NCBI RefSeq assembly: GCF_003353065.1
Contig: NZ_CP027806.1
Location: 3,554,501-3,618,500 of the forward strand
From: Cyclonatronum proteinivorum
GTDB taxonomy: Bacteria > Bacteroidota > Rhodothermia > Balneolales > Cyclonatronaceae
Direction of reading: 5' to 3'
Length of the DNA: 64,000 nucleotides
Shown: positions 1-64,000 of the stretch, piece by piece
How positions within the stretch are numbered: the first letter of the stretch is position 1
Layout of the letters: each line of letters begins with the position of its first letter
Notes under the pieces: model-generated
What the model saw: the letters and a program-made list of their open reading frames with translations, nothing else
The model's database searches: none
Told to the model about the DNA's origin: nothing
Position numbers and translations under genes: made by a program

Positions 1-1327
1 GCAGTTTGGAAACGCCCAGCAGAATCAGCACGGCGGCGGTAAGACCAAGTACAAAGAAGGCGGCGACGATGTGGCTTCCTGTGAGCAGCGCGAGGACCCC
101 GCCGATGGCGAGTACGGCTGCGAACATGACCGCGGCGACGGTCGTCTTCGGGAGATGCGCAAGCGGGGAGAAATCCGCGGAACGGATGGCGAGCAGGGGC
201 GGGATGGTGTTCACGCTGAGCAGTGGCAGCAGGGCAAAAACCAGGCTGATGAAGACGCCGACGCCGAGTCCCAACAAAATGGAGGACCAGCTCAGGGCCT
301 GCTGTATTTCAAAGGGGAGCAGTTCGAGGAACAGCATCGGCAGAAACTGCTGCACGAGCACGCCGATGACCGTGCCTGCAAGCGCCCCGATTACGCCCAT
401 AGCCACGACCTGAAGCGAGACGATGGTGAGGGTCTGCCGTGAACTGACCCCGAGACAGCGCATCGTCGCCAGGGTCGCGCTTTTGCGCTTCACGTACACA
501 TACACCGCGCTTGCCACACCGAGGGCGCCGAGCAGCAGGGCCACAAAGCCGATCATGCCCAGAAAGCGGGTCAGGTTATCGACAATGGCGCTGAACTGTT
601 CCTTGCGCCGCTCAACCGTTGTGAAACTGAGGCCGCCGTTTTCGGCATCTTCGCGGAGGGTGCTCACGAGGGCGCGCATATCCGGGGTTTGCTCCCAGGC
701 GAAATATTGTTTGTGCATCACGCGGCTGCCGCGCTGCAGGAGGCCGCTGTCGGCGATGGCGTCGAGGGGCAGCATGATACGCGGCCCGATCAGCGAGAAG
801 GCGGCAGATTCACCGGGAATTTCCAGAATTTCGCCGGCGATGGGAAGTCTGACCCCGCCCACCTGCACGGAATCGCCCACGCTGAGGCCGAGCTGCCGCA
901 TGATGGGCCGGTCAACGAGGGCCGCGTTTTGCTCCTGATAGGTGAAGGCGGCTTCGGCGGGCACGGTTTTGAGCGTGCCGTAAAACGGGAAGCCGCCGCG
1001 TATGGCGCGGATTTGCGACAAGCGCGTCTCCCCCGCTTCGCCGTAAAGCACCATGGTCGAAAACTCCACAACCGAGGACTGCCTGCCGCCGAGGGTGTCG
1101 AACATCGCAATCTGCCGCTCATCAAAAGCCTGGTTTTGCGCGATTTCGAGGTCGGCCCCGAGCAGCTCCTTGGCCTGCTCATCAACGGTGAGCAGAACAT
1201 CGGCCCGGAATGAAAGAATGGCGACGAGGGCAGCAACCCCGGCAATGATGCCGCTGCAGTACAGCAACAGGCTGCCGAGCTGCGGACGCGCATCGCGCCA
1301 GGCGGTTACGAAGGAAAAACGATCCAT
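1..1327 (-). CDS. FtsX-family ABC transporter permease, YbbP-like (3' end beyond window)
   Basis: This is an inner-membrane permease of the lipoprotein/lipid export class and would partner the ATPase encoded next to it. Reading the minus strand from the ATG at 1327 gives an open frame to the window edge, about 442 residues. It starts MDRFSFVTAWRDARPQ and has a transmembrane segment near residues 16-35. A long extracytoplasmic part follows, then an FtsX domain from about residue 260, with hydrophobic helices around the YVYVKRKSATLATMRCLG motif typical of FtsX/MacB permeases. A second membrane cluster begins near the edge. Full YbbP proteins have about 800 residues, so roughly half is missing here. 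The order tesA-ybbA-ybbP matches the gene neighbourhood known from proteobacteria. Family assignment is firm; the transported substrate is not known. Confidence 0.88.
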   Translation of the reverse strand, partial: MDRFSFVTAWRDARPQLGSLLLYCSGIIAGVAALVAILSFRADVLLTVDEQAKELLGADLEIAQNQAFDERQIAMFDTLGGRQSSVVEFSTMVLYGEAGETRLSQIRAIRGGFPFYGTLKTVPAEAAFTYQEQNAALVDRPIMRQLGLSVGDSVQVGGVRLPIAGEILEIPGESAAFSLIGPRIMLPLDAIADSGLLQRGSRVMHKQYFAWEQTPDMRALVSTLREDAENGGLSFTTVERRKEQFSAIVDNLTRFLGMIGFVALLLGALGVASAVYVYVKRKSATLATMRCLGVSSRQTLTIVSLQVVAMGVIGALAGTVIGVLVQQFLPMLFLELLPFEIQQALSWSSILLGLGVGVFISLVFALLPLLSVNTIPPLLAIRSADFSPLAHLPKTTVAAVMFAAVLAIGGVLALLTGSHIVAAFFVLGLTAAVLILLGVSKL

Positions 1328-1444
1328 CAGGTGGGTTTGAAAGGTTTGTTTTATCGGATGATGGCCTCAGAGCCTTTTCAGGGCTACCGGCTTGATTCCG
1401 AGAAATTTAGGGGAGGCGGGGAAGGACGACTGACCGGCACAGGC

Positions 1445-2164
1445 TCAGTGCTCGTGGACGAGGGTGGTATCTGCGGCGGTGAGGTGATCGCTTGCGATGC
1501 GGCCGGATTTAAGGCGGATGATGCGGTCGCACTTGGCCGCGAGCTCGTTGTCGTGGGTTACGATGATGAGGGTCGTGCCCTGCTTTTGGTTCAGCTCGAA
1601 GAGGATGCGCTCGACCTGCTCGCCGGTCTCGGTGTCGAGGTTGCCGGTCGGCTCGTCCGCGAACAGGATTTCGGGTGCGTTAATGAAGGCCCGCGCGATC
1701 GCGACGCGCTGCTGTTCGCCGCCCGAGAGCTGTGTGGGGTAGTGCGTGAGGCGGTGTCCAAGGCCAACCTCGTGCAGGAGTTCTTCGGCGCGGGCATGGA
1801 CGGTTTTATAGTCTCCGCCACGCAGCTCGACCGGCACCATCACATTTTCGACAGCGGTGAGGGTCGGGATGAGCTGAAAGGACTGGAACACGAAGCCGAT
1901 GTGCCGGTTCCGGATTTGGGAGAGCTGATCTTCGGTTTTGGTTTCGAGGGCGTGACTGCAGAGCTGAACCGAGCCGGAGGACGGCTGATCGAGTCCGGCG
2001 CAGAGCCCGAGGAGCGTGGTTTTGCCGCTGCCCGAAGGTCCGATGATGGCGCAGCTGATGCCCGGCGCGATGCCGAAGGATACCTGATCAAGCACGGTGA
2101 GCGCGTTTCCGGCGCTGTTGTAGGTTTTGGTGAGCTTTTCAACCGAGAGAATGTGTTCGGGCAT
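1445..2164 (-). CDS. ybbA: ABC transporter ATP-binding protein, YbbA/LolD-like
   Basis: This is the cytoplasmic ATPase subunit for the adjacent FtsX-type permease. The protein has Walker A GPSGSGKTT, signature LSGGEQQRVAIARA, Walker B ILFADEPTGNLD and the H-loop VTHD, the full set for an MJ0796/LolD-type ATPase. The frame is open further upstream to 2248, but the family normally begins at MPEHILSVEKLTKTY, so I take the ATG at 2164 (about 239 residues). No clear Shine-Dalgarno sequence helps. It lies 117 bases before the permease and 127 bases after tesA, all on the minus strand, consistent with one transcription unit. Confidence 0.9.
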   Translation of the reverse strand: MPEHILSVEKLTKTYNSAGNALTVLDQVSFGIAPGISCAIIGPSGSGKTTLLGLCAGLDQPSSGSVQLCSHALETKTEDQLSQIRNRHIGFVFQSFQLIPTLTAVENVMVPVELRGGDYKTVHARAEELLHEVGLGHRLTHYPTQLSGGEQQRVAIARAFINAPEILFADEPTGNLDTETGEQVERILFELNQKQGTTLIIVTHDNELAAKCDRIIRLKSGRIASDHLTAADTTLVHEH

Positions 2165-2291
2165 GCGGATTGGGAATAGGAGATGCTGAATTTCGGGAAG
2201 GATGAAGATAGGATTGACGCTTGAAAACCGCGCGGCGGGGTGCATCATTCAGGACGTGAACCGGGCGGATGCGGGATACGCGGTCTGAGGG

Positions 2292-2972
2292 TCAGCGGCT
2301 GCTGACCTCCCGGAGGACGGGCGCGAGGTACTGCCACAAGTTGGCGGCGATGATGCGGTGTCCTTCTGCGGTGGGATGAATGCCGTCGGGCAGGTTGAGT
2401 TCCGGGATGCCGGCTACATCTTCAAGGATGAAGGGCATGAAGACGAGCTCGTGCGCGTCGGCAAGCTCGCGGAAGATGGCGCGGAAGCGGTCGGTGTATG
2501 CGGCCCCCATGTTGGGCGGGGCTTCCATGCCGGTGAGCACAAGGCGCACATCCGCATTGGACTCCCTGACGCGGTTCAGGATGCCGTCGAGATTGCGTTT
2601 GGTCACCTCGGGATCAATGCCGCGCAGGCCGTCGTTGCCGCCGAGTTCGAGCACGAACACATCAATCGGGCGACGGAGCATCCATTCGATGCGGCGGAGT
2701 CCGGCGGCGGAGGTCTCGCCGCTGAGTCCGGCATTGACGACTTCAACCGCATAGCCGGCTTCATCGGCTTTTTGCTGGATGAGGGCCGGAAAGGCTTCAT
2801 CGGGATCGAGCCCGAAGCCCGCTGCTATGCTGTCGCCAAAAATGACGACCCGGGGCAGGGGCGTTTCATCGTCATGCGTTGGCGCGAGCGCAGCAAACGA
2901 TGGACTGAAGGCGCCTACTATTGTGAAGAGCGTCAGTAAAAAAATGAGATGAACAAAACGGGGGTTCAGCAT
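2292..2972 (-). CDS. tesA: Arylesterase / GDSL-family lysophospholipase, TesA-like
   Basis: This secreted or periplasmic SGNH hydrolase cleaves short acyl esters or lysophospholipids. The first ~27 residues form a signal peptide with a hydrophobic core ending near SFA. The block I serine is in VVIFGDSIAAGFGL, block III is ELGGNDGLRG and block V is GIHPTAEGH, so the Ser-Asp-His set is present. At 226 residues it fits the TesA/arylesterase length. It sits immediately upstream of ybbA and ybbP on the same strand; in enterobacteria tesA is also next to ybbA-ybbP but divergent. A functional link with lipid or lipoprotein export is inferred from context only. Confidence 0.9.
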   Translation of the reverse strand: MLNPRFVHLIFLLTLFTIVGAFSPSFAALAPTHDDETPLPRVVIFGDSIAAGFGLDPDEAFPALIQQKADEAGYAVEVVNAGLSGETSAAGLRRIEWMLRRPIDVFVLELGGNDGLRGIDPEVTKRNLDGILNRVRESNADVRLVLTGMEAPPNMGAAYTDRFRAIFRELADAHELVFMPFILEDVAGIPELNLPDGIHPTAEGHRIIAANLWQYLAPVLREVSSR

Positions 2973-3103
2973 GGCTTGCGTGAAATTAAAATGGATTTTG
3001 GAAAAGGCCTTTCGTGGGTAAAAAAAGGGAAACGGATTCGGATACGGATACGGAAGCGTGATTTAGGAATAGCGCGGAAGACTGCCCGGGAGCCACTAAA
3101 TCC

Positions 3104-3188
3104 CCAAGCAAGGAGCCCTGAGACCGATTTGGGATGTACCTCCAAACACCGCAGACCTTGATGTTCTCGGAGTTCTACCCAAAAAAAA
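3104..3188 (-). repeat. Dispersed 56-nt stem element, copy E
   Basis: Read on the minus strand it has the shared layout of five copies in this window: a T-run running into TTTGGG, an AACTCCG box, ACATCA, CCCAAA, and after 16 bases CTTGC. The TTTGGG and CCCAAA arms (complementary strand at 3178-3183 and 3128-3133) span exactly 56 bases. The inner hairpin of other copies has decayed here and the closing T-run after CTTGC is missing. Confidence 0.7.
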
Positions 3189-3420
3189 CAAAGTGGAAAC
3201 CAACGGGATGTCAGAGGCACGGTGACCATGTGTGTACCAGGGATTTGCGGAAAGGCGCTGCGATCGTCGTAAAATCAAGTGCCGCATGAAGCTGAGGTTT
3301 TCGATAACAGGAAATTGGTGAACAAGCCTGAACGGGCCATCGTTTGAAGGGCCGTCTTTTATTCTGCAGGCTGCAACAGATTTGCAGGCACTGAATCCGG
3401 TATGTAACGGCTATTTTTTC

Positions 3421-3428
3421 TATATTTG
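3421..3428 (+). promoter_or_regulatory. Putative Bacteroidota-type -7 promoter box for hisS
   Basis: TATATTTG matches the TAnnTTTG -7 consensus known for Bacteroidota sigma-A promoters and lies 48 bases before the hisS ATG. No convincing TTTG -33 box at the usual spacing was found, so this is a weak call. Confidence 0.35.
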
Positions 3429-3476
3429 CTGGCTTAGACACCTATTCTTATTTACAAATTCTCAGAAAGGCTTTTA

Positions 3477-4739
3477 ATGTCTTCGCAAAAATTTCAAACG
3501 CTGCACGGGATGTTTGATATCCTGCCCGGTGAATCCGAAAAATGGAACTGGTTAGAAACGGTGATTCGGGATACGGCCCGGGAATTTCATTTTAGCGAAA
3601 TCCGCACGCCCGTGATGGAGCCGACCGAGCTGATTGCGCGGGGTATCGGGCAGCTCACGGATATTGTTTCGAAGGAGATGTTCGGCTTCAGCCGGGGCGA
3701 GACCAATTATGTGCTGCGTCCGGAGGGGACGGCACCGGTGGCCCGGGCGTTTGTGCAGCACCGGCTTGATCAGCGGGGTGGGGCGCAGAAGCTGTTTTAT
3801 ATCGGCCCGATGTTCCGTGCGGAGCGTCCGCAGAAGGGGCGTCAGCGGCAGTTTCATCAGTTTGGCGCGGAGCTGATGGGCACCGATTCGCCGCTTGCCG
3901 ATGTGGAGATCATCCGGTTTATGATGCGGGTGTATGAGAAGATTGGTCTGACCAACGTGACGCTTATGCTCAACTCGGTAGGCGACCCGGAAAGTCGCGC
4001 GGCCTATAAATCTGCGCTTCAGGATTATTTTCGTCCGCACCTGTCGGAACTGAGCGACATTTCGCGAACACGTTTTGAGCAAAACCCTATGCGGATTCTC
4101 GACTCCAAAGAAGCTGAGGATCAGGCTTTCATCGAAAAGGCCCCGCTCATCACGGATTTTCTTAATGATGCATGCCGGGCGCATTTCGAAGAAGTGAAAG
4201 CGCTGCTCACGCATGAAGGCATTGCCTTTACCGAAAATCCGCGTCTGGTTCGGGGTCTTGATTATTACACCAAAACCGCTTTTGAGCTGGTGAGTCCGGA
4301 TGTGGGCTCGCAGGATGCGCTCGGGGGCGGGGGCCGCTATGATCTGCTGATTGAGGAGATCGGCGGTGCACACACGCCGGCCGTCGGCTTTGCCTGCGGT
4401 ATGGAGCGGATGCTGCTTGCCTGCGAGGCACTGGGAATTCAGCCGGGCGGCGAACGTCCGCTGGATGTGTACCTTGTTTGCCGGGGTACTGAAGCGCAGC
4501 ACTGGGCCATGCACGCCATGCCAGCCATCCGGAAAACCGGGCTGAGCTGTACGATGGATTTCTCGGGAAAGTCCATCAAAGCGCAGCTCAAAGATGCCAA
4601 CCGGCAGCAGGCACGCTTTGCACTCATTATCGGCGAGCAGGAGCTGGCCGATCAGAAGTTCACTTTTAGAGATATGCACGAAAGTACGGAAAACAGCCTG
4701 GGTTTTCCGGAGATATTGAGCCGGCTTTCGGGCAACTGA
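3477..4739 (+). CDS. hisS: Histidine--tRNA ligase
   Basis: This class II aminoacyl-tRNA synthetase charges tRNA-His in the cytoplasm. It opens with the typical HGMFDILPGESEKW, carries motif 2 around YIGPMFRAERPQKGRQRQFHQFGAE, the histidine A region LVRGLDYYTKTAFE, and motif 3 with GGGGRYDLLIEEIGG and VGFACGMERM. The C-terminal anticodon-binding domain begins near residue 325. At 420 residues it is full length. The start ATG has a GAAAGG-like Shine-Dalgarno upstream. It stands alone on the plus strand, 55 bases before an anchored protein gene. Confidence 0.97.
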   Translation: MSSQKFQTLHGMFDILPGESEKWNWLETVIRDTAREFHFSEIRTPVMEPTELIARGIGQLTDIVSKEMFGFSRGETNYVLRPEGTAPVARAFVQHRLDQRGGAQKLFYIGPMFRAERPQKGRQRQFHQFGAELMGTDSPLADVEIIRFMMRVYEKIGLTNVTLMLNSVGDPESRAAYKSALQDYFRPHLSELSDISRTRFEQNPMRILDSKEAEDQAFIEKAPLITDFLNDACRAHFEEVKALLTHEGIAFTENPRLVRGLDYYTKTAFELVSPDVGSQDALGGGGRYDLLIEEIGGAHTPAVGFACGMERMLLACEALGIQPGGERPLDVYLVCRGTEAQHWAMHAMPAIRKTGLSCTMDFSGKSIKAQLKDANRQQARFALIIGEQELADQKFTFRDMHESTENSLGFPEILSRLSGN

Positions 4740-4794
4740 AAGCGCAGGACTGTAGCAGCGAAAGACACCTTATCACTCTTCAAATATACTGTAT

Positions 4795-6102
4795 ATGAAA
4801 CGCTGGATAGCTATCGGTCTATTCTTAACAGCTTTACTACTTGTAGCAGGGAACATGCTGCTCACCCATTATGCCGCCCGCGCGCTAAATGAGGCTTACA
4901 GTGAAACGCGGCTGATTCAGGATGGCGCGGAAATCCTGATTCAGTTTAGCAACACCAATATCAGCACGCTCAGAGGTGAAGTTGCGGTTGAGCGCCTGCG
5001 GGTTCGTAATCTGGATTCCGGAGATGAGTTCAGGGCACGCACCCTCAGCATTTTTGTCTCTCACCGGGACCTGCTGAATTTGGCCATGAGTAGGGGAAGC
5101 GGCGAACGACCTGCTCTCACTGACGGGCGTGTGGAGCTTCGTGATATTGCCGTGCTTAATGCGGAGCAGGAAATGAGGTACACGGCTGCGGTAATCGACG
5201 CAAGCGTGAGTGGTGATTTGTTTGAGATGTACGCTTTTGTACGAACCGACTTCCGGAATACGCCTGACCGAAGCCATGATATCCGCATCCGGATGAATGA
5301 TCTGCGCCCAGGTACGGAACCGCTGCCGTTTATCCCTGCGGCACTGCCCATTAGCCGTCTCGACCGCCTTGTTCTCAACATGAACTATGATCATCTGGCC
5401 GACGCCTTTCAGGTAAGTCAGTTTGAAATCAGTGTCGGGGCTGACCGTATCCGGCTCGACGGACGGCTGACCGATGTTTCAGCGATAAGTGCCCTGGGCA
5501 GCGATGCCGAAGCAGCGGAGACGTTTGTGAGACCGGTTCTGACCGCCAACATGCGCATCACCCCGGTCAGGCCGCAAATCCCGATTGGAAACGACGGCAT
5601 GGCCGTTCATTTCCGGAGTTTTGACGCTTCTTTTGAAGGTCCGCTCACCGGCGGGCTGAGTCCGCAGGTGCTGCTGCAAACTGAATTTTCTGAGGTTCAT
5701 TTCGATATTGAAGAACTCAGCATTTTCCCGCCCGAAACCTTCACCGAAACTTTTGGTCAGCCGCTCGGATTTTTGGGCGTATCAAGCGATCGGTTCTTTG
5801 TGCCCGGGCTGAATGCGGCCTACCGTATTACGGATAACGTTGCCACCATCAGCCGGTTCAACATCGGGAATCCTTTTGCGGAGGTTGGCATTTCAGGGCA
5901 GCTCCTTCGCGATTCCGGTACGGGGATGTGGCAGTGGGACGACGCCCGTCTCAATATCCGGCCTATCACAGAAGAAGCGGAGAGTTTTATCAGGATGATG
6001 ACATCTTTCTTCAACCTGAGGCTGCCCCAAACCGACGGGGCCTTCAGTATCCCGATAACAGGTCCGCTGCAATCGCCGCGTCTGCAGGGTCTGAATTTGT
6101 AA
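4795..6102 (+). CDS. Membrane-anchored AsmA/DUF748-like protein of unknown function
   Basis: Not firmly recognised. The 435-residue protein has one N-terminal transmembrane segment (residues ~5-24), then an extracytoplasmic region of alternating beta strands with repeated patterns such as VELRDIAVLN, RIRLDGRLTDVS and VATISRFNIGNPFAEVGISGQL. The last pattern, including a closing ITGPLQSPRL, resembles the beta-taco repeats of AsmA/DUF748-type envelope proteins, which act in outer-membrane lipid transport or homeostasis. That link is an inference from pattern only. It follows hisS by 55 bases and ends at a strong bidirectional terminator. Confidence 0.65.
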   Translation: MKRWIAIGLFLTALLLVAGNMLLTHYAARALNEAYSETRLIQDGAEILIQFSNTNISTLRGEVAVERLRVRNLDSGDEFRARTLSIFVSHRDLLNLAMSRGSGERPALTDGRVELRDIAVLNAEQEMRYTAAVIDASVSGDLFEMYAFVRTDFRNTPDRSHDIRIRMNDLRPGTEPLPFIPAALPISRLDRLVLNMNYDHLADAFQVSQFEISVGADRIRLDGRLTDVSAISALGSDAEAAETFVRPVLTANMRITPVRPQIPIGNDGMAVHFRSFDASFEGPLTGGLSPQVLLQTEFSEVHFDIEELSIFPPETFTETFGQPLGFLGVSSDRFFVPGLNAAYRITDNVATISRFNIGNPFAEVGISGQLLRDSGTGMWQWDDARLNIRPITEEAESFIRMMTSFFNLRLPQTDGAFSIPITGPLQSPRLQGLNL

Positions 6103-6124
6103 GCCGTTTTTCCTTACTTAAACG

Positions 6125-6176
6125 AAAAAGGCTTTTGAACTGACGGTTGAGACCGCTTTGTTCAAAAGCCTTTTTT
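6125..6176. terminator. Bidirectional intrinsic terminator
   Basis: Perfect 16-bp arms (AAAAAGGCTTTTGAAC at 6125-6140 and its complement at 6160-6175) flank a 19-base loop. T-runs occur on both strands. It separates two converging genes and can serve both. Confidence 0.85.
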
Positions 6177-6202
6177 GTGTTTAGTCAGCAAACTAAGCCC
6201 CT

Positions 6203-8047
6203 TCAGTTCACCGGTTTGGGAAGAGAATCCTTATGCAATTCTTTAAATTTGGCGAGGCCTTCTTTACTCATGTAACGGGAAAGAATTTTCTCATCTGTCT
6301 TGGTAAGGTCAACAAGGATGAGGCCGTCGAGGGCATCGGCGAAATCCGGATCGATATTGAAGCCGAGTAGCTTGCCGCCAAGTTTCAGGTACTGCTTCAG
6401 CAAAATCGGGACGCCCTTTTCATCGGGCTCAATTTTAGATACCATTTCGGAGACATCATCGATGTCGATTACTTCACCCGAATTTTTGGCAGGCTGCCAT
6501 CCGACTTTTTTAGAGGTTTTGAAAGGGATGCGGGGTTTCACATCTTTGGCCAAATCGGGCAGAAAATTGCTCACGGTGAGAAACTTGACCATCAGGTTGC
6601 GTGAGCTCGTTTCATAATCGTTGCTGATGCTTACCGGACCGAACAATATGCGGTATTTCGGATGCAGCGCCACGAAGTGCCCGATACCTTTCCAAAGCAG
6701 CAGGAGCGGGGCGAAGGAGCGCTGATAGTGCGGCGCAACGAACGAACGCCCCATTTCAAGTGCCGGGTTCAGCTTTTTGAGCAGGCCGGGCTTCATGCGA
6801 AACAGGGTTGTGGTGTAAAGTCCGCTCGCGCCCTGAGAAGTCAGAATTTTATCGGTTTGTCCGAGACGGTAGGCGCCAACCAGCTCTTTTTTCTCCCGCT
6901 GCCACACAAACAGATGCAGGTAGTGTTCATCGTATGCATCGAGGTCGATAGATTTTCCGGTGCCTTCATCCGTGGCCCTAAAAGACACTTCCCGAAGCCG
7001 CCCGATCTCCCGCATAATGTTTGGAATCTGAGCATGGGCGGCATAGAAGACGTCGTATTCGTTGCTGGAAAGCAGCAGCTGCTCTTTGCCTAAGGCAGCG
7101 ATATCCGCTTCGAGCTTTTCTACCGGCAGGGGATCAATAATTTTCTCATACTTCTGCTTTGCAGACGCTGCTGCTTCCCTGCGGATACTTGACTCTTCCG
7201 GCTGATCGTCCACAATACTCTGCAGCAGGTAGGTACGCTGCTTCAGGTAGCGGGTAAGCTCGGGCGTACTGCTGAACCCTTTGAGCTTGCTTGCCGTGAT
7301 AAGCTTGCCAAAACGTACTTTAATGGTTGCATTTTCCTTGTTGGAAAACTGACGCGGCAGCAGCAAGGTGCGGAGCCGGGGATGAATCAGCCCGGCCGTC
7401 TGGAATAGCGGGCCGTTGGCGCCGCAGAAAAAAATCGGCAAAACCGGGCTGCCCGATTTTTGAATAATTTTGGTGATGCTGTCTTTCCATTCGGGATCAT
7501 GAATGGTTTTCTCGCCCCAGTTTCTGTGCGAGACTTCCCCGGCAGGAAATACGCCGAGGCACTGATCATTTTTCAGCAGGGCCATGGCAGCTTTCATGGC
7601 GCCGAGGTTTTCCCGGATGGCTTCTTTCGTTTCAAAGGGATTTACAAAAAGGAACAGATCCCGAAGTTCAGGTATACGCTCCAGCATAAAATTGGCAAGG
7701 ATTTTGGCATCCGGTCGCACCTGTTGCAGAATTGACCCCAAAATTACCCCTTCTATCCCCCCGAACGGATGATTGGCCACAATCACAAGCTTGCCGTTTT
7801 TAGGAATGCGCTCAAGATCACGCTCATCAAATACAAGGGTGATGTTCATCGCTTCGAGCAGCTTGGTGCTAAAGTGTGCATCACCGGGAAGGGCCTTGGC
7901 ACGGCTGTGAATATCGTTAAGTCCTTTGAAGTCCAGAACTTTTTCGAGAGGAGCGCGGAATAGTCTGAGTGCTGTTCGCAGCACAGGCGACTCAGGCTCA
8001 AAGTCCAGCTTAAAAATCCTGTCCGACTCGTTCGGGTTTCCCTTCAT
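6203..8047 (-). CDS. Fused lysophospholipid acyltransferase and GNAT N-acyltransferase, OlsF-like aminolipid synthase
   Basis: The 614-residue protein joins two acyltransferase modules. Residues ~60-270 are PlsC-like, with the acceptor motif as NHPFGGIEG and downstream FPAGEVSHR. Residues ~330-510 match the hemolysin/OlsB-type GNAT fold (VFYAAHAQIPNIMREIGRLREVSFR, then YDEHYLHLFVW and EMGRSFVAPHYQ). OlsF enzymes of this order make ornithine lipids, and related proteins in Bacteroidota make glycine-type aminolipids: the C-terminal part N-acylates the amino acid and the N-terminal part O-acylates the product. The amino acid used here cannot be read from sequence. A C-terminal tail of about 100 residues is less conserved in appearance. 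The start at 8047 is the first ATG of the frame. Confidence 0.85.
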   Translation of the reverse strand: MKGNPNESDRIFKLDFEPESPVLRTALRLFRAPLEKVLDFKGLNDIHSRAKALPGDAHFSTKLLEAMNITLVFDERDLERIPKNGKLVIVANHPFGGIEGVILGSILQQVRPDAKILANFMLERIPELRDLFLFVNPFETKEAIRENLGAMKAAMALLKNDQCLGVFPAGEVSHRNWGEKTIHDPEWKDSITKIIQKSGSPVLPIFFCGANGPLFQTAGLIHPRLRTLLLPRQFSNKENATIKVRFGKLITASKLKGFSSTPELTRYLKQRTYLLQSIVDDQPEESSIRREAAASAKQKYEKIIDPLPVEKLEADIAALGKEQLLLSSNEYDVFYAAHAQIPNIMREIGRLREVSFRATDEGTGKSIDLDAYDEHYLHLFVWQREKKELVGAYRLGQTDKILTSQGASGLYTTTLFRMKPGLLKKLNPALEMGRSFVAPHYQRSFAPLLLLWKGIGHFVALHPKYRILFGPVSISNDYETSSRNLMVKFLTVSNFLPDLAKDVKPRIPFKTSKKVGWQPAKNSGEVIDIDDVSEMVSKIEPDEKGVPILLKQYLKLGGKLLGFNIDPDFADALDGLILVDLTKTDEKILSRYMSKEGLAKFKELHKDSLPKPVN

Positions 8048-8330
8048 GCGATCAAAGTATAAATATGCTTAAAAGTAAAACGGGTGGCGTTTTGCGGTTC
8101 AGTAACACGCCACAAAAGCGAAAAGGTGACAATAAGTATAATTGGACTAATATAAAAGAATTCAGCCTAAAACCATGTTTGCGGATTTACCTGAATACAG
8201 CCGCCGAAACCGGCCAACGCAACACAGATTGAGAAGCCCGCTTTTCTTCCCTAAATTAGGCAAATATGCTTCAGACCTGCCGTCTGAGGCCTACGCTTAA
8301 CGAAACCTTAATCCGACTTACAATCTGTTC

Positions 8331-8714
8331 GTGAAAACTATTCAGTCACCGGGCGATCCCGTCTCCAAAAGCCTGTTTCAGCGATTCAGCGGCCCGCAGG
8401 AATATGATCCCGAAAACGAAGACTCTTTTGGGCCGGCCGAAGAGGTAAAAGATAAGGTAGAGGAGCCGCCCCGCTATGTTGTTTATCTTTTGAATGATGA
8501 CTACTCGACCTTTGATTTTGTGGTTCATGTGCTGGTAAGCATTTTCCGGAAGTCTGTTGAAGACGCCATCCGCATCACCAATGAAGTGCACCACAAAGGC
8601 AAGGGGGTGTGCGGCATGTACACCCGTCAAATTGCAGAAACAAAAATTATGCTGGTTGAAGAAGCAAGCAGCTCCGCCGGATTCCCGCTACGGGCCGTAA
8701 TGGAAGAAGCCTGA
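8331..8714 (+). CDS. clpS: ATP-dependent Clp protease adaptor ClpS
   Basis: ClpS binds N-degron substrates and passes them to ClpA. The core is visible from about residue 45: RYVVYLLNDDYSTFDFVVHVLVSIF, with the LNDD substrate-pocket motif, then HHKGKGVCGMYTRQIAETK. The first ~40 residues are an acidic, poorly conserved extension. It begins with GTG, and no ATG in frame fits better. The gene is followed 40 bases later by clpA, forming the standard clpS-clpA pair. Confidence 0.95.
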   Translation: MKTIQSPGDPVSKSLFQRFSGPQEYDPENEDSFGPAEEVKDKVEEPPRYVVYLLNDDYSTFDFVVHVLVSIFRKSVEDAIRITNEVHHKGKGVCGMYTRQIAETKIMLVEEASSSAGFPLRAVMEEA

Positions 8715-8754
8715 CCCGCACCATTACAGATATTTTCCACCCCTTTTTTCATTT

Positions 8755-11055
8755 ATGATCAACAAGAAACTCGACAGCGCCCTTAAAAATACCTACACCA
8801 TTGCCAAGGCGCAGCGACATGTGTATGTCTGCCTGGAACATCTGCTTCACGCCATGCTTCAGGAAGATGAAGGCCGCCGGATTTTGCACAACTGCGGTGC
8901 GGATACCGAACGTCTCACCCGCGATATCAAATCTTTTTATAAGGATCTGGAAGTCAGTGAAGAGACAGATTACGATCCGGTTCATACCGTAAGCTTTAAA
9001 CGGGCGCTGCACAAAGCGCTGGTTCATGCCCGCAGCGCCGATAAAAGCGAAGTCACCATTGGGGATATGCTCATCTGTATTTTTGATGAAGATGAGAGTC
9101 ACGCCTGTTTTTTCCTGCGCAGGCAGGGCGTAAACCGCATCGATGTGCTCAACTACATCTCGCACGGCATTACCAAGCCGGGTATTGAACCCGAGTTCGA
9201 CGGCTCAGGCGAAGATGAGACCGCAGACACAGCCTCCGGCAGCCCGTATGCCGACGAAAGCGAAGAAGCCGGTGAGGACAGCCGGACAAAGTCCGGTAGC
9301 AGGAAAAAGCCAGGTTTCCTGGAACAGTTTACCGAAAACTGGACGGCGCTTGCCAAAGCGGGCAAGTTCGATAAAGTCATCGGACGTGATCTCGAGATTC
9401 AGCGCAGCATCGAAATTTTGTGCCGCCGCATGAAAAACAATCCGATTTATGTGGGTGACCCCGGTGTCGGGAAAACGGCCATTACCCGCGGACTGGCGCA
9501 GCGTATCGTGGACGGAGAAGTGCCCGAACGGCTGCAGGACTTCACTATTTATGCGCTCGATCTCGGCAATCTGATCGCGGGCACCCGCTACCGCGGCGAT
9601 TTCGAAGCCCGGCTGAAAGGCGTACTCAACGCCCTCAAGAAACAGGAAAGGGTGATTTTGTTCATCGATGAAATCCACACCATCGTCGGTGCGGGGGCGG
9701 CGGGCGGCAGTACCATGGACGCCGCAAACCTGCTCAAGCCCCTGCTGGCCGACGGCAGCCTGAAATGCATTGGCGCAACGACCTACGAAGAGTTCAAAAA
9801 TGTGTTTGAAAAAGACCGTGCGCTCTCCCGCCGCTTCCAGAAAATTGATATTGCCGAACCGGACGAACAGGTCGCCATCAGTATTCTGGAAGGGCTCAAA
9901 GAGCCTTTTGAAAAGCACCACAGCATTAAATATCAGCCGAGCGCCATTGAAGCCATGGTGCGGCTTTCGGCCCGCTACCTCAACGAACGCCGGCTGCCCG
10001 ATAAAGCCGTTGACGTGCTCGATGAAACCGGCGCTCAGGTTTCCCTCAATCATCCCGAACGCAAAACCGTCACGACCAAAGACGTAGAACTGCTCATTTC
10101 CAAGATTGCGCGCATTCCGGTGCAGTCTATTTCCTCCGAAGAAAAAGAAAGCCTGAAAGATCTTGAGACCAAGCTGGGCAACAAAGTTTTCGGACAGGAT
10201 CAGGCCATTCATGCGCTTGTTACAGCCATCAAACGGCACCGTGCGGGTCTGGGGCACGCCACCAAACCTATTGGCTCTTTCCTCTTCAGCGGACCGACCG
10301 GTGTTGGTAAGACCGAGCTTTGCAAGGTGCTGTCCGCGGAGCTGGGCATTGAACTGATCCGCTTCGATATGAGTGAGTACATGGAAAAGCACACGGTTTC
10401 CCGGCTTATAGGAGCGCCTGCGGGATATGTCGGCTTTGAACAGGGCGGACTGCTCACCGAAGCTGTGCGCAAAAATCCCAACGCCGTTTTGCTGCTTGAT
10501 GAAATTGAAAAGGCCCATGCTGACCTGTTCAGCATTTTGCTGCAGATTATGGATTACGCGACCCTCACCGATAACACCGGCCGCAAAACCGACTTCCGCA
10601 GCGTGATTCTGGTCATGACCTCCAACCTGGGCTCCCGGGAAATGAGTAGCACGGCGATAGGCTTTGCCGGGGCAGGGTTTGGCAGCAAGGGAAATCCGCT
10701 GAAGGCCATCGAACAGCATTTTACCCCGGAATTTCGAAACCGTCTTGACGGCACCGTAATTTTTGATCGCCTCGACGAACGGGTTATTCTCAAAATAGCA
10801 GATCGTCAGCTCAGCGAACTGAGCGCAATGCTATCCGAAAAGAAAGTGGTGCTCACCGCTGATGACTCAGCCCGGCAGTGGCTTGCGCAGCACGGTTATC
10901 AGCCGGCCTATGGTGCACGACCGATGGGGCGCCTGATTCAGGAAAAAATTAAAGACCGGCTCGTTGATGAAATCCTTTTTGGCCGTTTACAAAATGGCGG
11001 CGAAGTGCGCCTTTACAGCGAAACGGATGAGCTAAAGTTCAGTTTTGACGCATAA
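8755..11055 (+). CDS. clpA: ATP-dependent Clp protease ATP-binding subunit ClpA
   Basis: This AAA+ unfoldase works with ClpP and the ClpS adaptor encoded just upstream. Residues 1-140 form the Clp N-domain, followed by an acidic linker of ~40 residues. Two AAA modules follow: D1 with GDPGVGKTAI and VILFIDEIHT, and D2 with GPTGVGKTEL and VLLLDEIEKAH. An IGF tripeptide after D2 (SSTAIGFAG) is the ClpP-binding loop, which separates ClpA from ClpB. At 766 residues it is of normal length. It ends shortly before an intrinsic terminator. Confidence 0.96.
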   Translation: MINKKLDSALKNTYTIAKAQRHVYVCLEHLLHAMLQEDEGRRILHNCGADTERLTRDIKSFYKDLEVSEETDYDPVHTVSFKRALHKALVHARSADKSEVTIGDMLICIFDEDESHACFFLRRQGVNRIDVLNYISHGITKPGIEPEFDGSGEDETADTASGSPYADESEEAGEDSRTKSGSRKKPGFLEQFTENWTALAKAGKFDKVIGRDLEIQRSIEILCRRMKNNPIYVGDPGVGKTAITRGLAQRIVDGEVPERLQDFTIYALDLGNLIAGTRYRGDFEARLKGVLNALKKQERVILFIDEIHTIVGAGAAGGSTMDAANLLKPLLADGSLKCIGATTYEEFKNVFEKDRALSRRFQKIDIAEPDEQVAISILEGLKEPFEKHHSIKYQPSAIEAMVRLSARYLNERRLPDKAVDVLDETGAQVSLNHPERKTVTTKDVELLISKIARIPVQSISSEEKESLKDLETKLGNKVFGQDQAIHALVTAIKRHRAGLGHATKPIGSFLFSGPTGVGKTELCKVLSAELGIELIRFDMSEYMEKHTVSRLIGAPAGYVGFEQGGLLTEAVRKNPNAVLLLDEIEKAHADLFSILLQIMDYATLTDNTGRKTDFRSVILVMTSNLGSREMSSTAIGFAGAGFGSKGNPLKAIEQHFTPEFRNRLDGTVIFDRLDERVILKIADRQLSELSAMLSEKKVVLTADDSARQWLAQHGYQPAYGARPMGRLIQEKIKDRLVDEILFGRLQNGGEVRLYSETDELKFSFDA

Positions 11056-11090
11056 ATCAGAGCCCGTCATTTACAAAAGCACTCTTTATG

Positions 11091-11125
11091 TAAGCGCCCG
11101 ACAACCCGTCAGGCGCTTATTTTTT
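11091..11125 (+). terminator. Intrinsic terminator after clpA
   Basis: TAAGCGCC (11091-11098) pairs with GGCGCTTA (11112-11119), with a short GAC/GTC extension inside the loop, followed by a run of six T. Confidence 0.8.
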
Positions 11126-11399
11126 GCCCAAACCACACAGATGTAGAGATTTTTATTTACAACCCAAAGCCCATCAAAACAGCTTTAATTCTACAAAAAC
11201 GGGGATTTATGACTAATTATTAGGACTCTGCTAGCTCAGCGTTTACGACTTTAATAAAACAAAATATTTATAGGGGGAACTGTTTACTTTCAGGATAAGT
11301 TTACGTAGCTTTACACAAAGCTTAAGTCAGGGTATACAAGAATTCTACCGCTTCTCAACACTGTTTTGAAAAGCGTTTCATTATCAATTGGACTCAGTC

Positions 11400-11774
11400 A
11401 TGTTAAATCGTAATACAACCCTCTCTTTTTTCATCTTTGTTGCTTTAATGATTTTCATCATCTCGAAAATCTTTCTTAGCGACTCACACGACAGCGCTTC
11501 ATTCACGCCTCTTTTCACAGAAACTGAAATCCAGATGCTGAATGATTACGAAAGTTCCCTCTATCAGCCCTTAGGATCCACAAAAATCTCAGGCGAAGCA
11601 TTCAGGTTCTTCAATTATTTTGAAATTCCCGAATCCGTAAAGAACGACTATGAGTTTACATTCTACCTGCTTGAGTTCAATGATATCAGGGAAATTCATG
11701 CATTCGGATTTAACCCTTCCACCAATGCTTCCTTCATCAAATCAAAAGCCCTGCAACCGGGTTATGCTATTTAA
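11400..11774 (+). CDS. Small single-pass membrane protein, unknown
   Basis: Not recognised. About 124 residues starting at the ATG at 11400; an upstream in-frame TTG at 11388 is possible. The N-terminus is strongly hydrophobic (TTLSFFIFVALMIFIISKIF, about residues 5-25), giving a signal anchor, and the remaining ~100 residues are soluble with many aromatic residues. Base composition is visibly richer in A+T than the neighbours, and the flanking ~340-base spacers are also AT-rich, which may mean an acquired or fast-evolving gene. A TGAAA-AGCG-TTTCA dyad lies just upstream (11367-11380), and an intrinsic terminator follows, so it is probably expressed on its own. Confidence 0.6.
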   Translation: MLNRNTTLSFFIFVALMIFIISKIFLSDSHDSASFTPLFTETEIQMLNDYESSLYQPLGSTKISGEAFRFFNYFEIPESVKNDYEFTFYLLEFNDIREIHAFGFNPSTNASFIKSKALQPGYAI

Positions 11775-11797
11775 CGCTTAATCAGATTCTCTCCACA

Positions 11798-11828
11798 GGC
11801 AGTTTTTCAACAAAAGCTGCCTTTTTTA
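11798..11828 (+). terminator. Intrinsic terminator after the small membrane protein
   Basis: GGCAG with TTTT pairs with AAAA and CTGCC around a four-base loop, one mismatch in the stem, followed by a run of T. Confidence 0.75.
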
Positions 11829-12163
11829 TTTCTTGAAATCACAGACAGCTGCTCGCTTCGGTCCTTTACATAAAATGTTCTGATCGAATCATGCAGCCGC
11901 TTCAGGTTTAATAAGAACAAAGACAGAAGCGTGTAACAGGGTAGTGCGTTCATATGATGCTTTTCAGACTACGCAGGGGAAATTTCAATGGTCAGCAATC
12001 TCATCCCTTTTAAATTGCTGCTCCGTCACTTCAGCTAAACATAACATTATCAGTGTTTTGGGAATCAAATCAAATCCTACTCTGATTTCTGCGGGTTAAG
12101 TGCGAATATCATTAAATTGAGCAATTCATTTTAATTCGTACACATCCAAAACGCTTTTTTATT
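11829..12163. other. AT-rich spacer with nothing recognised
   Basis: About 335 bases between a terminator and the tricorn-like gene. No open frame, repeat or RNA gene is supported. It presumably contains the promoter of the following gene, but no convincing box was found. Confidence 0.5.
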
Positions 12164-15100
12164 TTGAAATATACCCTACGACTCTTTTTCAGTCTGCTTT
12201 TTATAGCGGCGACCGTGATTGAGTTGCGTGCGCAAGATATTGTGCCGCAATGGATTCGCTATCAAACCATATCGCCCGACGGACAGCACATAGCTTTCAC
12301 CTACATGGGCAACCTTTACCGCGTGCCTGTTGAAGGGGGCGAAGCCCGGCAGCTTACTTTTCACGAAGCACACGATTTTATTCCGGTCTGGAGCAATGAC
12401 GGCTCACAAATTGCCTTCGCAAGCGACCGCTATGGCAATTTTAATGTGTATGTGATGGATGCTATGGGCGGAACAGCCTCGCGACTGACCTTCCATTCAA
12501 ATGACGAATTCCCGTACAGCTTCAGTCACGACGATCAGCACGTCATTTTTGGCGCAGTACGTCAGGATCGTGCAGAACACCGTCAGTTTCCGTCTCCATC
12601 GCAGCCGGAACTGTATCAGGTACCGGTTGAAGGCGGCAGGGTCGGGCAGATTTTCACCATACCCGCCGAATATGTTCAGGTGAGTACTGACGGCAGCCGT
12701 ATGCTGTATCACGACAAAAAAGGCGGCGAAAATGAGTGGCGCAAACATCAGAAATCTGCCATCGCCCGTGATATTTGGATATATGAAAGCGAAAGTGATA
12801 CGCACCGGCAGCTCACTTTTGTAGAAGGGGAAGACCGGCAGCCTGTTTTCAATACTGATGAATCGGCTTTTTACTTCCTGAGTGAGCGCAACGGCAGTTT
12901 TAATGTGCACAAAATGTCGCTTACGGGTTCAGAACCCGCTGAGCAAATTACCTTCTTTGAGCTGCACCCGGTACGTTTTCTGAGCTACGCGCAGGGAACC
13001 CTTGCTTTCGGCTGGGACGGCGAGCTCTACACCATGCAGGAAGGCGAAGAACCGCAAAAAGTGGACGTCCGCATTCGCACACAGGATACCCGCAACACCG
13101 ACAGTATTATCACGATCAACGGCGGTGTGCAGGAAATGGCGGTCTCCCCCAACGGAAAGGAAATTGCATTCATCGCACGGGGTGAAGTTTTTGTAACCTC
13201 TACTGACGGTGCCTTCACCAAGCGCATTACGAACACCCCGCAGCGCGAGCGCTTCGTCACCTGGAATCACGACGGCAGTGCGGTCGTATATGCGAGCGAG
13301 CGCGACGGACAGTGGCATATTTTTGAAACCCGCCGGGTACGCAGCGAAGAGCCCTTTTTCTACGCAAGCACCCTGCTCGAAGAACAGATTGTGGTCAGCG
13401 ACAGCGTAGATGCCTACCTTCCCTCCTTCTCCCCTGACGGCAAACATCTTGCCTACATCGCCGGACGGCGAACCCTGCGGGTGATGAACCTCGAAACCCG
13501 TGAAACGCACGACCTGCTCGGTCCCGAAGACCTCTTCCACATGCAGGACGGCGACCAAAGCTTTTCGTGGAGTCCGGACAGTCAGTGGATTCTCGTGAGC
13601 TGGCGCAAGCTGCTTCACAACGCCGAAGTACTGCTGCTCGCCGCCGACGGCAGTGAAAGACACAACCTCACCGAAAGCGGATTCATGGACTACAGCCCGA
13701 AATGGGTGGGCGACGGCGACCGGATTCTGTTCTTCACCAACCGCGACGGCCTCCGCAGTTTCGCGACAAGCGGACGCAACGAGCTTGACGCATACGGGAT
13801 TTTCCTCACAGGGGAAGCCTGGGATACCTTTAATCTGAGCGAAGATGACTACAAGCTCATGCAGGCGGTGCAGGGAGCGCTGAACGGCGACGGCGACGGC
13901 GACGACAGCAATGACAACGGCGACAGCGACACAACGCTTACGTTCGAGCTCGACAACATCCGCGATCGTATGGCGCGCTTCACCATTCACTCAAGCTCCA
14001 TCAGCGATGCGGTGCTTTCCAAAGACGGGGAAACGCTGTACTACCTCACCCGCTTTGAAGACAACGCTAACCTTTGGGAAACCAACCTCCGCACCCGCGA
14101 AACCCGGCAGGCTATTCGTCTGAACGTGCCCGGTGGCAGCCTGATGTGGGATAACAACATGGAAAACCTCTATCTCCTCGCACGCGGCTCCATTTCCCGA
14201 CTGAACCCCTCTGCGGGTACCCAAACCCCGATCCGTATTGCCGGAGAGATGACCTTTGATGCCGCAGCTGAGCGCGAACACATGTTCGAGCACGTGTACA
14301 TCCGCACCAAAAACGTCTTCTACGAGCCAACTTTCCACGGGGTGGACTGGAGCATGCTGCATGAAGAGTACAAAAAATATGTGTCGCACCTGGGCAACTC
14401 CTACGAATTTGCAGAGATGATCTCCGAGATGATTGGCGAGCTGAATGTTTCGCATGCCGGCGCACGCTTTTCCCGAAATATTCCCAACGGCGATGCTACA
14501 GCTTCCCTTGGCATTTTCAAGGATTTCGATTTTGAAGACGACGGAATCCGTATTGTGGAAATTATGGAAGGCGGTCCGCTCGACCGGGCCGCACTGCGGC
14601 ACATCAGAGCCGGCATGATTATTGAAAAAATTGACGGGGAGCTCGTAAGTGCCGACCGCGATGTAGCCTCCTTCCTGAACCGCAAAGCCGGGGAATTTGT
14701 CCTCCTTGACATTGTTGATCCGGAAACCGGGGAGCGTCATCAGGTAACGACCAAGCCCATCACCCTGGGGCAGGAGCGACAGTTGCTGTACCGGCGTTTT
14801 GTGCGTATTAATGAGCGGGAAGTTGACGAGCTGAGCGGTGGTCGCCTGGGCTATGTGCACATTCCCGGCATGAGCGACGGGCCGTTCCGCAGCGTGATTC
14901 ATGACATGCTGGGCCGCTTCGCAGATCGTGAAGCCGTAATTGTGGATGCGCGCTTCAACGGCGGCGGCGATCTTGTGGCCGATCTCGCCATGTTTTTTAC
15001 CGGCGTGGAATTCAACCGCTACGCGACCGAAGACCGGGTTGTGGGCGGCGAACCAACCTCCCGCTGGACCAAGCCTACCCTCTCCATGCACAATGAAGCC

Positions 15101-15406
15101 ATGTATTCTGACGGCCATTGCTACGCAAGCGCCTACACCGAGCTGGAACTCGGCCTTACAGTCGGCATGCCTGTGCCGGGCACCTGCAGCTTTGCCGGCT
15201 GGTCTGCGCTGCCCGACGGTACCCGCTGGGGCGTTGTACCCATCAGCGCGCGCAACAAAAGCGGCGAATGGATGGAGAACAACCAAACCGAACCGATCAT
15301 CCGCGTCAAAAATATGCCCGGCTTCATTGATCAGGGCACAGATCAGCAACTGATGCGTTCTGTGGAAGCCTTGCTCGAACAACTGGACGGCGAAGCCTAC
15401 GAGTAG
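12164..15406 (+). CDS. Tricorn-like S41 family peptidase with beta-propeller and PDZ domains
   Basis: A large secreted protease, 1080 residues. A signal peptide (residues 1-23, ending RAQ) follows a TTG start. Repeated blades such as ISPDGQHIAFTYMGNLYRVP and FSPDGKHLAYIAG form the six- and seven-bladed propellers of tricorn proteins up to about residue 720. A C1 helical region, a PDZ domain (DGIRIVEIMEGGPLDRAALRHI) and the S41 catalytic domain follow. FNGGGD and YSDGHCYASAYTELELG mark the region where the nucleophilic serine (SDG) is expected. Oddity: a low-complexity insert of Asp, Gly and Asn occurs near residues 574-590. Such enzymes degrade oligopeptides in the periplasm or outside the cell. 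An intrinsic terminator follows. Confidence 0.9.
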   Translation: MKYTLRLFFSLLFIAATVIELRAQDIVPQWIRYQTISPDGQHIAFTYMGNLYRVPVEGGEARQLTFHEAHDFIPVWSNDGSQIAFASDRYGNFNVYVMDAMGGTASRLTFHSNDEFPYSFSHDDQHVIFGAVRQDRAEHRQFPSPSQPELYQVPVEGGRVGQIFTIPAEYVQVSTDGSRMLYHDKKGGENEWRKHQKSAIARDIWIYESESDTHRQLTFVEGEDRQPVFNTDESAFYFLSERNGSFNVHKMSLTGSEPAEQITFFELHPVRFLSYAQGTLAFGWDGELYTMQEGEEPQKVDVRIRTQDTRNTDSIITINGGVQEMAVSPNGKEIAFIARGEVFVTSTDGAFTKRITNTPQRERFVTWNHDGSAVVYASERDGQWHIFETRRVRSEEPFFYASTLLEEQIVVSDSVDAYLPSFSPDGKHLAYIAGRRTLRVMNLETRETHDLLGPEDLFHMQDGDQSFSWSPDSQWILVSWRKLLHNAEVLLLAADGSERHNLTESGFMDYSPKWVGDGDRILFFTNRDGLRSFATSGRNELDAYGIFLTGEAWDTFNLSEDDYKLMQAVQGALNGDGDGDDSNDNGDSDTTLTFELDNIRDRMARFTIHSSSISDAVLSKDGETLYYLTRFEDNANLWETNLRTRETRQAIRLNVPGGSLMWDNNMENLYLLARGSISRLNPSAGTQTPIRIAGEMTFDAAAEREHMFEHVYIRTKNVFYEPTFHGVDWSMLHEEYKKYVSHLGNSYEFAEMISEMIGELNVSHAGARFSRNIPNGDATASLGIFKDFDFEDDGIRIVEIMEGGPLDRAALRHIRAGMIIEKIDGELVSADRDVASFLNRKAGEFVLLDIVDPETGERHQVTTKPITLGQERQLLYRRFVRINEREVDELSGGRLGYVHIPGMSDGPFRSVIHDMLGRFADREAVIVDARFNGGGDLVADLAMFFTGVEFNRYATEDRVVGGEPTSRWTKPTLSMHNEAMYSDGHCYASAYTELELGLTVGMPVPGTCSFAGWSALPDGTRWGVVPISARNKSGEWMENNQTEPIIRVKNMPGFIDQGTDQQLMRSVEALLEQLDGEAYE

Positions 15407-15438
15407 TTTCCGCTTAGCATGATCAGCACTTCTCTGTC

Positions 15439-15475
15439 AAAAAGGGATGTCCCATCGGCGGGACATCCCTTTTTT
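15439..15475 (+). terminator. Intrinsic terminator after the tricorn-like gene
   Basis: Perfect 15-bp arms (AAAAAGGGATGTCCC and its complement) around a six-base loop, ending in T. Because it lies inside the upstream open frame of cca, it also argues that cca starts further down. Confidence 0.85.
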
Positions 15476-15593
15476 GCTTCATACGGGCTACGCACGGAAA
15501 TCATATTTTATACGGCATAGTCGTATATTCGCTTCCGATACGGCTGCGGCCTTCACTGTCAGTCAGGAATTCCCTCAACAAAAAACTTTCGTC

Positions 15594-17015
15594 TTGCCGA
15601 AAATCAAACTAACGCAGGAGCAGGAACATATTTTCACCGTAATCGCAGAAGCCGGCGTACGCTGCAATCAGCCGGTTTATGTGATAGGCGGCTTTGTACG
15701 CGACTACTACTTAAAACGCCGGGACGCTCAGAAAGAAGCCGACATTGATTTCGTGACGGTAGGTTCCGGCATTGATCTGGCACTGGAAACAGCCCGCCTC
15801 CTCAACACCCGGCAGGTCAGCGTATTCCGCAACTTCGGAACGGCGCATATACGGTACGGCAATTTCGATCTCGAATTTGTGGGCGCGCGGCGCGAAAGCT
15901 ACGACCGCAGCTCGCGAAAACCGTTCGTTGAAAACGGCAGCCTGCAGGATGATCAGAAGCGCAGGGATTTTACCATCAACGCCATGAGCTGGTCGCTCAG
16001 CAAAGGAAACTGGCTCGATCTGATCGATCCGTTTGGCGGGATGAAAGATCTGGAAGCCGGTATCATCCGCACCCCCCTTGAGCCGGCACAAACGTACAGC
16101 GATGATCCGCTGCGCATGATGCGCGCGGTGCGCTTTGCCGCGCAGCTACAGTTTCACATCGAACAGGAGAGCTACGACGCCATCACCGCAATGGCCAGGC
16201 GGCTGGAAATCATCTCCAAAGAGCGCATTCTCGAAGAGCTGAACAAAATCATTCTCGCTCCTGTCCCCTCCCGCGGTTTCAAGCTCTTATTCCATACCGG
16301 CTTGCTCGGGCAGTTTTCCCCCGAGATGATCGCCCTGCACGGGGTGAAGGAAGTGGACGGCGTTCGCCACAAAGACAATTTCTGGCACACGCTGCAGGTG
16401 CTCGATAATATTTCGGAGCATACCGACAGCCTTTGGCTGCGCTGGGCGGCCATCATGCACGACATCGGCAAACCGCCTACACAGCGCTTCTCCAAAGAAC
16501 ACGGCTGGACCTTCCACGGGCACGATGCCGTTGGCGCAGCCATGACCAAGCGGATATTCCGCCGGCTCGGGCTGCCGATGGATGAGCGCCTCCGCTACGT
16601 GCAGAAACTTGTGCGCCTGCACCTGCGACCGATCGCGCTGGCCAACAACGAAGTCAGCGACAGTGCGGTTCGTCGCCTGATTTTTGAAGCCGGCAACGAC
16701 ATTGACGACTTGATGACCCTCTGCCGGGCCGACATCACGAGCAAAAACGATGAAAAAGTACAGCGCTACCTCCGCAACTTCGATCATGTGGAAGAGCTGG
16801 TAAAAATAGTAGAAGAAAAAGATCAGCTGCGGAATTTTCAGCCGCCGGTTGACGGCCTCGAAATCATGGAAAAACTGGGGCTCAAACCGGGGCCGGCGGT
16901 CGGAGAAATCAAAGACGCCATCACCAATGCCATCCTCGACGGGGAAATCCCCAACGAACGCGAAGCCGCACTGGCTTTCATGTACAAAACTGCCCGTCAG
17001 CAAGAAGGTCCGTAA
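15594..17015 (+). CDS. cca: CCA tRNA nucleotidyltransferase (HD-domain form)
   Basis: This enzyme adds or repairs the 3' CCA end of tRNAs. The nucleotidyltransferase head has VIGGFVRDYYL and the acidic pair EADIDFV. The neck and body follow, with RRDFTINAMSW and the AQTYSDDPLRMMRAVRFAAQL block. A C-terminal HD domain shows WAAIMHDIGKP and HDAVGA. The frame is open from 15447, but that start would put a terminator hairpin inside the gene. I take the TTG at 15594, giving PKIKLTQEQEHIF next and about 474 residues; the exact start is uncertain. ispE follows after 99 bases. Confidence 0.9.
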   Translation: MPKIKLTQEQEHIFTVIAEAGVRCNQPVYVIGGFVRDYYLKRRDAQKEADIDFVTVGSGIDLALETARLLNTRQVSVFRNFGTAHIRYGNFDLEFVGARRESYDRSSRKPFVENGSLQDDQKRRDFTINAMSWSLSKGNWLDLIDPFGGMKDLEAGIIRTPLEPAQTYSDDPLRMMRAVRFAAQLQFHIEQESYDAITAMARRLEIISKERILEELNKIILAPVPSRGFKLLFHTGLLGQFSPEMIALHGVKEVDGVRHKDNFWHTLQVLDNISEHTDSLWLRWAAIMHDIGKPPTQRFSKEHGWTFHGHDAVGAAMTKRIFRRLGLPMDERLRYVQKLVRLHLRPIALANNEVSDSAVRRLIFEAGNDIDDLMTLCRADITSKNDEKVQRYLRNFDHVEELVKIVEEKDQLRNFQPPVDGLEIMEKLGLKPGPAVGEIKDAITNAILDGEIPNEREAALAFMYKTARQQEGP

Positions 17016-17114
17016 CCACGTACCACGATACCCTCTGCCACCTGAAAAGCCTGATCCGGCCCCGAAAAACAGACCGACCCGGAAACACATCCCCCGAAAA
17101 TAAAAACACCCGCT

Positions 17115-17987
17115 ATGTCAGACATTTTTGTAGCCCGCTCCTATGCGAAAATCAATTTAGGGCTTTTCATCCGGGAGCGCCTGCCCAACGGCTACCATGA
17201 TATCGAAACCGGCTTTGCCTTCATTGACATGAGCGACCGGCTTGAAGTGCGCAGGGCCGAACAAACCCGTATCCGCTGCAACGACCCCGGGGTGCCGACC
17301 GGCAAGGATAACCTGATCGTGAAAGCCATCACAGCCTTTCACCAACGCTACGGGACTTCCGGCTACTTCGACATCAGCCTGCAAAAAACCATCCCGGCGG
17401 GGGCGGGACTGGGCGGGGGCAGCAGCAACGCAGCCGTCATGCTCCGCCTGTTGAGCCGCATATATGAACTTGATATCCCCCTGAACGAACTCGCCGAACT
17501 CGGCGCAGCGCTGGGCGCAGATGTGCCCGTTTTCGTGCGCGCACAAACCGCCATCGGCACCGGTACCGGCACAGCGCTCAGCTTCGTCGATTTTCAGCCC
17601 GACTTCCATATTGTAACCGTTTGGCCGGGCATTCACAGCAACACGGCAGAAGCCTACGGCCTGTGCGAACCCGGCGGACCTCCCGAAATACCGCTGTCCG
17701 AAATTCTGACTGAATACGAGCCGGATGAATGGAACTACCTGTTGCGCAACGATCTCGAACCGGGTGTCATCAGCCGGTATCACCATGTCGGCAACATCAA
17801 GGATCAGTTCTATGATATGGGTGCCCTCTATGCCGCCATGAGCGGCAGCGGCAGCGCGGTATTCGGGATTTTTGAACAGGAACTCACCGCAACCGACAGC
17901 TACAAGTACTTCCTTCAGCTTCAGTACCGCGCCAACCTCACCCCGCCGGGCTTCCGCCCGAAACACGGTGTATATCTGAAAGCTTGA
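17115..17987 (+). CDS. ispE: 4-diphosphocytidyl-2-C-methyl-D-erythritol kinase
   Basis: This GHMP kinase phosphorylates CDP-ME in the MEP pathway of isoprenoid synthesis. It begins with the typical SYAKINLGLFIRERLPNGYHDIET, has the ATP-binding glycine-rich loop IPAGAGLGGGSSNAA near residue 95, then GADVPVF, and a C-terminal MSGSGSAVFGIF motif. At 290 residues it is of normal length. It is co-directional with cca and with glgP, 71 bases downstream. Confidence 0.95.
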   Translation: MSDIFVARSYAKINLGLFIRERLPNGYHDIETGFAFIDMSDRLEVRRAEQTRIRCNDPGVPTGKDNLIVKAITAFHQRYGTSGYFDISLQKTIPAGAGLGGGSSNAAVMLRLLSRIYELDIPLNELAELGAALGADVPVFVRAQTAIGTGTGTALSFVDFQPDFHIVTVWPGIHSNTAEAYGLCEPGGPPEIPLSEILTEYEPDEWNYLLRNDLEPGVISRYHHVGNIKDQFYDMGALYAAMSGSGSAVFGIFEQELTATDSYKYFLQLQYRANLTPPGFRPKHGVYLKA

Positions 17988-18058
17988 GTTTTTTTCGTAA
18001 ATTGGCACGCTGTCAAGGTTATAAATCAATCCTTTAATTTCTCACACATTATAAAGCT

Positions 18059-20554
18059 ATGAGCACAACGACAAGCAAAAAGCTTAACGTCAAGACCGGT
18101 ATGGACACCGAGTCGATAAAGGCAGATATTCTGAGCCATTTGCGCTACAGTCTGGCTACTGATATTGAGACGGCCAACAAAAAAGAGTTTTACAAAAGCG
18201 TAGTTCTTTCCGTAATGGACCGCCTGCATGATAGCTGGCTGAACACCCAAAAAGAGTACCGGGAAAAGAAGACCAAGAAAATTTACTACATTTCGATGGA
18301 GTTTCTCATCGGCCGTCTTCTCGACAATGCGCTGGTGAACCTCAATCTCGAACAGGAATTCCGCGACGCCTGTAAAGATCTGGGCTACGACTACGAAGAA
18401 ATCAGAGATATTGAAAATGACGCCGCGCTCGGCAACGGCGGCCTCGGACGCCTCGCAGCCTGTTTCCTCGATTCCATGGCGACGCTTGGTCTGGCCGGCT
18501 TCGGGTACGGAATTAAGTACGACTACGGTATCTTCAAGCAAAAAATTCACGACGGCTATCAGATTGAGCGCCCGGACGACTGGCTTCGCTTCGGTACGCC
18601 CTGGGCCACAACCCGCCCGAGTGTGATGTACCCCGTCCGTTTTTACGGCCGCTCCGTGCCTTACACCGATGAAGACGGTCATCTGCGCTTCAAATGGGAA
18701 AACACGCAGCACGTGTACGCCCTGGCCAACGACATCCCCATGCCGGGCTTCCGCAACGGCGTGGTAAACAACCTCCGCCTCTGGAAAGCCACCTCGCCAA
18801 AATCGCTTGACCTCACAAGCTTCAATCAGGGTGAATACATCAACGCGGTGCGCGATATTGAGCTGCACGAAAACATCAGCCGCGTACTCTACCCGAACGA
18901 CAAAATCTTTGTGGGTCAGGAACTGCGTCTCAAGCAGGAATACTTCCTGGTATCATCCACCCTGCAGGATATCCTGCGCGAGTACAAGCAGCAGCACGAC
19001 GACCTCCGCGACCTGCCCAAGTACGTCGCCATTCAGTGTAACGACACGCACCCGAACCTCGCAGTGCCTGATCTCATGCGCATTCTCATGGATGAAGAAG
19101 GCTTCGATTGGGAAACTTCCTGGGATATCACGGTCAAAACGCTTTCCTACACCAACCACACCGTACTGCCCGAAGCCCTCGAAAAATGGCCGGTTTCCAT
19201 GCTGCGCAACCTCCTGCCGCGTCACCTGCAAATCATCTATGAAATCAACAAGCGCTTCATCAACAAAGTGCATGAGCATTTCGGCGATGACGTCAACCGC
19301 GTACGCCGCATGAGCATCATCAGCGAAGGCGAGCAGCCTTCTGTACAGATGGCCAACCTCGGTATCGTAGGCACGCACAAAGTAAACGGCGTTGCGGCCC
19401 TGCACACCGATCTCATCAAGAAAACCATCTTCCGCGATTTCTTCGAGATGTACCCCGAGCGCTTCACCAACAAAACCAACGGCATCACCCCGCGCCGCTG
19501 GCTGAAGCAGTGCAACAAGCCGCTCGCTGACCTTATCACCTCAGAAATCGGTGATTCATGGATCACGCACCTCAGCGACCTTCGCAAGCTCGACGACAAA
19601 GTGAACGACAAAAAGTTCATGAAGAAATACAGCGACATCAAGCAGCAAAACAAAGAACGGCTTGCGGCTTATGTGAAAGAAAACTATGGTTTTGAGCTCA
19701 ACACCAAGGCCATCTTCGATATTCAGATCAAGCGGATTCACGAGTACAAGCGTCAGCTCATGCTGGCCATTTACGCCGCAGCGCAGTACAACTACATCAA
19801 AGCCAATCCGGACGCGCCCGTAGTGCCGCGCACGATTATCTTTGCCGGAAAAGCTGCACCGGGCTACGCGATGGCCAAAATGTTCATCAAGCTCATCAAC
19901 AGCATTTCGGATAAAATCAACAACGACCCGGATATGGAAGGCAAGCTGCAGTGCTTCTTCCTCGACAACTACTCCGTTACCCTCGCCGAGCAGCTCATTC
20001 CTGCCGCAGATGTTTCCGAGCAGATTTCAACAGCCGGTATGGAAGCGTCCGGAACGGGCAACATGAAGTTCGCCCTCAACGGCGCCGTTACCATCGGTAC
20101 CCTCGACGGAGCAAATGTGGAGATCAAGGAAGAAGTGGGCGATGAGAACATCATCATCTTCGGCCTCACCGTCGAAGGCGTGGAAGAACTGCGCCGCAGC
20201 GGCTACTCCTCCTGGGAGTACTACAATGCCGATAAAGCGCTCAAGCAGGTGATAGATCAGATCCGCGACGGCTTCTTCGAGCCGGATCACCCGTCCCTGT
20301 TCCACACCATCACCAATTCGCTCCTCGACGGCAACGACTACTTCCTCGTCCTGGCCGACTACCCGGCCTATGCCGAAGCGCAAAAAGAAGTCGACGCCCT
20401 CTACAGCAAGCCGGATGAGTGGTTCAAAGTCGCGCTGTACAACACCGCGCGCGTGGGCAAGTTCTCCTCCGACCGCACCATCTCTGACTACGCAACCGAC
20501 ATCTGGGGCTGCGAAGATCAGCTCAACAAAGGCCGCGAATATCAGGGCTCATAA
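18059..20554 (+). CDS. glgP: Glycogen/alpha-glucan phosphorylase
   Basis: This GT35 enzyme releases glucose-1-phosphate from glycogen or maltodextrin. The 831-residue protein has the N-terminal KKIYYISMEFLIGRLL, NDAALGNGGLGRLAACFLDS, the NDTHP segment and the pyridoxal-phosphate site EASGTGNMKFALNGA followed by TIGTLDGANVEI. All are diagnostic of the classic large phosphorylase form. The gene ends at an intrinsic terminator. A GH57 enzyme elsewhere in the window suggests alpha-glucan use is part of this organism's metabolism, but the two genes are not linked. Confidence 0.97.
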   Translation: MSTTTSKKLNVKTGMDTESIKADILSHLRYSLATDIETANKKEFYKSVVLSVMDRLHDSWLNTQKEYREKKTKKIYYISMEFLIGRLLDNALVNLNLEQEFRDACKDLGYDYEEIRDIENDAALGNGGLGRLAACFLDSMATLGLAGFGYGIKYDYGIFKQKIHDGYQIERPDDWLRFGTPWATTRPSVMYPVRFYGRSVPYTDEDGHLRFKWENTQHVYALANDIPMPGFRNGVVNNLRLWKATSPKSLDLTSFNQGEYINAVRDIELHENISRVLYPNDKIFVGQELRLKQEYFLVSSTLQDILREYKQQHDDLRDLPKYVAIQCNDTHPNLAVPDLMRILMDEEGFDWETSWDITVKTLSYTNHTVLPEALEKWPVSMLRNLLPRHLQIIYEINKRFINKVHEHFGDDVNRVRRMSIISEGEQPSVQMANLGIVGTHKVNGVAALHTDLIKKTIFRDFFEMYPERFTNKTNGITPRRWLKQCNKPLADLITSEIGDSWITHLSDLRKLDDKVNDKKFMKKYSDIKQQNKERLAAYVKENYGFELNTKAIFDIQIKRIHEYKRQLMLAIYAAAQYNYIKANPDAPVVPRTIIFAGKAAPGYAMAKMFIKLINSISDKINNDPDMEGKLQCFFLDNYSVTLAEQLIPAADVSEQISTAGMEASGTGNMKFALNGAVTIGTLDGANVEIKEEVGDENIIIFGLTVEGVEELRRSGYSSWEYYNADKALKQVIDQIRDGFFEPDHPSLFHTITNSLLDGNDYFLVLADYPAYAEAQKEVDALYSKPDEWFKVALYNTARVGKFSSDRTISDYATDIWGCEDQLNKGREYQGS

Positions 20555-20606
20555 GCCGCACGGAATCAACCCAGTTAACCCGGTCTGATTACCCGTAAAC
20601 CAACCT

Positions 20607-20646
20607 AAAACAGGCTGACCTGCATAAAGCGGATCAGCCTGTTTTG
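20607..20646 (+). terminator. Intrinsic terminator after glgP
   Basis: AAAACAGGCTGA (20607-20618) pairs perfectly with TCAGCCTGTTTT (20634-20645). Confidence 0.8.
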
Positions 20647-20716
20647 TTATTGCGAAAAGGCGGCTCAGTGCAATCTTTCCCCCTGCGACGGGCAGCCTGA
20701 GCTTATCCGATGTTTT

Positions 20717-20803
20717 ATTTTTTTGGGTAAACTCCGTGAACATCAGGAGCTTGGGGGACAGATTGAGCGCCCCCAAACCTAAGACGGGCCCCTTGCTTTT
20801 TTT
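20717..20803 (+). repeat. Dispersed 56-nt stem element, copy A
   Basis: A T-run leads into TTTGGG (20722-20727), then AACTCCGTGAACATCA, CCCAAA (20772-20777), and after 15 bases CTTGC with a T-run. The arms span 56 bases as in the other four copies. The inner part differs from the others and can form its own TTGGGGG/CCCCCAA pairing. Confidence 0.75.
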
Positions 20804-20841
20804 GATCCGGAGCCGTCAAAACCCTGAATGCCTAAACCCGG

Positions 20842-22140
20842 CTATTCGGACACCGGCAGCAGCTTCCCTTCGCAGCTCCCGAAACCGACGCGGTAGCCGT
20901 TGCCTTGCGCCCAGCCGGTCATGATCACGGTGTCGCCATCCTGCAGGAACTTGCGCGTCTCGCCGTTCGGGAAAGCCAGCGGCTTGCTTCCGCGCCAGCT
21001 CAGCTCCAGCATGGAACCGTAGCTGTCCTCAGTCGGTCCGCTGATCGTACCCGAAGCCAGCAGGTCACCAGTCCGCATGTTGCAGCCGGTAGCCGCATGA
21101 TGAACGAGTTGCTGCGCCATGCTCCAGTACAGATACTTGAAATTGGAGACACAAACCGTGTGCGCTTCATCCATTTTCTCGCCCTGAATCGCAACTTCAA
21201 GCCGCAGATCGTACGTCTGATCCTTGCGGACAGGCTTCAGGTAGTCCAGCACTTCCGGATCCGTTTGTGCCGGACCCGCCACCCGAAACGGCTCCAGCGC
21301 TTCCAGGGTGATGATCCAGGGCGAAATGGACGTGCCGAAGTTTTTGGCCAGGAAAGGCCCAAGGGGCACGTACTCCCACTTCTGTATATCGCGCGCGCTC
21401 CAGTCGTTCACCAGCGCCAGCCCGAAGATGTGATCTTCGGCTTCAGCCATGCTGAGACGCTTCCCAAGCGCGTTGCCGCCGCTCACGAAAAAGCCCATCT
21501 CCAGCTCGAAATCCACCAGACGGCTCGGTCCAAAAGAAGGCGCAGCCGCATCATCAGCCTTGGTTTGCCCCATCGGGCGGTGCAGGGGCGTTCCGCTGAT
21601 CACAACCGAGCTACTGCGACCGTGATAGCCAACGGGCAGGTGCAGCCAGTTCGGCTGAAGGGCGTTGTCTTTGCCGCGGAACATGGTGCCCACATTGGTC
21701 GCGTGCTCGCGGGAAGAGTAGAAATCGGTGTAATCCCCGATTTGCACCGGCAGCTCCATCACCACATCTTTCATCGGAACCAGCGCCCGCTTCTGCAGAT
21801 CGGTATCGTCCTTAAGGCGGGCGTCCTTACCGGAGAGTAAATCGCTGATCACCTGACGCGCTTCAACACGGGCGGCTTTCCCCAAATCCATAAAATCGTT
21901 GAGCCAGCGCTCTTCAAAAACATCCTGATTGCGAAGCTTCGGCCCGTCAAAAAAGCCCAGGGTCTGCAGCACCTTCAGGTCGAGCACATACTCACCAATG
22001 GCGACACCGATTCGGGGCTCACGTCGGGCAGCCGGGCGAAAAACGCCGAAGGGCAGGTTTTGGATGGGGAAATGAGATTCTGCCGGGATGTCAAAAAAGG
22101 CTTTGAGAGCGGGGTCAGTCGTTGCGTCGTAAGTTGGCAT
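20842..22140 (-). CDS. fahA: Fumarylacetoacetase
   Basis: This enzyme hydrolyses fumarylacetoacetate to fumarate and acetoacetate, the last step of tyrosine/homogentisate breakdown. At 432 residues it has the full two-domain FAH layout: an N-terminal SH3-like part (FGVFRPAARREPRIGVAIG) and a catalytic part with QIGDYTDFYSSREHATNVG, LPVGYHGRSSSVV, DFELEMGFFV, LVNDWSARDIQ and the C-terminal LASGTISGPTEDSYGSMLEL. Metal ligands Asp and Glu lie in the DYTD and ELE motifs. An uncharacterised gene starts upstream on the same strand, its stop 26 bases before this ATG. Confidence 0.97.
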   Translation of the reverse strand: MPTYDATTDPALKAFFDIPAESHFPIQNLPFGVFRPAARREPRIGVAIGEYVLDLKVLQTLGFFDGPKLRNQDVFEERWLNDFMDLGKAARVEARQVISDLLSGKDARLKDDTDLQKRALVPMKDVVMELPVQIGDYTDFYSSREHATNVGTMFRGKDNALQPNWLHLPVGYHGRSSSVVISGTPLHRPMGQTKADDAAAPSFGPSRLVDFELEMGFFVSGGNALGKRLSMAEAEDHIFGLALVNDWSARDIQKWEYVPLGPFLAKNFGTSISPWIITLEALEPFRVAGPAQTDPEVLDYLKPVRKDQTYDLRLEVAIQGEKMDEAHTVCVSNFKYLYWSMAQQLVHHAATGCNMRTGDLLASGTISGPTEDSYGSMLELSWRGSKPLAFPNGETRKFLQDGDTVIMTGWAQGNGYRVGFGSCEGKLLPVSE

Positions 22141-22166
22141 AACAGGAAAATTTCAGGGTGAATAAA

Positions 22167-23174
22167 TTAAAGTTGGGGATGTGCGCTGAGCAGGCCCAGC
22201 GTATGGAGATCTTCCAAAGGTTCGGCAAAACTGCAGCTGCCGTACGATGTTGCGAGTCCGGCACGGTACGCCCGAATTTGGGGAAGGTCAGCCCTGAAAT
22301 GCTTCCAGGCAAAGCCTTCAACATCAAATATAAAGTGTGCAGCATGCTCGTCCGCCAGCATTTCTTCGATCTTCGACGGATTCCATCCGTGTACTTTTGC
22401 AAGCATGATGGCCCCAAAAACATTGAAGTAGCCATGCATCCGCGTTTGCACACCGGCATTGAAATGACGGACCGGATGATGGAGACCCGCTGTAGCTTTG
22501 AGCGGCACATCAGCATGCACACAGCTGTGAATAGCGCAGGCAACTTCCGCAACAGAAGGAAACATTTCGGCCTTCACCCCGCCGCACCGCAGCTTGAAAC
22601 CAATGAGCGCCGGAGCAAAAGGCCCGGAAACGGACGCAAGTGCACCGGTCAGCCTGCCGACGTTTTCAGGCCATGAAGCGTCGCGCTTCAGCTCGAAGAA
22701 AAAATCGGGGTCTGTATCGAGCTGCGCGTGAACCGTCTTTATGAGCTGCGTGAGTTCTTTCGGCAATGCTTCGGCATCAGGAAGAACATCGGGCAGCCGG
22801 ATCTCGAAGGCGCTGACGCGTACATTATGCCCGTGCACATCCAGGAAGCCTTCCACCTGTTTCAGGGCGGTATCCATGTTTTGATGAAAAACCGCTGTGT
22901 CGGAGCCGCCACCGGCAAGCACCGAAAAAGGGACCGCTCCCCATTGCTGCGCATGTATGGCAAGCGGGCTTGCAGTGGCGTCAAGCTCGGAAAGCCGCGC
23001 AGCGGGAATCACAAAAGATCCGAGCTGTTGCTGAAACGCACCGGCACGGTAGTCCAGAAAGTTTGTAATGGCCGGCTGCATATCCAATCCGGCAGGCGGA
23101 AAGAGACCGGCGTAGTCGATAAGGCCTTCTGAGAAGGCACGCAGGGAAGCGTTCATGGCGTCAACATCTTGCAT
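22167..23174 (-). CDS. Conserved protein of unknown function next to fahA
   Basis: Not assigned. 335 residues, no signal peptide, soluble. The pattern suggests an alpha/beta barrel: FFFELKRDASW, IGFKLRCGGVKAEMFPSV and PLKATAGLHHPVRHFNAGVQTRMHGYFNVFGAIML look like consecutive strand-helix units ending in charged, possibly catalytic residues. Lys, Arg, His and Cys in these segments could line an active site. It is transcribed just ahead of fahA with a 26-base gap, so a role in aromatic amino-acid catabolism or in handling a related acid is a reasonable guess, but nothing in the sequence proves it. Confidence 0.75.
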   Translation of the reverse strand: MQDVDAMNASLRAFSEGLIDYAGLFPPAGLDMQPAITNFLDYRAGAFQQQLGSFVIPAARLSELDATASPLAIHAQQWGAVPFSVLAGGGSDTAVFHQNMDTALKQVEGFLDVHGHNVRVSAFEIRLPDVLPDAEALPKELTQLIKTVHAQLDTDPDFFFELKRDASWPENVGRLTGALASVSGPFAPALIGFKLRCGGVKAEMFPSVAEVACAIHSCVHADVPLKATAGLHHPVRHFNAGVQTRMHGYFNVFGAIMLAKVHGWNPSKIEEMLADEHAAHFIFDVEGFAWKHFRADLPQIRAYRAGLATSYGSCSFAEPLEDLHTLGLLSAHPQL

Positions 23175-23316
23175 GAAGTCTTGAATTTAAGGTCGAATCA
23201 AATAAAACGTTCGGGCTGATACGTGGCGCTAAAATGTTGCTTTTGCGCATAAAATGCAAAGCTGCCGGATTGATCCGGAAAGCTTCTCAGGCCACAGCGG
23301 CCATCCCCCGAAAACC

Positions 23317-24102
23317 CTACGCCCAGTGCCGTACCAACAACGCGCACAGCGCATCCGGCTTTTCGGCCATGGGCAAATGACCGATACCAGGCATAATTTC
23401 TACAGTGCAGGCCTGATACCAGCGCGCAATTTTGGGGGCGTAGGAAGCTTTCATCAGCCGGTCGCGGTCCCCGATGATGAGCAGGGTTTTGCCGGGGTAC
23501 GCGCGCAGCCGGTGCAGCTCACCGCGGGCCTTCAGGCTGATACTCGGAAACGACCAGCCGATGTGACGCAGCGCATTATAGGTCGCCGCTTTCTTCTCGC
23601 GGGGCAGGGTTGGAATCAAAAACTTCACAAAAGGCGCAAGAAAAAGGTCGTTTCGGATGAGCCGTCGCATAGGGAATGAGCCCAAAAAACGGAACATATA
23701 ATCTTCCGGCGGATAATAGCCACCGGGCGCGATCAGCACCAAATGCTGCGTGCGCGCCGGGTACAGACTGGCAAACAGCGCACCGATTCGCGAGCCGAAG
23801 GAGTGACAAAGCAGGATGATCCGGCTGATACCTTGTTCGTCGAGCAATGCAGCAAGACCACGGGCGTAGCCTTCGAGCGACATCTTCTCGCGTACTGCAT
23901 CCGTCTCCGTACGTCCGTGCCACGGCAGCGACAGGCCCCACAAACGATAGGTTTCCGGCAAGAGTCCCTTTAACCGGCGAAACGTGCGGGCATTCCCTCC
24001 GAAACCGTGCAAAGCGATCACAAGCTGCCCCGCACTCCGCTCCGGATGATAATCAATGATCTCCGTATAGAATCCGTCAATGTCGGCAAAAAAAGTTTTC
24101 AT
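23317..24102 (-). CDS. Alpha/beta hydrolase
   Basis: A cytoplasmic serine hydrolase of unknown substrate. The oxyanion region is VIALHGFGGNART, the nucleophile elbow LLCHSFGSRIGA (Ser in GHSxG-like form CHSFGS), the acid is in LLIIGDRDRLM and the histidine in MPGIGHLPMAE. The frame extends up to 24171, but the ATG at 24102 (MKTFFADIDGFYTEI) gives the usual start just before the first strand. The family is large and covers esterases, C-C hydrolases and peptidases, so no gene name is given. Confidence 0.85.
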   Translation of the reverse strand: MKTFFADIDGFYTEIIDYHPERSAGQLVIALHGFGGNARTFRRLKGLLPETYRLWGLSLPWHGRTETDAVREKMSLEGYARGLAALLDEQGISRIILLCHSFGSRIGALFASLYPARTQHLVLIAPGGYYPPEDYMFRFLGSFPMRRLIRNDLFLAPFVKFLIPTLPREKKAATYNALRHIGWSFPSISLKARGELHRLRAYPGKTLLIIGDRDRLMKASYAPKIARWYQACTVEIMPGIGHLPMAEKPDALCALLVRHWA

Positions 24103-24267
24103 TAAATCGCACCAATCCCTTCCGCAGAATCGAAAAAAAGGTATTCCAGTGAGCATATCCCCCAACAGCAACAGGACATGCCGGAGCTTCAGTGAAAATT
24201 AAACAAATGATTGATACTTACCTTCAAAAAAGCGGCTGCGAAAAAGAAATTGAAAGGGGGAAATAAT

Positions 24268-24304
24268 TACGACAAAATGTTTTAATTTAGCGACAGATGT
24301 CGTA
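24268..24304. promoter_or_regulatory. Candidate operator of the Xre-RES operon
   Basis: Inverted arms TACGACA (24268-24274) and TGTCGTA (24298-24304) end 18 bases before the antitoxin ATG, with an inner CGACA-GA-TGTCG dyad. Xre antitoxins normally repress their own operon, so this is a plausible binding site. No binding evidence exists. Confidence 0.5.
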
Positions 24305-24322
24305 CTTTTAGGGTGTAACAGT

Positions 24323-24781
24323 ATGGTTCACCAAATCAGACCTCTCATGAGCGATCCCAAACACATCAACATCCTCGAAGATACCGCTGTACCCTATCTC
24401 AGCGATAAAACGTCCCGCAAATTTTTGAGCATGGCACGAAACGGCCTCACCATCAGTGAGCTCAATCAGCTCATGGAGTCCGCACCCCTCACCCTCAGCG
24501 ATTGGGCGCACATCCTGTGCATCTCCGAGCGAAGCCTGCAGCGCTATCAGAAAAGTGGTCACCGCTTTCCCGTGCCCGAATCCGAGAAATTACTGCGCAT
24601 CGGGCAGCTCTTCAACAAGGGCCGCACGGTATTCGGCAGCGATGAGAAGTTCTTCGGCTGGCTCAAAGACCGCTCAGCAGCGCTCGGTGGCGAAAGTCCG
24701 CTCAGTCTCTTAGACAGCATTTTCGGCCTCGATATGGTGCTCGATGAGCTTATGCGCATCGAACACGGCGTATTCGCATAA
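24323..24781 (+). CDS. Xre/MbcA/ParS-type antitoxin of an Xre-RES pair
   Basis: This is the antitoxin of a type II toxin-antitoxin system. Of its 152 residues, ~45-100 form the Xre-like helix-turn-helix (DWAHILCISERSLQRYQKSGHRFPVPESEKLLRIGQLF). The C-terminal part (VFGSDEKFFGWLKDRSAALGGESPLSLLDSIFGLDMVLDELMRIEHGVFA, seen in pieces) is the DUF2384 toxin-binding domain. The order antitoxin then RES toxin, with an 11-base gap, is the standard one. A second in-frame ATG at 24347 could also be used. Autorepression through the dyad just upstream is likely. Confidence 0.9.
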   Translation: MVHQIRPLMSDPKHINILEDTAVPYLSDKTSRKFLSMARNGLTISELNQLMESAPLTLSDWAHILCISERSLQRYQKSGHRFPVPESEKLLRIGQLFNKGRTVFGSDEKFFGWLKDRSAALGGESPLSLLDSIFGLDMVLDELMRIEHGVFA

Positions 24782-24792
24782 ATCAGCCCGTC

Positions 24793-25248
24793 ATGCTTGT
24801 TTATCGCGCTACATCCGGGCCCTATGCCAAAGATCTCAGCGGCACCGGCGCAAAATTAGCCGGTGGCCGCTGGAACAGCCGCGGCATTCCCGCCCTGTAC
24901 ACCTCCGAATCTCGCGCACTGTGTCAGCTGGCAGTCCTGGTTCGCATCGATCTCAGGCGCATGCCCGGCGACCTTGTTCTTCTGAGCATTCAGGTACCCG
25001 ATCACATTCCGGTTCGCACCATCACCCTCCGCGAACTCAGCACAGGCTGGGACGCCTCCCCTCCTGATTCCTTCACGCGGGATCTGGGCGATGAACTCCT
25101 CCGCGACCGTGAATGCTGCGTTTTCCGCGTGCCATCATCAGTCGTGCCGGATGAACACAATTATGTATTCAATCCGGCTTCAAAGCACTTTCACGACATT
25201 AAAATTGTGGACGAACGCCCCCTGGGGCTGGATCGGTTTTTCTTTTGA
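24793..25248 (+). CDS. RES-domain toxin (NAD+ phosphorylase family)
   Basis: RES toxins degrade cellular NAD+, by phosphorolysis in the mycobacterial MbcT case. The 151-residue protein shows the conserved Arg-Glu-Ser elements: YRATSGPYAKDLSGTGAKLAGGRWNSRG with the GGRWNSRG arginine, LYTSESRALCQLAVLV with the glutamate or serine site, and VPSSVVPDEHNYVFNPAS with the serine region. Its length matches the family. It directly follows its antitoxin. Nothing suggests inactivation. Confidence 0.9.
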   Translation: MLVYRATSGPYAKDLSGTGAKLAGGRWNSRGIPALYTSESRALCQLAVLVRIDLRRMPGDLVLLSIQVPDHIPVRTITLRELSTGWDASPPDSFTRDLGDELLRDRECCVFRVPSSVVPDEHNYVFNPASKHFHDIKIVDERPLGLDRFFF

Positions 25249-25305
25249 TGGTAGACGTTTCAGGCTTAAATTCATCAATAAAATCAGCATTAAACAAAAG
25301 CAGCT

Positions 25306-25518
25306 ATGGAACCAATAAAAGCTAAACCAAGGGTACATGTTATCAAGCGCGACAAAGGCTGGGCTGTAAAAATAGAAGGGGCTCAGAGAGCGCTAAGGGT
25401 ATTCAAATCCAAAGAGCAAGCCATTAAAGTCGCTGAAATGACAGGTAAAGACAGCGGGGATGTCGTCATCCACAAAAAAGATGGTTCTATTCAGAAATGG
25501 ATTAAAGCAGAAGCATAG
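25306..25518 (+). CDS. Small DUF2188-domain protein
   Basis: 70 residues. The sequence reads VHVIKRDKGWAVKIEGAQRALRVFKSKEQAIKVAE, then GDVVIHKKDGSIQKW, the DUF2188 pattern of a small beta-rich protein with a GWAVK motif and a closing HKKDG motif. The molecular role of DUF2188 is unknown. It starts 57 bases after the RES toxin gene and is followed, only 5 bases on, by a Rossmann-type enzyme gene. The two look co-transcribed, so it could be a partner or inhibitor of that enzyme. Too short to judge domain boundaries further. Confidence 0.8.
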   Translation: MEPIKAKPRVHVIKRDKGWAVKIEGAQRALRVFKSKEQAIKVAEMTGKDSGDVVIHKKDGSIQKWIKAEA

Positions 25519-25523
25519 CAGTG

Positions 25524-26129
25524 ATGTCATTCGAGAGAAATATATTCATCAATTGCCCTTTCGATGACGATTACTACCCGCTTTTAAAACCACTCCTTTT
25601 TACTATTATTTCAAGCGGCTTCCAACCCCGAATCACGCTTGAAAGAAGCGACTCCGGAGAAGTAAGGCTAAACAAAATTAAAGAGCTGATCGAAGCTTCA
25701 AAATTTTCCATACATGACTTAAGCCGCGCTAAATCAAAAAGGATTAACGAGTACTTTAGGCAGAATATGCCTTTTGAACTCGGCCTTGATCTTGGGTGCA
25801 GGGATTATCATCCCGACAAAAAATACCGGAGTAAAAAATTTTTGATTCTGGAAGAAGAAAAATACAGTACTCAAAAAGCTCTGTCCGATTTGTCTTTTGC
25901 CGACTGTAAGTGCCACAATGGGGATGCAGAAGAAATTGTCTATGAAGTAAGAAACTGGCTTGCTGAAAACGGAATCAAAATGAAAAGCGCCAGCTCAGTT
26001 TGGGACGCTTACAATAAGTTTTATGCGGATTTATTCGAGCAGAAATCTAAGGAAGGATTCAAGCTCAAAGATATTAACAGGCTACCCATAGCTGAGTTTA
26101 TGCGTGCTATCTCTGAACAGTTTAAATAA
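25524..26129 (+). CDS. Rossmann-like protein, possible nucleoside-deoxyribosyltransferase/TIR-type enzyme
   Basis: About 201 residues from the ATG at 25524; a GTG at 25521 is also in frame. The first strand is IFINCPFDDDYYPLLKP. The middle has SGEVRLNKIKELIEASKFSIHDLSR, then QNMPFELGLDLGC and KKFLILEEEKYSTQKALSDL. The pattern of an opening strand, an Asp-bearing HDLSR strand and an FELG glutamate resembles nucleoside 2-deoxyribosyltransferases and the TIR/SLOG relatives that act on NAD or nucleotides. I recall this as a widespread uncharacterised family. Base composition is AT-richer than the flanking metabolic genes. With the DUF2188 gene it forms a compact two-gene unit next to a NAD-degrading toxin pair, which suggests a defence or toxin role. 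Confidence 0.7.
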   Translation: MSFERNIFINCPFDDDYYPLLKPLLFTIISSGFQPRITLERSDSGEVRLNKIKELIEASKFSIHDLSRAKSKRINEYFRQNMPFELGLDLGCRDYHPDKKYRSKKFLILEEEKYSTQKALSDLSFADCKCHNGDAEEIVYEVRNWLAENGIKMKSASSVWDAYNKFYADLFEQKSKEGFKLKDINRLPIAEFMRAISEQFK

Positions 26130-26203
26130 TGCTCAACATCAGAACTATCGAGTTGAATATTGAGAAGTCCAATTCAAATTAATAAGCGTAAATACATAAA
26201 ACT

Positions 26204-27907
26204 ATGACCAACTTTTCTCTTTGCCGAATCTTTCTTTGGATACTCTTCATAAGTAGCTTTACATTCCTCTTCTCCTGCAGCAGTCCCGACCAATCCCCCG
26301 ATCTCATCATCACGAATGCGCACATCGTTACGGTTGATGAAAGCCTGCCTGAGGCGGAGGCACTTGCCGTTCGGAACGGGATCATCATCGCCGTTGGCGA
26401 TGCCGGCAGCATATCAGAAATGGCCGGGCGCGACACAGAAATTATTGACGCCGGGGGACGCCTTCTTACCCCCGGTTTCATTGACGCGCATGCGCATTTT
26501 TGGGGCGTCGGAAGCCTTCGGCTGCAGCTCGATTTGTTGGGCAAGCCGAGCTGGCAGAGTATTGTGGACGCGGTTGCCGCGGCCGTCGAGCAGGCCGAGC
26601 CGGGCGACCTGATCGTAGGGCGCGGCTGGCATCAAAACGACTGGCTGGAAGCGCCGGCGCGCATGATCGGAGACCTTCCCCATCACGAAAAGCTGAGCGC
26701 GGTTTCCCCGAACAATCCGGTGATTCTCACGCATGCGAGCGGGCACATGACCTTCGCAAATGCGTACGCAATGCAGGTGTTAGGTATCACTTCAGATACA
26801 GCTGACCCCGCAGGTGGCGAAATCGTACGCGAAGTAAACGGCGATCCCGCGGGGCCGTTTCGTCAGCGGGCTTCCAACTTGCTCGCGCCCCTGCGCAATA
26901 ACTGGGAGCCGGATATGGCGGAAGTCGTTCGCATGGCCGAGCGCGAAGCCCTGGGGCTGGGTATCACTACTTTTGGTGACGCCGGTACCCCGGTCCATCA
27001 TATTCGCGAAATGATGCGGGTACATCGCGAAGACCCGCTTATGGTTCGGCTGCACCTGATGGTCCGCGACCGCACCGAAGTGATGACCGAAGCCCTGCCC
27101 GAGCTCGCAGGGGCTATTGAGGGCGATCCGTTTTTTCGGGTGAGCGGTATCAAACGCGCGATTGACGGTGCACTGGGCACGCATGGCGCCTGGATGCTTG
27201 AGCCTTATGCCGACAACCCGGGCACAACGGGCTTCAACACAACGCCGCTTGAAACCATCCGCGAGGCCGGTGAACTGGCGCTCGAGCACGGCCTGCAACT
27301 GGCCGTTCACGCTATCGGCGACCGCGGCAACCGGGAGGCCCTTGACCTGTACGAAGCGCTCTTTGAAGAGCACGGGGTGTATGGTCCTTACCTGCGCTGG
27401 CGCATAGAGCACGCGCAGAACCTGCACCCCGACGATGTGCCGCGCTTCAGTCAGCTCGGCGTGATCGCTTCCATGCAGGGCGTGCACGCAACTTCAGACG
27501 GACCCTGGGTTGCGCAGCGGATTTCGGAAGCAAGGGCGCAGCGCGGCGCGTACGTCTGGCGCACCTTGCTGGATAGCGGCGCAGTGATCATTAATGGTAC
27601 GGATGCACCGGTTGAGCGTCTCAACCCTATGCACAGCTTCCACAGCTCGGTAACCCGCCTTATGCCGACCGGAGACGTGTTTTTCAGCGAACAGGTTATG
27701 ACCCGTGAAGAAGCCCTGCGCAGCTATACGCTCGACAGCGCATACGGGATCTTCCGCGAACATGATCTCGGCTCACTTACCCCGGGAAAACTCGCTGATT
27801 TTGTAGTCTGGGATGGTGATTTTATGCGGGGTGATGCAGATGCCATTCGCGACATCCTGCCGGTGATGACCTTCGTGGGTGGTGAACTTGTCTTTGAAGC
27901 TGAGTAA
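26204..27907 (+). CDS. Amidohydrolase-family lipoprotein, YtcJ-like
   Basis: A metal-dependent hydrolase (amidohydrolase 3 family) anchored as a lipoprotein. The signal peptide ends in LFSCSSPD with a lipobox cysteine near residue 25. The body begins DLIITNAHIVTVDESLPEAEALAVRNGIIIAVG, the beta-sandwich typical of the superfamily. GFIDAHAHFWGVG is the first metal motif, LAVHAIGDRGNREALDLYE and RIEHAQNL carry further His ligands, and INGTDAPVERLNP carries the Asp. At 567 residues it matches YtcJ-like proteins, whose natural substrates are unknown. A strong terminator follows. Confidence 0.9.
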   Translation: MTNFSLCRIFLWILFISSFTFLFSCSSPDQSPDLIITNAHIVTVDESLPEAEALAVRNGIIIAVGDAGSISEMAGRDTEIIDAGGRLLTPGFIDAHAHFWGVGSLRLQLDLLGKPSWQSIVDAVAAAVEQAEPGDLIVGRGWHQNDWLEAPARMIGDLPHHEKLSAVSPNNPVILTHASGHMTFANAYAMQVLGITSDTADPAGGEIVREVNGDPAGPFRQRASNLLAPLRNNWEPDMAEVVRMAEREALGLGITTFGDAGTPVHHIREMMRVHREDPLMVRLHLMVRDRTEVMTEALPELAGAIEGDPFFRVSGIKRAIDGALGTHGAWMLEPYADNPGTTGFNTTPLETIREAGELALEHGLQLAVHAIGDRGNREALDLYEALFEEHGVYGPYLRWRIEHAQNLHPDDVPRFSQLGVIASMQGVHATSDGPWVAQRISEARAQRGAYVWRTLLDSGAVIINGTDAPVERLNPMHSFHSSVTRLMPTGDVFFSEQVMTREEALRSYTLDSAYGIFREHDLGSLTPGKLADFVVWDGDFMRGDADAIRDILPVMTFVGGELVFEAE

Positions 27908-27929
27908 ACCCAAAACAAACTTATTTTAG

Positions 27930-27982
27930 CCAGGATTACCCGGAGCACGCAGGACAGGCTCCGGGTAATTCTGGTTTTTTTT
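27930..27982 (+). terminator. Intrinsic terminator after the amidohydrolase gene
   Basis: CCAG, one mismatch, then ATTACCCGGAGC (27935-27946) pairs with GCTCCGGGTAAT (27958-27969) and CTGG, followed by eight T. Confidence 0.85.
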
Positions 27983-27987
27983 GCATT

Positions 27988-28040
27988 CGGGACACAGGGT
28001 TTGCACCCTGTGCTTTGGTATGCCGCGCTTTCAGCGCTGT
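27988..28040 (+). repeat. Two-hairpin intergenic repeat, first copy
   Basis: CACAGGGT-TTGC-ACCCTGTG (27993-28012) is followed by CTTTG and a second small hairpin GCGCT-TTC-AGCGC (28025-28037) after TGCC. A related unit lies in opposite orientation at 28158-28206. Repeats with a GCCCCAGCGGGGCGGCA core are, from memory, common between genes in many Bacteroidota and relatives. Confidence 0.6.
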
Positions 28041-28157
28041 TGTATGATGTTGGCAATTTTGGACGATTAGTTTTGTATCCGAATCTATTTTTTTACCGCT
28101 TCTTCAAAATTTCGCAAACTCAGCTTTTTCAACTCGGTCCGCCATAAGATTAATGAA

Positions 28158-28206
28158 AAAAGCCCCAGCGGGGCGGCAAAGCACAGCCCGGGGGACAACC
28201 CCTGTT
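28158..28206 (-). repeat. Two-hairpin intergenic repeat, second copy, inverted
   Basis: GCCCC-AGC-GGGGC (28162-28174) is followed by GGCAAAGCACAG and CCCGGGG-GACAA-CCCC. Read on the minus strand the order is hairpin, TGTGCTTTG, CCGCCCC hairpin, matching the unit at 27988-28040. Confidence 0.6.
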
Positions 28207-28258
28207 TTGAGTTGCACAGAAATGGGTCGAAAAAAACGCCTGGTATGCAGCCAAATCG

Positions 28259-28296
28259 GGATCGGGCCCTCTGCGATGGTACAGAGGGCCCGATCC
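28259..28296 (-). terminator. Strong hairpin after the GH57 gene
   Basis: GGATCGGGCCCTCTG (28259-28273) pairs perfectly with its complement at 28282-28296 over an eight-base loop, starting a few bases past the GH57 stop codon. The T-run on the minus strand comes about 20 bases later, so it may act as a 3' stabiliser rather than a classic terminator. Confidence 0.65.
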
Positions 28297-28301
28297 GTGG
28301 A

Positions 28302-30869
28302 TTATTTGAGAAGCGTCATTTTGCGGGTTTCGGTGTAACTGCCGGCCCGCAGGCGGTAGAGGTAGATCCCACTTGAGAGGCTGCTGCCGTCGAAATGATG
28401 CTGATGGGTTCCGGCATGGCGGTGCTCGTCAGCGATGAGGGTTGCGACCCGCTGCCCCTGCAGGTTGAAGACTTCGAGGCTGACTTCAGCCGCTTCCGGC
28501 AGCTGATAACTGATTACGGTAACGGGGTTAAAGGGATTGGGATAATTTTGATGGAGGCGGAAGGCCAGCGGGTTTTCCGAGACCGGCTCTGTTGCCGTCG
28601 GTACCGCGATGCTGATGAAATAATCCTGCCCGTTGTTGTTATCCCAGCTGTCGTTGTCATAATTGATGACGAAGGATATATTCTGCACTTCCTGCGCCGG
28701 GTTGTTAAACGGGCCAAACTGCAGCTGCAGTGAACCGTCATCGAGCTGCGTGAGCGGGGTTTGCACCGCAGGACCTGTGCCCCCAAAAAGAAAGGTGCCG
28801 TCAGGCCAGTAGGCTTCGATCGGCTGATTCCAGGTGTTTACGCCCCAGTGCAGGCGTCCGGTCGTGGGGGCGTTGGTGATGGTAAGGGTGATGACATCAT
28901 CAACGGATGGCTGTGCCGGTTCTATCACGATGGGGCCGTCCGGATCAGGACCCGGGCCGGGACCGCCGCCCTGCGTTTGTCCGACCCAGACATGCTGAAT
29001 CAGGGACCGGCTCACATTGCCGTGCACATCGGCGGCTTCGACGTAGTAATCAACCATGACCTCAGAAAGGCCGGTGATGGTTGCGCGGAATTCCTCGGCT
29101 TTGTGCAGGGGCACCGGGTTGGTTATAGACGGGATAAAGGTGCCGGACATCTCCAGGGTTTCCCACTCGCCTACGCCCGCACCGCCCGCGAAGGTGAGGT
29201 TTGCGTTGCTGATGCCGGGGCTTTCCGATACCCGGTAGCGTAAATGCACATAATCAAGGCCGCTCAGATCGAACACGTAGGTCCAGATGTCGAAATCGGA
29301 GGGCATCACGCCCTGACTGTCCCACTCGATGCCGCCGGGATTGTAGGGGGTACGCTGCGGCAGAAAGATGGAGGGCGGGGTTTGGTCCGGGCCGTTTTGT
29401 ACCACGCTGAGCGCTTTCTCAACGGCCTGATTGGCTGCACGCGAAGGGTGGGAATCCCACATTTCAGTGCCATCCCAGTACCAGTAGTCGGAAGCCTGTC
29501 CGTTAAGGTAGAACTCCCATGCACGGCGGGTATCCGGGTGATTGGGGTTAATTTGCGCCGCGGTGCGCACGAAGTTTTGGGCGGCGGTCATCACGCCCCA
29601 GCTGTTGCGGTCGGGGCTGTAAGGGCCGTCTGCGCCGGGGTAGCTGCCCGGATCGCCCAGCCATTTCTTAAACTCAGGATCGCCGGCGTCTGCGCCCAGC
29701 CAGCTGCCGTCCTGCACATGGATGACATCGCTCGGGTTGGGCGGATAGCGGTCGAGATAATCCTGAATAGTGGTAACCACAAAGCGCTCCGGGTTTTGCT
29801 GCAGCCAGTTCACCATGTTCTGGAAATTGTGGTTGTAATAGCTCTCGCTGCCGCCGCCGTGATTGTCGCCGTCGTGGTGCAGCACCAACAGTATGGGATG
29901 GTTGGGGTCGGTGTTGAAAGCTTCGAACTGACTCATCACGTGCTCATACTGCAGGGCTCCGAAGCCGCCGCGGCCGTCCTCTTCGCCGAGATAGCGGGAG
30001 GCGGGAACGGCGATGATGCGGCTTTCCTCGCCGGTTTCGGGATTGGTAAAGGATACGAAGCGCGGCTGATGTGCCCACTGCATGGAAACGGGCGTAGGGG
30101 CCCAGAGGCCGCTGAGCTGCTGCCAGTCGCCGGGGTTGGGGTTGCGTACATCGGCCCGGTTGGGACGCTTCACCCCGGAGGCGTCGCCCAGCGGGGCGCC
30201 CTCCGATGCCCGCTCGAAGTGCAGGTTATCGACGATCACCCACTCGAAGCCCTCGTCAACCAGCGCAGGGATGATGCGGGGCGAGAAAGCGGTCTCCGGC
30301 GGAAAGATGCCGCGGCTGTATTCGCCGGGGAAATATTCGGCCATAATCTCACGGTGCCACTGGATCTGACGGCGGATATCGTCATAATCCGTAAGCGCCA
30401 TGAGCGGATGATGGTAGCCGAAGCCGGTCATATCAATGCGGGGGTTGCCCATGGATGTCTGCTGTGCAATAGCGCCCAGCCAGGGTGCGCGCCAGTTCTG
30501 AAATCCCCAGCCCGCCTGTCGGGCGGCCTCCAGGTTTTCGATCAGTGATCCCGAAAAGCTGACCTGCGCACCAAAATGCGGCATACCGGCGCTGATGCCT
30601 TTTTGTACCGCGTTGGCCGGCCAGGTGGTGTAGGGACCGGTTCGGGACGTATGCACTTCCTTTAGCGAAAAACTGTATGCGCCCCGCGCTTCGGTTTCGA
30701 CCACGCTTTCATACGGCCAGTAAATTGGCTGATGCATGTGCCAGTGGAAGGCGATGTAAATCGGCGGATTCTCCTGCTGCGGCACTTCTGCCTGCTGAGC
30801 GCCGGCTTCCGCAAAACCAAAGATGGCTGCTAACATACAGCTCCCCAACACCCTGCTCCATTTTTTCAT
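28302..30869 (-). CDS. Secreted GH57-like glycoside hydrolase with C-terminal sorting domain
   Basis: Predicted to act on alpha-glucans outside the cell. From the ATG at 30869 the protein has 855 residues; an AGGAG Shine-Dalgarno seven bases upstream decides this start over an upstream ATG at 30998. The signal peptide ends AEAGAQ. The GH57 catalytic barrel begins with AFHWHMHQPIYWPYE and has the likely nucleophile glutamate in GIFPPETAFSPRIIPAL and a later LVLHHDGDNHGG. Carbohydrate-binding-like beta domains follow, then an [10 protein letters not shown] sorting domain ending with GIYLYRL and TRKMTLLK, which sends proteins to the type IX secretion system. A LacI-type palindrome lies 42 bases upstream. 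The exact substrate is unclear. Confidence 0.88.
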   Translation of the reverse strand: MKKWSRVLGSCMLAAIFGFAEAGAQQAEVPQQENPPIYIAFHWHMHQPIYWPYESVVETEARGAYSFSLKEVHTSRTGPYTTWPANAVQKGISAGMPHFGAQVSFSGSLIENLEAARQAGWGFQNWRAPWLGAIAQQTSMGNPRIDMTGFGYHHPLMALTDYDDIRRQIQWHREIMAEYFPGEYSRGIFPPETAFSPRIIPALVDEGFEWVIVDNLHFERASEGAPLGDASGVKRPNRADVRNPNPGDWQQLSGLWAPTPVSMQWAHQPRFVSFTNPETGEESRIIAVPASRYLGEEDGRGGFGALQYEHVMSQFEAFNTDPNHPILLVLHHDGDNHGGGSESYYNHNFQNMVNWLQQNPERFVVTTIQDYLDRYPPNPSDVIHVQDGSWLGADAGDPEFKKWLGDPGSYPGADGPYSPDRNSWGVMTAAQNFVRTAAQINPNHPDTRRAWEFYLNGQASDYWYWDGTEMWDSHPSRAANQAVEKALSVVQNGPDQTPPSIFLPQRTPYNPGGIEWDSQGVMPSDFDIWTYVFDLSGLDYVHLRYRVSESPGISNANLTFAGGAGVGEWETLEMSGTFIPSITNPVPLHKAEEFRATITGLSEVMVDYYVEAADVHGNVSRSLIQHVWVGQTQGGGPGPGPDPDGPIVIEPAQPSVDDVITLTITNAPTTGRLHWGVNTWNQPIEAYWPDGTFLFGGTGPAVQTPLTQLDDGSLQLQFGPFNNPAQEVQNISFVINYDNDSWDNNNGQDYFISIAVPTATEPVSENPLAFRLHQNYPNPFNPVTVISYQLPEAAEVSLEVFNLQGQRVATLIADEHRHAGTHQHHFDGSSLSSGIYLYRLRAGSYTETRKMTLLK

Positions 30870-30910
30870 AGCTGAACTCCTGATTTCATGTGTCTGATTT
30901 CTGCACCAAT

Positions 30911-30928
30911 TTTGTAAGCGCTTACAAA
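30911..30928. promoter_or_regulatory. LacI-family operator before the GH57 gene
   Basis: TTTGTAAGCGCTTACAAA is a perfect 18-bp palindrome with the central CG and AAGCGCTT core typical of LacI/GalR-family operators. It ends 42 bases before the GH57 ATG, where a repressor would block transcription or its start. No LacI-type regulator gene is in the window. Confidence 0.75.
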
Positions 30929-31009
30929 TTAAGATACAAAAAGCCGCTGAAATGGCAGCATACAATCTTACGGAGACCTGCACCCCGCGTCCCTGCATGT
31001 TCAGCTTTT

Positions 31010-31098
31010 GTTTTTTTTGGGGAAAACTCCGTGCACATCACTGTTTTTCGTGACAGGTCCAATATCCCAAACCTGCGGCAAAGGCGTTGCTTTTTTTT
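31010..31098 (+). repeat. Dispersed 56-nt stem element, copy B
   Basis: TTTGGG at 31016-31021, AAACTCCGTGCACATCA, a weak CAC/GTG inner hairpin, CCCAAA at 31066-31071, then after 15 bases TTGC and an eight-T run. Arm-to-arm span is 56 bases. Confidence 0.75.
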
Positions 31099-31405
31099 GC
31101 AGGCTCTTCGCAGTATGAGGCTGTTTCGCACGAAAAGAAATTTGTTCTACCCCACTGCGCTTTGAATCATTTTTGATGGGTAAACATTCAGAAAAACTCC
31201 CTTATGCCACTATTTGCAAGGTCCGGCCTGAGCGAGCGAGCGTAACACGCTTTACCCGGATTGTCTGCGACAAAACAAAGCTGCTTACCGGGCGAATAGG
31301 CTCCCGCAAGCTTAAATGTACCCGCTGACCGCAAACCGCGTGAAAGAGTAAACTTCGCCTTGCCCGTGAACCAATTTTTCAGCGCACAAAGCGGGTTGAA
31401 CATCC

Positions 31406-31490
31406 AAAAAGCAAGGGATTCAAATTATGATTTGGGAGCGCTGAGCTGCCACGAAAGACCGTGATGCTCTCGGGATTTCCCCCAAAAAAA
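31406..31490 (-). repeat. Dispersed 56-nt stem element, copy D
   Basis: Read on the minus strand: T-run, TTTGGG (complement at 31481-31486), ATCACGGTCTTTCGTGGCAG with the inner CACG/CGTG hairpin, CCCAAA (complement at 31431-31436), then CTTGC and T-run. The span is again 56 bases. It is inverted relative to copy B in the same gap. Confidence 0.75.
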
Positions 31491-31605
31491 TAAAGCCTTG
31501 CACTGCTACGGCGTTGCACACAGGGCACCTGTGTTTAGCTGCCCCCCCTTCGGACTTTGTGCGGCAACATGGTTTTTATCGGTCAAACGGGGGTTTTCAG
31601 GTTTG

Positions 31606-33153
31606 CTATTTTACAAGCTGCATTTGCCTGCTTCGGACCTGTCCGCCTATCTGAAGTTTGTACACATAGGTGCCGGAGCTTAGGGCATACCTTGACGGAT
31701 CAAAAACAAGCTGCTGCATGCCCGCCGCAACCGGCCCGTTGTAGAGCGTTGCGACGCGCTGACCGCCGGTATTGAACAGTTCGAGCCGTAGGGGTTTTTG
31801 GTTGTACTCATCAGGCACCATGAAGCGTATGACGGTGCCGGCGTTGAAGGGGTTGGGGTAGTTCTGATAGAGAAAAATGCCTTCGGGCAGGGCTTCACGG
31901 CCCGGCAAAACCGGCATGCCGTCTTCAAGCGGTATGCGCTGTTCAAAGCTGTCGATGATCTGATAGTGCTCGTTTCTTGCGGTTACCATGCGGGTGTCGG
32001 GCAACAGCAACAGGTGCCAGTAGTGATGATCGTCGGTGACTTTTTCGAGCCACCAGCGCTGCCGGATGTCGTTTGCCCGGCGTGTTGATACGCCCCATGA
32101 GCCATCCCCGACATACACCACACCGGTCGGGTCAACCTGATTCATGCGAATGGGTTTGGTGCGCTTGAAGGTGTGATCGTGGTTTTCGAAGGCAAGCTGA
32201 ATGCCGTGCTGTTCGAACAGCGGAACCCAGTGATCGCGCACCTGCTGCGAATGTGCGTTGGTGAGCGGACGGAATGAAGGCCATGCCGGCACATGATAGA
32301 CCGGAAATACGTGCGGCACGTCGCGGAGCCGTTCGAGCTCCGCGCGCAGCCACTCCCGCTGCGGCCCGTCTATGCGGCTCGTATGGTTGGTATCGAGCAT
32401 GATGAGGCTGAGGTAGTCGCCGGCGTCGAGGGTGAACCAGGCCCGTTTATCGGGAAGGTTGAAGAAGGTGAAATAAAGGGGCGCAAGCCCGGGGTCGGTT
32501 CCGTATCCGCCCACTACTTCATGGTTGCCGATACCCGGTACAAAAGGAACCATTCTGCCGTCGGGGGTCACCATGTGTTCCATCCACACCCGGAAAAGTT
32601 CGAGCCACCGCCAGACTTTTTCCGGGTTGCCGTCGGCGTAAGCCCAGTCGCCGCCTATGGCTGCGAGCATGGGGTTATCGCGGGCAGCCGCTGCTGTTAC
32701 GGGTGTCATGAGCGCGGCATTGTGGAACAGATCTCCGCCGCTCACGATACTGAGCGGGGCGTCGAGGGTTTTTGGCAGGGTCTGAAAGCTGAATACCGGG
32801 CTGTCTGCTCCGGCTGAGAACCGGATTTCGTAGCGGGTGTCGGGGCGAAGCTGTGTGAGGTGCACTTCCCGCAGCACGCGGCTTATGCCCGGAACTGCGG
32901 CATTTCGCGTAAACCCGTGCGAGACCCATGCCGTGTCTCCGGCTTTGCGGTATTCAAAGTTTACCGCTGCGGACGCGCGCGTAATGACGGCTATGTGAAT
33001 TTCCGTGAGCGGATCGGTGATAAAATAGCTGTACACAAGTTTATCGGTATCGGCGGATGGCGCGGCTTCGGCCATCGCATGGGCGGGTTTCGTGAGGCAT
33101 ACAGCTATCAGAATCAGCGCAGTAAGCACGCACCATTTTCGGAAAGTACTCAT
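31606..33153 (-). CDS. Purple-acid-phosphatase-like metallophosphoesterase with C-terminal sorting domain
   Basis: A secreted metallophosphoesterase, 515 residues. The signal peptide ends AHAMAEA. A fibronectin-like domain with LRPDTRYEIRFSAG precedes the catalytic domain, as in purple acid phosphatases. Metal-binding motifs visible are GGDLFH, GGDWAYADG, GIGNHE and ENHDHTF. The C-terminus has an NYPNPFNAGT sorting domain ending GTYVYKLQIGGQVRSRQMQLVK for type IX secretion. Unlike plant enzymes the first metal motif is GGD rather than GDxG. The natural substrate, whether phosphate ester or nucleotide, cannot be told. It is on the same strand as the GH57 gene but separated by about 740 bases of repeats. 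Confidence 0.87.
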   Translation of the reverse strand: MSTFRKWCVLTALILIAVCLTKPAHAMAEAAPSADTDKLVYSYFITDPLTEIHIAVITRASAAVNFEYRKAGDTAWVSHGFTRNAAVPGISRVLREVHLTQLRPDTRYEIRFSAGADSPVFSFQTLPKTLDAPLSIVSGGDLFHNAALMTPVTAAAARDNPMLAAIGGDWAYADGNPEKVWRWLELFRVWMEHMVTPDGRMVPFVPGIGNHEVVGGYGTDPGLAPLYFTFFNLPDKRAWFTLDAGDYLSLIMLDTNHTSRIDGPQREWLRAELERLRDVPHVFPVYHVPAWPSFRPLTNAHSQQVRDHWVPLFEQHGIQLAFENHDHTFKRTKPIRMNQVDPTGVVYVGDGSWGVSTRRANDIRQRWWLEKVTDDHHYWHLLLLPDTRMVTARNEHYQIIDSFEQRIPLEDGMPVLPGREALPEGIFLYQNYPNPFNAGTVIRFMVPDEYNQKPLRLELFNTGGQRVATLYNGPVAAGMQQLVFDPSRYALSSGTYVYKLQIGGQVRSRQMQLVK

Positions 33154-33285
33154 AGCCAGACCAAGGCTCAGGTAAGTGTTAATTAAACGTTTCAGTTCTT
33201 CAAAGTAGCTTAATATACCTAAAAAAGCGGTACCAATTGTTTTTGTGGTACTTGCAGAATTGAAGCTTAGCCGGTAATATGTGGC

Positions 33286-33852
33286 ATGACCATAACACCT
33301 GTTACCTACCTGAATCTTCCGAACGCCCTGTCGCTCAGCCGCCTGCTGGGCGTTCCTTTTTTATTCTGGCTGCTGTATGCCGGGGAGCTCAACACCTTTC
33401 TTGGTTTGTATGTCGCCCTGGGCCTTACGGACTTCCTGGACGGCAAGGCAGCCCGCTACCTGAAACAGGAGTCCGAGTTTGGCGCACACCTTGATGCCGC
33501 TGCCGATTTCGTGTTCTACCTTTCTTCGGCCTGGTTCTTTTATGTGCTCTTTCCGCATTATCTTGGGCCGAACATGCTGTATCTTCAGCTGCTGCTCGGG
33601 CTGTTTTTTTCGAGTATTGTGCTCTCTTTACTCAAATTCCGCAGGGTGCTGTTTCTGCATACCTGGCTGAGCAAGCTGGGCGGCGCTGCTATTTTCATTG
33701 CCATGATCGCTTCCTTTTTCATGGATACCACCCTTGTTTTCCGGGCTGTAATCCTGATTTATGCGATCGGCTTCACCGAAGTTATTCTTATCTATCTGAT
33801 TCACGGCGAGGTGCACCCGGATATCCGCAGCATTTTCAGGCCGCGTTTTTAG
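33286..33852 (+). CDS. CDP-alcohol phosphatidyltransferase family protein
   Basis: An integral membrane phospholipid-synthesis enzyme transferring a phosphatidyl group from CDP-diacylglycerol. The full family signature is present: TDFLDGKAARYLKQESEFGAHLDAAAD in pieces, that is D-x2-DG-x2-AR, then G-x3-D-x3-D, with four metal-binding Asp residues near residues 49-74. Five or six hydrophobic segments cover the rest of its 188 residues. Related to PgsA, but the acceptor alcohol (glycerol phosphate or another) is not determined by the motif. It opens a plus-strand run; the next gene starts 88 bases later. Confidence 0.88.
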   Translation: MTITPVTYLNLPNALSLSRLLGVPFLFWLLYAGELNTFLGLYVALGLTDFLDGKAARYLKQESEFGAHLDAAADFVFYLSSAWFFYVLFPHYLGPNMLYLQLLLGLFFSSIVLSLLKFRRVLFLHTWLSKLGGAAIFIAMIASFFMDTTLVFRAVILIYAIGFTEVILIYLIHGEVHPDIRSIFRPRF

Positions 33853-33940
33853 TGTTTCGGGGGATGGCTTCATCCCCTGACCGCAGTTTCACTCCCGCTT
33901 CATCTTTTTTTACCCTACTATTCATCAAGCTGCTTATTTC

Positions 33941-35509
33941 ATGCATTTCAGATTTCACCCACCTGCTTTTTTTTATCGACTGGCTGCAGCCCTGGTACTG
34001 ATCATTTTTTGGGCCCTTCCGCCGCTTTTTGCACAGGAGTACAAACTGGTCGTTCACAATGTGGAGAACATTTTTGACATCGATGGTATCGCGGTGTACA
34101 GCGAGTATCAGCCGTTCGATGAGGACGGCAACCCGCTGTACCGGCCCGAGCACCTGCTCACCAAAATTCAGAAAACGAGCCGGCTCATGGCCCGTTACAA
34201 CGACGGTGCCGGTCCTGACCTGATCATGTTTGTAGAAATTGAGAGTGATTTCACGCCTCTGCCCGATTTTGCGCTGCACGACCCGCAGGAAGTTCTCGCG
34301 CGCTACGCGCACCTGACCATCGAACAGATGCTGACCACGCACCTTGATGACGAAATCGCCGATCTGCCGGCCGAAATGCTGCTGCTCAAAGGCATGCACG
34401 ATCACGGGCTTACGGGCTACGATGTGGCCGTCGCCTATGAACGGGACGCAGACGGGCGTCCGGTGCATGCGGTTAAAAACGTGTTGTTTTCGCGGCTGCC
34501 CATTCAGCACGAACGCACCCGCGCTCTGCCTGCCGGCACCGCACGCCCTACGCTGGAAGCCTGGGTTGATGTGCACGGGCACGAGCTCGCGCTTTTTGTG
34601 AATCACTGGCGCGCAAGGGCTTCAGATGCCGAACTGGAGCTCGTCCGCATTGAAAACGCGCGGGTTGTGCGCGAACGGCTTGATGCGCTGCTGGCCGGAA
34701 ATCCACAGCTGGACTTCATCCTGGGCGGCGACTTCAACAGTCAGTACCATCAGTCGCACCGGTACCCGTACATGGAAGTCACAGCGGTGAACGACATCCT
34801 GCGCTCGGTTGGCGATGAGCGCGGCGTGAAGCGGGGCGAGGTTGATGGCGTGTACAATCTCTGGTATGAGCTACCGCTGGATGAGCGCGGTTCGGATGTT
34901 TTTCGCGGCAACTGGGGCACGCTTATGCAGCTCATGATTGGCACCGGCTTGTACGATTTCGAGGGCGTGCAGTACGTGGATAACAGTTTTGCGGTTGGCC
35001 GCTGGCCCGGTAAAAACGTGTATGCCAACAGCGGCGCCCCAAGGCGCTGGCACTTCTTTGGGGATGGCGGCGGCTACTCCGATCACCTGCCCATCAGCAT
35101 GCGGTTCCGTGTAGCTGACGCAGATGCCAATGAAGACGCGGCTTTTCTCACCCTTGAAAATCCGGGTGTTAATGATGACGAGGACAGCTTTGTTATTCCG
35201 GTGCGCTATGAAATGCCGGAGCGCGCAGACGTTCATTTCCCGGATGCTTACGCCGGTCATGACATCCGCACAGCTGCTTTTTTTGATGAGCTTTTCTGGA
35301 TTCAGGCCGACATTACGGACGGCTTTCAGGTGGAGGTGAACGGGCAGCTGTATGACCTTTGGGCACCGGCTTTCAATGTGCGGCAGCGGTTTTCGTCAGA
35401 TGCGGGCAGCGGGGAGGTGGTCAGCTTCATCGGTCGACTCGGCAAATTCCGGGGCAACTGGCAGTTTGTAATTGAAAGCGAGGCGTATATCAATCCCGAT
35501 TGGGAGTAG
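33941..35509 (+). CDS. Secreted endonuclease/exonuclease/phosphatase-family protein
   Basis: A secreted EEP-fold phosphodiesterase, 522 residues. The signal peptide ends LFAQ. Catalytic motifs include LVVHNVENIFD (Asn), IMFVEIESD (Glu), FVNHWRAR, ILGGDFNSQYHQS and YSDHLPISMRF, covering the Asn, Glu, Asp-Asn and Asp-His elements. About 140 residues after the catalytic domain form an additional beta-type region without a sorting signal. Members include nucleases and lipid phosphatases, so the substrate is open. A short spacer separates it from the lipid-synthesis gene upstream. Confidence 0.87.
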   Translation: MHFRFHPPAFFYRLAAALVLIIFWALPPLFAQEYKLVVHNVENIFDIDGIAVYSEYQPFDEDGNPLYRPEHLLTKIQKTSRLMARYNDGAGPDLIMFVEIESDFTPLPDFALHDPQEVLARYAHLTIEQMLTTHLDDEIADLPAEMLLLKGMHDHGLTGYDVAVAYERDADGRPVHAVKNVLFSRLPIQHERTRALPAGTARPTLEAWVDVHGHELALFVNHWRARASDAELELVRIENARVVRERLDALLAGNPQLDFILGGDFNSQYHQSHRYPYMEVTAVNDILRSVGDERGVKRGEVDGVYNLWYELPLDERGSDVFRGNWGTLMQLMIGTGLYDFEGVQYVDNSFAVGRWPGKNVYANSGAPRRWHFFGDGGGYSDHLPISMRFRVADADANEDAAFLTLENPGVNDDEDSFVIPVRYEMPERADVHFPDAYAGHDIRTAAFFDELFWIQADITDGFQVEVNGQLYDLWAPAFNVRQRFSSDAGSGEVVSFIGRLGKFRGNWQFVIESEAYINPDWE

Positions 35510-35617
35510 TATTTTTCAGGCCGCTCATCCCGCTTCATCAAAACGTTTGTTTTATAAGGATATAAAAACCTATTTTGGAGACAAATAACTTCAAAACAGG
35601 TTTAACTGCGTGACTGT

Positions 35618-36187
35618 ATGAAACTGAGAAGCTATGCCGAGTGGGAGGCGTCCTGCAAAAGCTGCCTGAAGGATGCCCGGGAAATTACCCGTCAGATGGA
35701 CCATGATGCGTTTAACTGGAAACCATCTCCAAACAAATGGTCAGCGGCGGAGTGTCTTGAACATCTGAATATGAGTGCTTCCAAAATGCTGCCGATTCTG
35801 GACACAGCGCTACGGAAAGGAGCTTCAAACCAAATAACCGGAGAGCCGCCTTTTGAGACCGGTTTTATCGGCGCATGGTTTCTGAGAGGCTCCGGGCCTT
35901 CCGGGAAGCCGGTTCCGGCACCCGCTGTGTACAAGCCGGCGCAATCATCCTACACAAAGGAGAAAATCCTTGGCCGCTTTGAGGCGTTACAGCAAGACTA
36001 TCAGCGCCTGCTTGGTTTTAGTCAGCGGCACGAACTTGATCTGAGCCGGATTTACGCCCGTTCGGCCTTCACCCCATTACTGCGATTCAATGCGGCGACC
36101 TGGTTTCAGGCCATGCCGGGACATCAGCAACGGCATTTGTCACAAATCAGGCGACTCACCGCTTCGCCGGATTTTCCCGCTGCCTGA
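35618..36187 (+). CDS. DinB-family protein
   Basis: A four-helix-bundle metal-binding protein, 189 residues, like DinB/YfiT enzymes that often act as thiol-dependent transferases. The metal histidines are likely in AAECLEHLNMS and in MPGHQQRHLSQIRRL near the C-terminus. The tail overlaps, in convergent orientation, 48 bases with the next minus-strand gene, which is unusual but both frames are well supported. Physiological role unknown. Confidence 0.83.
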   Translation: MKLRSYAEWEASCKSCLKDAREITRQMDHDAFNWKPSPNKWSAAECLEHLNMSASKMLPILDTALRKGASNQITGEPPFETGFIGAWFLRGSGPSGKPVPAPAVYKPAQSSYTKEKILGRFEALQQDYQRLLGFSQRHELDLSRIYARSAFTPLLRFNAATWFQAMPGHQQRHLSQIRRLTASPDFPAA

Positions 36188-36721
36188 TTTGGGCATTGCC
36201 TGTTTGCAGCTTCCGCAAACCGTATAGGCTACAATAATGCCGGCGGGATTATCTTCTGTAAGCTCTACAGGCTCGTTCCATTCTTCTCCTACTTTTATTT
36301 TGCCGCAGATACTGCAGCGCATGCGGATCGTCGTATCAGGATTTCGCGAGTGATGCCGGATGACAACTTTCTTTTCAAGCGGCTCAACTGAAATCAGCTC
36401 GTTATCAACGCGGAGCACTTTTTCGTCTTCCGGGGAAATCCGCATAGACATGACGCGCTTGAGCTGCGGGGAGTCGCACCTGTAGATGCGTTCAACCGGT
36501 TCGTTGCGCAGTTCCGCAAGCTGAAATAAAGCTTCAAGCCACATCCGGGTTGGCGCACCGGTCACAAAATCCCAAATGGGCCGGCCTATGACCGATCGCG
36601 ACAATGCCCGCTTCCCGTCGTTCTGCGCGGCAAATTCGTCCCACTCCCCGCCCACAGCAATTATCAGCTTGGCCTTGCTGACCTTATAGGTTGTCCGTGT
36701 TTTTTGGGAAGAAGGTTCCAT
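36140..36721 (-). CDS. PAS-like protein with C-terminal zinc ribbon
   Basis: Not assigned to a named family. 193 residues, soluble. The first ~80 residues resemble a PAS fold (DEFAAQNDGKRALSRSVIGRPIWDFVTG). At residues 136-139 and 169-172 are CSIC and CGSC, giving a four-cysteine zinc site. The combination suggests a sensor or regulatory adaptor, but no enzymatic or DNA-binding domain is present. Its 3' end overlaps the dinB-like gene by 48 bases in convergent orientation. Confidence 0.7.
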   Translation of the reverse strand: MEPSSQKTRTTYKVSKAKLIIAVGGEWDEFAAQNDGKRALSRSVIGRPIWDFVTGAPTRMWLEALFQLAELRNEPVERIYRCDSPQLKRVMSMRISPEDEKVLRVDNELISVEPLEKKVVIRHHSRNPDTTIRMRCSICGKIKVGEEWNEPVELTEDNPAGIIVAYTVCGSCKQAMPKSGSGKIRRSGESPDL

Positions 36722-36800
36722 ACTGGAAAGCTATGGGGTACAAGGGTTTATTGCAAGGGGATTTGCGGCTTAGTGATTTTTAAGTTTTATCTGAAAGACT

Positions 36801-37115
36801 TCAATTATTTTCATTCTCGTTTGCGCGATTGATCTGAGACTTACTCAAATCTCCATGGTATCCAAAGAAACTACGGTCAATGGCCAAATCAATATCTTCT
36901 GAAAACCGCTCAATCAAACCCCAGCCTTTGCTCAGAGAAGTACCACCCTTGAATACCAGGTGCTCACTGTAAGGCAAATTGAAAGAAGCATTTAAGCATA
37001 ATGACACCCACCAATCTTTTTCAATGGCTGCAGCTGGTAAACCTGTTAACTCTGAAGCGTTATTAAGAATCTGAACCCGTCTTGCAGGTAACAACTTTAA
37101 CCAACTGGTATTCAT
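36801..37115 (-). pseudogene. Truncated AbiEii-type nucleotidyltransferase toxin
   Basis: Only the N-terminal third of an AbiEii/DUF1814 toxin remains: 104 residues against about 300 in intact members. The retained part, IEKDWWVSLCLNASF, LVFKGGTSLSKGWGLIERFSEDIDLAID, holds the nucleotidyltransferase motif I (GGTSLS) and the acidic DID pair. The frame ends early after NRANENENN, and the following bases do not show the rest of the domain. It overlaps its partner by 4 bases (ATGA-type), as in a working operon, so the loss is likely recent. A shortened functional peptide cannot be excluded. Confidence 0.75.
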
Positions 37116-37714
37116 GACACTACCTGCATTAAAATTTTAGTGATCCATTCGGGAGCGAGTTTGGCGTCACTGATTATGTTTTCTCTGTTTTCATTTTTCA
37201 ATACAACCTTAATTTTTTGGGTTGTTTTTTCATCCAAACTGTTTCGGCCTATGGTTTTAAGGGCCTGAATTGCGAGGGTACTTATCTCACCCTTGAGCAA
37301 TAGGTTTTTAGGACTTGTTTTTTTAAAAGCGATGGTTCGCTTACCAATCTTTACCGTCCGTGCAGTTCCGTCCGTCAAATAGGCGACTTTCATAGGAACC
37401 TGAGCTGATAAGCCCAACTTATTAAGTGCCTGAACACCTGTAGGAATAATTCTCGCTTTGTCGCGTCTGGCTATTGCCTTTGCAATTTCTTCAGTTGACG
37501 GGTAAAGTATGCCAAATTGTTCGTCAGTTTCAGGGTAAAGGTATATTCCGTGAGCCAATCGATTCAGAACACCTTTTTCGTTGAGACGAAATAAGGCTTT
37601 TTTTACGCTTTCTCTTGCACCGTAATCCAAAAAATCATCAACGAAGAGAATACTTCCTTTGGGAATACTCCCTAAAGCGCTTGCAATTTTACTTTCTACT
37701 TGAGGTCTTTTCAT
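37112..37714 (-). CDS. AbiEi-type antitoxin, DUF6088-like
   Basis: The antitoxin half of an AbiE type IV toxin-antitoxin operon. From the ATG at 37714 (MKRPQVESKIASALG) it has about 200 residues. The N-terminal winged helix-turn-helix shows ALFRLNEKGVLNRLAHGIYLYP, and the rest VQALNKLGLSAQVPMKVAYLTDG fits the AbiEi family. In intact systems it represses its operon and counters the nucleotidyltransferase toxin. Here it is complete while the toxin is cut short. The frame extends 28 codons further upstream without family resemblance. Confidence 0.8.
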   Translation of the reverse strand: MKRPQVESKIASALGSIPKGSILFVDDFLDYGARESVKKALFRLNEKGVLNRLAHGIYLYPETDEQFGILYPSTEEIAKAIARRDKARIIPTGVQALNKLGLSAQVPMKVAYLTDGTARTVKIGKRTIAFKKTSPKNLLLKGEISTLAIQALKTIGRNSLDEKTTQKIKVVLKNENRENIISDAKLAPEWITKILMQVVS

Positions 37715-37798
37715 AGTTTTTTTATTGATATTTCGTCCCAAATCTAAGCAATTTTTGGGACGAGAGTAATCAGTCAAAGCACGTTGATTGTACATCAC

Positions 37799-38977
37799 TC
37801 ATTCCGCAAGCTCAAACCCAATACTGTTGGCAAACAAGAGTCCTTTTTGGGTCAGGCGCAGGGTGCCGGTGCCGGTGTTTGTTCCCGTTTCGGTCAGAGG
37901 TTCCATGAGGCCTTCCGCAGCGAAGCGGGCGGCGGTTTCGCGCTGCTTGGGGCTGAGCTCGTACTTATAGCGGGTGCGCAGTTCTTCGAGGCTGACGCCC
38001 CTGCGGGTTCTCAGACCAAGCAACAAGCGCTCTTCGCCCAGTTCATGCAGCGTGTAGGCGTCTGTAAGCACGCGGTGAAACGCAATGCCGGGATCAGGAT
38101 CCATGTAGGTTTTGAGGCGGGCGGCAAGCTGCGTTCGTTTGGCGCCTTTGCCGTCAGCCTGCCACCAGAAACCGTGCGAGCCGGGCCCGAAGCTGAGGTA
38201 ATTTTCATGACGCCAGTATGCACCGTTGTGGCGTGACTCGTGACCAGGGCGGGCGTAGTTGCTCACTTCGTAGCGTATCAAACCGGCTTCGGCAAAGGTG
38301 TCGGTCACGAGCTGCATTTGAGCGGCGACTTCGTCGTCATCCGGGGGCTGCACGAGCTGCTTTTTGACCATGCGGTAGAGTTTGGTGTTTTCTTCCACCG
38401 TAAGGCTGTATGCGGAAACATGCGGCGGGTTAAACTGCAGCAACAGACGCAGATCTTCAGACAAGGCTTCCAGGCTCTGACCCGGATTTCCGTAGATGAG
38501 GTCGGCGGTCCAGCCTGGCAGGCCTGCCCCGGCCAGGGCTTCGAGCGCGCGCAGGGCTTCATCACGGGTGTGGGCGCGGTTCATGAAGCGGAGGCGGTTT
38601 TCATCAAAGGTCTGCACGCCCATGCTCACCCGGGTAATGCCCGCTTCCTTCAGCTCCGAAAGCCTGCCGGGATGCACATCATCGGGGTTCATCTCCAGGG
38701 TGATTTCCGCGCCGGGTTCGAGCGTCCAGCCCGCGCGGATGCGCGCAATGAGGGCCGCGATTTCATCCGTCGTGAGGCGGGATGGGGTGCCCCCGCCGAA
38801 GTAGAGCGTTCGTACCGGCTCTGCGGTGAGTGCGGGAAAGTGCGTCTGCGTGTGCGCGATCTCGCGCAGCATCTGCGGCACGAAGCCATCGCGGTGCTTG
38901 AGCGAAGTCTCAAAGTAAAAATCGCAGTAGGTGCACGCCTGCCTGCAAAACGGAATGTGAATGTAGATGCCGGACAT
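37799..38977 (-). CDS. hemW: Radical SAM heme chaperone HemW
   Basis: HemW binds heme and an iron-sulfur cluster and helps insert heme into target proteins. It begins GIYIHIPFCRQACTYCDFYF, with the CxxxCxxC radical-SAM motif followed by CDF. YFGGGTPSRLT, LEMNPDDV, ITRVSMGVQTF and DLIYGNPGQS are typical of the family, and the C-terminal HemN-like domain follows. The HNGAYWRHENYLSFGPGSHGF block is diagnostic. The absence of the fourth cysteine of oxygen-independent coproporphyrinogen oxidases favours HemW. 392 residues. It lies at the end of a recN-GH3-hemW run. Confidence 0.94.
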   Translation of the reverse strand: MSGIYIHIPFCRQACTYCDFYFETSLKHRDGFVPQMLREIAHTQTHFPALTAEPVRTLYFGGGTPSRLTTDEIAALIARIRAGWTLEPGAEITLEMNPDDVHPGRLSELKEAGITRVSMGVQTFDENRLRFMNRAHTRDEALRALEALAGAGLPGWTADLIYGNPGQSLEALSEDLRLLLQFNPPHVSAYSLTVEENTKLYRMVKKQLVQPPDDDEVAAQMQLVTDTFAEAGLIRYEVSNYARPGHESRHNGAYWRHENYLSFGPGSHGFWWQADGKGAKRTQLAARLKTYMDPDPGIAFHRVLTDAYTLHELGEERLLLGLRTRRGVSLEELRTRYKYELSPKQRETAARFAAEGLMEPLTETGTNTGTGTLRLTQKGLLFANSIGFELAE

Positions 38978-39043
38978 AGGTTGGTGCGTCAGCTCAGCCG
39001 CCGCGCTGCTTTGTTTTAGGGATGATGCGTCCTCTGCCCTGCC

Positions 39044-40201
39044 CTACATCGGGGACTTGAACGCCATGATGCGGCTGTAGGCCTGTTCGATGCGGGCGCG
39101 GGGGATGCGCCCTTCTTCCACGGCGGCACTCAGGGTGCGGATGGCCTTGCGCGTGATCTCCGGCTCATACACCGAGTTGTTGGCAAAAACCAGCACGTCA
39201 ATGCCGGCAAGTACGGCCAGCTCCAGCGCCTGCTCCAGTCCGTAAAAATCGGTGATGGCGCCCATCTGCATGTCGTCCGAAAACAGGAGTCCGGTGAAGC
39301 CGAGTTCGTCGCGCAACAGCCCGGTCATGATTTCGGGTACCAGGGTCGCGGGGTGCTCGGGGTGCCAGTTGGCGTTGAAGATGTGCGCGCTCATCACGAG
39401 CTGCGCGCTGCCGTCGGCGAAGAGTGCGCGATAAGGCTCGAATTCGGTCTCGGTCCAGGTTTCGGTGACATCCGCCATGCCGTAGTGCGAGTCGTTCCAG
39501 GCGCTGCCGTGTCCGGGGAAGTGCTTCACCGTGCCCCAAACGCCCTCCTCCCGGAAGCCTTCGAGGGTGAGGCGCGCATGTTCGGTCACCTTCGCGGGGT
39601 CAGCCGAAAAGCTGCGACCCAACTGACCAATCACCGGATTTTGCGGGTTCACGTTTACATCCACAACCGGCGAAAAGTTGATGTTGATGCCCGCCTCTGC
39701 CAGCATGCGTCCGGTCTGACGCGCAACGCGCAGGGTGGAATCCGGATGGTTCACCCGCCCGAGATGTTCGTGCGAGGGGGTATCGGGAAAACCGAAGCGG
39801 GGCTTGAGACGGTTTACGCGACCGCCTTCCTGATCAATGGCTACCAGCAAGGACGTCTCAGCAAACTGCTGCAGCTGTCGCACGAGACGCGCGAGCTGCT
39901 CCGGAGATTGCACGTTCCGCTCGGCACGGCGGTTCGGCACATCGTAGTCGAAGAGGATCACGCCCCCAAGGTTGCGGTCGCGGATGTCCTGCACAACCCA
40001 GTGCGTTTCGCTGATTTCAAAGCCGCGAAAGCCGACCATCATCATTTGCCCGATCATCGCTTCCAGCGAAACATCTTCGGCTGCCTCAGCAACAGAAATC
40101 GGGATTTCCGGATCCGCCTGCCGGGCACAGGCCTGGACGTTCATCATCCCCAAAAACAAAAAAATCAGTGCTGTGAAAGAAGCACGGTAAACAGCCGTCA
40201 T
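39044..40201 (-). CDS. GH3-family beta-N-acetylhexosaminidase, NagZ-like, exported
   Basis: Glycoside hydrolase family 3, probably cutting N-acetylglucosamine from muropeptides in cell-wall recycling. The ATG at 40201 has an AGGAG Shine-Dalgarno seven bases upstream and yields a signal peptide with a possible lipobox (VQACA). The catalytic domain shows LEAMIGQMMMVGFRG, LLVAIDQEGGRVNRL, NINFSPVVDVN and TVKHFPGHG, and the nucleophile Asp in LLFSDDMQMGAI. 385 residues, single GH3 barrel without the C-terminal domain, as in NagZ. The start overlaps nothing and lies 34 bases after the recN stop. Confidence 0.9.
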   Translation of the reverse strand: MTAVYRASFTALIFLFLGMMNVQACARQADPEIPISVAEAAEDVSLEAMIGQMMMVGFRGFEISETHWVVQDIRDRNLGGVILFDYDVPNRRAERNVQSPEQLARLVRQLQQFAETSLLVAIDQEGGRVNRLKPRFGFPDTPSHEHLGRVNHPDSTLRVARQTGRMLAEAGININFSPVVDVNVNPQNPVIGQLGRSFSADPAKVTEHARLTLEGFREEGVWGTVKHFPGHGSAWNDSHYGMADVTETWTETEFEPYRALFADGSAQLVMSAHIFNANWHPEHPATLVPEIMTGLLRDELGFTGLLFSDDMQMGAITDFYGLEQALELAVLAGIDVLVFANNSVYEPEITRKAIRTLSAAVEEGRIPRARIEQAYSRIMAFKSPM

Positions 40202-40235
40202 GGTTTTTCTCCTGATGAAAGTTTGAAATCTGAAT

Positions 40236-41978
40236 TTAGGACTGCGGCGCGGTAGCGGATGCCACAAGTTCGCGGGCGCTGCTAAGCACGGCTTCGGTGA
40301 GGTCGGTGCCGCTCATGAGGCGGGCAACTTCGCGGATGTGCTCTTCCTCGCTGAGCCGGTCGATGCGGGTGACGGTGCGCTCGTCGGTCTCGGTTTTGCG
40401 CACCACGTAGTGCGTGTGCGCCATGCAGGCAATCTGCGGGAGGTGCGTGATGGAAAGAATCTGCACGGTATCAGCCAGTCCGCGCATGGTGCGACCGACC
40501 TGCTGCGCAATCGGACCGCTGATGCCGGTGTCGATTTCGTCGAAAATCATCACGGGCAGTCGCTGCTCGCGGGCGAGGATGGATTTCAGGGCCAGCATGA
40601 TACGGCTCATCTCCCCGCCGGACGCGGTGCGCGAGAGCGGTTTGGGGGCCTCTCCTTTGTTGGTTGATATGTAGAAGCTGAGGTCATCGGCGCCGTCAGC
40701 GGCACAGGCGATGCGCTTGCCGTCTATTTCAATCCAGCCATCGGATTGCTCCCTCCAGCGCACCACTACCGCAAAGCGGGCGTGCCGGAAGCCCAGATGC
40801 ATGAGTTCCCTTTCGATATCTCCGGAGAGCCGCTCGCCCTCCGCAATACGCGCGTCATGCAGGGCTTTCGCTTTCGCGCCAAGAACACCGGCTGCTTTTT
40901 GAATCTGAACATCCAGCTTTTCAAGTTCGGCCTCAAAATTATCGGCCAGGCTCAGGGTTTGTTCAACCTCCTCCATGTACGTCAGCAAAGCCTCGGGACT
41001 CTTGCCGTATTTTTTTTCCAACCGCCGGAGTTCGGCCTGCCGCTGACGCAGCGTCTCCAGCTGCACGGGGTTGAACTCGATGTTGGTCTGATACTGCTCG
41101 GTAAAGCGCAACAGCTCCTCTACGCTGATGCGCGCTGTTTCCAGTTCCTGCACATAGCTCTCAAACTCCGGCTCAAGCTGCGCCATCTGTCCGAGCGCCT
41201 GCTCCATCATCCCCAAAAAATCCAGCGCGTTAAACTTGCCGTCGCGTCCGGCTGTCAGGATTTTGGCTGCGGTTTCGTTGAGCTCCTCGCTGCTGTCAAG
41301 AAGACGAATGTCGCGCTCGAGCTGCTCGGTTTCGTCGGGTTTGAGATCGGCGGCGCGCAGCTCACGCAGCTGAAAACGGTAGAGCTCCTGTTTTTCCCGA
41401 AGCTCCCGCTCCCTTTTCTGCAAGGCCGCTTTTTGTTTGCGCAGCTCGCTCACCGCTTCAAAACTGCGGACATAGGCTTCAAGTGCAGCTGCTACGCCTG
41501 GGCGGCTGTCGATGACTTCACGATGGTTTTCTTCGCGCAGCAACAGCTGATGGTCATGCTGTCCGTGCAGATCAACAAGAAGGCCGCCGACCTGCTTAAG
41601 CACGCTCAGCTGAACGGGCGTATCATTAATAAAGGCACGGCTGCCGGAATGCCGCACTTCCCGGCGGATAATGGTTTCGGGGGCAGGCTCTACGCCGTGT
41701 TCCAGCAAAAGCGCGGCAAGCTTTTCGTCCTCACCGGTTTTCAGGATAACTTCAGCAATGGCTTTGGCAGCGCCTTGCCGGATGCTTTCGAGCTGCGCGC
41801 GCTCACCCAGCAAAATATTCAGTGCCCCGATTATGATGGATTTCCCGGCTCCGGTTTCCCCGGTGATGATATTGAGACCCGGCTCAAAGCTGGTCTCGAG
41901 TTCATCAATCAGCGCAAAATCTTTAATATATAAGGAAGCAATCACGGTGATAAGCGGACTTTGGGGGTTCTGTGACAC
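40236..41978 (-). CDS. recN: DNA repair protein RecN
   Basis: An SMC-like ATPase that helps repair double-strand breaks. LYIKDFALIDELETSFEPGLNIITGETGAGKSIIIGAL includes Walker A; the middle ~300 residues are coiled coil (RKQKAALQKRERELREKQEL); then LSRTASGGEMSRIMLALKSIL as the signature and LPVMIFDEIDTGISG as Walker B. 580 residues, full length. A start a few codons further in, nearer IASLYIKDF, is also possible since the family usually begins there. Confidence 0.95.
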   Translation of the reverse strand: MSQNPQSPLITVIASLYIKDFALIDELETSFEPGLNIITGETGAGKSIIIGALNILLGERAQLESIRQGAAKAIAEVILKTGEDEKLAALLLEHGVEPAPETIIRREVRHSGSRAFINDTPVQLSVLKQVGGLLVDLHGQHDHQLLLREENHREVIDSRPGVAAALEAYVRSFEAVSELRKQKAALQKRERELREKQELYRFQLRELRAADLKPDETEQLERDIRLLDSSEELNETAAKILTAGRDGKFNALDFLGMMEQALGQMAQLEPEFESYVQELETARISVEELLRFTEQYQTNIEFNPVQLETLRQRQAELRRLEKKYGKSPEALLTYMEEVEQTLSLADNFEAELEKLDVQIQKAAGVLGAKAKALHDARIAEGERLSGDIERELMHLGFRHARFAVVVRWREQSDGWIEIDGKRIACAADGADDLSFYISTNKGEAPKPLSRTASGGEMSRIMLALKSILAREQRLPVMIFDEIDTGISGPIAQQVGRTMRGLADTVQILSITHLPQIACMAHTHYVVRKTETDERTVTRIDRLSEEEHIREVARLMSGTDLTEAVLSSARELVASATAPQS

Positions 41979-42071
41979 AATCGAAAGAATCAGCTGCAGT
42001 CCTGAACTGCAACCCGCATAAGGTACGCAATCAACAGCTTTAATTCAGCTGACCGAAGCGGCTTATTAGGC

Positions 42072-42334
42072 TTAACCCGCATTATTCACAATCAAATGAA
42101 ATTTATTAGCTCAACGCTTATTTAAGTTTTCCTTATCGAAAAAAATGGCAGCCCGAAATCGGCTATACTGCAAGGCCTGTGCTCCGTGCTAAGCGACTCC
42201 TCGGGCAGCGAAATTTCCACGCTGGCCACGTTGAAGCTGAAAACTCATACTCAGGGTACTTGGGTACCCCTCCGCTGAGTTTTCAGCTTCGCCTTGTCAG
42301 CAAGCAAATTTCTTGGTGAATAATGCGGGTTAAT
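42072..42334. repeat. Non-coding element with 18-bp terminal inverted repeats (MITE-like)
   Basis: TTAACCCGCATTATTCAC at 42072-42089 is matched by its perfect complement at 42317-42334. Inside lies a 15-bp perfect inverted repeat, GAAGCTGAAAACTCA (42233-42247) and complement (42276-42290), extended imperfectly outwards to about 42211 and 42315, with a GGGTAC-rich loop. No open frame of note. The terminal repeats suggest a miniature transposable element mobilised by an absent transposase. It sits between divergent recN and lon. Confidence 0.7.
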
Positions 42335-42439
42335 AATGAGTTTACAAACCCTTATCTTTCCGGGTTCGCAATTCAGGCTTACAGCCGTAATCAGCTGCAG
42401 GTTCGCTGATGCACCAATTTTTTATTTTTTAGCCTTTTT

Positions 42440-44869
42440 ATGGATCTACCCGCAATCGACGAGAAAAAAATCGGAAAATCATCATTTGAGCTTAATGAAC
42501 AAGAAACGAGTAGCAAGCCTATTCCATCAGAGCTGCCCGTTTTACCGCTGCGCGATACCATCGTTTATCCCGGCACCATGTTCCCGCTTCTGGTTGGGCG
42601 GGAGTCTTCCCTAAAAGCCATCGACGCCGGCATTGATAAGGGCAAATTTGTACTGCTGCTTGGTCAGAAAAATCCGGATACGGACAACCCAAAGCCCGAA
42701 GATCTCTACACCGATGGCTGTATCGCGGCCATCACGCAGGTGCTGCGGCTCCCCAACTCACTGGTTAAGGTACTGGTGAACGGCATTCTTCCGGCCAAGG
42801 TGAAAAGCCTGACCGAAAACGAAGGCTATCTCACTGCGACCACCAAATTTAAGCTGAGCGCCACCCGCTTCCGCAAAACCGAGCGCCTCGCCTCCCTCGT
42901 GCGCAAAACGCGGGATAAGTTCGAGCGCTTTGTCATCATGAATCAGGAAGTGCCGGAAGAAGTACTCACAAGTTTGGATGAAGGTGATGAGTACCTCGAA
43001 CCCAACCTGTACCTGATGGCTTCCCACCTCGATATGTCGGTGGAAGAGCGTCAGAAGTTCCTCGAGCTCGAAACCCTGGAACAGCTCTACCGGCTGTTAC
43101 TGGCCAAAGTGACCCGCGAGCTTCAGGTACTGGTGGTAAGCACCGAAATCAATGAAAAGGTGCAGGAAGAAATTCAGGAGACGCAGCGCCGCTTTTTCAT
43201 TCAGGAACAAATCCGTGCCCTGCAGGACGAGCTTGATGAAGGCGAAGTAGCCGATCCGGAGCTGCAAAAGCTCAAAGAACAGATCGAAACAGCCAAAATG
43301 CCGGAAGAAGCGCACGCCAAAGCGATGGAAGAACTCGAGCGCCTCAAGAAAACCCCGCAGATGTCGCCCGAGTACGGCGTAGGCCGCAACTACCTCGACT
43401 GGATGACGAGCCTGCCCTGGAGCACCGCTTCTCCCGATAACCTCGACATTCAGGGCGTGCAGGATGTGCTTGAAAAAGAGCATTACGGTCTCGAAAAACC
43501 CAAAGACCGCATTCTCGAACACATCGCCGTGCTAAACCTTGTAGAAAACCTGAAGGGGCAAATTCTTTGTTTCGTAGGCCCTCCCGGCGTAGGAAAAACT
43601 TCGATGGCCAAATCCATTGCGCGCGCGCTGAACCGGAAAATGGTACGTATCAGCCTGGGCGGCGTAAGCGACGAAGCCGAAATCCGGGGGCATCGCCGCA
43701 CCTACATCGGCTCCATGCCCGGCCGCATTATTCAGGGCATGCGCAAAGCCGGCACCGTGAATCCGGTAATGATTCTGGATGAAATCGACAAAGTCGGCCA
43801 TGACTTCCGGGGCGACCCGTCTTCGGCCATTCTCGAAGTCCTCGATCCCGAACAGAACAACACTTTCAATGACCACTACCTCGACATGGATTATGACCTG
43901 TCGCGGGTGATGTTCATCGCTACGGCCAACGTTGCTTCGTCCATACAGCCGGCCCTGCTCGACCGCATGGAAATCATCAACCTGCCCGGCTACCTGGAGC
44001 ACGAAAAACTGGAGATCGCCAAGCGGCACCTCATCCCCAAAATGCTCAAATCCCACGGGCTGAAAGCCTCGCAGGTCCGCTTCCACAAGAGCGGCATTCT
44101 GCACCTCATCCGGAACTACACTTCCGAAGCCGGCGTGCGGACACTGGAGCAACAGGTAGCTGCCGTTTGCCGCAAAATCGCCCGTAAATACGTCCTCGCC
44201 CGCGCCAAAGGGGAAGAAGACCCCACCTTTAAAGTCAACGAAGAACTCGTTTCCGAACTCCTCGGCGTACCCAAATACCGCGACCGCACGCCGGACCGCA
44301 CCGACCGCGCAGGCACCGTAAACGGACTCGCATGGACGAGCACCGGCGGGGCCATCCTGCAGATCGACGTAGCGGTGATGGAAGGCAAATCCAATTTCCG
44401 CCTTACCGGCAAGCTGGGCGATGTGATGAAAGAATCGGCACAGGCCGCCCTCACCTACATCCGCTCGCATGCGTCGAAATACGGTATCGCCGCTGACTTC
44501 TTCGACAAACATGAGCTGCACATTCACATTCCCGAAGGCGCCATTCCGAAAGACGGGCCGAGCGCGGGCATGGCCATGGTACTCGCTATGCTGTCGCTGT
44601 TAACCGGCAAGCGCGTGCGCCACGATGTGGGCATGACCGGCGAAATCACCCTTCGCGGGGATGTGCTCGCCATTGGCGGCCTCAACGAGAAGCTGCTCGC
44701 AGCACAGCGCAACAAGCTCAGCCGCGTGCTCATCCCCAAAGACAACGAGCCCGACCTGACGGAAATCCCGGCCAAAGTAAAAGACGGACTCGAAATTATC
44801 CCGGTGAGTACGGTAACCGAAGCCATCAGCCAAAGCTTCCGCGATCCGCTGGAAGAAACCAAAGACTGA
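42440..44869 (+). CDS. lon: ATP-dependent Lon protease
   Basis: Lon degrades misfolded and regulatory proteins in the cytoplasm. Residues ~30-230 form the LON substrate domain (LPVLPLRDTIVYPGTMFPLLVGRE), followed by coiled coil. The AAA+ module has GPPGVGKTSMAKSIA and PVMILDEIDKVG. The C-terminal protease domain has the catalytic serine in PKDGPSAGMAM and the lysine region GEITLRGDVLAIGGLNEKLLAA. At 809 residues it is full length. The start near 42440 (MDLPAIDEKKI) fits. rluD follows after 60 bases. Confidence 0.96.
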   Translation: MDLPAIDEKKIGKSSFELNEQETSSKPIPSELPVLPLRDTIVYPGTMFPLLVGRESSLKAIDAGIDKGKFVLLLGQKNPDTDNPKPEDLYTDGCIAAITQVLRLPNSLVKVLVNGILPAKVKSLTENEGYLTATTKFKLSATRFRKTERLASLVRKTRDKFERFVIMNQEVPEEVLTSLDEGDEYLEPNLYLMASHLDMSVEERQKFLELETLEQLYRLLLAKVTRELQVLVVSTEINEKVQEEIQETQRRFFIQEQIRALQDELDEGEVADPELQKLKEQIETAKMPEEAHAKAMEELERLKKTPQMSPEYGVGRNYLDWMTSLPWSTASPDNLDIQGVQDVLEKEHYGLEKPKDRILEHIAVLNLVENLKGQILCFVGPPGVGKTSMAKSIARALNRKMVRISLGGVSDEAEIRGHRRTYIGSMPGRIIQGMRKAGTVNPVMILDEIDKVGHDFRGDPSSAILEVLDPEQNNTFNDHYLDMDYDLSRVMFIATANVASSIQPALLDRMEIINLPGYLEHEKLEIAKRHLIPKMLKSHGLKASQVRFHKSGILHLIRNYTSEAGVRTLEQQVAAVCRKIARKYVLARAKGEEDPTFKVNEELVSELLGVPKYRDRTPDRTDRAGTVNGLAWTSTGGAILQIDVAVMEGKSNFRLTGKLGDVMKESAQAALTYIRSHASKYGIAADFFDKHELHIHIPEGAIPKDGPSAGMAMVLAMLSLLTGKRVRHDVGMTGEITLRGDVLAIGGLNEKLLAAQRNKLSRVLIPKDNEPDLTEIPAKVKDGLEIIPVSTVTEAISQSFRDPLEETKD

Positions 44870-44929
44870 CGTCCCGCGCGGATGTGCTGCCCCGAACCGG
44901 AAGCACATCCGCATGCCAAAACCATCATC

Positions 44930-45931
44930 ATGTCTGAGAACAGCTACGAGAAGGAAATCCGCCAGCTTCGCCTCGAAGTCGCACCCGGTCAGACGACCCC
45001 GGTGCGCATCGACCGCTACCTTGCTGAGATGGTGCAAAACGCTACCCGCAGCAAGGTGCAGCAAGCCATCACCGCAAAACGGGTGCTCGTAAACGGTGCG
45101 CCCACCAAAGCCTCCTACATTGTACAGGCCGGCGATGTGATTGAAGCGGAAATCCTCAAACCCAAAATCCCGGACCTCGCCCCCGAAGAGATACCCCTCG
45201 ACATCGTGCACGAAGACGACGACCTGCTCGTGATCAACAAGCCCGCAGATATGGTTGTGCATCCGGCCTTCGGCAACTGGACCGGCACCCTGGTCAACGC
45301 CCTCCTCCATCACACCGGCGAGCTGTCGGAAACCAACGACCCGGCGGTGCGTCCCGGCATCGTGCACCGTATCGACAAAGGCACGAGCGGCCTTCTCGTC
45401 GTTGCCAAACATGATACGGCACATCAGCGACTGGCCAAACAGTTCGCCGCGCACAGCATCGCGCGCACCTATCAGGCCATCGTGTGGGGGCATCCGCCTC
45501 AGGAAGGCACCTTCGATTCACTCATTGGCCGGAGTCCGCGCGACCGCAAACGCATGGCCGTGCTCACCGACGGACGCGGCAAACGCGCGGTAACGCACTA
45601 CCGCGTGCTCGAACACTTCGATCACCTCAGCCTCATAGAAGCCCGTCTCGAAACAGGCCGCACGCATCAGATCCGCGTACACTTCGCCGACGCCGGCTTC
45701 CCCCTGCTCGCCGATGAAGCGTACGGGGGTGCAAGTATTCGCTACGGCTCCAACACCGGGTTTCGGAAAGACCTGTTCCAAAAACTCTTCAAGCGTCTCG
45801 GACGACAATGCCTGCACGCCAAAACACTGGGTTTTGAGCATCCCGCAACCGGCGCCCCCGTCGCATTCGACTCCCCGCTGCCCCCCGACTTCCGGGAAGC
45901 CCTGCACGCGCTGCGTCAATACTGCCAATAA
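44930..45931 (+). CDS. RluA-family pseudouridine synthase, RluD-like
   Basis: Converts uridine to pseudouridine in rRNA or tRNA. An N-terminal S4 domain (VRIDRYLAEMVQNATRSKVQQAI) is followed by the catalytic domain with HRIDKGTSGLLVVAK, containing the catalytic Asp, and LETGRTHQIRVH. 333 residues from the ATG at 44930, which I prefer to one 48 bases upstream because it begins just before the conserved part. The S4 domain favours the RluD subgroup (23S rRNA helix 69), but the exact target sites are inferred. Confidence 0.92.
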   Translation: MSENSYEKEIRQLRLEVAPGQTTPVRIDRYLAEMVQNATRSKVQQAITAKRVLVNGAPTKASYIVQAGDVIEAEILKPKIPDLAPEEIPLDIVHEDDDLLVINKPADMVVHPAFGNWTGTLVNALLHHTGELSETNDPAVRPGIVHRIDKGTSGLLVVAKHDTAHQRLAKQFAAHSIARTYQAIVWGHPPQEGTFDSLIGRSPRDRKRMAVLTDGRGKRAVTHYRVLEHFDHLSLIEARLETGRTHQIRVHFADAGFPLLADEAYGGASIRYGSNTGFRKDLFQKLFKRLGRQCLHAKTLGFEHPATGAPVAFDSPLPPDFREALHALRQYCQ

Positions 45932-45937
45932 CTATCG

Positions 45938-46024
45938 TTTTTTTTTGGGGGAAACTCCGTGAACATCACGGTCTTTCGTGACAGATCAAGGCCCCCAAAC
46001 CTAAGATGAATCCCTTGCTTTTTT
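45938..46024 (+). repeat. Dispersed 56-nt stem element, copy C
   Basis: The most symmetrical copy. TTTGGGGG (45944-45951) and CCCCCAAA (45992-45999) make an 8-bp outer stem, and TCACG-GTCTTT-CGTGA an inner hairpin. After 15 bases comes TTGC and a T-run. It lies just after the RluD-like gene and could also work as its terminator region. Confidence 0.8.
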
Positions 46025-46107
46025 ATTCCGAGACAAACTATCTCCGGAAGCCTGAACGACCTTACTTAATCCTCTGAAACCAAATCATATTCGTACTACT
46101 GCAACCT

Positions 46108-46437
46108 ATGAAGACCAAAAACATCGACATTGCCATCGAACTTGACGACAAGGACGTACCCGAAAAAATTACCTGGAACGCCTTAGACGCCGGTCTGGAC
46201 AAACCCGCAAACTGCAGGGCCATGCTGCTCTCGCTTTGGGATAACGACAACAAACAGACCCTCAAGCTCGACCTCTGGACCAAAAACATGACCGTTGACG
46301 AGATGAAACTCTTCTTCTACGAAACCCTCTCCACAATGGCCGACACTTTCGAAAAGTCAACCAAAGATGACCGCATGAGCGGCGACATGCGCGATTTCTG
46401 CGAATACTTTGCCGAGAAGATGGAGATTAAAAAGTAA
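46108..46437 (+). CDS. gldC: Gliding motility protein GldC homologue
   Basis: Small cytoplasmic protein (109 residues) found in gliding Bacteroidota and in many relatives that do not glide. IAIELDDKDVPEKITWNA, MLLSLWDNDNKQTLKLDLWTKNMTVDEMKLFFYETL and DFCEYFAEKM follow the family pattern end to end. GldC's biochemical role is not established; it is associated with the gliding/type IX secretion gene set. No other gld gene is in the window. It fits with the type IX sorting domains on three proteins here. Confidence 0.9.
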   Translation: MKTKNIDIAIELDDKDVPEKITWNALDAGLDKPANCRAMLLSLWDNDNKQTLKLDLWTKNMTVDEMKLFFYETLSTMADTFEKSTKDDRMSGDMRDFCEYFAEKMEIKK

Positions 46438-46888
46438 AAGTAAACGGATACAGAAATTCCGGAGCACACACACAACTGTCAGTGCTCCGGAAAACCTAAC
46501 ATCAGCATTGGGGTACAGGATTCTGACAAAATCGCTTCAACGCTGCAATATCATACTTAGCAACAATCATTAGCCGAATAGTTTAAGTCGGTACACGCAC
46601 CTATTATTCTAATCTGCAGTCATACTGATAGTTGACCTAAATAAATAATGACAAGCAGCTGCACCTCCAATCATAATCACATATTTGTATGTGATTATGA
46701 TAAACCGGCTTCAGCCCAAAAGTACTCGGAAAAATAATATTTGCTAAACTCATATACACAATATTAGCAAATACTTAGAAGAATTATTTTTTGCGGAATG
46801 ATTCTTTGTTGAATACAGATATAATAGTTTATATTCAAAAGCTCATTTGAGCTCAAGGATTCATATCAACTAACTCTATATAACTGTC
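46438..46888. other. AT-rich spacer before a sorted surface protein gene
   Basis: About 450 bases without a gene. It holds a perfect 14-bp inverted repeat (46670-46701) and a smaller AGCTCA-TT-TGAGCT dyad (46840-46853) close to the next start. No tRNA or other RNA gene was recognised. Confidence 0.5.
46670..46701. promoter_or_regulatory. Perfect 14-bp inverted repeat, candidate operator
   Basis: ATCATAATCACATA (46670-46683) and its exact complement (46688-46701) surround TTTG, about 190 bases before the next gene. There is no T-run, so a protein-binding site is more likely than a terminator. Confidence 0.5.
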
Positions 46889-48283
46889 ATGAAACAAATT
46901 TACAAAGCAGGAAAAGGGCTGCTTGCTGCAAGCCTCTTACTTTTCGGAACATCTGCAGTTGCAAACGCGCAGGTTTTCCAGATGGAAGCACAAAACCAGT
47001 TCCCTTCCACACAAATCACTGAGCCTGTTTCCGGGGTAATGGATTCAGAGATTCTGTTCCAGCAAAACCGTGCTGATACAGGGGGTATTGTTTCCGGTAC
47101 CTTTGAAGGACTTGGTACGGCAACATTCAGCGCCGATGATTTTGAACTTTCTACCCCGGCAACACTTACATCTATCTCTGTTTTGGGCTTCCAGAACAAT
47201 GCAACTTACCTTGATGGTATTCTGCTTGGTGTACAGGTTTACATCTTCTCCAATGCAGGTGGCGCACCCGGCGGTCAGCCCTACGACGGCGACGCACTCC
47301 TCCAAATCGAGCTCGACCTCGATGATCCGCGCCTTGAAGTAACTCAGGAAAGCAACCTTTACACATTCAACGTCGATGTTTCCGGTGAAAACTGGTTCCT
47401 TCCTGCTGAGCGCTACTGGCTGTCTGTAGCACCTGTTCAGGATCTTGCCGACCTGGACGGTGCTAACCGCTGGAACTGGGCGCAGGGCGAGCAAAACTTT
47501 GGCGAGCCTATGCTTGTTGATCCTGACAACAACTTCAACGGCAACTTCTTTGACTGGACTCCCTTCTCCGTTTTGGGAATTGATTGGAACCCCTCCGGTC
47601 TTGTAATGACCATCGAAGGTATTCCTGGTGAAGCTTCAGTTGATCTTGGTCCGTTCAGCCTTCTTTCCCCGCCTAATGGTATTGAAGTTGACCTTATCTT
47701 CGAAGGCGACACCGAAATCGCCATTCAGTGGGAAGCTTCTGAAAATGCAACCGACTACGCATGGGTAGCACACCTTGAAGGCAATGATCTCACCGATCCC
47801 CTCCTCAACGTGCCTACCGGTGCTGAGACCGAGCTTGTCCTCACAGATGGCGCCATCTATGGTATTCTTACCGACCTTGGTGTTGAGCCGGGTACTGCCG
47901 TCACCATTGACTGGAGCGTTGTAGCTTCTGCCGGTGATAATACCCTCTTCGCTGACGAAACATGGAGTGTAACCTTCACCCTCGTTCCAGCAACCAACAT
48001 TGGCCGCGACGAAATCGTGAGCGGGTTTGAGCTCGGACAAAACTACCCGAACCCCTTCAACCCAACCACTAACATCAGCTTCACCCTCCCTGAAGCTTCT
48101 GAAGTTAGTCTTGAAGTGTTCAATATGCAGGGTCAGCGCGTTGCTACCCTCGCCAACGGCAGCTTCTCAGCCGGCAACCACACCGTAACCTTCGACGCAG
48201 CCAACCTCTCAAGCGGTATCTACCTCTACCGCATGACATCAGGCGCTTTCACACAAACCAACAAAATGATGCTCGTGAAGTAG
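46889..48283 (+). CDS. Secreted surface protein with C-terminal sorting domain, unknown
   Basis: Not recognised beyond its ends. 464 residues with a signal peptide ending ANAQ and a long acidic beta-rich body. Residues ~30-230 look like one beta-sandwich-type domain ([43 protein letters not shown]). A second, immunoglobulin-like domain follows ([26 protein letters not shown]). The C-terminus is a sorting domain, [12 protein letters not shown] and SGIYLYRM, ending TNKMMLVK, for type IX secretion and surface attachment. Codon use is strong and regular, suggesting high expression. A perfect terminator follows. The function may be structural or adhesive. Confidence 0.82.
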
Positions 48284-48315
48284 TTTCACACCATTAGCAT
48301 CAGCTTGCTGATTTT

Positions 48316-48350
48316 AAGGTCCGGAGTATGTACTCCGGACCTTTTTTTTG
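48316..48350 (+). terminator. Intrinsic terminator after the surface protein gene
   Basis: AAGGTCCGGAGTA pairs with TACTCCGGACCTT over a two-base loop, followed by a run of T. Confidence 0.85.
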
Positions 48351-48476
48351 TTTTGTGAGGTTAATTTCCGGCTACAAATTCTTTTTTCGGTATTCCAATT
48401 TTAGACTCCCGCGTATGCATGCCTTAAACCCCTGAAAACCTTACGCGAGGAAGTGATACGGGCATAGGCGCTTTAG

Positions 48477-49388
48477 GTGTCTTTTTTGGCCTGCATTGCT
48501 TATACTCTTGCTCCGATTTTTTTCGTCATCGCCCAATCAACCGCTTTTGTGCTCATTTTCTTGATCCTTCTTTTAATTGGCATTTTTGGCGGCATACTGG
48601 CCGGCATGCTCGGGGTAGGCGGAGGGCTCATTTTCACGCCCGTCCTGATTTTTCTGTTCACAGATTCGCTCGAAGACCCGCTCCCCTGGATTATCGGCAC
48701 CTCGCTGCTCTGCACCTTTGCCGCTTCGCTGAGCAGCGTGCGTAAACACGTGCGAATGAACAATTTCTTCAAAAAGGACAGCCTGCGTGTTGGGGCCTTC
48801 AGCCTGGCCGGTACTGCCGCCGGGGTTGCCGTCGTGCAGTCAGCCTGGTATAGCCAAACCGAATTTTCAATCCTTTTCAGCGGTCTGCTGTTTTTCACAG
48901 CCTATAAATTCATCTTCAAAAAGAAGACCGTCATCAAACCAGAGGATGCAGCACATGATGAAAACCTGCTCCGTGACGGCAGCCTGAGTACCCCGCAAAG
49001 TCTGGCCATAGGCACAGCCGGAGGCACTGTTGCGACGCTGGCCGGGGTAGGCGGAGGCGTGATTATGGTTCCGCTGATGACCATGCTGCTGCGGCAGCCC
49101 TACCTGAAGGCGATCAGCATTTCATCAGCAGCTATTGTGTTCATCTCTTTTTTTGGATGGGGACAGCTTGCCCTTGGCAGCCCTGAGGAAAGCGGTACTA
49201 CAGCATATACCCTTGGTTATGTTGACTTTGGCGCTGCACTTCCGCTGATTGCCGGTGCGCTGATCGGAGCTAACTACGGTGTATACGCCACAAGCCGCAT
49301 TCCCAAAACCTACATGGAATTTGTATTTGGTCTGCTGGCACTTGCTGTCGCCGCACGACTATTATGGCGGGTATTTGCGAGTATTTAG
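48477..49388 (+). CDS. TauE/SafE-family sulfite/anion exporter
   Basis: An inner-membrane transporter of about 303 residues. Two repeats of four hydrophobic segments each carry the GGILAGMLGVGGGLIFTPVLI and GGTVATLAGVGGGVIMVPLM motifs, the hallmark internal duplication of the family. The segment between the halves is a charged cytoplasmic loop. Members export sulfite, sulfoacetate or other small organic anions; the substrate here is unknown. The start at 48477 is tentative because the frame begins hydrophobically with no clear Shine-Dalgarno. Confidence 0.88.
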   Translation: MSFLACIAYTLAPIFFVIAQSTAFVLIFLILLLIGIFGGILAGMLGVGGGLIFTPVLIFLFTDSLEDPLPWIIGTSLLCTFAASLSSVRKHVRMNNFFKKDSLRVGAFSLAGTAAGVAVVQSAWYSQTEFSILFSGLLFFTAYKFIFKKKTVIKPEDAAHDENLLRDGSLSTPQSLAIGTAGGTVATLAGVGGGVIMVPLMTMLLRQPYLKAISISSAAIVFISFFGWGQLALGSPEESGTTAYTLGYVDFGAALPLIAGALIGANYGVYATSRIPKTYMEFVFGLLALAVAARLLWRVFASI

Positions 49389-49586
49389 ACGGGATGTTAC
49401 CCCAGTATTAAATCCGAAAAAATCCGGCAGTTCAAATGCTTTCAGGTCTTTTTGCTCATTTTTTTTTGATATTTTTCTGCCCATCATAAAACAGACCAAT
49501 AAACGACCACACGTCTTAATCTTAGGTAATGCGCTACCGGCAGCAGTAAACCGCAACAAAGACTTCTGCCTAAACAGCCACACACT

Positions 49587-51362
49587 ATGACCTATACTTT
49601 TTTTGATTTCCTGCAGCTTGTTGGCTCATTGGGTATTTTCATTTTCGGGATGAAAATCTTCAGCGACGGCCTTCAGAAAGTAGCCGGAAGCAAGCTAAGA
49701 TCAATCCTTAAGGGGATGACCCGAAACCGGTTAACGGGGGTAGTTACCGGTTTTGGCACCACGGCCATCACACAGTCTTCCACAACTACTACCGTTATGG
49801 TTGTAAGTTTTGTGAATGCAGGCCTGCTCACTTTTGTGGAATCAACCGGGGTAATTATGGGAGCCAACATTGGCACAACCATCACCGCCTGGATGGTTTC
49901 CGTGTTCGGCTTCAAGTTTCAGATTACCCCCATTGCCATCATGCTCATCGGGATTTTCTTCCCCTTTCTCTTTGTGAGCAATATGAAGTTGCGCAATATA
50001 GCGGAGGCCATGATTGGTTTCGGTATCCTGTTTATTGGTCTTGAGTTCATCAAAGACGCCGTTCCGGATATAGACGAGAACCCTGAGATTTTCGCTTTCC
50101 TTAATAGTTTTACGGATTATGGGTATGTATCGCTGCTCATTTTTGTAGGGGTCGGAACCGTTCTCACCCTGCTCACACAGTCATCTTCCGCAGCTACAGC
50201 CATCACCCTTGTAATGCTCTTTCAGGGTTGGATTTCCTTCCCGATTGCAGCTGCCATGATTTTGGGTGAAAACATCGGGACAACCGTTACCGCCAACATT
50301 GCCGCGCTAATCGGAAACGTACATGCCAAGCGGGCCGCGCGATTCCACTTCTTCTTCAATATAGCGGGGGTCACTTGGATGCTGGTACTCATTTACCCCT
50401 TCCTAAACGGCATTGACTGGATTATGCAGCAGGCAATACCCGGATCGCTTTCCGTTTTTTCGGATGATCCTGCCGCGCGTCCCAATGCAACCCTGGCGCT
50501 CTCTCTGTTTCATACGACTTTCAATGTGCTCAATGTGATTGTGCTCTTTGCCTTTGTGCCGTATTTGGTGCGCTTTGTGGAACGCATTCAGCCGGACAAA
50601 GGCGGCGCCGACGATCGCTTTGAGCTCAAATACATCAACATTGGCCTGATGTCATCTGCGGAGCTTTCCATCGAACAGGCTCGTAAGGAAATTGGACTAT
50701 TTGCGAAAATGGTCGAGAAAATGCACTATGGTTTTCTGGGCCTGGTGTATAAGAAACCTGAAAAACAGCGGAAATTCCTCAAAAAACTGGAAAAGCGGGA
50801 AGAAATCACCGATCAGCTTGAAGTTGAAATTGCAGAATACCTGGTTCAGATTTCTGAAAACACCAATGTATCGTCTGACTCCATCCGCAAGATCCGGAAT
50901 ATGCAGAGCATGATTAACGATCTCGAGCGGATTGGCGATCTCTATTTTCAGATGTCCAAAACGTATGAGCGCACCCTCGATAATGAAGAAGAGCGCGTAC
51001 CGGATGAAGCCCTTGATGAGCTCAGAGAAATGCTCGCCGCGGTACATGACGCAATCATTGTAATGAAGGATAATATCCTGGCCCGCACGGCAGATGTTGA
51101 CCTCGAAGCCGCCATTGCGCTCGAGCGCAAGATTGATGAAACCCGCGACCGCCTGCGCGAAAGCCATTATGCCCGCCTTGAAGGAGGCGCGTACAATGTG
51201 CGCTCCGGCATTATGTATCTTGATCTGCTGAACCGCCTCGAGAAAATCGGGGATCACATCATGAACGTAAGCGAGGCCGCAGCCGGTAAAAAATTCGTCA
51301 TCAATAAAGTGGAAGGTGTCCTGCCCCCAGTGCGTAAAGAAGCTAAATCAAAGAATCAGTAG
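49587..51362 (+). CDS. Na+/phosphate symporter with C-terminal PhoU-like domain
   Basis: A NptA/PhoU-type cotransporter. The membrane part (residues ~1-330) has the twin QSS signatures, TAITQSSTTTTVMVVSF and LTQSSSAATAITLVM, each in an inverted repeat half with GANIGTT and GENIGTT. After the last helix, from about residue 350, a helical PhoU-like region follows (NMQSMINDLERIGDLYFQMSK and LDLLNRLEKIGDHIMNVSEA). 591 residues. It takes up inorganic phosphate with sodium, and the PhoU part probably controls activity. Confidence 0.92.
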   Translation: MTYTFFDFLQLVGSLGIFIFGMKIFSDGLQKVAGSKLRSILKGMTRNRLTGVVTGFGTTAITQSSTTTTVMVVSFVNAGLLTFVESTGVIMGANIGTTITAWMVSVFGFKFQITPIAIMLIGIFFPFLFVSNMKLRNIAEAMIGFGILFIGLEFIKDAVPDIDENPEIFAFLNSFTDYGYVSLLIFVGVGTVLTLLTQSSSAATAITLVMLFQGWISFPIAAAMILGENIGTTVTANIAALIGNVHAKRAARFHFFFNIAGVTWMLVLIYPFLNGIDWIMQQAIPGSLSVFSDDPAARPNATLALSLFHTTFNVLNVIVLFAFVPYLVRFVERIQPDKGGADDRFELKYINIGLMSSAELSIEQARKEIGLFAKMVEKMHYGFLGLVYKKPEKQRKFLKKLEKREEITDQLEVEIAEYLVQISENTNVSSDSIRKIRNMQSMINDLERIGDLYFQMSKTYERTLDNEEERVPDEALDELREMLAAVHDAIIVMKDNILARTADVDLEAAIALERKIDETRDRLRESHYARLEGGAYNVRSGIMYLDLLNRLEKIGDHIMNVSEAAAGKKFVINKVEGVLPPVRKEAKSKNQ

Positions 51363-51428
51363 TCAGTAATAGGTACCCTTCCTGCACTTACTTGTGGAGC
51401 GAAATAACCTGAGACACTGCCATTTTGA

Positions 51429-51465
51429 CGCTATGGACTGCAATGAATAACTGCAGTCCATAGCG
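51429..51465. terminator. Hairpin after the Na/Pi symporter
   Basis: CGCTATGGACTGCA (51429-51442) pairs perfectly with its complement (51452-51465) over a nine-base loop. There is no clear T-run, so termination is inferred from position between converging genes. Confidence 0.5.
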
Positions 51466-51550
51466 CTATTCTCCGGGTGTGGCCTTATATGCAACGACCA
51501 AATTGCGCTTACGGCCACGTATATCAATTATAAAAACGAAAGGTCTTCAA

Positions 51551-52003
51551 CTACAGCTGTTTTCGGAGTTTCCGGAACTGCCACCAGGTGTAGAGGGATG
51601 TAGAGCCGTAGAATACCAGGAAGGCTCCGATCATGATGTTGGCAAGGGCGGGGGTTCCGGTGATGAGGAGGGCAAATACAAAGGTAATAATTCCGAAAAA
51701 GGAAATGCCGCCGGAGAGAATTGCGCCAAAGGCCATCACAATAAGCACGAAGGCAAAGGCGTACGGGATAAAGTTTTCAAACTGATAGACAAATACGCCG
51801 GCCACAAACGAAACAAAACCTACAAAAAAGCCGGGGCGCTGAAGGAACTGCATGATGGCATTTGAGATGAGCCATGCTGCTATAATGATGTGGAGTAAGT
51901 CCGGAAATATCATGCTTAAAGCGCCGGTAAACAGGGCAACGAGTCCGTTTGTAAATTTTTTACCAGGCTGTGCTTCTGAAAACTGCGTATAAAACTGTTG
52001 CAT
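51551..52003 (-). CDS. DUF308/HdeD-like integral membrane protein
   Basis: 150 residues, with about five hydrophobic segments from residue 20 onwards (LFTGALSMIFPDLLHIIIAAWLI, FVSFVAGVFVY, FAFVLIVMAFGAILSGGI and further). The pattern of short paired helices fits the DUF308/HdeD family of small membrane proteins, some linked with acid resistance, whose function is poorly known. It ends in a basic FRKLRKQL tail. It stands alone on the minus strand between two plus-strand genes. Confidence 0.65.
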   Translation of the reverse strand: MQQFYTQFSEAQPGKKFTNGLVALFTGALSMIFPDLLHIIIAAWLISNAIMQFLQRPGFFVGFVSFVAGVFVYQFENFIPYAFAFVLIVMAFGAILSGGISFFGIITFVFALLITGTPALANIMIGAFLVFYGSTSLYTWWQFRKLRKQL

Positions 52004-52192
52004 AAAATGCTGCGGTTAAATTGGATACCGAAAATGGGCTTGCGTAATATCCGGAATTCATTACACAAATCCTGCCAAACGGTTTGCCTTTGCCGAAAGT
52101 TATAAATGCTTGTAAGCTTATGCCTTAAACAGGCCAAAACTGCGTATATTAGGCCGGAAAATCGCTTCCAACCAATCTTAACCAATATTGAA

Positions 52193-53365
<1,173 letters not shown>

Positions 53366-53401
53366 ACTGCGCAAATTGCCCTTCACGGGTGTACTGTTTT
53401 T

Positions 53402-53440
53402 CAAGGGCTGATAATTCGTTTTTATCAGCCCTTGTTTTTG
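53402..53440 (+). terminator. Intrinsic terminator after the acyl-CoA dehydrogenase
   Basis: CAAGGGCTGATAA (53402-53414) pairs perfectly with TTATCAGCCCTTG (53422-53434), followed by T. Confidence 0.85.
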
Positions 53441-53567
53441 CAGTTCTTCCTGCGATTAGGCGGGATTTTTATTAATTTGCATTTCAATACTCAGAATTTC
53501 TGAGCCCCTCGGCTTCCGCTGAATAGTTGTACTGAGGGATAATGCACTACTCCGAATTTTTTCTTTT

Positions 53568-54830
53568 ATGGCAAAAAACAGCTTTAATACCGACGACGCG
53601 TATCAGTTTGAGTCGATGCTGGGCGAAGATGACCGCATGATTATGGAAACGGCTCGGGACTACGCCCAAAGCCGCCTGGAGCCCCGCGCCTGTGAGGCCA
53701 ATCAGGATGAAATCTTTGACATGAACATCCCCAAAGAAATGGCAGAGCTGAACCTGCTCGGCGTTGTGGTTCCGGAAGAATACGGCGGCATCGGAGCAAG
53801 CTACACCGCATACGGCCTCATTGCCCGCGAAATTGAGCGGGTCGATTCCGCCTACCGCTCCTTCCTTTCGGTGCAGTCCTCGCTGGTGATGCACCCGATC
53901 AACGTATTCGGCACCGAGGAACAAAAGCGCAAATACCTGCCCAAACTCGCTGCTGCCGAGCTGATCGGCTGTTTCGGCCTTACCGAGCCGGATCACGGCT
54001 CTGACCCCGGTTCCATGGTCACAACCGCGACCAAAACCAACGGCGGCTGGGTGCTCAACGGCGCCAAGATGTGGATTACCAACTCCCCGATTGCTGATCT
54101 CGCAATCGTTTGGGCTAAAGCTAAAAACGCCGGTGCGGACGACGGCAAGATTATGGGCTTTATCGTAGAGCGCGACAGCGACGGCTACTCCGCGCCAACG
54201 ACGCACAACAAAATGTCGCTGCGTGCTTCCTATACCGGAGAGCTGATTTTTGAGGATGTGTTTGTACCCGATGCCAACGTTTTCCCGGACATCCGCGGAC
54301 TCAAAGGCCCGTTTACCTGTCTCAACAGCGCGCGCTACGGTATTGTCTGGGGCTCACTTGGGGCAGCCGAAAACTGCTATCAGCGGGCGCGTCAGTATGT
54401 GATGGAGCGCAAACAGTTCGGCTATCCGCTGGCGGCCAATCAGCTCATTCAGACCAAGCTGGCCAACATGCTCACCGACATCACGCAGATGCAGCTGCTG
54501 GCCTGGCGCCTCGGCAACCTGAAGGATCAGGGGCAGGATCATCCTACGATGACCTCACTCGCCAAGCGCAACAACTGCGGCCGCGCCCTTGAAATCGCCC
54601 GAATCGCCCGCGACATGCTCGGCGGCAACGGCATTACCGGCGAGTACCGCGTGATTCATCACGTTGTAAACCTGGAATCCGTGAACACCTATGAAGGTAC
54701 GTACGATATTCACGGGCTCATTCTGGGCCGTGACATCACCGGCATTCAGTCCTTCACGCCCCGCGGCAACGACCTGCCCAAGGCAGAACCCAAACCCGAA
54801 GCCAAAACCCTGGAAGCGGCTGAAGCTTAA
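53568..54830 (+). CDS. Acyl-CoA dehydrogenase, glutaryl-CoA dehydrogenase-like
   Basis: Likely oxidises and decarboxylates glutaryl-CoA to crotonyl-CoA in lysine and tryptophan breakdown. VVPEEYGGIGASYTAYGLIAREIERVDSAYRSFLSVQSSLVMHPI is close to the GCDH pattern, followed by CFGLTEPDHGSDPGSM and WITNSPIADLAIVWAK. The catalytic glutamate lies in NTYEGTYDIHGLILGRDITG. It has 420 residues, including a Lys/Glu/Pro-rich tail of ~20 residues that the family usually lacks. The terminator between it and the preceding dehydrogenase means the two genes are probably separate units. Confidence 0.88.
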   Translation: MAKNSFNTDDAYQFESMLGEDDRMIMETARDYAQSRLEPRACEANQDEIFDMNIPKEMAELNLLGVVVPEEYGGIGASYTAYGLIAREIERVDSAYRSFLSVQSSLVMHPINVFGTEEQKRKYLPKLAAAELIGCFGLTEPDHGSDPGSMVTTATKTNGGWVLNGAKMWITNSPIADLAIVWAKAKNAGADDGKIMGFIVERDSDGYSAPTTHNKMSLRASYTGELIFEDVFVPDANVFPDIRGLKGPFTCLNSARYGIVWGSLGAAENCYQRARQYVMERKQFGYPLAANQLIQTKLANMLTDITQMQLLAWRLGNLKDQGQDHPTMTSLAKRNNCGRALEIARIARDMLGGNGITGEYRVIHHVVNLESVNTYEGTYDIHGLILGRDITGIQSFTPRGNDLPKAEPKPEAKTLEAAEA

Positions 54831-54874
54831 TCCGCACTTCCTTTCATACGGTTCAAAAAACCGCTTTTTTATTC

Positions 54875-54906
54875 AAGGCCGGGCTGTTATCAGTCCGGCC
54901 TTTTGT
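54875..54906 (+). terminator. Intrinsic terminator after the GCDH-like gene
   Basis: AAGGCCGGGCTG pairs with CAGTCCGGCCTT with one G-T pair over a four-base loop, then TTTTG. Confidence 0.8.
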
Positions 54907-55123
54907 GTATTATAAGTCTTCGGAAACCAAAGCTGAAATCATCCTGGCGTGTTTCCGCATTCTATTTGATTCGACCGTTTATTTTTTTTGATAGCACTGT
55001 AAGTAAAACCGCGATTGTCCCGAACAACGGGACAGGGTAAGTCGCGATTAAAGGGGCAGCGTTCTTTAAAGCTAGAGGCTTCGGCTATGCCTGCGCTTCG
55101 CTTTGGATGTCAGGATTAAAAAA

Positions 55124-55540
55124 ATCCTGTTCATCCTGTAATCCTAAAAATCCTGTTCAAAATGCAGCGAGGCCGGCAATCTGTAGTACACTTGCCATCA
55201 GGGTTTAGCGCAGCTTTGATGTATCGCATACCGGAGCCCTGTACCGCCAGATCCTTCGACTTCGCTGCGCTTCGCTCAGGATGACACGCTCGCCATGCGT
55301 CAAACGGCGCGGCAGGCCGCGCCGGGTTTTCAGGAAACGCCACTGTCATCCTGAGCGGAGCCTTAGCGCAGCGAAGGCGGAGTCGAAGGATCTCGTATTG
55401 AGGACTGCTATGACCGGCATGATTTCGTGTCCTGTCCCGGCAAAGGAGGTCCCTCACATGAATCCTTCATCAATACCACGGCTAAACAACTATCGGCGGC
55501 TTCGATTTTCCTCCTGCCAAACGATAACGGTTCGGGATGA
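55124..55540 (+). repeat. Long direct repeat, copy R1 (left of the IS110 element)
   Basis: About 417 bases nearly identical to R2 at 56816-57234, sharing TCCTGTTCATCCTGTAATCC at the left and ATAACGGTTCGGGATGA at the right. Inside is an inverted pair of the GATCCTTCGACT...CTCAGGATGACA sequence (55251-55287 and 55346-55393). The IS element begins right after GGGATGA at 55540. No coding function is supported; short frames here are random. Confidence 0.85.
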
Positions 55541-55553
55541 ACTGTATTAAAAG

Positions 55554-56532
55554 TCAAGCGGCCAGCGCCTTTTTTTCATCATAAACTGAATTGGTCATGG
55601 CGACTTCAAACACCTGTCTTACTAATTTATGTGCAACGGCTATCTGAGCAACTTTATGAGGTTTTCCTTTACTTCTTAAACGTTTATACAGGTTACCACA
55701 TGCGGGGTTATAGCGGCTCGCTGAGTAAGCGCACATATACAGCTGTTTTCGCACATAACCAGCCCCCATTTTGCTTATATGACCTTTGCCCTTTACGCTT
55801 GTACCTGACTGATACGGACTTGGCGCAATCCCGATATACGTACTCAGCTGCTGATGACTTTCAAAGCGCGTGAATCCGTCTGTTAAGACACATAACAGGA
55901 TTGCAGTAGCCCTGCCAACACCCGGAATAGTGGAAATTCTTTTGATTAAATCACCGTATTCTTCCTTGGCCAATTCATCCAATTTCCGCTCAACCTTTTT
56001 GAGTGAGTCACGCATGAATGTCAGACTTTGATCATTAATTCTCAGGGCAGCTTCACAGGCCTGCTCATCAAGACTGAAAGCATGGTTTTGATTTTCGACC
56101 TGGTTGATTTGCTTGAGTAGCATCTCCCGAACGGTGTTTAATTGCCGAATAGAGCGCGTATTCACCGGTCTGGGTTTCCACACCTGCAGATCTGCATGCA
56201 TTTTTAGGGCATAATCAGCGATCAGACGCGCATCAACCTGGTCAGTCTTGACCCGACTCATTTTGGCTTTGCAGTAGTTTTTGATCATTAGCGGATTAAC
56301 GACACTAACCTTAATATCCCTGTCGGTCAGAAAGATGGCCAGACCAAGAAAGTACGGACCGGTGGCTTCCATCACCACCCAGCTGTCCGGAGTTACTGCG
56401 TCGGCGAGCTGTTGCCAGCCTGAGGGTTCGTTAGCCGCTTTTTTGACTTTTTTTTGACCCGCTTTGCAGAAATCAAGGGTATCTTTTGAGACATCAACTC
56501 CGAAAAAAATCCATAATATTGTTATTTTTCAT
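55554..56532 (-). pseudogene. IS110-family transposase with frameshift in a T7 run near the start
   Basis: The protein would read MKNNNIMDF, then FGVDVSKDTLDFCKAG, with the first catalytic Asp in GVDVSK, and on through VVMEATGPYFLGLAIFL and KTDQVDARLIADYAL. The C-terminal transposase_20 domain shows STIPGVGRATAILLCVL and TYIGIAPSPYQSGTSVKGKGHISKMGAGYVRKQLY, with the catalytic serine expected there. On the minus strand the ATG at 56532 and the rest are in different frames: seven T occur where six would keep frame, about nine codons in. The downstream frame has no ATG before the first catalytic motif. Either the copy is inactive, slippage at the T-run restores the frame, or the run length is a sequencing error. 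Confidence 0.8.
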
Positions 56533-56549
56533 TTATGGTAATAATCATG

Positions 56550-56700
56550 AGGGACTCCATTAGCATATCCATCATTTATGCTGGCTCGAAGCCTTATGAA
56601 CTGTTCTTGCTTAGTGGAGTAAAGCGCGTTGGTTTCATCCCGAACGAGCTCGAAGCTCAATGACCGAAAGGCAGGGTACCAACGCGCTTTCACCTTCATG
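56550..56700 (-). ncRNA. Predicted IS110 bridge RNA
   Basis: Non-coding end of the element, read on the minus strand as the transposase. First loop: a 13-bp perfect stem (56621-56633 with 56678-56690) encloses TCATCCCGAAC (56635-56645), a GAGCT-CGA-AGCTC hairpin (56646-56658) and ATGACCG (56660-56666). The two outer segments match the insertion site, one complementary and one same-sense. Second loop: a stem ACTCCA/TGGAGT (56554-56559, 56615-56620) plus AGCA/TGCT encloses CATCATTTAT (56570-56579), a GGCT-CGA-AGCC hairpin (56583-56593) and ATGAACTGT (56596-56604), which match the element's own ends. This is the target-loop/donor-loop plan of published IS110 bridge RNAs. RNA ends are approximate. 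Confidence 0.75.
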
Positions 56701-56774
56701 TTTGCGTACAAGTTAAGATTGTTAGATTCTTATCCAAAACAGCTGATCGTTGCCGCTTAACTAATATATGATGA

Positions 56775-57234
56775 CCGGTTCGGGCTTGGGTTGTTTTAGA
56801 AGCCTGTTTGCACAACATCCTGTTCATCCTGTAATCCTACAAATCCTGTTCAAAATGCAGCGAGGCGGGCAATCTGTAGTACACTTGCCATCAGGGTTTA
56901 GCGCAGCTTTGACGTATCGCTTACCGCAGCCCTGTACCGCCGGATCCTTCGACTCCGCTGCGCTTCGCTCAGGATGACACGCTCGCCATGCATCAAACGG
57001 CGCGGCAGGCCGCGCCGGGGGTTGGGGAAAATGCCCCTGTCATCCTGAGCGGAGCCGGAGCGCAGCGTAGGCGGAGTCGAAGGATCTCGTATTGAGGACG
57101 GCTATGACCGGCATGATTCCGTGTCCTGTCCCAACGAAGGAGATCCCTCACATGAATCCTTCATCAATACCGCGGCTAAACAACTATCGGCGGCTTCGAT
57201 TTTCCTCCTGCCAAACGATAACGGTTCGGGATGA
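56775..57234 (+). repeat. Long direct repeat, copy R2 (460-bp tandem unit)
   Basis: Begins CCGGTTCGGGCTTGGG, runs through the part shared with R1 and ends GGTTCGGGATGA. The unit is followed directly by the start of another copy (57235), giving a period of 460 bases. It contains the inverted GATCCTTCGACT/AGTCGAAGGATC pair at 56942-56979 and 57038-57089. Confidence 0.85.
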
Positions 57235-57315
57235 CCGGTTCGGGCTTGGGTTGTTTTAGAAGCCTGTTTGCACAACATCCTGTTCATCCTGTAATCCTAC
57301 AAATCCTGTTCAAAA
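57235..57315 (+). repeat. Long direct repeat, partial third copy R3
   Basis: The first ~81 bases of the R2 unit repeated (CCGGTTCGGGCTTGGG to AATCCTGTTCAAAA), after which similarity stops. The R2/R3 junction contains the uninterrupted target of the IS110 element. A further inverted pair of the GATCCTTCGACT sequence follows at 57359-57403 and 57461-57501. Confidence 0.8.
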
Positions 57316-57588
57316 CATCACGGCAGCGGCCATAGGCTCAGAACCCTTCAAAGCCGGATCCTTCGACTACGCCTGCGCTGCGCTTCGGCTTCGCTCAGGA
57401 TGACAGCATGTTTTTTGAAAAACCGGCGCGGCTGGCCGCGCCGGTTACTACGAAGCAACCCTGTCATCCTGAGCGAAGCGCAGCGGAGTCGAAGGATCTC
57501 CCGCTATGTACCTCCCAAGCCAAACATGACCGAACTTACCCTAAAGTCTCAGTACAAGACCATCAGCTATATTCTCCACCCTGCAATA

Positions 57589-58296
57589 TCAGAAATTAAC
57601 CGTAAACCCAATGTTGAAGTTGAGAATATCGGTGCGGGATTCGAGCACGTCGAAGGTGAGCTCACCACCGGAGGTGTCGATAGAGCCGGGTCTGACGTAT
57701 TCTGCATTTCCGCCGCGCATATAGCGGGCATTCACATTGAAGTAGGCCCGGCTTGTCTGCGGGGCAACACCTTCCCAGATCAGTACCCTGAATCCGCCGC
57801 CCAGGCCATAGGCGAAGGCGAAATCGTCAAAGTTGGTATCACTAACTACTTCTTCCTGCGTGCGCCGGTCGCGAATGGTTGAATCGGTGTAGAGGTAGTT
57901 GAAGCCAATCAGCGCGTCCACATAGGGACGGAAGCGGATGTCGCGGCCAGTGAGACGCGTGAAGAAACTGAAGTTGGCCATGTTGTAGCTGTTATCTACC
58001 TGCACGGTCACATCCGGAATGGTCGGGCTAATGGGCACGCGGCGGCGATCGGTTCCGAAGGTCAGGAAACCGGCGTCAATGCCCAGCATTAAGGGGGAGT
58101 AGGGCAGACGATAACCCGCCATACCGCTGATCCCGTAACCGGTGCGATCCAGCTTTTCCCCAAAATCACCCTGCGGCACGCCTATCTGAAAGTTGAGGGC
58201 AAACTCAGCTTCCTGTGCCGCTGCTTTTTCCACAAAGCCAAACAAAAAAAGCCCCGCAAGAAGGGCCGTGAGTGAAGTAGCATAGAAGAATTTCAT
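57589..58296 (-). CDS. Outer-membrane beta-barrel protein
   Basis: A small porin- or OmpA-barrel-like outer-membrane protein, 235 residues. The signal peptide ends KAAAQEAE. Strands alternate with turns throughout (FALNFQIGVPQGDF, YGISGMAGYRLPY, NMANFSFFTRLTG, FRPYVDALIGFNYLY, FAYGLGGGFRVLI). The chain ends LNFNIGFTVNF, the C-terminal aromatic residue typical of barrel proteins. About eight strands are likely. Function unknown. A TTAAGCGCTTAA palindrome lies about 170 bases upstream. Confidence 0.82.
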   Translation of the reverse strand: MKFFYATSLTALLAGLFLFGFVEKAAAQEAEFALNFQIGVPQGDFGEKLDRTGYGISGMAGYRLPYSPLMLGIDAGFLTFGTDRRRVPISPTIPDVTVQVDNSYNMANFSFFTRLTGRDIRFRPYVDALIGFNYLYTDSTIRDRRTQEEVVSDTNFDDFAFAYGLGGGFRVLIWEGVAPQTSRAYFNVNARYMRGGNAEYVRPGSIDTSGGELTFDVLESRTDILNFNIGFTVNF

Positions 58297-58599
58297 AGGT
58301 TGTCCTGAAATGAATGAATGAATGGAATAGGTTTTTGATATCCGGACCTGACTTGTAAGCGTAGTCCCTGCCTGCTGTCTTCAAACTGATTAATCTCTTA
58401 TTTGTTTTCCGAAATTAACATTTTGCCGGTCAGGGCTTGATTTCTGAATGTAAGTTGTTTTTCATTAAGCGCTTAAATAAGTTACGCATATTTATCATCA
58501 ATCACTATTTTTGGCTTTTATCGTCGGGCTGGGAAGGGACCCTTCCACCCAAGAAAGCCGCTTACACAAATTAACATCAGACAGACAAGGGTTAGGATT
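58297..58599. other. Divergent intergenic region with AAGCGCTT palindrome
   Basis: About 300 bases between two divergent genes. It includes TTAAGCGCTTAA (58465-58476), a perfect 12-bp palindrome sharing the AAGCGCTT core with the operator before the GH57 gene. Otherwise nothing recognised. Confidence 0.5.
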
Positions 58600-59028
58600 A
58601 TGATTTTTATCCAGAAAGAAATTCAGCTGCGTCCCCATTCGCGGGGCTTTCATATTATCACCGAGGAAGTGCTGCGGCCTATGGGCGACATACGGGATAT
58701 CCGAAAGGGCATGCTGCAGGTTTTCATCAAGCACACGAGTGCTTCTCTTACCATAAACGAGAACGCAGATCCGACGGTCCGGCAGGACTTTGAGTCTTTC
58801 TTTAACCGCACGGTTCCGGAAGATACCCGGCTATACAAGCATACCCTGGAAGGGGAAGACGATATGACCTCCCACATCAAAAGCTCCCTTATGGGCGCTT
58901 CTGTACTCATTCCAATTCGGGACGGGCGGCTGAATATGGGCGTATGGCAGGGCATTTACCTGTGTGAGCACCGCAATCACGGGGGGTCCCGGCAGCTGAT
59001 TGTATCCGCCTGGGGCATGCCCGCTTAA
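58600..59028 (+). CDS. YjbQ family protein (UPF0047)
   Basis: 142 residues, full length. The conserved centre VFIKHTSASLTINENADPTVRQDFE carries the HTSASL motif and Asn/Asp residues, followed by HIKSSLMGASVLIPIRDGRLNMGVWQGIYLCEHRNHGG, with a probable metal-binding His and Glu. The family is annotated as having thiamine-phosphate synthase side activity in E. coli, but its true role is unsettled. It stands alone on the plus strand. Confidence 0.9.
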   Translation: MIFIQKEIQLRPHSRGFHIITEEVLRPMGDIRDIRKGMLQVFIKHTSASLTINENADPTVRQDFESFFNRTVPEDTRLYKHTLEGEDDMTSHIKSSLMGASVLIPIRDGRLNMGVWQGIYLCEHRNHGGSRQLIVSAWGMPA

Positions 59029-59352
59029 TTTTCAGCTAAAAGAATGGATGCCGATTTGAGGGATGTTCAAAGTCCTTGAAAGCGCTCTGAAGCTCTAAAC
59101 CTTTGTTTATGATTCAACTGTTTCCTGCCTGCTTTTGTGACCGGCTGAAGACCCTCATCAGTTGATTCAGCCCATATCACAACACGCAGACCTGCGGTTC
59201 GGTATGGCAGGAAGCCTGCATCAGCAAGCTTTTTTCCAAAAAAAGACGCGTCTTCATGTAAATACAACATGCGTGTGCTATTTTAAATCAGTCTGAATAG
59301 TTGTATTTTAAAGCGTTTATTTAGACTTAATCTTTACACACGCGATTATTTT
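59029..59352. other. Spacer before the iron transporter with a dyad
   Basis: About 320 bases without a supported gene. Near the 3' end AGTCTGAATA (59290-59299) and TATTTAGACT (59318-59327) form a 9-of-10 inverted repeat, 26 bases before the fbpA start; it might be a metal-regulator site. A 67-codon minus-strand frame at 59067-59270 is not supported. Confidence 0.45.
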
Positions 59353-60354
59353 ATGAAGTCTGCCCGCAATACATTATTACTCATTGCTGCTTTTTTAGGC
59401 TGTTTCCTGCTCACCGCTGAACAGGTGATGGCACAGCTTACCGTATACTCCGGACGCAACCGCGCCCTGGTAGAACCGCTGGTAAACCGGTTTCAGGAGG
59501 AAACAGGCATAAGTGTACGGGTGCGCTATGGCGGCACGACGCAGCTGGCGGTCGCCATCCTGGAGGAAGGCCGCAGAAGTCCGGCTGATGTATTCTGGTC
59601 GCAGGATGCCGGCGCCCTTGGCGCGCTGCACAACGGCAACATGCTGATTGCCCTGCCCGACTCCATCACGCAGGCGCTGCCCTATCAGTTCCGAAACAGC
59701 GCCCTCACCTGGGTTTCGACCAGTGCCCGTGCCCGTGTGCTCGCCTTCGACGCCAACCGCATCAGCGCCGAAGATCTTCCTGCATCCGTCTATGACCTCA
59801 CCGGTCCTGAGTGGCGCGGAAAGGTGGGCTGGGCACCGACCAACGCCTCCTTTCAATCGTTCGTAACAGCCATGCGCGCCCTCGACGGCGAAGAAAAAAC
59901 GCGGCAATGGCTGCTTGATATGCGCCGCAACGGTGCCATCGCCTACAACAACAACAACTCCATTCTGCAAGCGATCGAAGCCGGTGAAGTGCTCGTAGGA
60001 CTCACCAATCACTATTATATCGACCGCGCGATAGCGTCCAATCCCAACTACCCCATCCGCTTTGCCTTTTTTGAATTGGGTGATACCGGCAACCTGATTA
60101 ATGTAGCGGGCATGGGTATCGTCGCACCTTCGCGCAGGGTCGAGCATGCTACCCGCTTCATTCATTTCATGATTCAGGAAGAAGCGCAGCAGTTCTTCCG
60201 GGATTCTACTTTTGAATATCCGGTTAGAACAGGCCTGGAGCAGGGCTACCGGATGATTGAAGACGTGCTCGAACTTGCCCCGGATATCGACCTCGACCTG
60301 CTCGAAGATCTGGACGGCACCCTGCGCCTGCTTCGCCAAACCGGACTGCTCTGA
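59353..60354 (+). CDS. Iron(III) ABC transporter substrate-binding protein, FbpA-like
   Basis: Exported binding protein that delivers ferric iron to the permease encoded next. The signal peptide covers ~28 residues (LLLIAAFLGCFLLTAEQVMAQ). LTVYSGRNRALVEPLVNRFQEETGI begins the class II fold, YGGTTQLAVAILEEG and SPADVFWSQDAG follow. The adjacent tyrosines in LTNHYYIDRAI are the expected Fe(III) ligands. 333 residues. It is the first gene of an fbpABC operon, with 2 bases before fbpB. Confidence 0.93.
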   Translation: MKSARNTLLLIAAFLGCFLLTAEQVMAQLTVYSGRNRALVEPLVNRFQEETGISVRVRYGGTTQLAVAILEEGRRSPADVFWSQDAGALGALHNGNMLIALPDSITQALPYQFRNSALTWVSTSARARVLAFDANRISAEDLPASVYDLTGPEWRGKVGWAPTNASFQSFVTAMRALDGEEKTRQWLLDMRRNGAIAYNNNNSILQAIEAGEVLVGLTNHYYIDRAIASNPNYPIRFAFFELGDTGNLINVAGMGIVAPSRRVEHATRFIHFMIQEEAQQFFRDSTFEYPVRTGLEQGYRMIEDVLELAPDIDLDLLEDLDGTLRLLRQTGLL

Positions 60355-60356
60355 TT

Positions 60357-61934
60357 TTGATTTCCAAGCGCACCCTTTCCGGATTACCCCCCTGGTATTT
60401 TTTGGTGCCGGCTGTATTTGTCGGCATCTCGGTGCTTCTGCCGCTCATCTATCTGGTGATTCGCGCCTTTGACGGCGACTGGGCCCAAACTTCGGAACTC
60501 GTGCTGCGTCAGCGGAATCTCATTCTGCTCCAAAACACACTCATGCTCACCGGGGGCGTCGTTTTAGTGACGACCCTCATGGCCTTTCCCTTTGCCTGGC
60601 TCACAACCCGGACAAACGTGCCCGGCACCAAGCTCATGACCCTGTTAGGCGTGATGCCGCTTGCGATCCCCGGCTACGTGCTCGCCTACTCCCTGCTCGG
60701 CGTAGGCGGTACCAACGGCACCCTCGCGCAGCTGTTCGGCATAGTTATCGACCGCCCTTCCGGCTTTTGGGGCTCGCTGCTGGCCATCAGCCTGTACACC
60801 TTCCCCTACCTGTTCCTGAACCTTCGCACCGGTTTTATGGGCCTCGATCCCTCCGTGGAAGAAGCGGCCCGATCACTTGGCTACAACAGCCGGCAGATTC
60901 TGCTCAAGGTTATCCTTCCGCAGCTGCGGCCTGCCTATCTGGCCGGAGTTCTCATCATCTCCCTCTATGTCATCGGGGATTTCGGCGCTGTTTCGCTCAT
61001 GCGCTATGAGACCTTCAGCTATGCGCTTTTTCTGCAGTATGAAAGTGCCTTCGACCGGGTGTACGCGGCCTGGATCGCGCTCATGCTGCTGGCCCTCACA
61101 AGCACCATACTGATTGCAGAGTACAAGCTGCTGAAAGGACTCTCCCTCTATCGCATAGGCGTGGGTACGGCGCGGCGCACCAAAATCACGGTGCTGAGCA
61201 ACTGGGGGATTTTGCTGGCCTGGAGCTACGTCATCATCGTGCTTACTGCCGCAGTCGTGGTACCGGTTGTGACCATTTTATTCTGGATGGCACAGGGCGT
61301 AGATCCTTTCATCTGGAACTCCTTTGGCTACGCCATTCGGGCGTCGGTTACCGCTTCCGCCCCTGCGGCCCTGCTGGCCATATTTTTTGCGGTACCCCTG
61401 GCGTATATCTCCATCCGCTTTCCTTCGCGCATGTCGAATTACCTGCAGCGGTTCGCCTATCTGGGCTATGCAACGCCCCCGCTGGCACTGGCGCTGGCCT
61501 TTATCTTTTTCAGCCTTTCGGCCCTGCCGTTTATGTATCAGACCCTGGCCCTGCTGGTATTTGCCTACGCCCTTCACTTTCTCGCGGAGTCAATGGGACC
61601 GGTGCGCAGCGCCTTATATCAGGCCCCGCCGCGTATTGAAGAAGCCGCCCGCTCCATGGGCGTGAGCCGCTTCCGCGCGTTCTGGCTCACAACCTTTCCG
61701 CTGCTTCGCAACGGAATTGTAGCGGGGGCCGCCTTTGTTTTTTTATCTGCAATGAAAGAACTTCCCATAACCTTTATCTTATCGCCCATCGGGTTTGAGA
61801 CGCTTGCTGTAAGCGTTTGGGGTTATTCTGCGGAAGCCATGTTTGCCGAAGCCGCACCTTTTGCACTCAGCATACTGTTTTTCTCGGTTTTATTTGTTTA
61901 TTTGTTATTTGCACGCGAATGGAAAAAAGCATGA
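60357..61934 (+). CDS. Iron(III) ABC transporter permease, FbpB-like
   Basis: Large inner-membrane permease, 525 residues, with two fused MetI-type halves. Each has an EAA loop that contacts the ATPase: EEAARSLGYNSRQILLKVILPQLRPAYLAG in the first and EEAARSMGVSRFRAFWLTTFPLLRNG in the second, both shown here in part. About twelve membrane segments are visible. The start directly follows fbpA (2-base gap) and the end overlaps fbpC by 4 bases, so all three are one operon. Confidence 0.94.
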   Translation: MISKRTLSGLPPWYFLVPAVFVGISVLLPLIYLVIRAFDGDWAQTSELVLRQRNLILLQNTLMLTGGVVLVTTLMAFPFAWLTTRTNVPGTKLMTLLGVMPLAIPGYVLAYSLLGVGGTNGTLAQLFGIVIDRPSGFWGSLLAISLYTFPYLFLNLRTGFMGLDPSVEEAARSLGYNSRQILLKVILPQLRPAYLAGVLIISLYVIGDFGAVSLMRYETFSYALFLQYESAFDRVYAAWIALMLLALTSTILIAEYKLLKGLSLYRIGVGTARRTKITVLSNWGILLAWSYVIIVLTAAVVVPVVTILFWMAQGVDPFIWNSFGYAIRASVTASAPAALLAIFFAVPLAYISIRFPSRMSNYLQRFAYLGYATPPLALALAFIFFSLSALPFMYQTLALLVFAYALHFLAESMGPVRSALYQAPPRIEEAARSMGVSRFRAFWLTTFPLLRNGIVAGAAFVFLSAMKELPITFILSPIGFETLAVSVWGYSAEAMFAEAAPFALSILFFSVLFVYLLFAREWKKA

Positions 61935-63040
61935 ACTGCCTGTTACGGGCTACCAATCTCACCAAACGGTTTTCCACTCATGAAACGCCGGTCGTCAGCA
62001 AGGTTTCCTTTACGGTTGCCCCGGAGGAAATTTTCGCCATTCTCGGCCCCAGCGGCTGCGGGAAAACGACTACGCTGCGCATGATTGCCGGTTTTGAGCG
62101 TACCGATGAGGGTTCCATTCAGCTGAACGGCAAAACCCTGGAATGTCCCTACACACACGTGCCGCCGGAGAAACGCGGCGTGGGCTTTGTTTTTCAGGAT
62201 TACGCCCTGTTTCCGCACCTGAATGTGCTGGAAAACGTCAAGTTTGGCCTAACCCGCCTTTCCGGGAGTGAACGGTCCTACCGCGCCCTTGAAATGCTGG
62301 ACCTTATCGGGATGAAGGCCTTCCACAAGCGTATGCCGCATGAGCTTTCAGGCGGACAGCAGCAGCGCGTTGCCCTTGCCCGGGCTCTTGCGCCGCGACC
62401 TGCCATGCTGCTGATGGATGAGCCCTTTTCCAACCTCGATGCCGTGCTTCGGCAGTCAACGCGGAATGAGGTCCGCCGTATCCTGAAAGAAGCCCGCATG
62501 AGCGCGGTACTCGTAACGCACGATCAGGAGGAAGCCCTCTCGGTTGCCGACCGCATCGGGGTGATGAACAAGGGAAAGCTCGTACAGATCGGGCGCCCCG
62601 AAGATGTGTATTACCGTCCGCGGACTTCATTTGTGGCCACTTTCCTGGGACGTACCAACCTGTTTCCGGCACAGGCCTCCGGGCTCGAAGCCAGTTCCGA
62701 AATCGGCACGCTCATGCTCGACAAGCCCGCCCGGGGCGACGTCATGCTGTCCCTGCGGCCTGAGCACCTCACCATAGAGCGCGCTACCCCGGCCAACAGC
62801 AGCAATTGCTGCGGCCATATCAGCAGCCGTGAGTTCAAGGGGCATGATATCACCTACCATGTGAGCATGCGACAGGGCAACTGCATTGTGCACACCGATA
62901 ACCGCATGCCGTTTGACATCGGCGACAATGTCGTGGTTCGGCCGCTTGAGCCCGCAGTCGTTCTCGAATATGAAGACGGCCGCGCCAGCCTGACCCCGAG
63001 CTTCATGCAGGACACCGACAATCCTGAGCGTCCGCTGTAG
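61931..63040 (+). CDS. Iron(III) ABC transporter ATP-binding protein, FbpC-like
   Basis: The ATPase of the fbpABC system. Walker A GPSGCGKTTT, Q-loop FVFQDYALFPHL, signature LSGGQQQRVALARAL, Walker B LLMDEPFSNLD and VTHDQEEAL. A TOBE-like C-terminal domain follows from about residue 240 (LSLRPEHLTIERA). Start choice: ATG at 61931 gives a 4-base ATGA overlap with fbpB, while an ATG at 61919 is four codons longer; both are plausible. About 369 residues. Operon position and subunit set indicate uptake of ferric iron, though polyamine-type relatives share the fold. Confidence 0.93.
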   Translation: MNCLLRATNLTKRFSTHETPVVSKVSFTVAPEEIFAILGPSGCGKTTTLRMIAGFERTDEGSIQLNGKTLECPYTHVPPEKRGVGFVFQDYALFPHLNVLENVKFGLTRLSGSERSYRALEMLDLIGMKAFHKRMPHELSGGQQQRVALARALAPRPAMLLMDEPFSNLDAVLRQSTRNEVRRILKEARMSAVLVTHDQEEALSVADRIGVMNKGKLVQIGRPEDVYYRPRTSFVATFLGRTNLFPAQASGLEASSEIGTLMLDKPARGDVMLSLRPEHLTIERATPANSSNCCGHISSREFKGHDITYHVSMRQGNCIVHTDNRMPFDIGDNVVVRPLEPAVVLEYEDGRASLTPSFMQDTDNPERPL

Positions 63041-63124
63041 CCTGACGGTAAAGCGGAGGCATACCGCTGCCTCTGTCCCTCTCCGCTGCCTTCGTTAATC
63101 CCTGCAATTCATTATCTCTGTCCG

Positions 63125-64000
63125 ATGGTTCCGTCACCTGACGCTTCTTCCGCCCACAGCAGCGGACCGCCACGCTGCCCCCTAACAGGTTCGTATGAGG
63201 TGAAGCTGCGGTACCATACCCGCGATTACGGCTGTACGGGGGAAGCCTTCGGCGTATGGGAGTCAGAAATAAACGGGCTTTGCTTTACCTGGCCCGTCCC
63301 CGAAGCCGACGAGATGGCGCGGTATTACAACATGCCTGCCTACCTTTCCCACAATAGCGAACAGCGGGGATTATTCGCGGCCCTGTATCGCCGCGTACGC
63401 ACGCACATGCACGGCCGCAAGCTGAAGCTCATTCGGGCCTATGTAAAGCTGCGCAGCGCGAAGGTGCTGGATTTTGGATGTGGTTCCGGGCATTTCGCAG
63501 CTTATTTGCAGGCTTCCCGGCCCGGGTGGCAGGTGGCGGGCGTAGAGCCTCACGCAGCGGCTGCAGCCCATGCCCGTGAAGCCCATCAGCTAAGCGTATA
63601 TCCGGCACTCAGCGAATTGCCAGACGGCGAACACGAACGCCTAAGCCTGATAACCGCCTGGCACGCCCTCGAGCACGTGCACGATCCCCGGGAAACCCTG
63701 CTGCAAATGAACCAGCGGCTGGTACATCACGGCAAGCTCATCCTCGCCCTGCCCAACTATCTGAGCTACGACGCACAGGTTTACGGGCAGCACTGGGCCG
63801 GTTTGGATACCCCGCGCCATCTATTTCATTTTAGTCCGGCAGGCATCACCAAACTCGCAGCGGCCTGTGGCTTCAGCCTGGAGGAGAAACAGGGGATGCC
63901 GTTCGACGCCTTTTATGTAAGTCTGCTGAGTGAAAAATATGCCGGACATGGATTCACGGGTCCGTTGCGCGCCGGTATCACCGCACTGCTGTCCAATATA
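63125..64000 (+). CDS. Class I SAM-dependent methyltransferase (3' end beyond window)
   Basis: Open frame from the ATG at 63125 to the window edge, about 292 residues seen. The SAM-binding motif I is KVLDFGCGSGHFAAYL near residue 115, then WQVAGVEPHAAAA, SLITAWHALEHVHDP and NYLSYDAQVYGQHWAGLDTPRHLFHF, the last typical of Methyltransf_23 proteins found in polysaccharide or O-antigen gene sets. The N-terminal ~60 residues, with CPLTGS and LCFTWP, may hold a remnant of the small Cys-rich domain that often precedes this family. The substrate is not known. It begins 84 bases after fbpC. Confidence 0.85.
   Translation, partial: MVPSPDASSAHSSGPPRCPLTGSYEVKLRYHTRDYGCTGEAFGVWESEINGLCFTWPVPEADEMARYYNMPAYLSHNSEQRGLFAALYRRVRTHMHGRKLKLIRAYVKLRSAKVLDFGCGSGHFAAYLQASRPGWQVAGVEPHAAAAAHAREAHQLSVYPALSELPDGEHERLSLITAWHALEHVHDPRETLLQMNQRLVHHGKLILALPNYLSYDAQVYGQHWAGLDTPRHLFHFSPAGITKLAAACGFSLEEKQGMPFDAFYVSLLSEKYAGHGFTGPLRAGITALLSNI

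Follow-up and report, generated by a model that had tools for sequence, protein, structure and literature searches.

The closest described systems are the bridge RNA system of IS621 (Durrant et al. 2024, PMC11208160; structures in PMC11208158) and the seekRNA of ISEc21 and its relative ISMch6 (Siddiquee et al. 2024, PMC11187229), and with these the general principle is already published. The seekRNA paper also raised, but did not confirm, the case of IS621 versions more than 95% identical with different targets (PMC11187229). The window analysed here, a stretch of 64,000 nucleotides, contains an IS110-group insertion sequence whose left non-coding end (LE) very probably (about 95%) encodes a bridge RNA that would specify both the insertion site and the element's own ends. 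This interpretation of the leader was first proposed in a sequence-only reading, and the guides, the core, the empty site, covariation and the recombinase family all support it as a predicted natural bridge RNA. The element consists of the following parts.

55541–56770, minus strand: IS110-group element (the same block in three full genome copies, and the empty site in the duplicate repeat)
55554–56532, minus strand: recombinase gene (comparison of open reading frames with the sister copies, whose genes are uninterrupted)
56533–56769, minus strand: LE, encoding the predicted bridge RNA (fold; layout repeated in relatives)

The genome (4.29 Mb) contains three full copies of the element, which are the window copy, L002 (at 2639308) and L003 (at 608235), plus a left-end fragment, L004. 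The boundaries are ambiguous by the 4 bp TCAT (ATGA on the plus strand), which is present at both junctions, 55537–55540 and 56771–56774; one of the two TCAT copies belongs to the element as its core. In a domain search, the product of the intact L002/L003 gene contained PF01548 and PF02371 (DEDD_Tnp_IS110 and Transposase_20), and the intact sister recombinase matched the NCBIfam model 'IS110 family RNA-guided transposase' with a score above the cut-off. The solved structures of IS621 and ISCro4 are sequence relatives of the recombinase (phmmer E 8.8e-29 for IS621). The DEDD residues are conserved in the intact sister copy; in the window copy, a frameshift precedes the first D. The end layout is that of the IS110 group, with 237 nt of non-coding DNA upstream of the gene and about 13 nt downstream, the reverse of the IS1111 group, and long subterminal inverted repeats are absent (judged by eye), as in the IS110 group. 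At the level of sequence, the element has every defining feature of the IS110 group and of bridge RNAs that was tested. The genome has seven more IS110-type recombinase genes (L010–L016), about 29% identical to that of the window element, and one of these (L010) gave a weak match, below the cut-off, to a TIGR-Tas endonuclease model.

Within the LE, the following features were located.

56678–56690, minus strand: 5′ arm of the closing stem of loop 1, ACCAACGCGCTTT on the plus strand (fold; pairs with the 3′ arm at 56621–56633)
56660–56666, minus strand: left target guide, RNA CGGUCAU, in the same sense as the left target (string match)
56646–56658, minus strand: small hairpin GAGCUUCGAGCUC inside loop 1 (fold; compensatory changes at all three aligned pairs in relatives)
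56635–56645, minus strand: right target guide, RNA GUUCGGGAUGA, complementary to the right target TCATCCCGAAC (string match)
56596–56604, minus strand: left donor guide, RNA ACAGUUCAU, equal to the element right end plus core (string match; ACAGTTC invariant in 23 aligned sequences)
56583–56593, minus strand: small hairpin GGCUUCGAGCC inside loop 2 (fold; compensatory changes)
56570–56579, minus strand: right donor guide, RNA AUAAAUGAUG, complementary at 9 of 10 positions to CATCATATAT at the element left end (string match)

The sequence-only reading had described two hairpins with internal loops, each in the order guide, small hairpin, guide. The minus-strand fold of the 237-nt leader agrees with this description, with a stem-loop at the 5′ end and a pair of hairpins whose large internal loops are stem-enclosed and each hold one small UUCG-type hairpin. 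The plus-strand strings quoted in that reading were recovered at their exact positions, for the target (TCATCCCGAAC at 56635–56645, ATGACCG at 56660–56666 and 56771–56777, GTTCGGGATGA at 55530–55540) and for the donor (ATGAACTGT at 56596–56604 and CATCATTTAT at 56570–56579, the latter matching the right end at 9 of 10 positions). The target loop precedes the donor loop, and in both the 5′ (left) guide is like the top strand and the 3′ (right) guide is complementary, so that one guide of each pair fits each strand, as had been proposed. This order and strand sense agree with IS621 (PMC11208160) and IS110-type seekRNA (PMC11187229), and the likeness to the published bridge-RNA plan was thus correctly recognised. 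The thermodynamic stability of the leader is ordinary (fold energy z −1.39), and because this signal is weak, fold energy was not relied on as evidence. Against Rfam, the leader matched no family at gathering score and no bridge-RNA family. Elsewhere in the window, at 27993–28038 (plus strand), an Acido-Lenti-1 RNA (RF01687), a small RNA of unknown function, scored above the gathering score.

The insertion site and its unoccupied counterpart are as follows.

55530–55540, minus strand: right target half, TCATCCCGAAC (string match)
56771–56777, minus strand: left target half, CGGTCAT (string match)
57225–57237, minus strand: unoccupied target copy, CGGTCATCCCGAA, in the duplicate of the repeat holding the element

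The target of the predicted window-copy RNA is CGGTCATCCCGAAC. At the joined insertion site, the match of loop 1 covers 7 nt of the left half in sense orientation and 11 nt of the right half in antisense. The two guides overlap in TCAT; since both junctions contain these four letters, they mark the exchange region. The element lies inside the first of two tandem repeat copies of about 460 bp each, and its flanks joined over the shared TCAT give a sequence found uninterrupted in the second copy, with the core at 57225–57237. Target, donor and empty site can therefore be read in one window, as first claimed. Insertion into repeats is sequence specific, all three insertions in the genome being in dispersed repeats with intact empty copies.

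When the element-free window (about 125,500 site-strands) was scanned, the true site had 18 matched letters and tied for the best score with two other places, namely its empty duplicate and one unrelated place. With five shuffled RNAs, the match rose to 15 to 17 letters. When the site is taken as given by the insertion, the probability by chance is about 2e-5. The initial claim that the number of matching bases makes chance unlikely thus stands for a site specified beforehand, but the window match alone is not overwhelming, since an unrelated place also reaches 18. The relatives make the case far stronger.

L002 and L003 have the same sequence, which departs from that of the window copy at 17 positions (about 99% identity). 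Four of these 17 differences fall within the 45-nt first loop (Fisher p 0.0026), and loop 2 is unchanged across all three full copies. The right guide is GUCCGGGAUGA in L002/L003 versus GUUCGGGAUGA in the window copy, a T-to-C change, and the right target is TCATCCCGGA at the sister sites versus TCATCCCGAA at the window site. On the left, the guide is UCGUCAU (G lost) in L002/L003 versus CGGUCAU in the window copy, and the target is CCCGTCAT at the sister sites versus CCGGTCAT at the window site. The window guides match 7+11 letters at their own site and 5+8 at the sister site, whereas the sister guides match 6+10 at their own site and 5+8 at the window site. The sister target, CGTCATCCCGGA, occurs 77 times in the genome (0 for the reversed-letter control), and the window-type target, CGGTCATCCCGAA, occurs 10 times.

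Most CGTCATCCCGGA sites form inverted pairs about 240 bp apart, as the ends of a genome-wide repeat of about 250 bp (e.g., L101:918-1750). This repeat often occurs in small tandem clusters, has a very stable branched fold (DNA fold z −5.8) and had no match in Rfam. The left-end fragment L004:1501-1608 (genome 3240712–3240819) is old, with 85% identity; it breaks off with the ..CTGTCAT of the left target guide, and CTCGAACG comes next. This joint could reflect a deletion between the guide-DNA TCAT and the right-junction TCAT, the guide DNA having been used in place of a left target, or it could be due to microhomology alone.

Compared with L002/L003, the window copy has an extra A (run 56525–56529) and an extra T (run 56503–56509). 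These two +1 homopolymer insertions, located before the first catalytic Asp, put every ATG start out of frame with GVDVSK. Upstream of GVDVSK the reading frame contains only a stop and no standard in-frame start, and the first such start left is the GTG at 56378, beyond the first catalytic Asp. Having lost its in-frame start, the window copy probably travels as a passive passenger that only the recombinase of a sister copy could move. It probably cannot move unaided, unless the indels are sequencing errors or slippage bridges them. Neither this frameshift nor the existence of copies with other guides had been noticed in the sequence-only reading.

These insertions speak for an alternative explanation, in which the family does have such a system while the window copy itself is a dead relic whose RNA is neither made nor used. 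The guides and target of the window copy still fit exactly, however, L002/L003 could supply the recombinase in trans, and the homopolymer indels could be sequencing errors; a relic is a substantial possibility, though less likely than not. A further reading, also short of even odds, is natural reprogramming within one genome. Here a few letters of the target loop would have changed, moving the target from CGGTCATCCCGAA (about 10 sites) to CGTCATCCCGGA (77 sites), or the reverse, with recombinase and donor loop constant, and the window copy would persist as a guide-bearing element dependent on the sister recombinase.

A single-protein scan of the contigs of other genomes gave no match, while an alignment query gave 80 loci; viral contigs contained one partial relative. 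The relatives (the 80 loci and a further set) share the same layout, with one ACAGTTC about 80 to 120 nt ahead of the gene and a second directly behind it. Across 42 distinct loop regions, taken without selection, the right target matched its own loop over 4.6 nt, compared with 2.6 nt when permuted (0 of 100,000 permutations reached the observed value). A TCAT-core subset comprised 23 distinct loop regions from the window element, the sister type and relatives. This restriction was chosen after seeing the data (the TCTT type has its end placed differently), and the unselected test also gave 0 of 100,000. In the 23 regions, the right-guide match was 6.78 nt for the own target versus 2.87 nt permuted (reached in 0 of 100,000). 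The own match of the left guide was reached in 26 of 20,000 permutations; this covariation is weak because the matches beyond GTCAT are short. The right donor end matched its own loop 2 with 6.1, versus 3.35 for loops of other types (TCAT-core set), and the left donor guide ACAGTTC was invariant in the alignment of the 23 leaders. The alignment of relatives with their insertion sites, which had been suggested as a check, thus indicates that the first-loop guides change with the target. Relatives at different sites keeping one first loop would have spoken against a bridge RNA; instead, loop 1 varies with the target both in the genome copies and in the relatives.

Structure is conserved as well. 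Compensatory changes were found at six of the eight predicted inner-hairpin pairs in the 23 aligned leaders, and in single-sequence folds loop 1 was stem-enclosed in 23 of 23 and loop 2 in all but one. RNAalifold gave the inner hairpins alone, because the outer stems lack a column-wise alignment. Relatives of the TCTTTGTT type (L023, L033 and others) fall off the TCAT-anchored boundary rule, with runs of 0 to 3 that lower the mean over all elements. The presumed reason is an element end situated further out, and this type was excluded from the final 23-region test. In this second subgroup, ACAG at the right end is followed by a conserved TCTTTGTT, which places its core and boundary elsewhere.

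Because guides and targets covary, two further explanations were rejected. Recognition by protein only, with the recombinase itself reading target and ends and the guide matches being by-products of captured flank, is very improbable: an element end could in principle hold captured target sequence, but across 23 distinct loop regions, taken from unrelated target sites, the matches keep to the same pair of loops and have opposite strand sense, and the published homologues require RNA (PMC11208160, PMC11187229). Chance complementarity of a low-complexity repeat to a structured leader, such as a translational attenuator, is the least credible of all. The unrelated window site with 18 matches might speak for it, but it is refuted at the family level by the own-versus-permuted test (0 of 100,000) and is opposed by the joint shift of guide and target between the sister copies.

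For the bridge RNA, the following course is proposed. Excision would join RE to LE, giving a circle, and a promoter would form across the joined ends. The transcript, if produced, would form a 5′ stem-loop followed by two loops. The first would bind the genomic target, pairing with both strands of CGGTCAT/TCATCCCGAAC, and the second the donor, pairing with both strands of ACAGTTCAT/TCATCATATAT at the circle junction. The RNA would bring target and circle together, and the DEDD recombinase would exchange strands at the shared TCAT. The predicted junction includes ACAGTTCATCATATAT, and two candidate promoter elements were identified in the joined sequence.

55552–55557, minus strand: TTGACT, candidate −35 of the junction promoter, which exists only in the joined-end circle
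56763–56768, minus strand: TATATT, candidate −10 of the junction promoter

The predicted joined ends, TTGACT-TTTAATACAGTTCATCA-TATATT, are promoter-like, with a 17-nt spacer. The integrated element has no such promoter, its candidate −35 and −10 being split apart. Bacteroidota relatives (L017–L039, L120–L199) have TAnnTTTG at the left end and TTG at the right end, with promoter spacing. TAnnTTTG with TTG is a promoter type known for Bacteroidota. The type of junction promoter seems to vary between hosts, TTGACT/TATATT in the Balneolales element versus TTG/TAnnTTTG in the Bacteroidota relatives.

The locus adds a complete, predicted natural bridge-RNA example from Balneolales in which target, donor and empty site are all readable. 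The window and sister copies, whose guides and targets differ in step, form a near-isogenic pair for testing the number of guide letters that suffices to retarget an IS110 element, and also trans mobilisation of a copy with a broken recombinase.

With IS621, the window element shares an LE-encoded RNA (predicted here) upstream of the recombinase gene, the arrangement of 5′ stem-loop, target loop and donor loop, LTG/LDG matching the top strand with RTG/RDG complementary, a core common to target and donor, a junction promoter (a candidate here) and repeats as targets. It differs in sequence, in its core (within TCAT, versus CT in IS621), in its right target guide (11 nt versus 4, with longer RTGs reported for other orthologues) and in its recombinase, which is related but distant (phmmer E 8.8e-29). 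The TCAT-core IS110 elements of Bacteroidota and Balneolales (L122 from a Balneolales MAG, 39% identity; L137 from Sphingobacterium sp. CZ-2) have the same leader plan, the ACAGTTCAT left donor and a GTCAT-containing left guide, but other right guides matched to other targets. Their left end is CCTATG or CGTAAG (TAnnTTTG promoter motif), whereas that of the window element is CATATATT. As in the ISEc21/ISMch6 seekRNA, an IS110-type element has a non-coding region upstream in which the bottom-strand match comes before the top-strand match, and natural redirection goes with altered guide bases. In ISMch6/ISEc21 this redirection is across genomes, between transposases 72% identical, whereas here it is found in one genome between copies about 99% identical. 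Judged by their sequences, the window and sister copies are a case of the kind raised for IS621, near-identical versions with different targets. What is new here is this within-genome switch of guide and target between copies about 99% identical, with the window copy carrying a frameshifted recombinase start.

What the first reader, a model, noticed from the sequence alone, without database searches (positions are those of the whole stretch)
57224..57237. An intact, unoccupied copy of the IS110 target lies 0.5 kb from the insertion
At 57224-57237 the sequence GTTCGGGATGACCG is uninterrupted at the junction of tandem repeat units R2 and R3, while the equivalent R1/R2 junction holds the element. 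This gives exact boundaries and shows GATGA is present once in the empty site and on both sides of the filled one. Since both guides match this repeat, the element may be specialised for a repeat that occurs many times in the genome, as other IS110 elements are for REP sequences.
Basis: partly seen in the sequence, partly recalled or inferred. Interest (0 to 1): 0.7.

Follow-up and report, generated by a model that had tools for sequence, protein, structure and literature searches.

The report
Jumping gene that retargeted its guide
A bacterial jumping gene that appears to find its landing site with a small guide RNA sits in a repeated sequence here, and two near-identical copies elsewhere in the same genome carry altered guides that match a different repeated sequence.

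Summary
GTTCGGGATGACCG at 57224-57237 is the empty form of the site that holds an IS110-type element at 55536-56774; the 14-mer occurs 9 times in the 4.29-Mb genome (reversed control 0). The genome has three full copies of the element. The other two, identical to each other and 98.6% identical to the window copy, sit in a different dispersed repeat (AACCCG-TCAT-CCCGGAAA; 65 blast matches to its unit). Their target guides differ from the window copy's at two positions near the core, in the direction that fits their own target: a natural, small retargeting of a bridge RNA. Over 18 sites in ten guide groups, guides fit their own targets better than swapped ones (summed score 99.3, permuted mean 49.4, 0 of 20,000 as high; own best in 8 of 10). 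In one relative 11 of 11 copies lie at GTCAT-TGCGA repeats. The shared core is better read as CAT/TCAT than as GATGA. This is a new member of the known IS110/bridge-RNA kind; the guide switch between near-identical copies and the tie to GTCAT-headed repeats are the interesting parts. RNA and transposition were not tested.

The parts
57224..57237 (+). intact, unoccupied target (repeat A) at the R2/R3 junction; core GATGA 57230-57234
   Evidence: 9 exact copies in genome
55536..56774 (-). IS110-type insertion sequence, boundaries including both copies of the shared core
   Evidence: junctions against the empty site; three full copies in own genome
55554..56528 (-). transposase frame (DEDD_Tnp_IS110 + Transposase_20); disturbed near its start by two single-base differences from L010/L011 (7-T and 5-A tracts)
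56546..56769 (-). long non-coding leader holding the predicted bridge RNA with two internal loops
   Evidence: folds; alignment and covarying target-loop stem
56660..56666 (-). left target guide CGGTCAT (same letters as the target's top strand)
56635..56645 (-). right target guide GTTCGGGATGA (complement of target TCATCCCGAAC)
56646..56658 (-). hairpin between the two target guides
56678..56689 (-). 5' arm of the stem closing the target loop
   Evidence: covariation
56622..56633 (-). 3' arm of the stem closing the target loop
   Evidence: covariation
56596..56604 (-). left donor guide ACAGTTCAT, equals the right end of the element
56570..56579 (-). right donor guide ATAAATGATG, complement of the left end CATCATATAT at 9 of 10; changes with the left end in relatives
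55121..55535 (+). repeat unit R1, left of the insertion
   Evidence: 94% to R2 over 421 bp
56775..57229 (+). repeat unit R2, between the insertion and the empty site
57230..57315 (+). start of repeat unit R3, identical to the start of R2
   Evidence: 100% over 86 bp

Best explanation
55536-56774 is an IS110-group insertion sequence. Its leader encodes a bridge RNA with a target loop and a donor loop. The left target guide reads one strand and the right target guide the other strand of a short site around a CAT/TCAT core, and the recombinase joins the circular element to that site without a long duplication. 57224-57237 is a matching site still empty. The guides are set to dispersed repeats. 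Two lineages coexist in this genome: A (window copy, target CGG-TCAT-CCCGAAC) and B (L010 = L011, target CCG-TCAT-CCCGGAA). They differ by a one-base indel in the left guide and one substitution in the right guide, and both differences improve the fit to the lineage's own repeat. Shown: sequence, boundaries, guide-target match, number of copies. Inferred: that the RNA is made, that it guides integration, and that guide drift caused the move to a new repeat.
For: Both IS110 Pfam domains in the window frame (PF01548 7.5e-22, PF02371 7.6e-22); the L010 protein matches the ISCro4 (4.4e-31) and IS621 (4.3e-29) recombinases. D27, E69, D111 and D114 are invariant in the four rows of A1 (L010's protein and three relatives; their catalytic role is recalled). 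Leader upstream of the gene, about 13 nt downstream: the IS110-group layout. Contiguous pairs beyond the core: A 5 left + 7 right, B 5 + 6; swapping lowers the score from 11.5 to 7.5 (A guide on B) and from 10.0 to 6.0 (B guide on A). 4 of the 17 A/B differences fall in 23 guide positions of 1239 (p about 2e-4; 0.015 within the more variable leader; windows chosen after seeing the data). Ten guide groups: own-pair sum 99.3, permuted mean 49.4, sd 8.5, 0 of 20,000 as high; own best in 8 of 10. Target-loop stem covaries (28 double-change cells; score 0.607 against 0.272 shuffled, 0 of 500, structure taken from the same alignment). Left end and right donor guide change together (columns 4/218: CG 8, AU 2, GC 1). 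In G245 11 of 11 copies lie at GTCAT-TGCGA(G/A) with one and the same target loop.
Against: No RNA or transposition data. Folding energies alone are weak (z -1.47 and -1.30). No Rfam family reaches its gathering score. The window copy's frame is disturbed near the start, so it may be inactive or moved only in trans. The A/B fit is not perfect: the targets also differ at the seventh base right of the core, where the B guide is unchanged and mismatched, and two more B differences just upstream of the left guide have no clear bearing. Discrimination is limited: the A guide scores 10.0 on the L078 target, and its right guide can pair with B through one G-U. Misfits among relatives: L127 pairs 1 base to the right, L082 2 to the left; groups L082 and L120 fit another group's target as well or better; L125, read by eye, does not fit. 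Only two guide states exist in the full copies of this genome, and L010 and L011 share theirs by descent, so the switch is one event.
Confidence: 0.86

Rival explanations
1. The A and B copies entered the genome separately as already different elements, each with its guide set elsewhere; no retargeting happened in this genome.
For: No match at E 1e-40 in 5 congeners and 5 other family members, drafts of 84-100% completeness, so the history of the element is not visible. Relatives carry many different guides.
Against: A and B are 98.6% identical, so the switch is recent wherever it happened; a decayed 5' fragment (85%) also lies in this genome.
Confidence: 0.35
2. Site choice is by the protein or by DNA shape of palindromic repeats; the guide matches are by-products.
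For: REP targeting also occurs in families other than IS110 (PMC1525189, passages read).
Against: A and B transposases are almost identical yet use different repeats, and the guides track the difference; own guides beat swapped guides in the permutation.
Confidence: 0.05
3. The flanks reflect segmental duplication or homologous recombination between repeats, not separate integrations.
For: R1, R2 and R3 are tandem copies and the genome is rich in repeats.
Against: L010 and L011 have different flanks; their identity runs only 5 and 7 bp beyond the matched stretch. The window flanks join to an exact empty site.
Confidence: 0.04
4. The GATGA on both sides is an ordinary 5-bp target-site duplication from a cut-and-paste transposase.
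For: GATGA flanks the filled site and occurs once in the empty one.
Against: In relatives the element's own ends carry the CAT (right end ACAG(T/A)TCAT; left end CAT followed by C), or by CG in G245, whatever the target, and no 5-bp duplication is constant (its motifs required CAT).
Confidence: 0.03

Closest known systems
IS621 (IS110 group) and its bridge RNA, PMC11208160 (section 6 and passages read)
   Same: Recombinase homology (4.3e-29); guides in the upstream leader, target loop before donor loop, 5' side matching one strand and 3' side the other; short core; integration in dispersed repeats (REP).
   Different: Core CAT/TCAT instead of CT; other repeat families; two guide states between near-identical copies in one genome.
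ISCro4 recombinase (PDB 9t56)
   Same: Closest solved structure by sequence (4.4e-31).
   Different: Its guides and targets were not compared here.
ISEc11 / ISXne4 natural re-direction (IS1111 type), PMC11187229 (passages and section 10 read)
   Same: Related elements whose guide RNA and target changed together in nature.
   Different: There the transposases are 72% identical and the target-matching region is replaced; here the copies are 98.6% identical in DNA, in one genome, and differ by an indel and a substitution in the guides. RNA downstream of the gene in IS1111, upstream here.
REP-targeting IS110 elements ISPpu9, ISPpu10, ISPa11, ISRm19, PMC1525189 (abstract and passages read)
   Same: Every copy counted there in REP sequences (7/7, 7/7, 6/6, 4/4).
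   Different: Different repeats and hosts; guide RNAs unknown at that date.

Membership tests
IS110 family | DEDD_Tnp_IS110 and Transposase_20 domains | tested here: met
IS110 family | Asp/Glu at the four DEDD positions | tested here: met
   D27, E69, D111, D114 invariant in the four rows of A1 (L010 protein and three relatives). In the window copy the frame carrying the first D has no in-frame ATG/GTG/TTG before it. Role of these residues recalled.
IS110 group (not IS1111) | long left end with the RNA upstream of the gene, short right end | tested here: met
   about 240 nt upstream, about 13 nt downstream
bridge RNA | two guides matching opposite strands of the target around the core | tested here: met
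   own against swapped; misfits L127, L082 told in the report
bridge RNA | two guides matching the element's own ends | tested here: met
   (right donor guide 9 of 10 in the window element)
bridge RNA | conserved structure: stem-loops with internal loops | tested here: inconclusive
   target-loop stem covaries; donor-loop outer stem not resolved in the consensus; fold energies near those of shuffles
bridge RNA | match to a curated RNA family | tested here: not met
   no Rfam family reaches its gathering score; whether Rfam 15 holds a bridge-RNA family was not checked, so this is not a defining failure
IS110 family | circular intermediate; recombination activity; RNA bound to protein | not testable with these tools
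   needs bench work

The most novel reading that the evidence does not exclude
A clade of IS110 elements is locked to a CAT/TCAT core and lives on GTCAT-headed dispersed repeats of Bacteroidota and their neighbours. Most of the right guide is fixed ((G/C)TTC-NNN-ATG in nine of the ten guide groups apart from the attC-like one and lineage B); the few free letters drift by single mutations until they match a repeat variant that abounds in the host, so element and repeat families evolve together. This genome catches the step in the act: two near-identical lineages reading two repeat families.
Probability: 0.4. Interest if true: 0.62.

Novelty: new member of a known kind. Interest (0 to 1): 0.46.

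Why it matters
IS110 bridge RNAs are being developed as programmable recombinases, and how their guides evolve in nature is largely open. Two copies 98.6% identical in one genome, each matching its own repeat family, give a natural minimal pair: an indel and a substitution predict which of two sites is preferred. The set of relatives suggests that landing in dispersed repeats is how these elements find many sites, and that few guide letters decide which repeat variant is read.

Tried and rejected
A single-protein scan of genome contigs found no relative; the four-row profile A1 found 34 loci, many of them distant. Rfam gave one sub-threshold match. The plasmid search gave 13 records, all below 60% identity, not followed. 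Fold energy alone did not set the leader apart from shuffles, so the case rests on guide matches and covariation. Papers: a text search for repeat sequences gave three papers that by title are unrelated; searches for IS110 with bridge RNA, REP, guide evolution, seekRNA and target specificity listed no title that reports two guide states between near-identical copies in one genome, but subscription papers are mostly missing and bioRxiv is not held as such. Rejected: a 5-bp duplication and duplication by homologous recombination.

Repeat load, GTCATYNYGAG forward+reverse against the reversed-pattern control: G000 119 vs 12; G245 789 vs 2; G027 30 vs 10; G540 29 vs 9; G541 17 vs 6; G039 32 vs 14; G542 28 vs 14; G024 31 vs 16; G501 42 vs 25; G366 17 vs 21. 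So the excess is strong in two, modest in seven, absent in one.

Rows dropped before the guide test: of 30 rows, 12 were further fetches of the same sites; 18 remained. Loci without the left- and right-end motifs never entered: all of L087-L113, and L116, L123-L126, L129, L130, L132, L133, L135, L136, L138, L139. L116 (fits, 5 positions right) and L125 (does not fit) were read by eye only. Several genome searches score only part of their candidates (40 of 110; 40 of 68; at most 5 a genome), so copy numbers there are lower bounds.

It also said the guides differ at exactly the distinguishing positions; one distinguishing base is not matched, and this is now told.

Full report
Observation. GTTCGGGATGACCG lies at 57224-57237. 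Tandem repeat units flank it: R1 55121-55540 matches R2 56814-57234 at 94% over 421 bp, and the head of R2 (56770-56855) is identical to the head of R3 (57230-57315) over 86 bp. The flanks of the filled site, 59 of 60 on the left and 80 of 80 on the right, match the empty site. In the whole genome the 14-mer occurs 9 times, the reversed control 0. Two of the nine (window, L002) are clearly in the window's repeat family, L001 looks like a diverged member, five (L004-L008) lie in another repeated unit with weak resemblance, and L003 shows none.

The element. 55536-56774 carries, on the minus strand, both IS110 transposase domains; the intact L010 protein is homologous to the ISCro4 and IS621 recombinases. 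The gene is followed by about 13 nt and preceded by a leader of about 240 nt. The leader is predicted to fold into a long stem closing an internal loop with CGGTCAT on one side and GTTCGGGATGA on the other, then a second part with ACAGTTCAT, a short hairpin and ATAAATGATG. The first two match the target on opposite strands; the second two match the right and left ends of the element. This is the order described for IS110 bridge RNAs (PMC11208160, section 6 and passages read; PMC11187229, passages and section 10 read).

Other copies. The genome holds three full copies and one 5' fragment. L010 and L011 are identical to each other and differ from the window copy at 17 positions (14 substitutions, 3 single-base indels). 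Their gene is open for 339 codons. The window copy has two single-base differences near its start, so its main frame begins without a usual start codon there; it may be inactive. L010 and L011 sit at AACCCG-TCAT-CCCGGAAA. This heads a repeat of about 250 bp with inverted ends: 65 blast matches to the unit, 40 of 68 candidates scored, and 46 exact CCGTCATCCCGGA among the 100 sites listed of 101 within one mismatch of CGGTCATCCCGRA (control 4). The joined flanks of both B copies have close empty counterparts (33 of 37 letters). The R query gave no match near them among its 43 listed. So all three full copies are in repeats, but in two different ones.

Guide change. A and B differ in the left target guide (CGGTCAT against C-GTCAT) and in the right guide (GTTCGGG against GTCCGGG); two further substitutions lie just upstream of the left guide. 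The A target reads CGG-TCAT-CCCGAAC and the B target CCG-TCAT-CCCGGAA. The left indel restores the match at the second base before TCAT, and the right substitution at the fifth base after it. At the seventh base the targets differ too, but the B guide is unchanged and mismatched. Scores (Watson-Crick 1, G-U 0.5, contiguous from the core): A guide on A 11.5, on B 7.5; B guide on B 10.0, on A 6.0; A guide on the CCTGAGC target of L078 10.0, so discrimination is not absolute. In the alignment of 11 leaders only the window copy has the extra left-guide base, and only L010 departs from TTC in the right guide outside the attC-like pair, so each lineage seems to carry one derived guide change. Four of 17 differences fall in 23 guide positions of 1239 (p about 2e-4; 0.015 within the leader; windows chosen post hoc).

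Relatives. Profile searches found strong transposase matches in 5 of 244 genomes of the class and 9 of 394 genomes drawn from the phylum, own genome included in both, and 34 loci in genome contigs, among them Aliifodinibius salipaludis, Fodinibius sediminis, a Gracilimonas MAG, an Ignavibacteriota MAG, Frigoriflavimonas and Flavivirga. None of 5 congeners and 5 other family members matches at E 1e-40. For 18 sites in 10 guide groups with recognisable ends, own guide-target scores sum to 99.3 against a permuted mean of 49.4 (sd 8.5, maximum 89.35; 0 of 20,000 as high); own is best in 8 of 10 groups. Misfits: L127, L082 and, by eye, L125. Several right targets read like GTCAT-headed dispersed repeats: CCTGAGCGAAGCG (L078), TGCGAGGAACGAAGCAATC (L083), TCAGAGCGCAGCGAAGAATC (L084). 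In G245 11 of 11 copies are at GTCAT-TGCGA(G/A) with one target loop, and that genome has 789 GTCATYNYGAG against 2 reversed; the excess is strong also in the own genome (119 vs 12), modest in seven others and absent in G366 (17 vs 21). Three sites in two genomes instead sit at TAACGACAT-TGCGC, which looks like an integron attC site (by eye).

Core. Across these sites CAT, mostly TCAT, is common to both element ends and the target (the search motifs required CAT, so this shows that the longer GATGA is not constant, not that CAT is the exact core). GATGA is most simply TCAT plus a coincidental C.

Structure. The target-loop stem and donor hairpin keep 91.6% of cells paired with 28 double changes; covariation score 0.607 against 0.272 in shuffles (0 of 500) and at most 0.231 when slid (the structure came from the consensus of the same alignment). 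RNAalifold also paired the left end with the right donor guide (columns 2-5 with 217-220, one pair with three compensated sequences); I read this as donor-guide covariation rather than an RNA helix.

Judgement. This is an IS110 element with a predicted bridge RNA, a known kind. REP-targeting IS110 elements (PMC1525189, abstract and passages read) and natural re-direction between 72%-identical IS1111 relatives (PMC11187229) are in print. My searches listed nothing that by title reports two guide states between near-identical copies in one genome, each matching its own repeat family, or a clade tied to GTCAT repeats. Expression and activity are untested.

Noticed in passing
L076, L077, L079 (G024, G027; same sites as L080, L081, L086 of Aliifodinibius/Fodinibius): Relatives sit at TAACGACAT-TGCGC(A/T)TAAG with matching guides; GTTAGGC-like motifs around them suggest integron attC sites, reached here by an IS110-group rather than an IS1111-group element. 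attC was judged by eye only.
   Followed up: partly
L123, L129, L132, L135, L138 (G287): Five of five listed copies of another IS110 relative are followed by TTTGTTA, again reminiscent of an attC end; the left flanks end AAACC(A/G)CC.
   Followed up: no
G245 (whole genome): 789 GTCATYNYGAG against 2 for the reversed control: an extreme load of GTCAT repeats in a 3.9-Mb genome.
   Followed up: partly
window 56500-56535: The transposase start of the window copy has a 7-T and a 5-A tract, each one base longer than in L010/L011; frame disturbed, possibly read by slippage or dead.
   Followed up: partly
L012 (G000:C1:3240705-3240819): A decayed 5' fragment of the same element (85%) with a third left-guide variant, near GACAGAG tandem repeats; right part lost.
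   Followed up: partly
G000:C1:3222456-3225002 (L005-L008): Four of the 14-mers lie in a tandem array with a period of about 840-850 bp.
   Followed up: no
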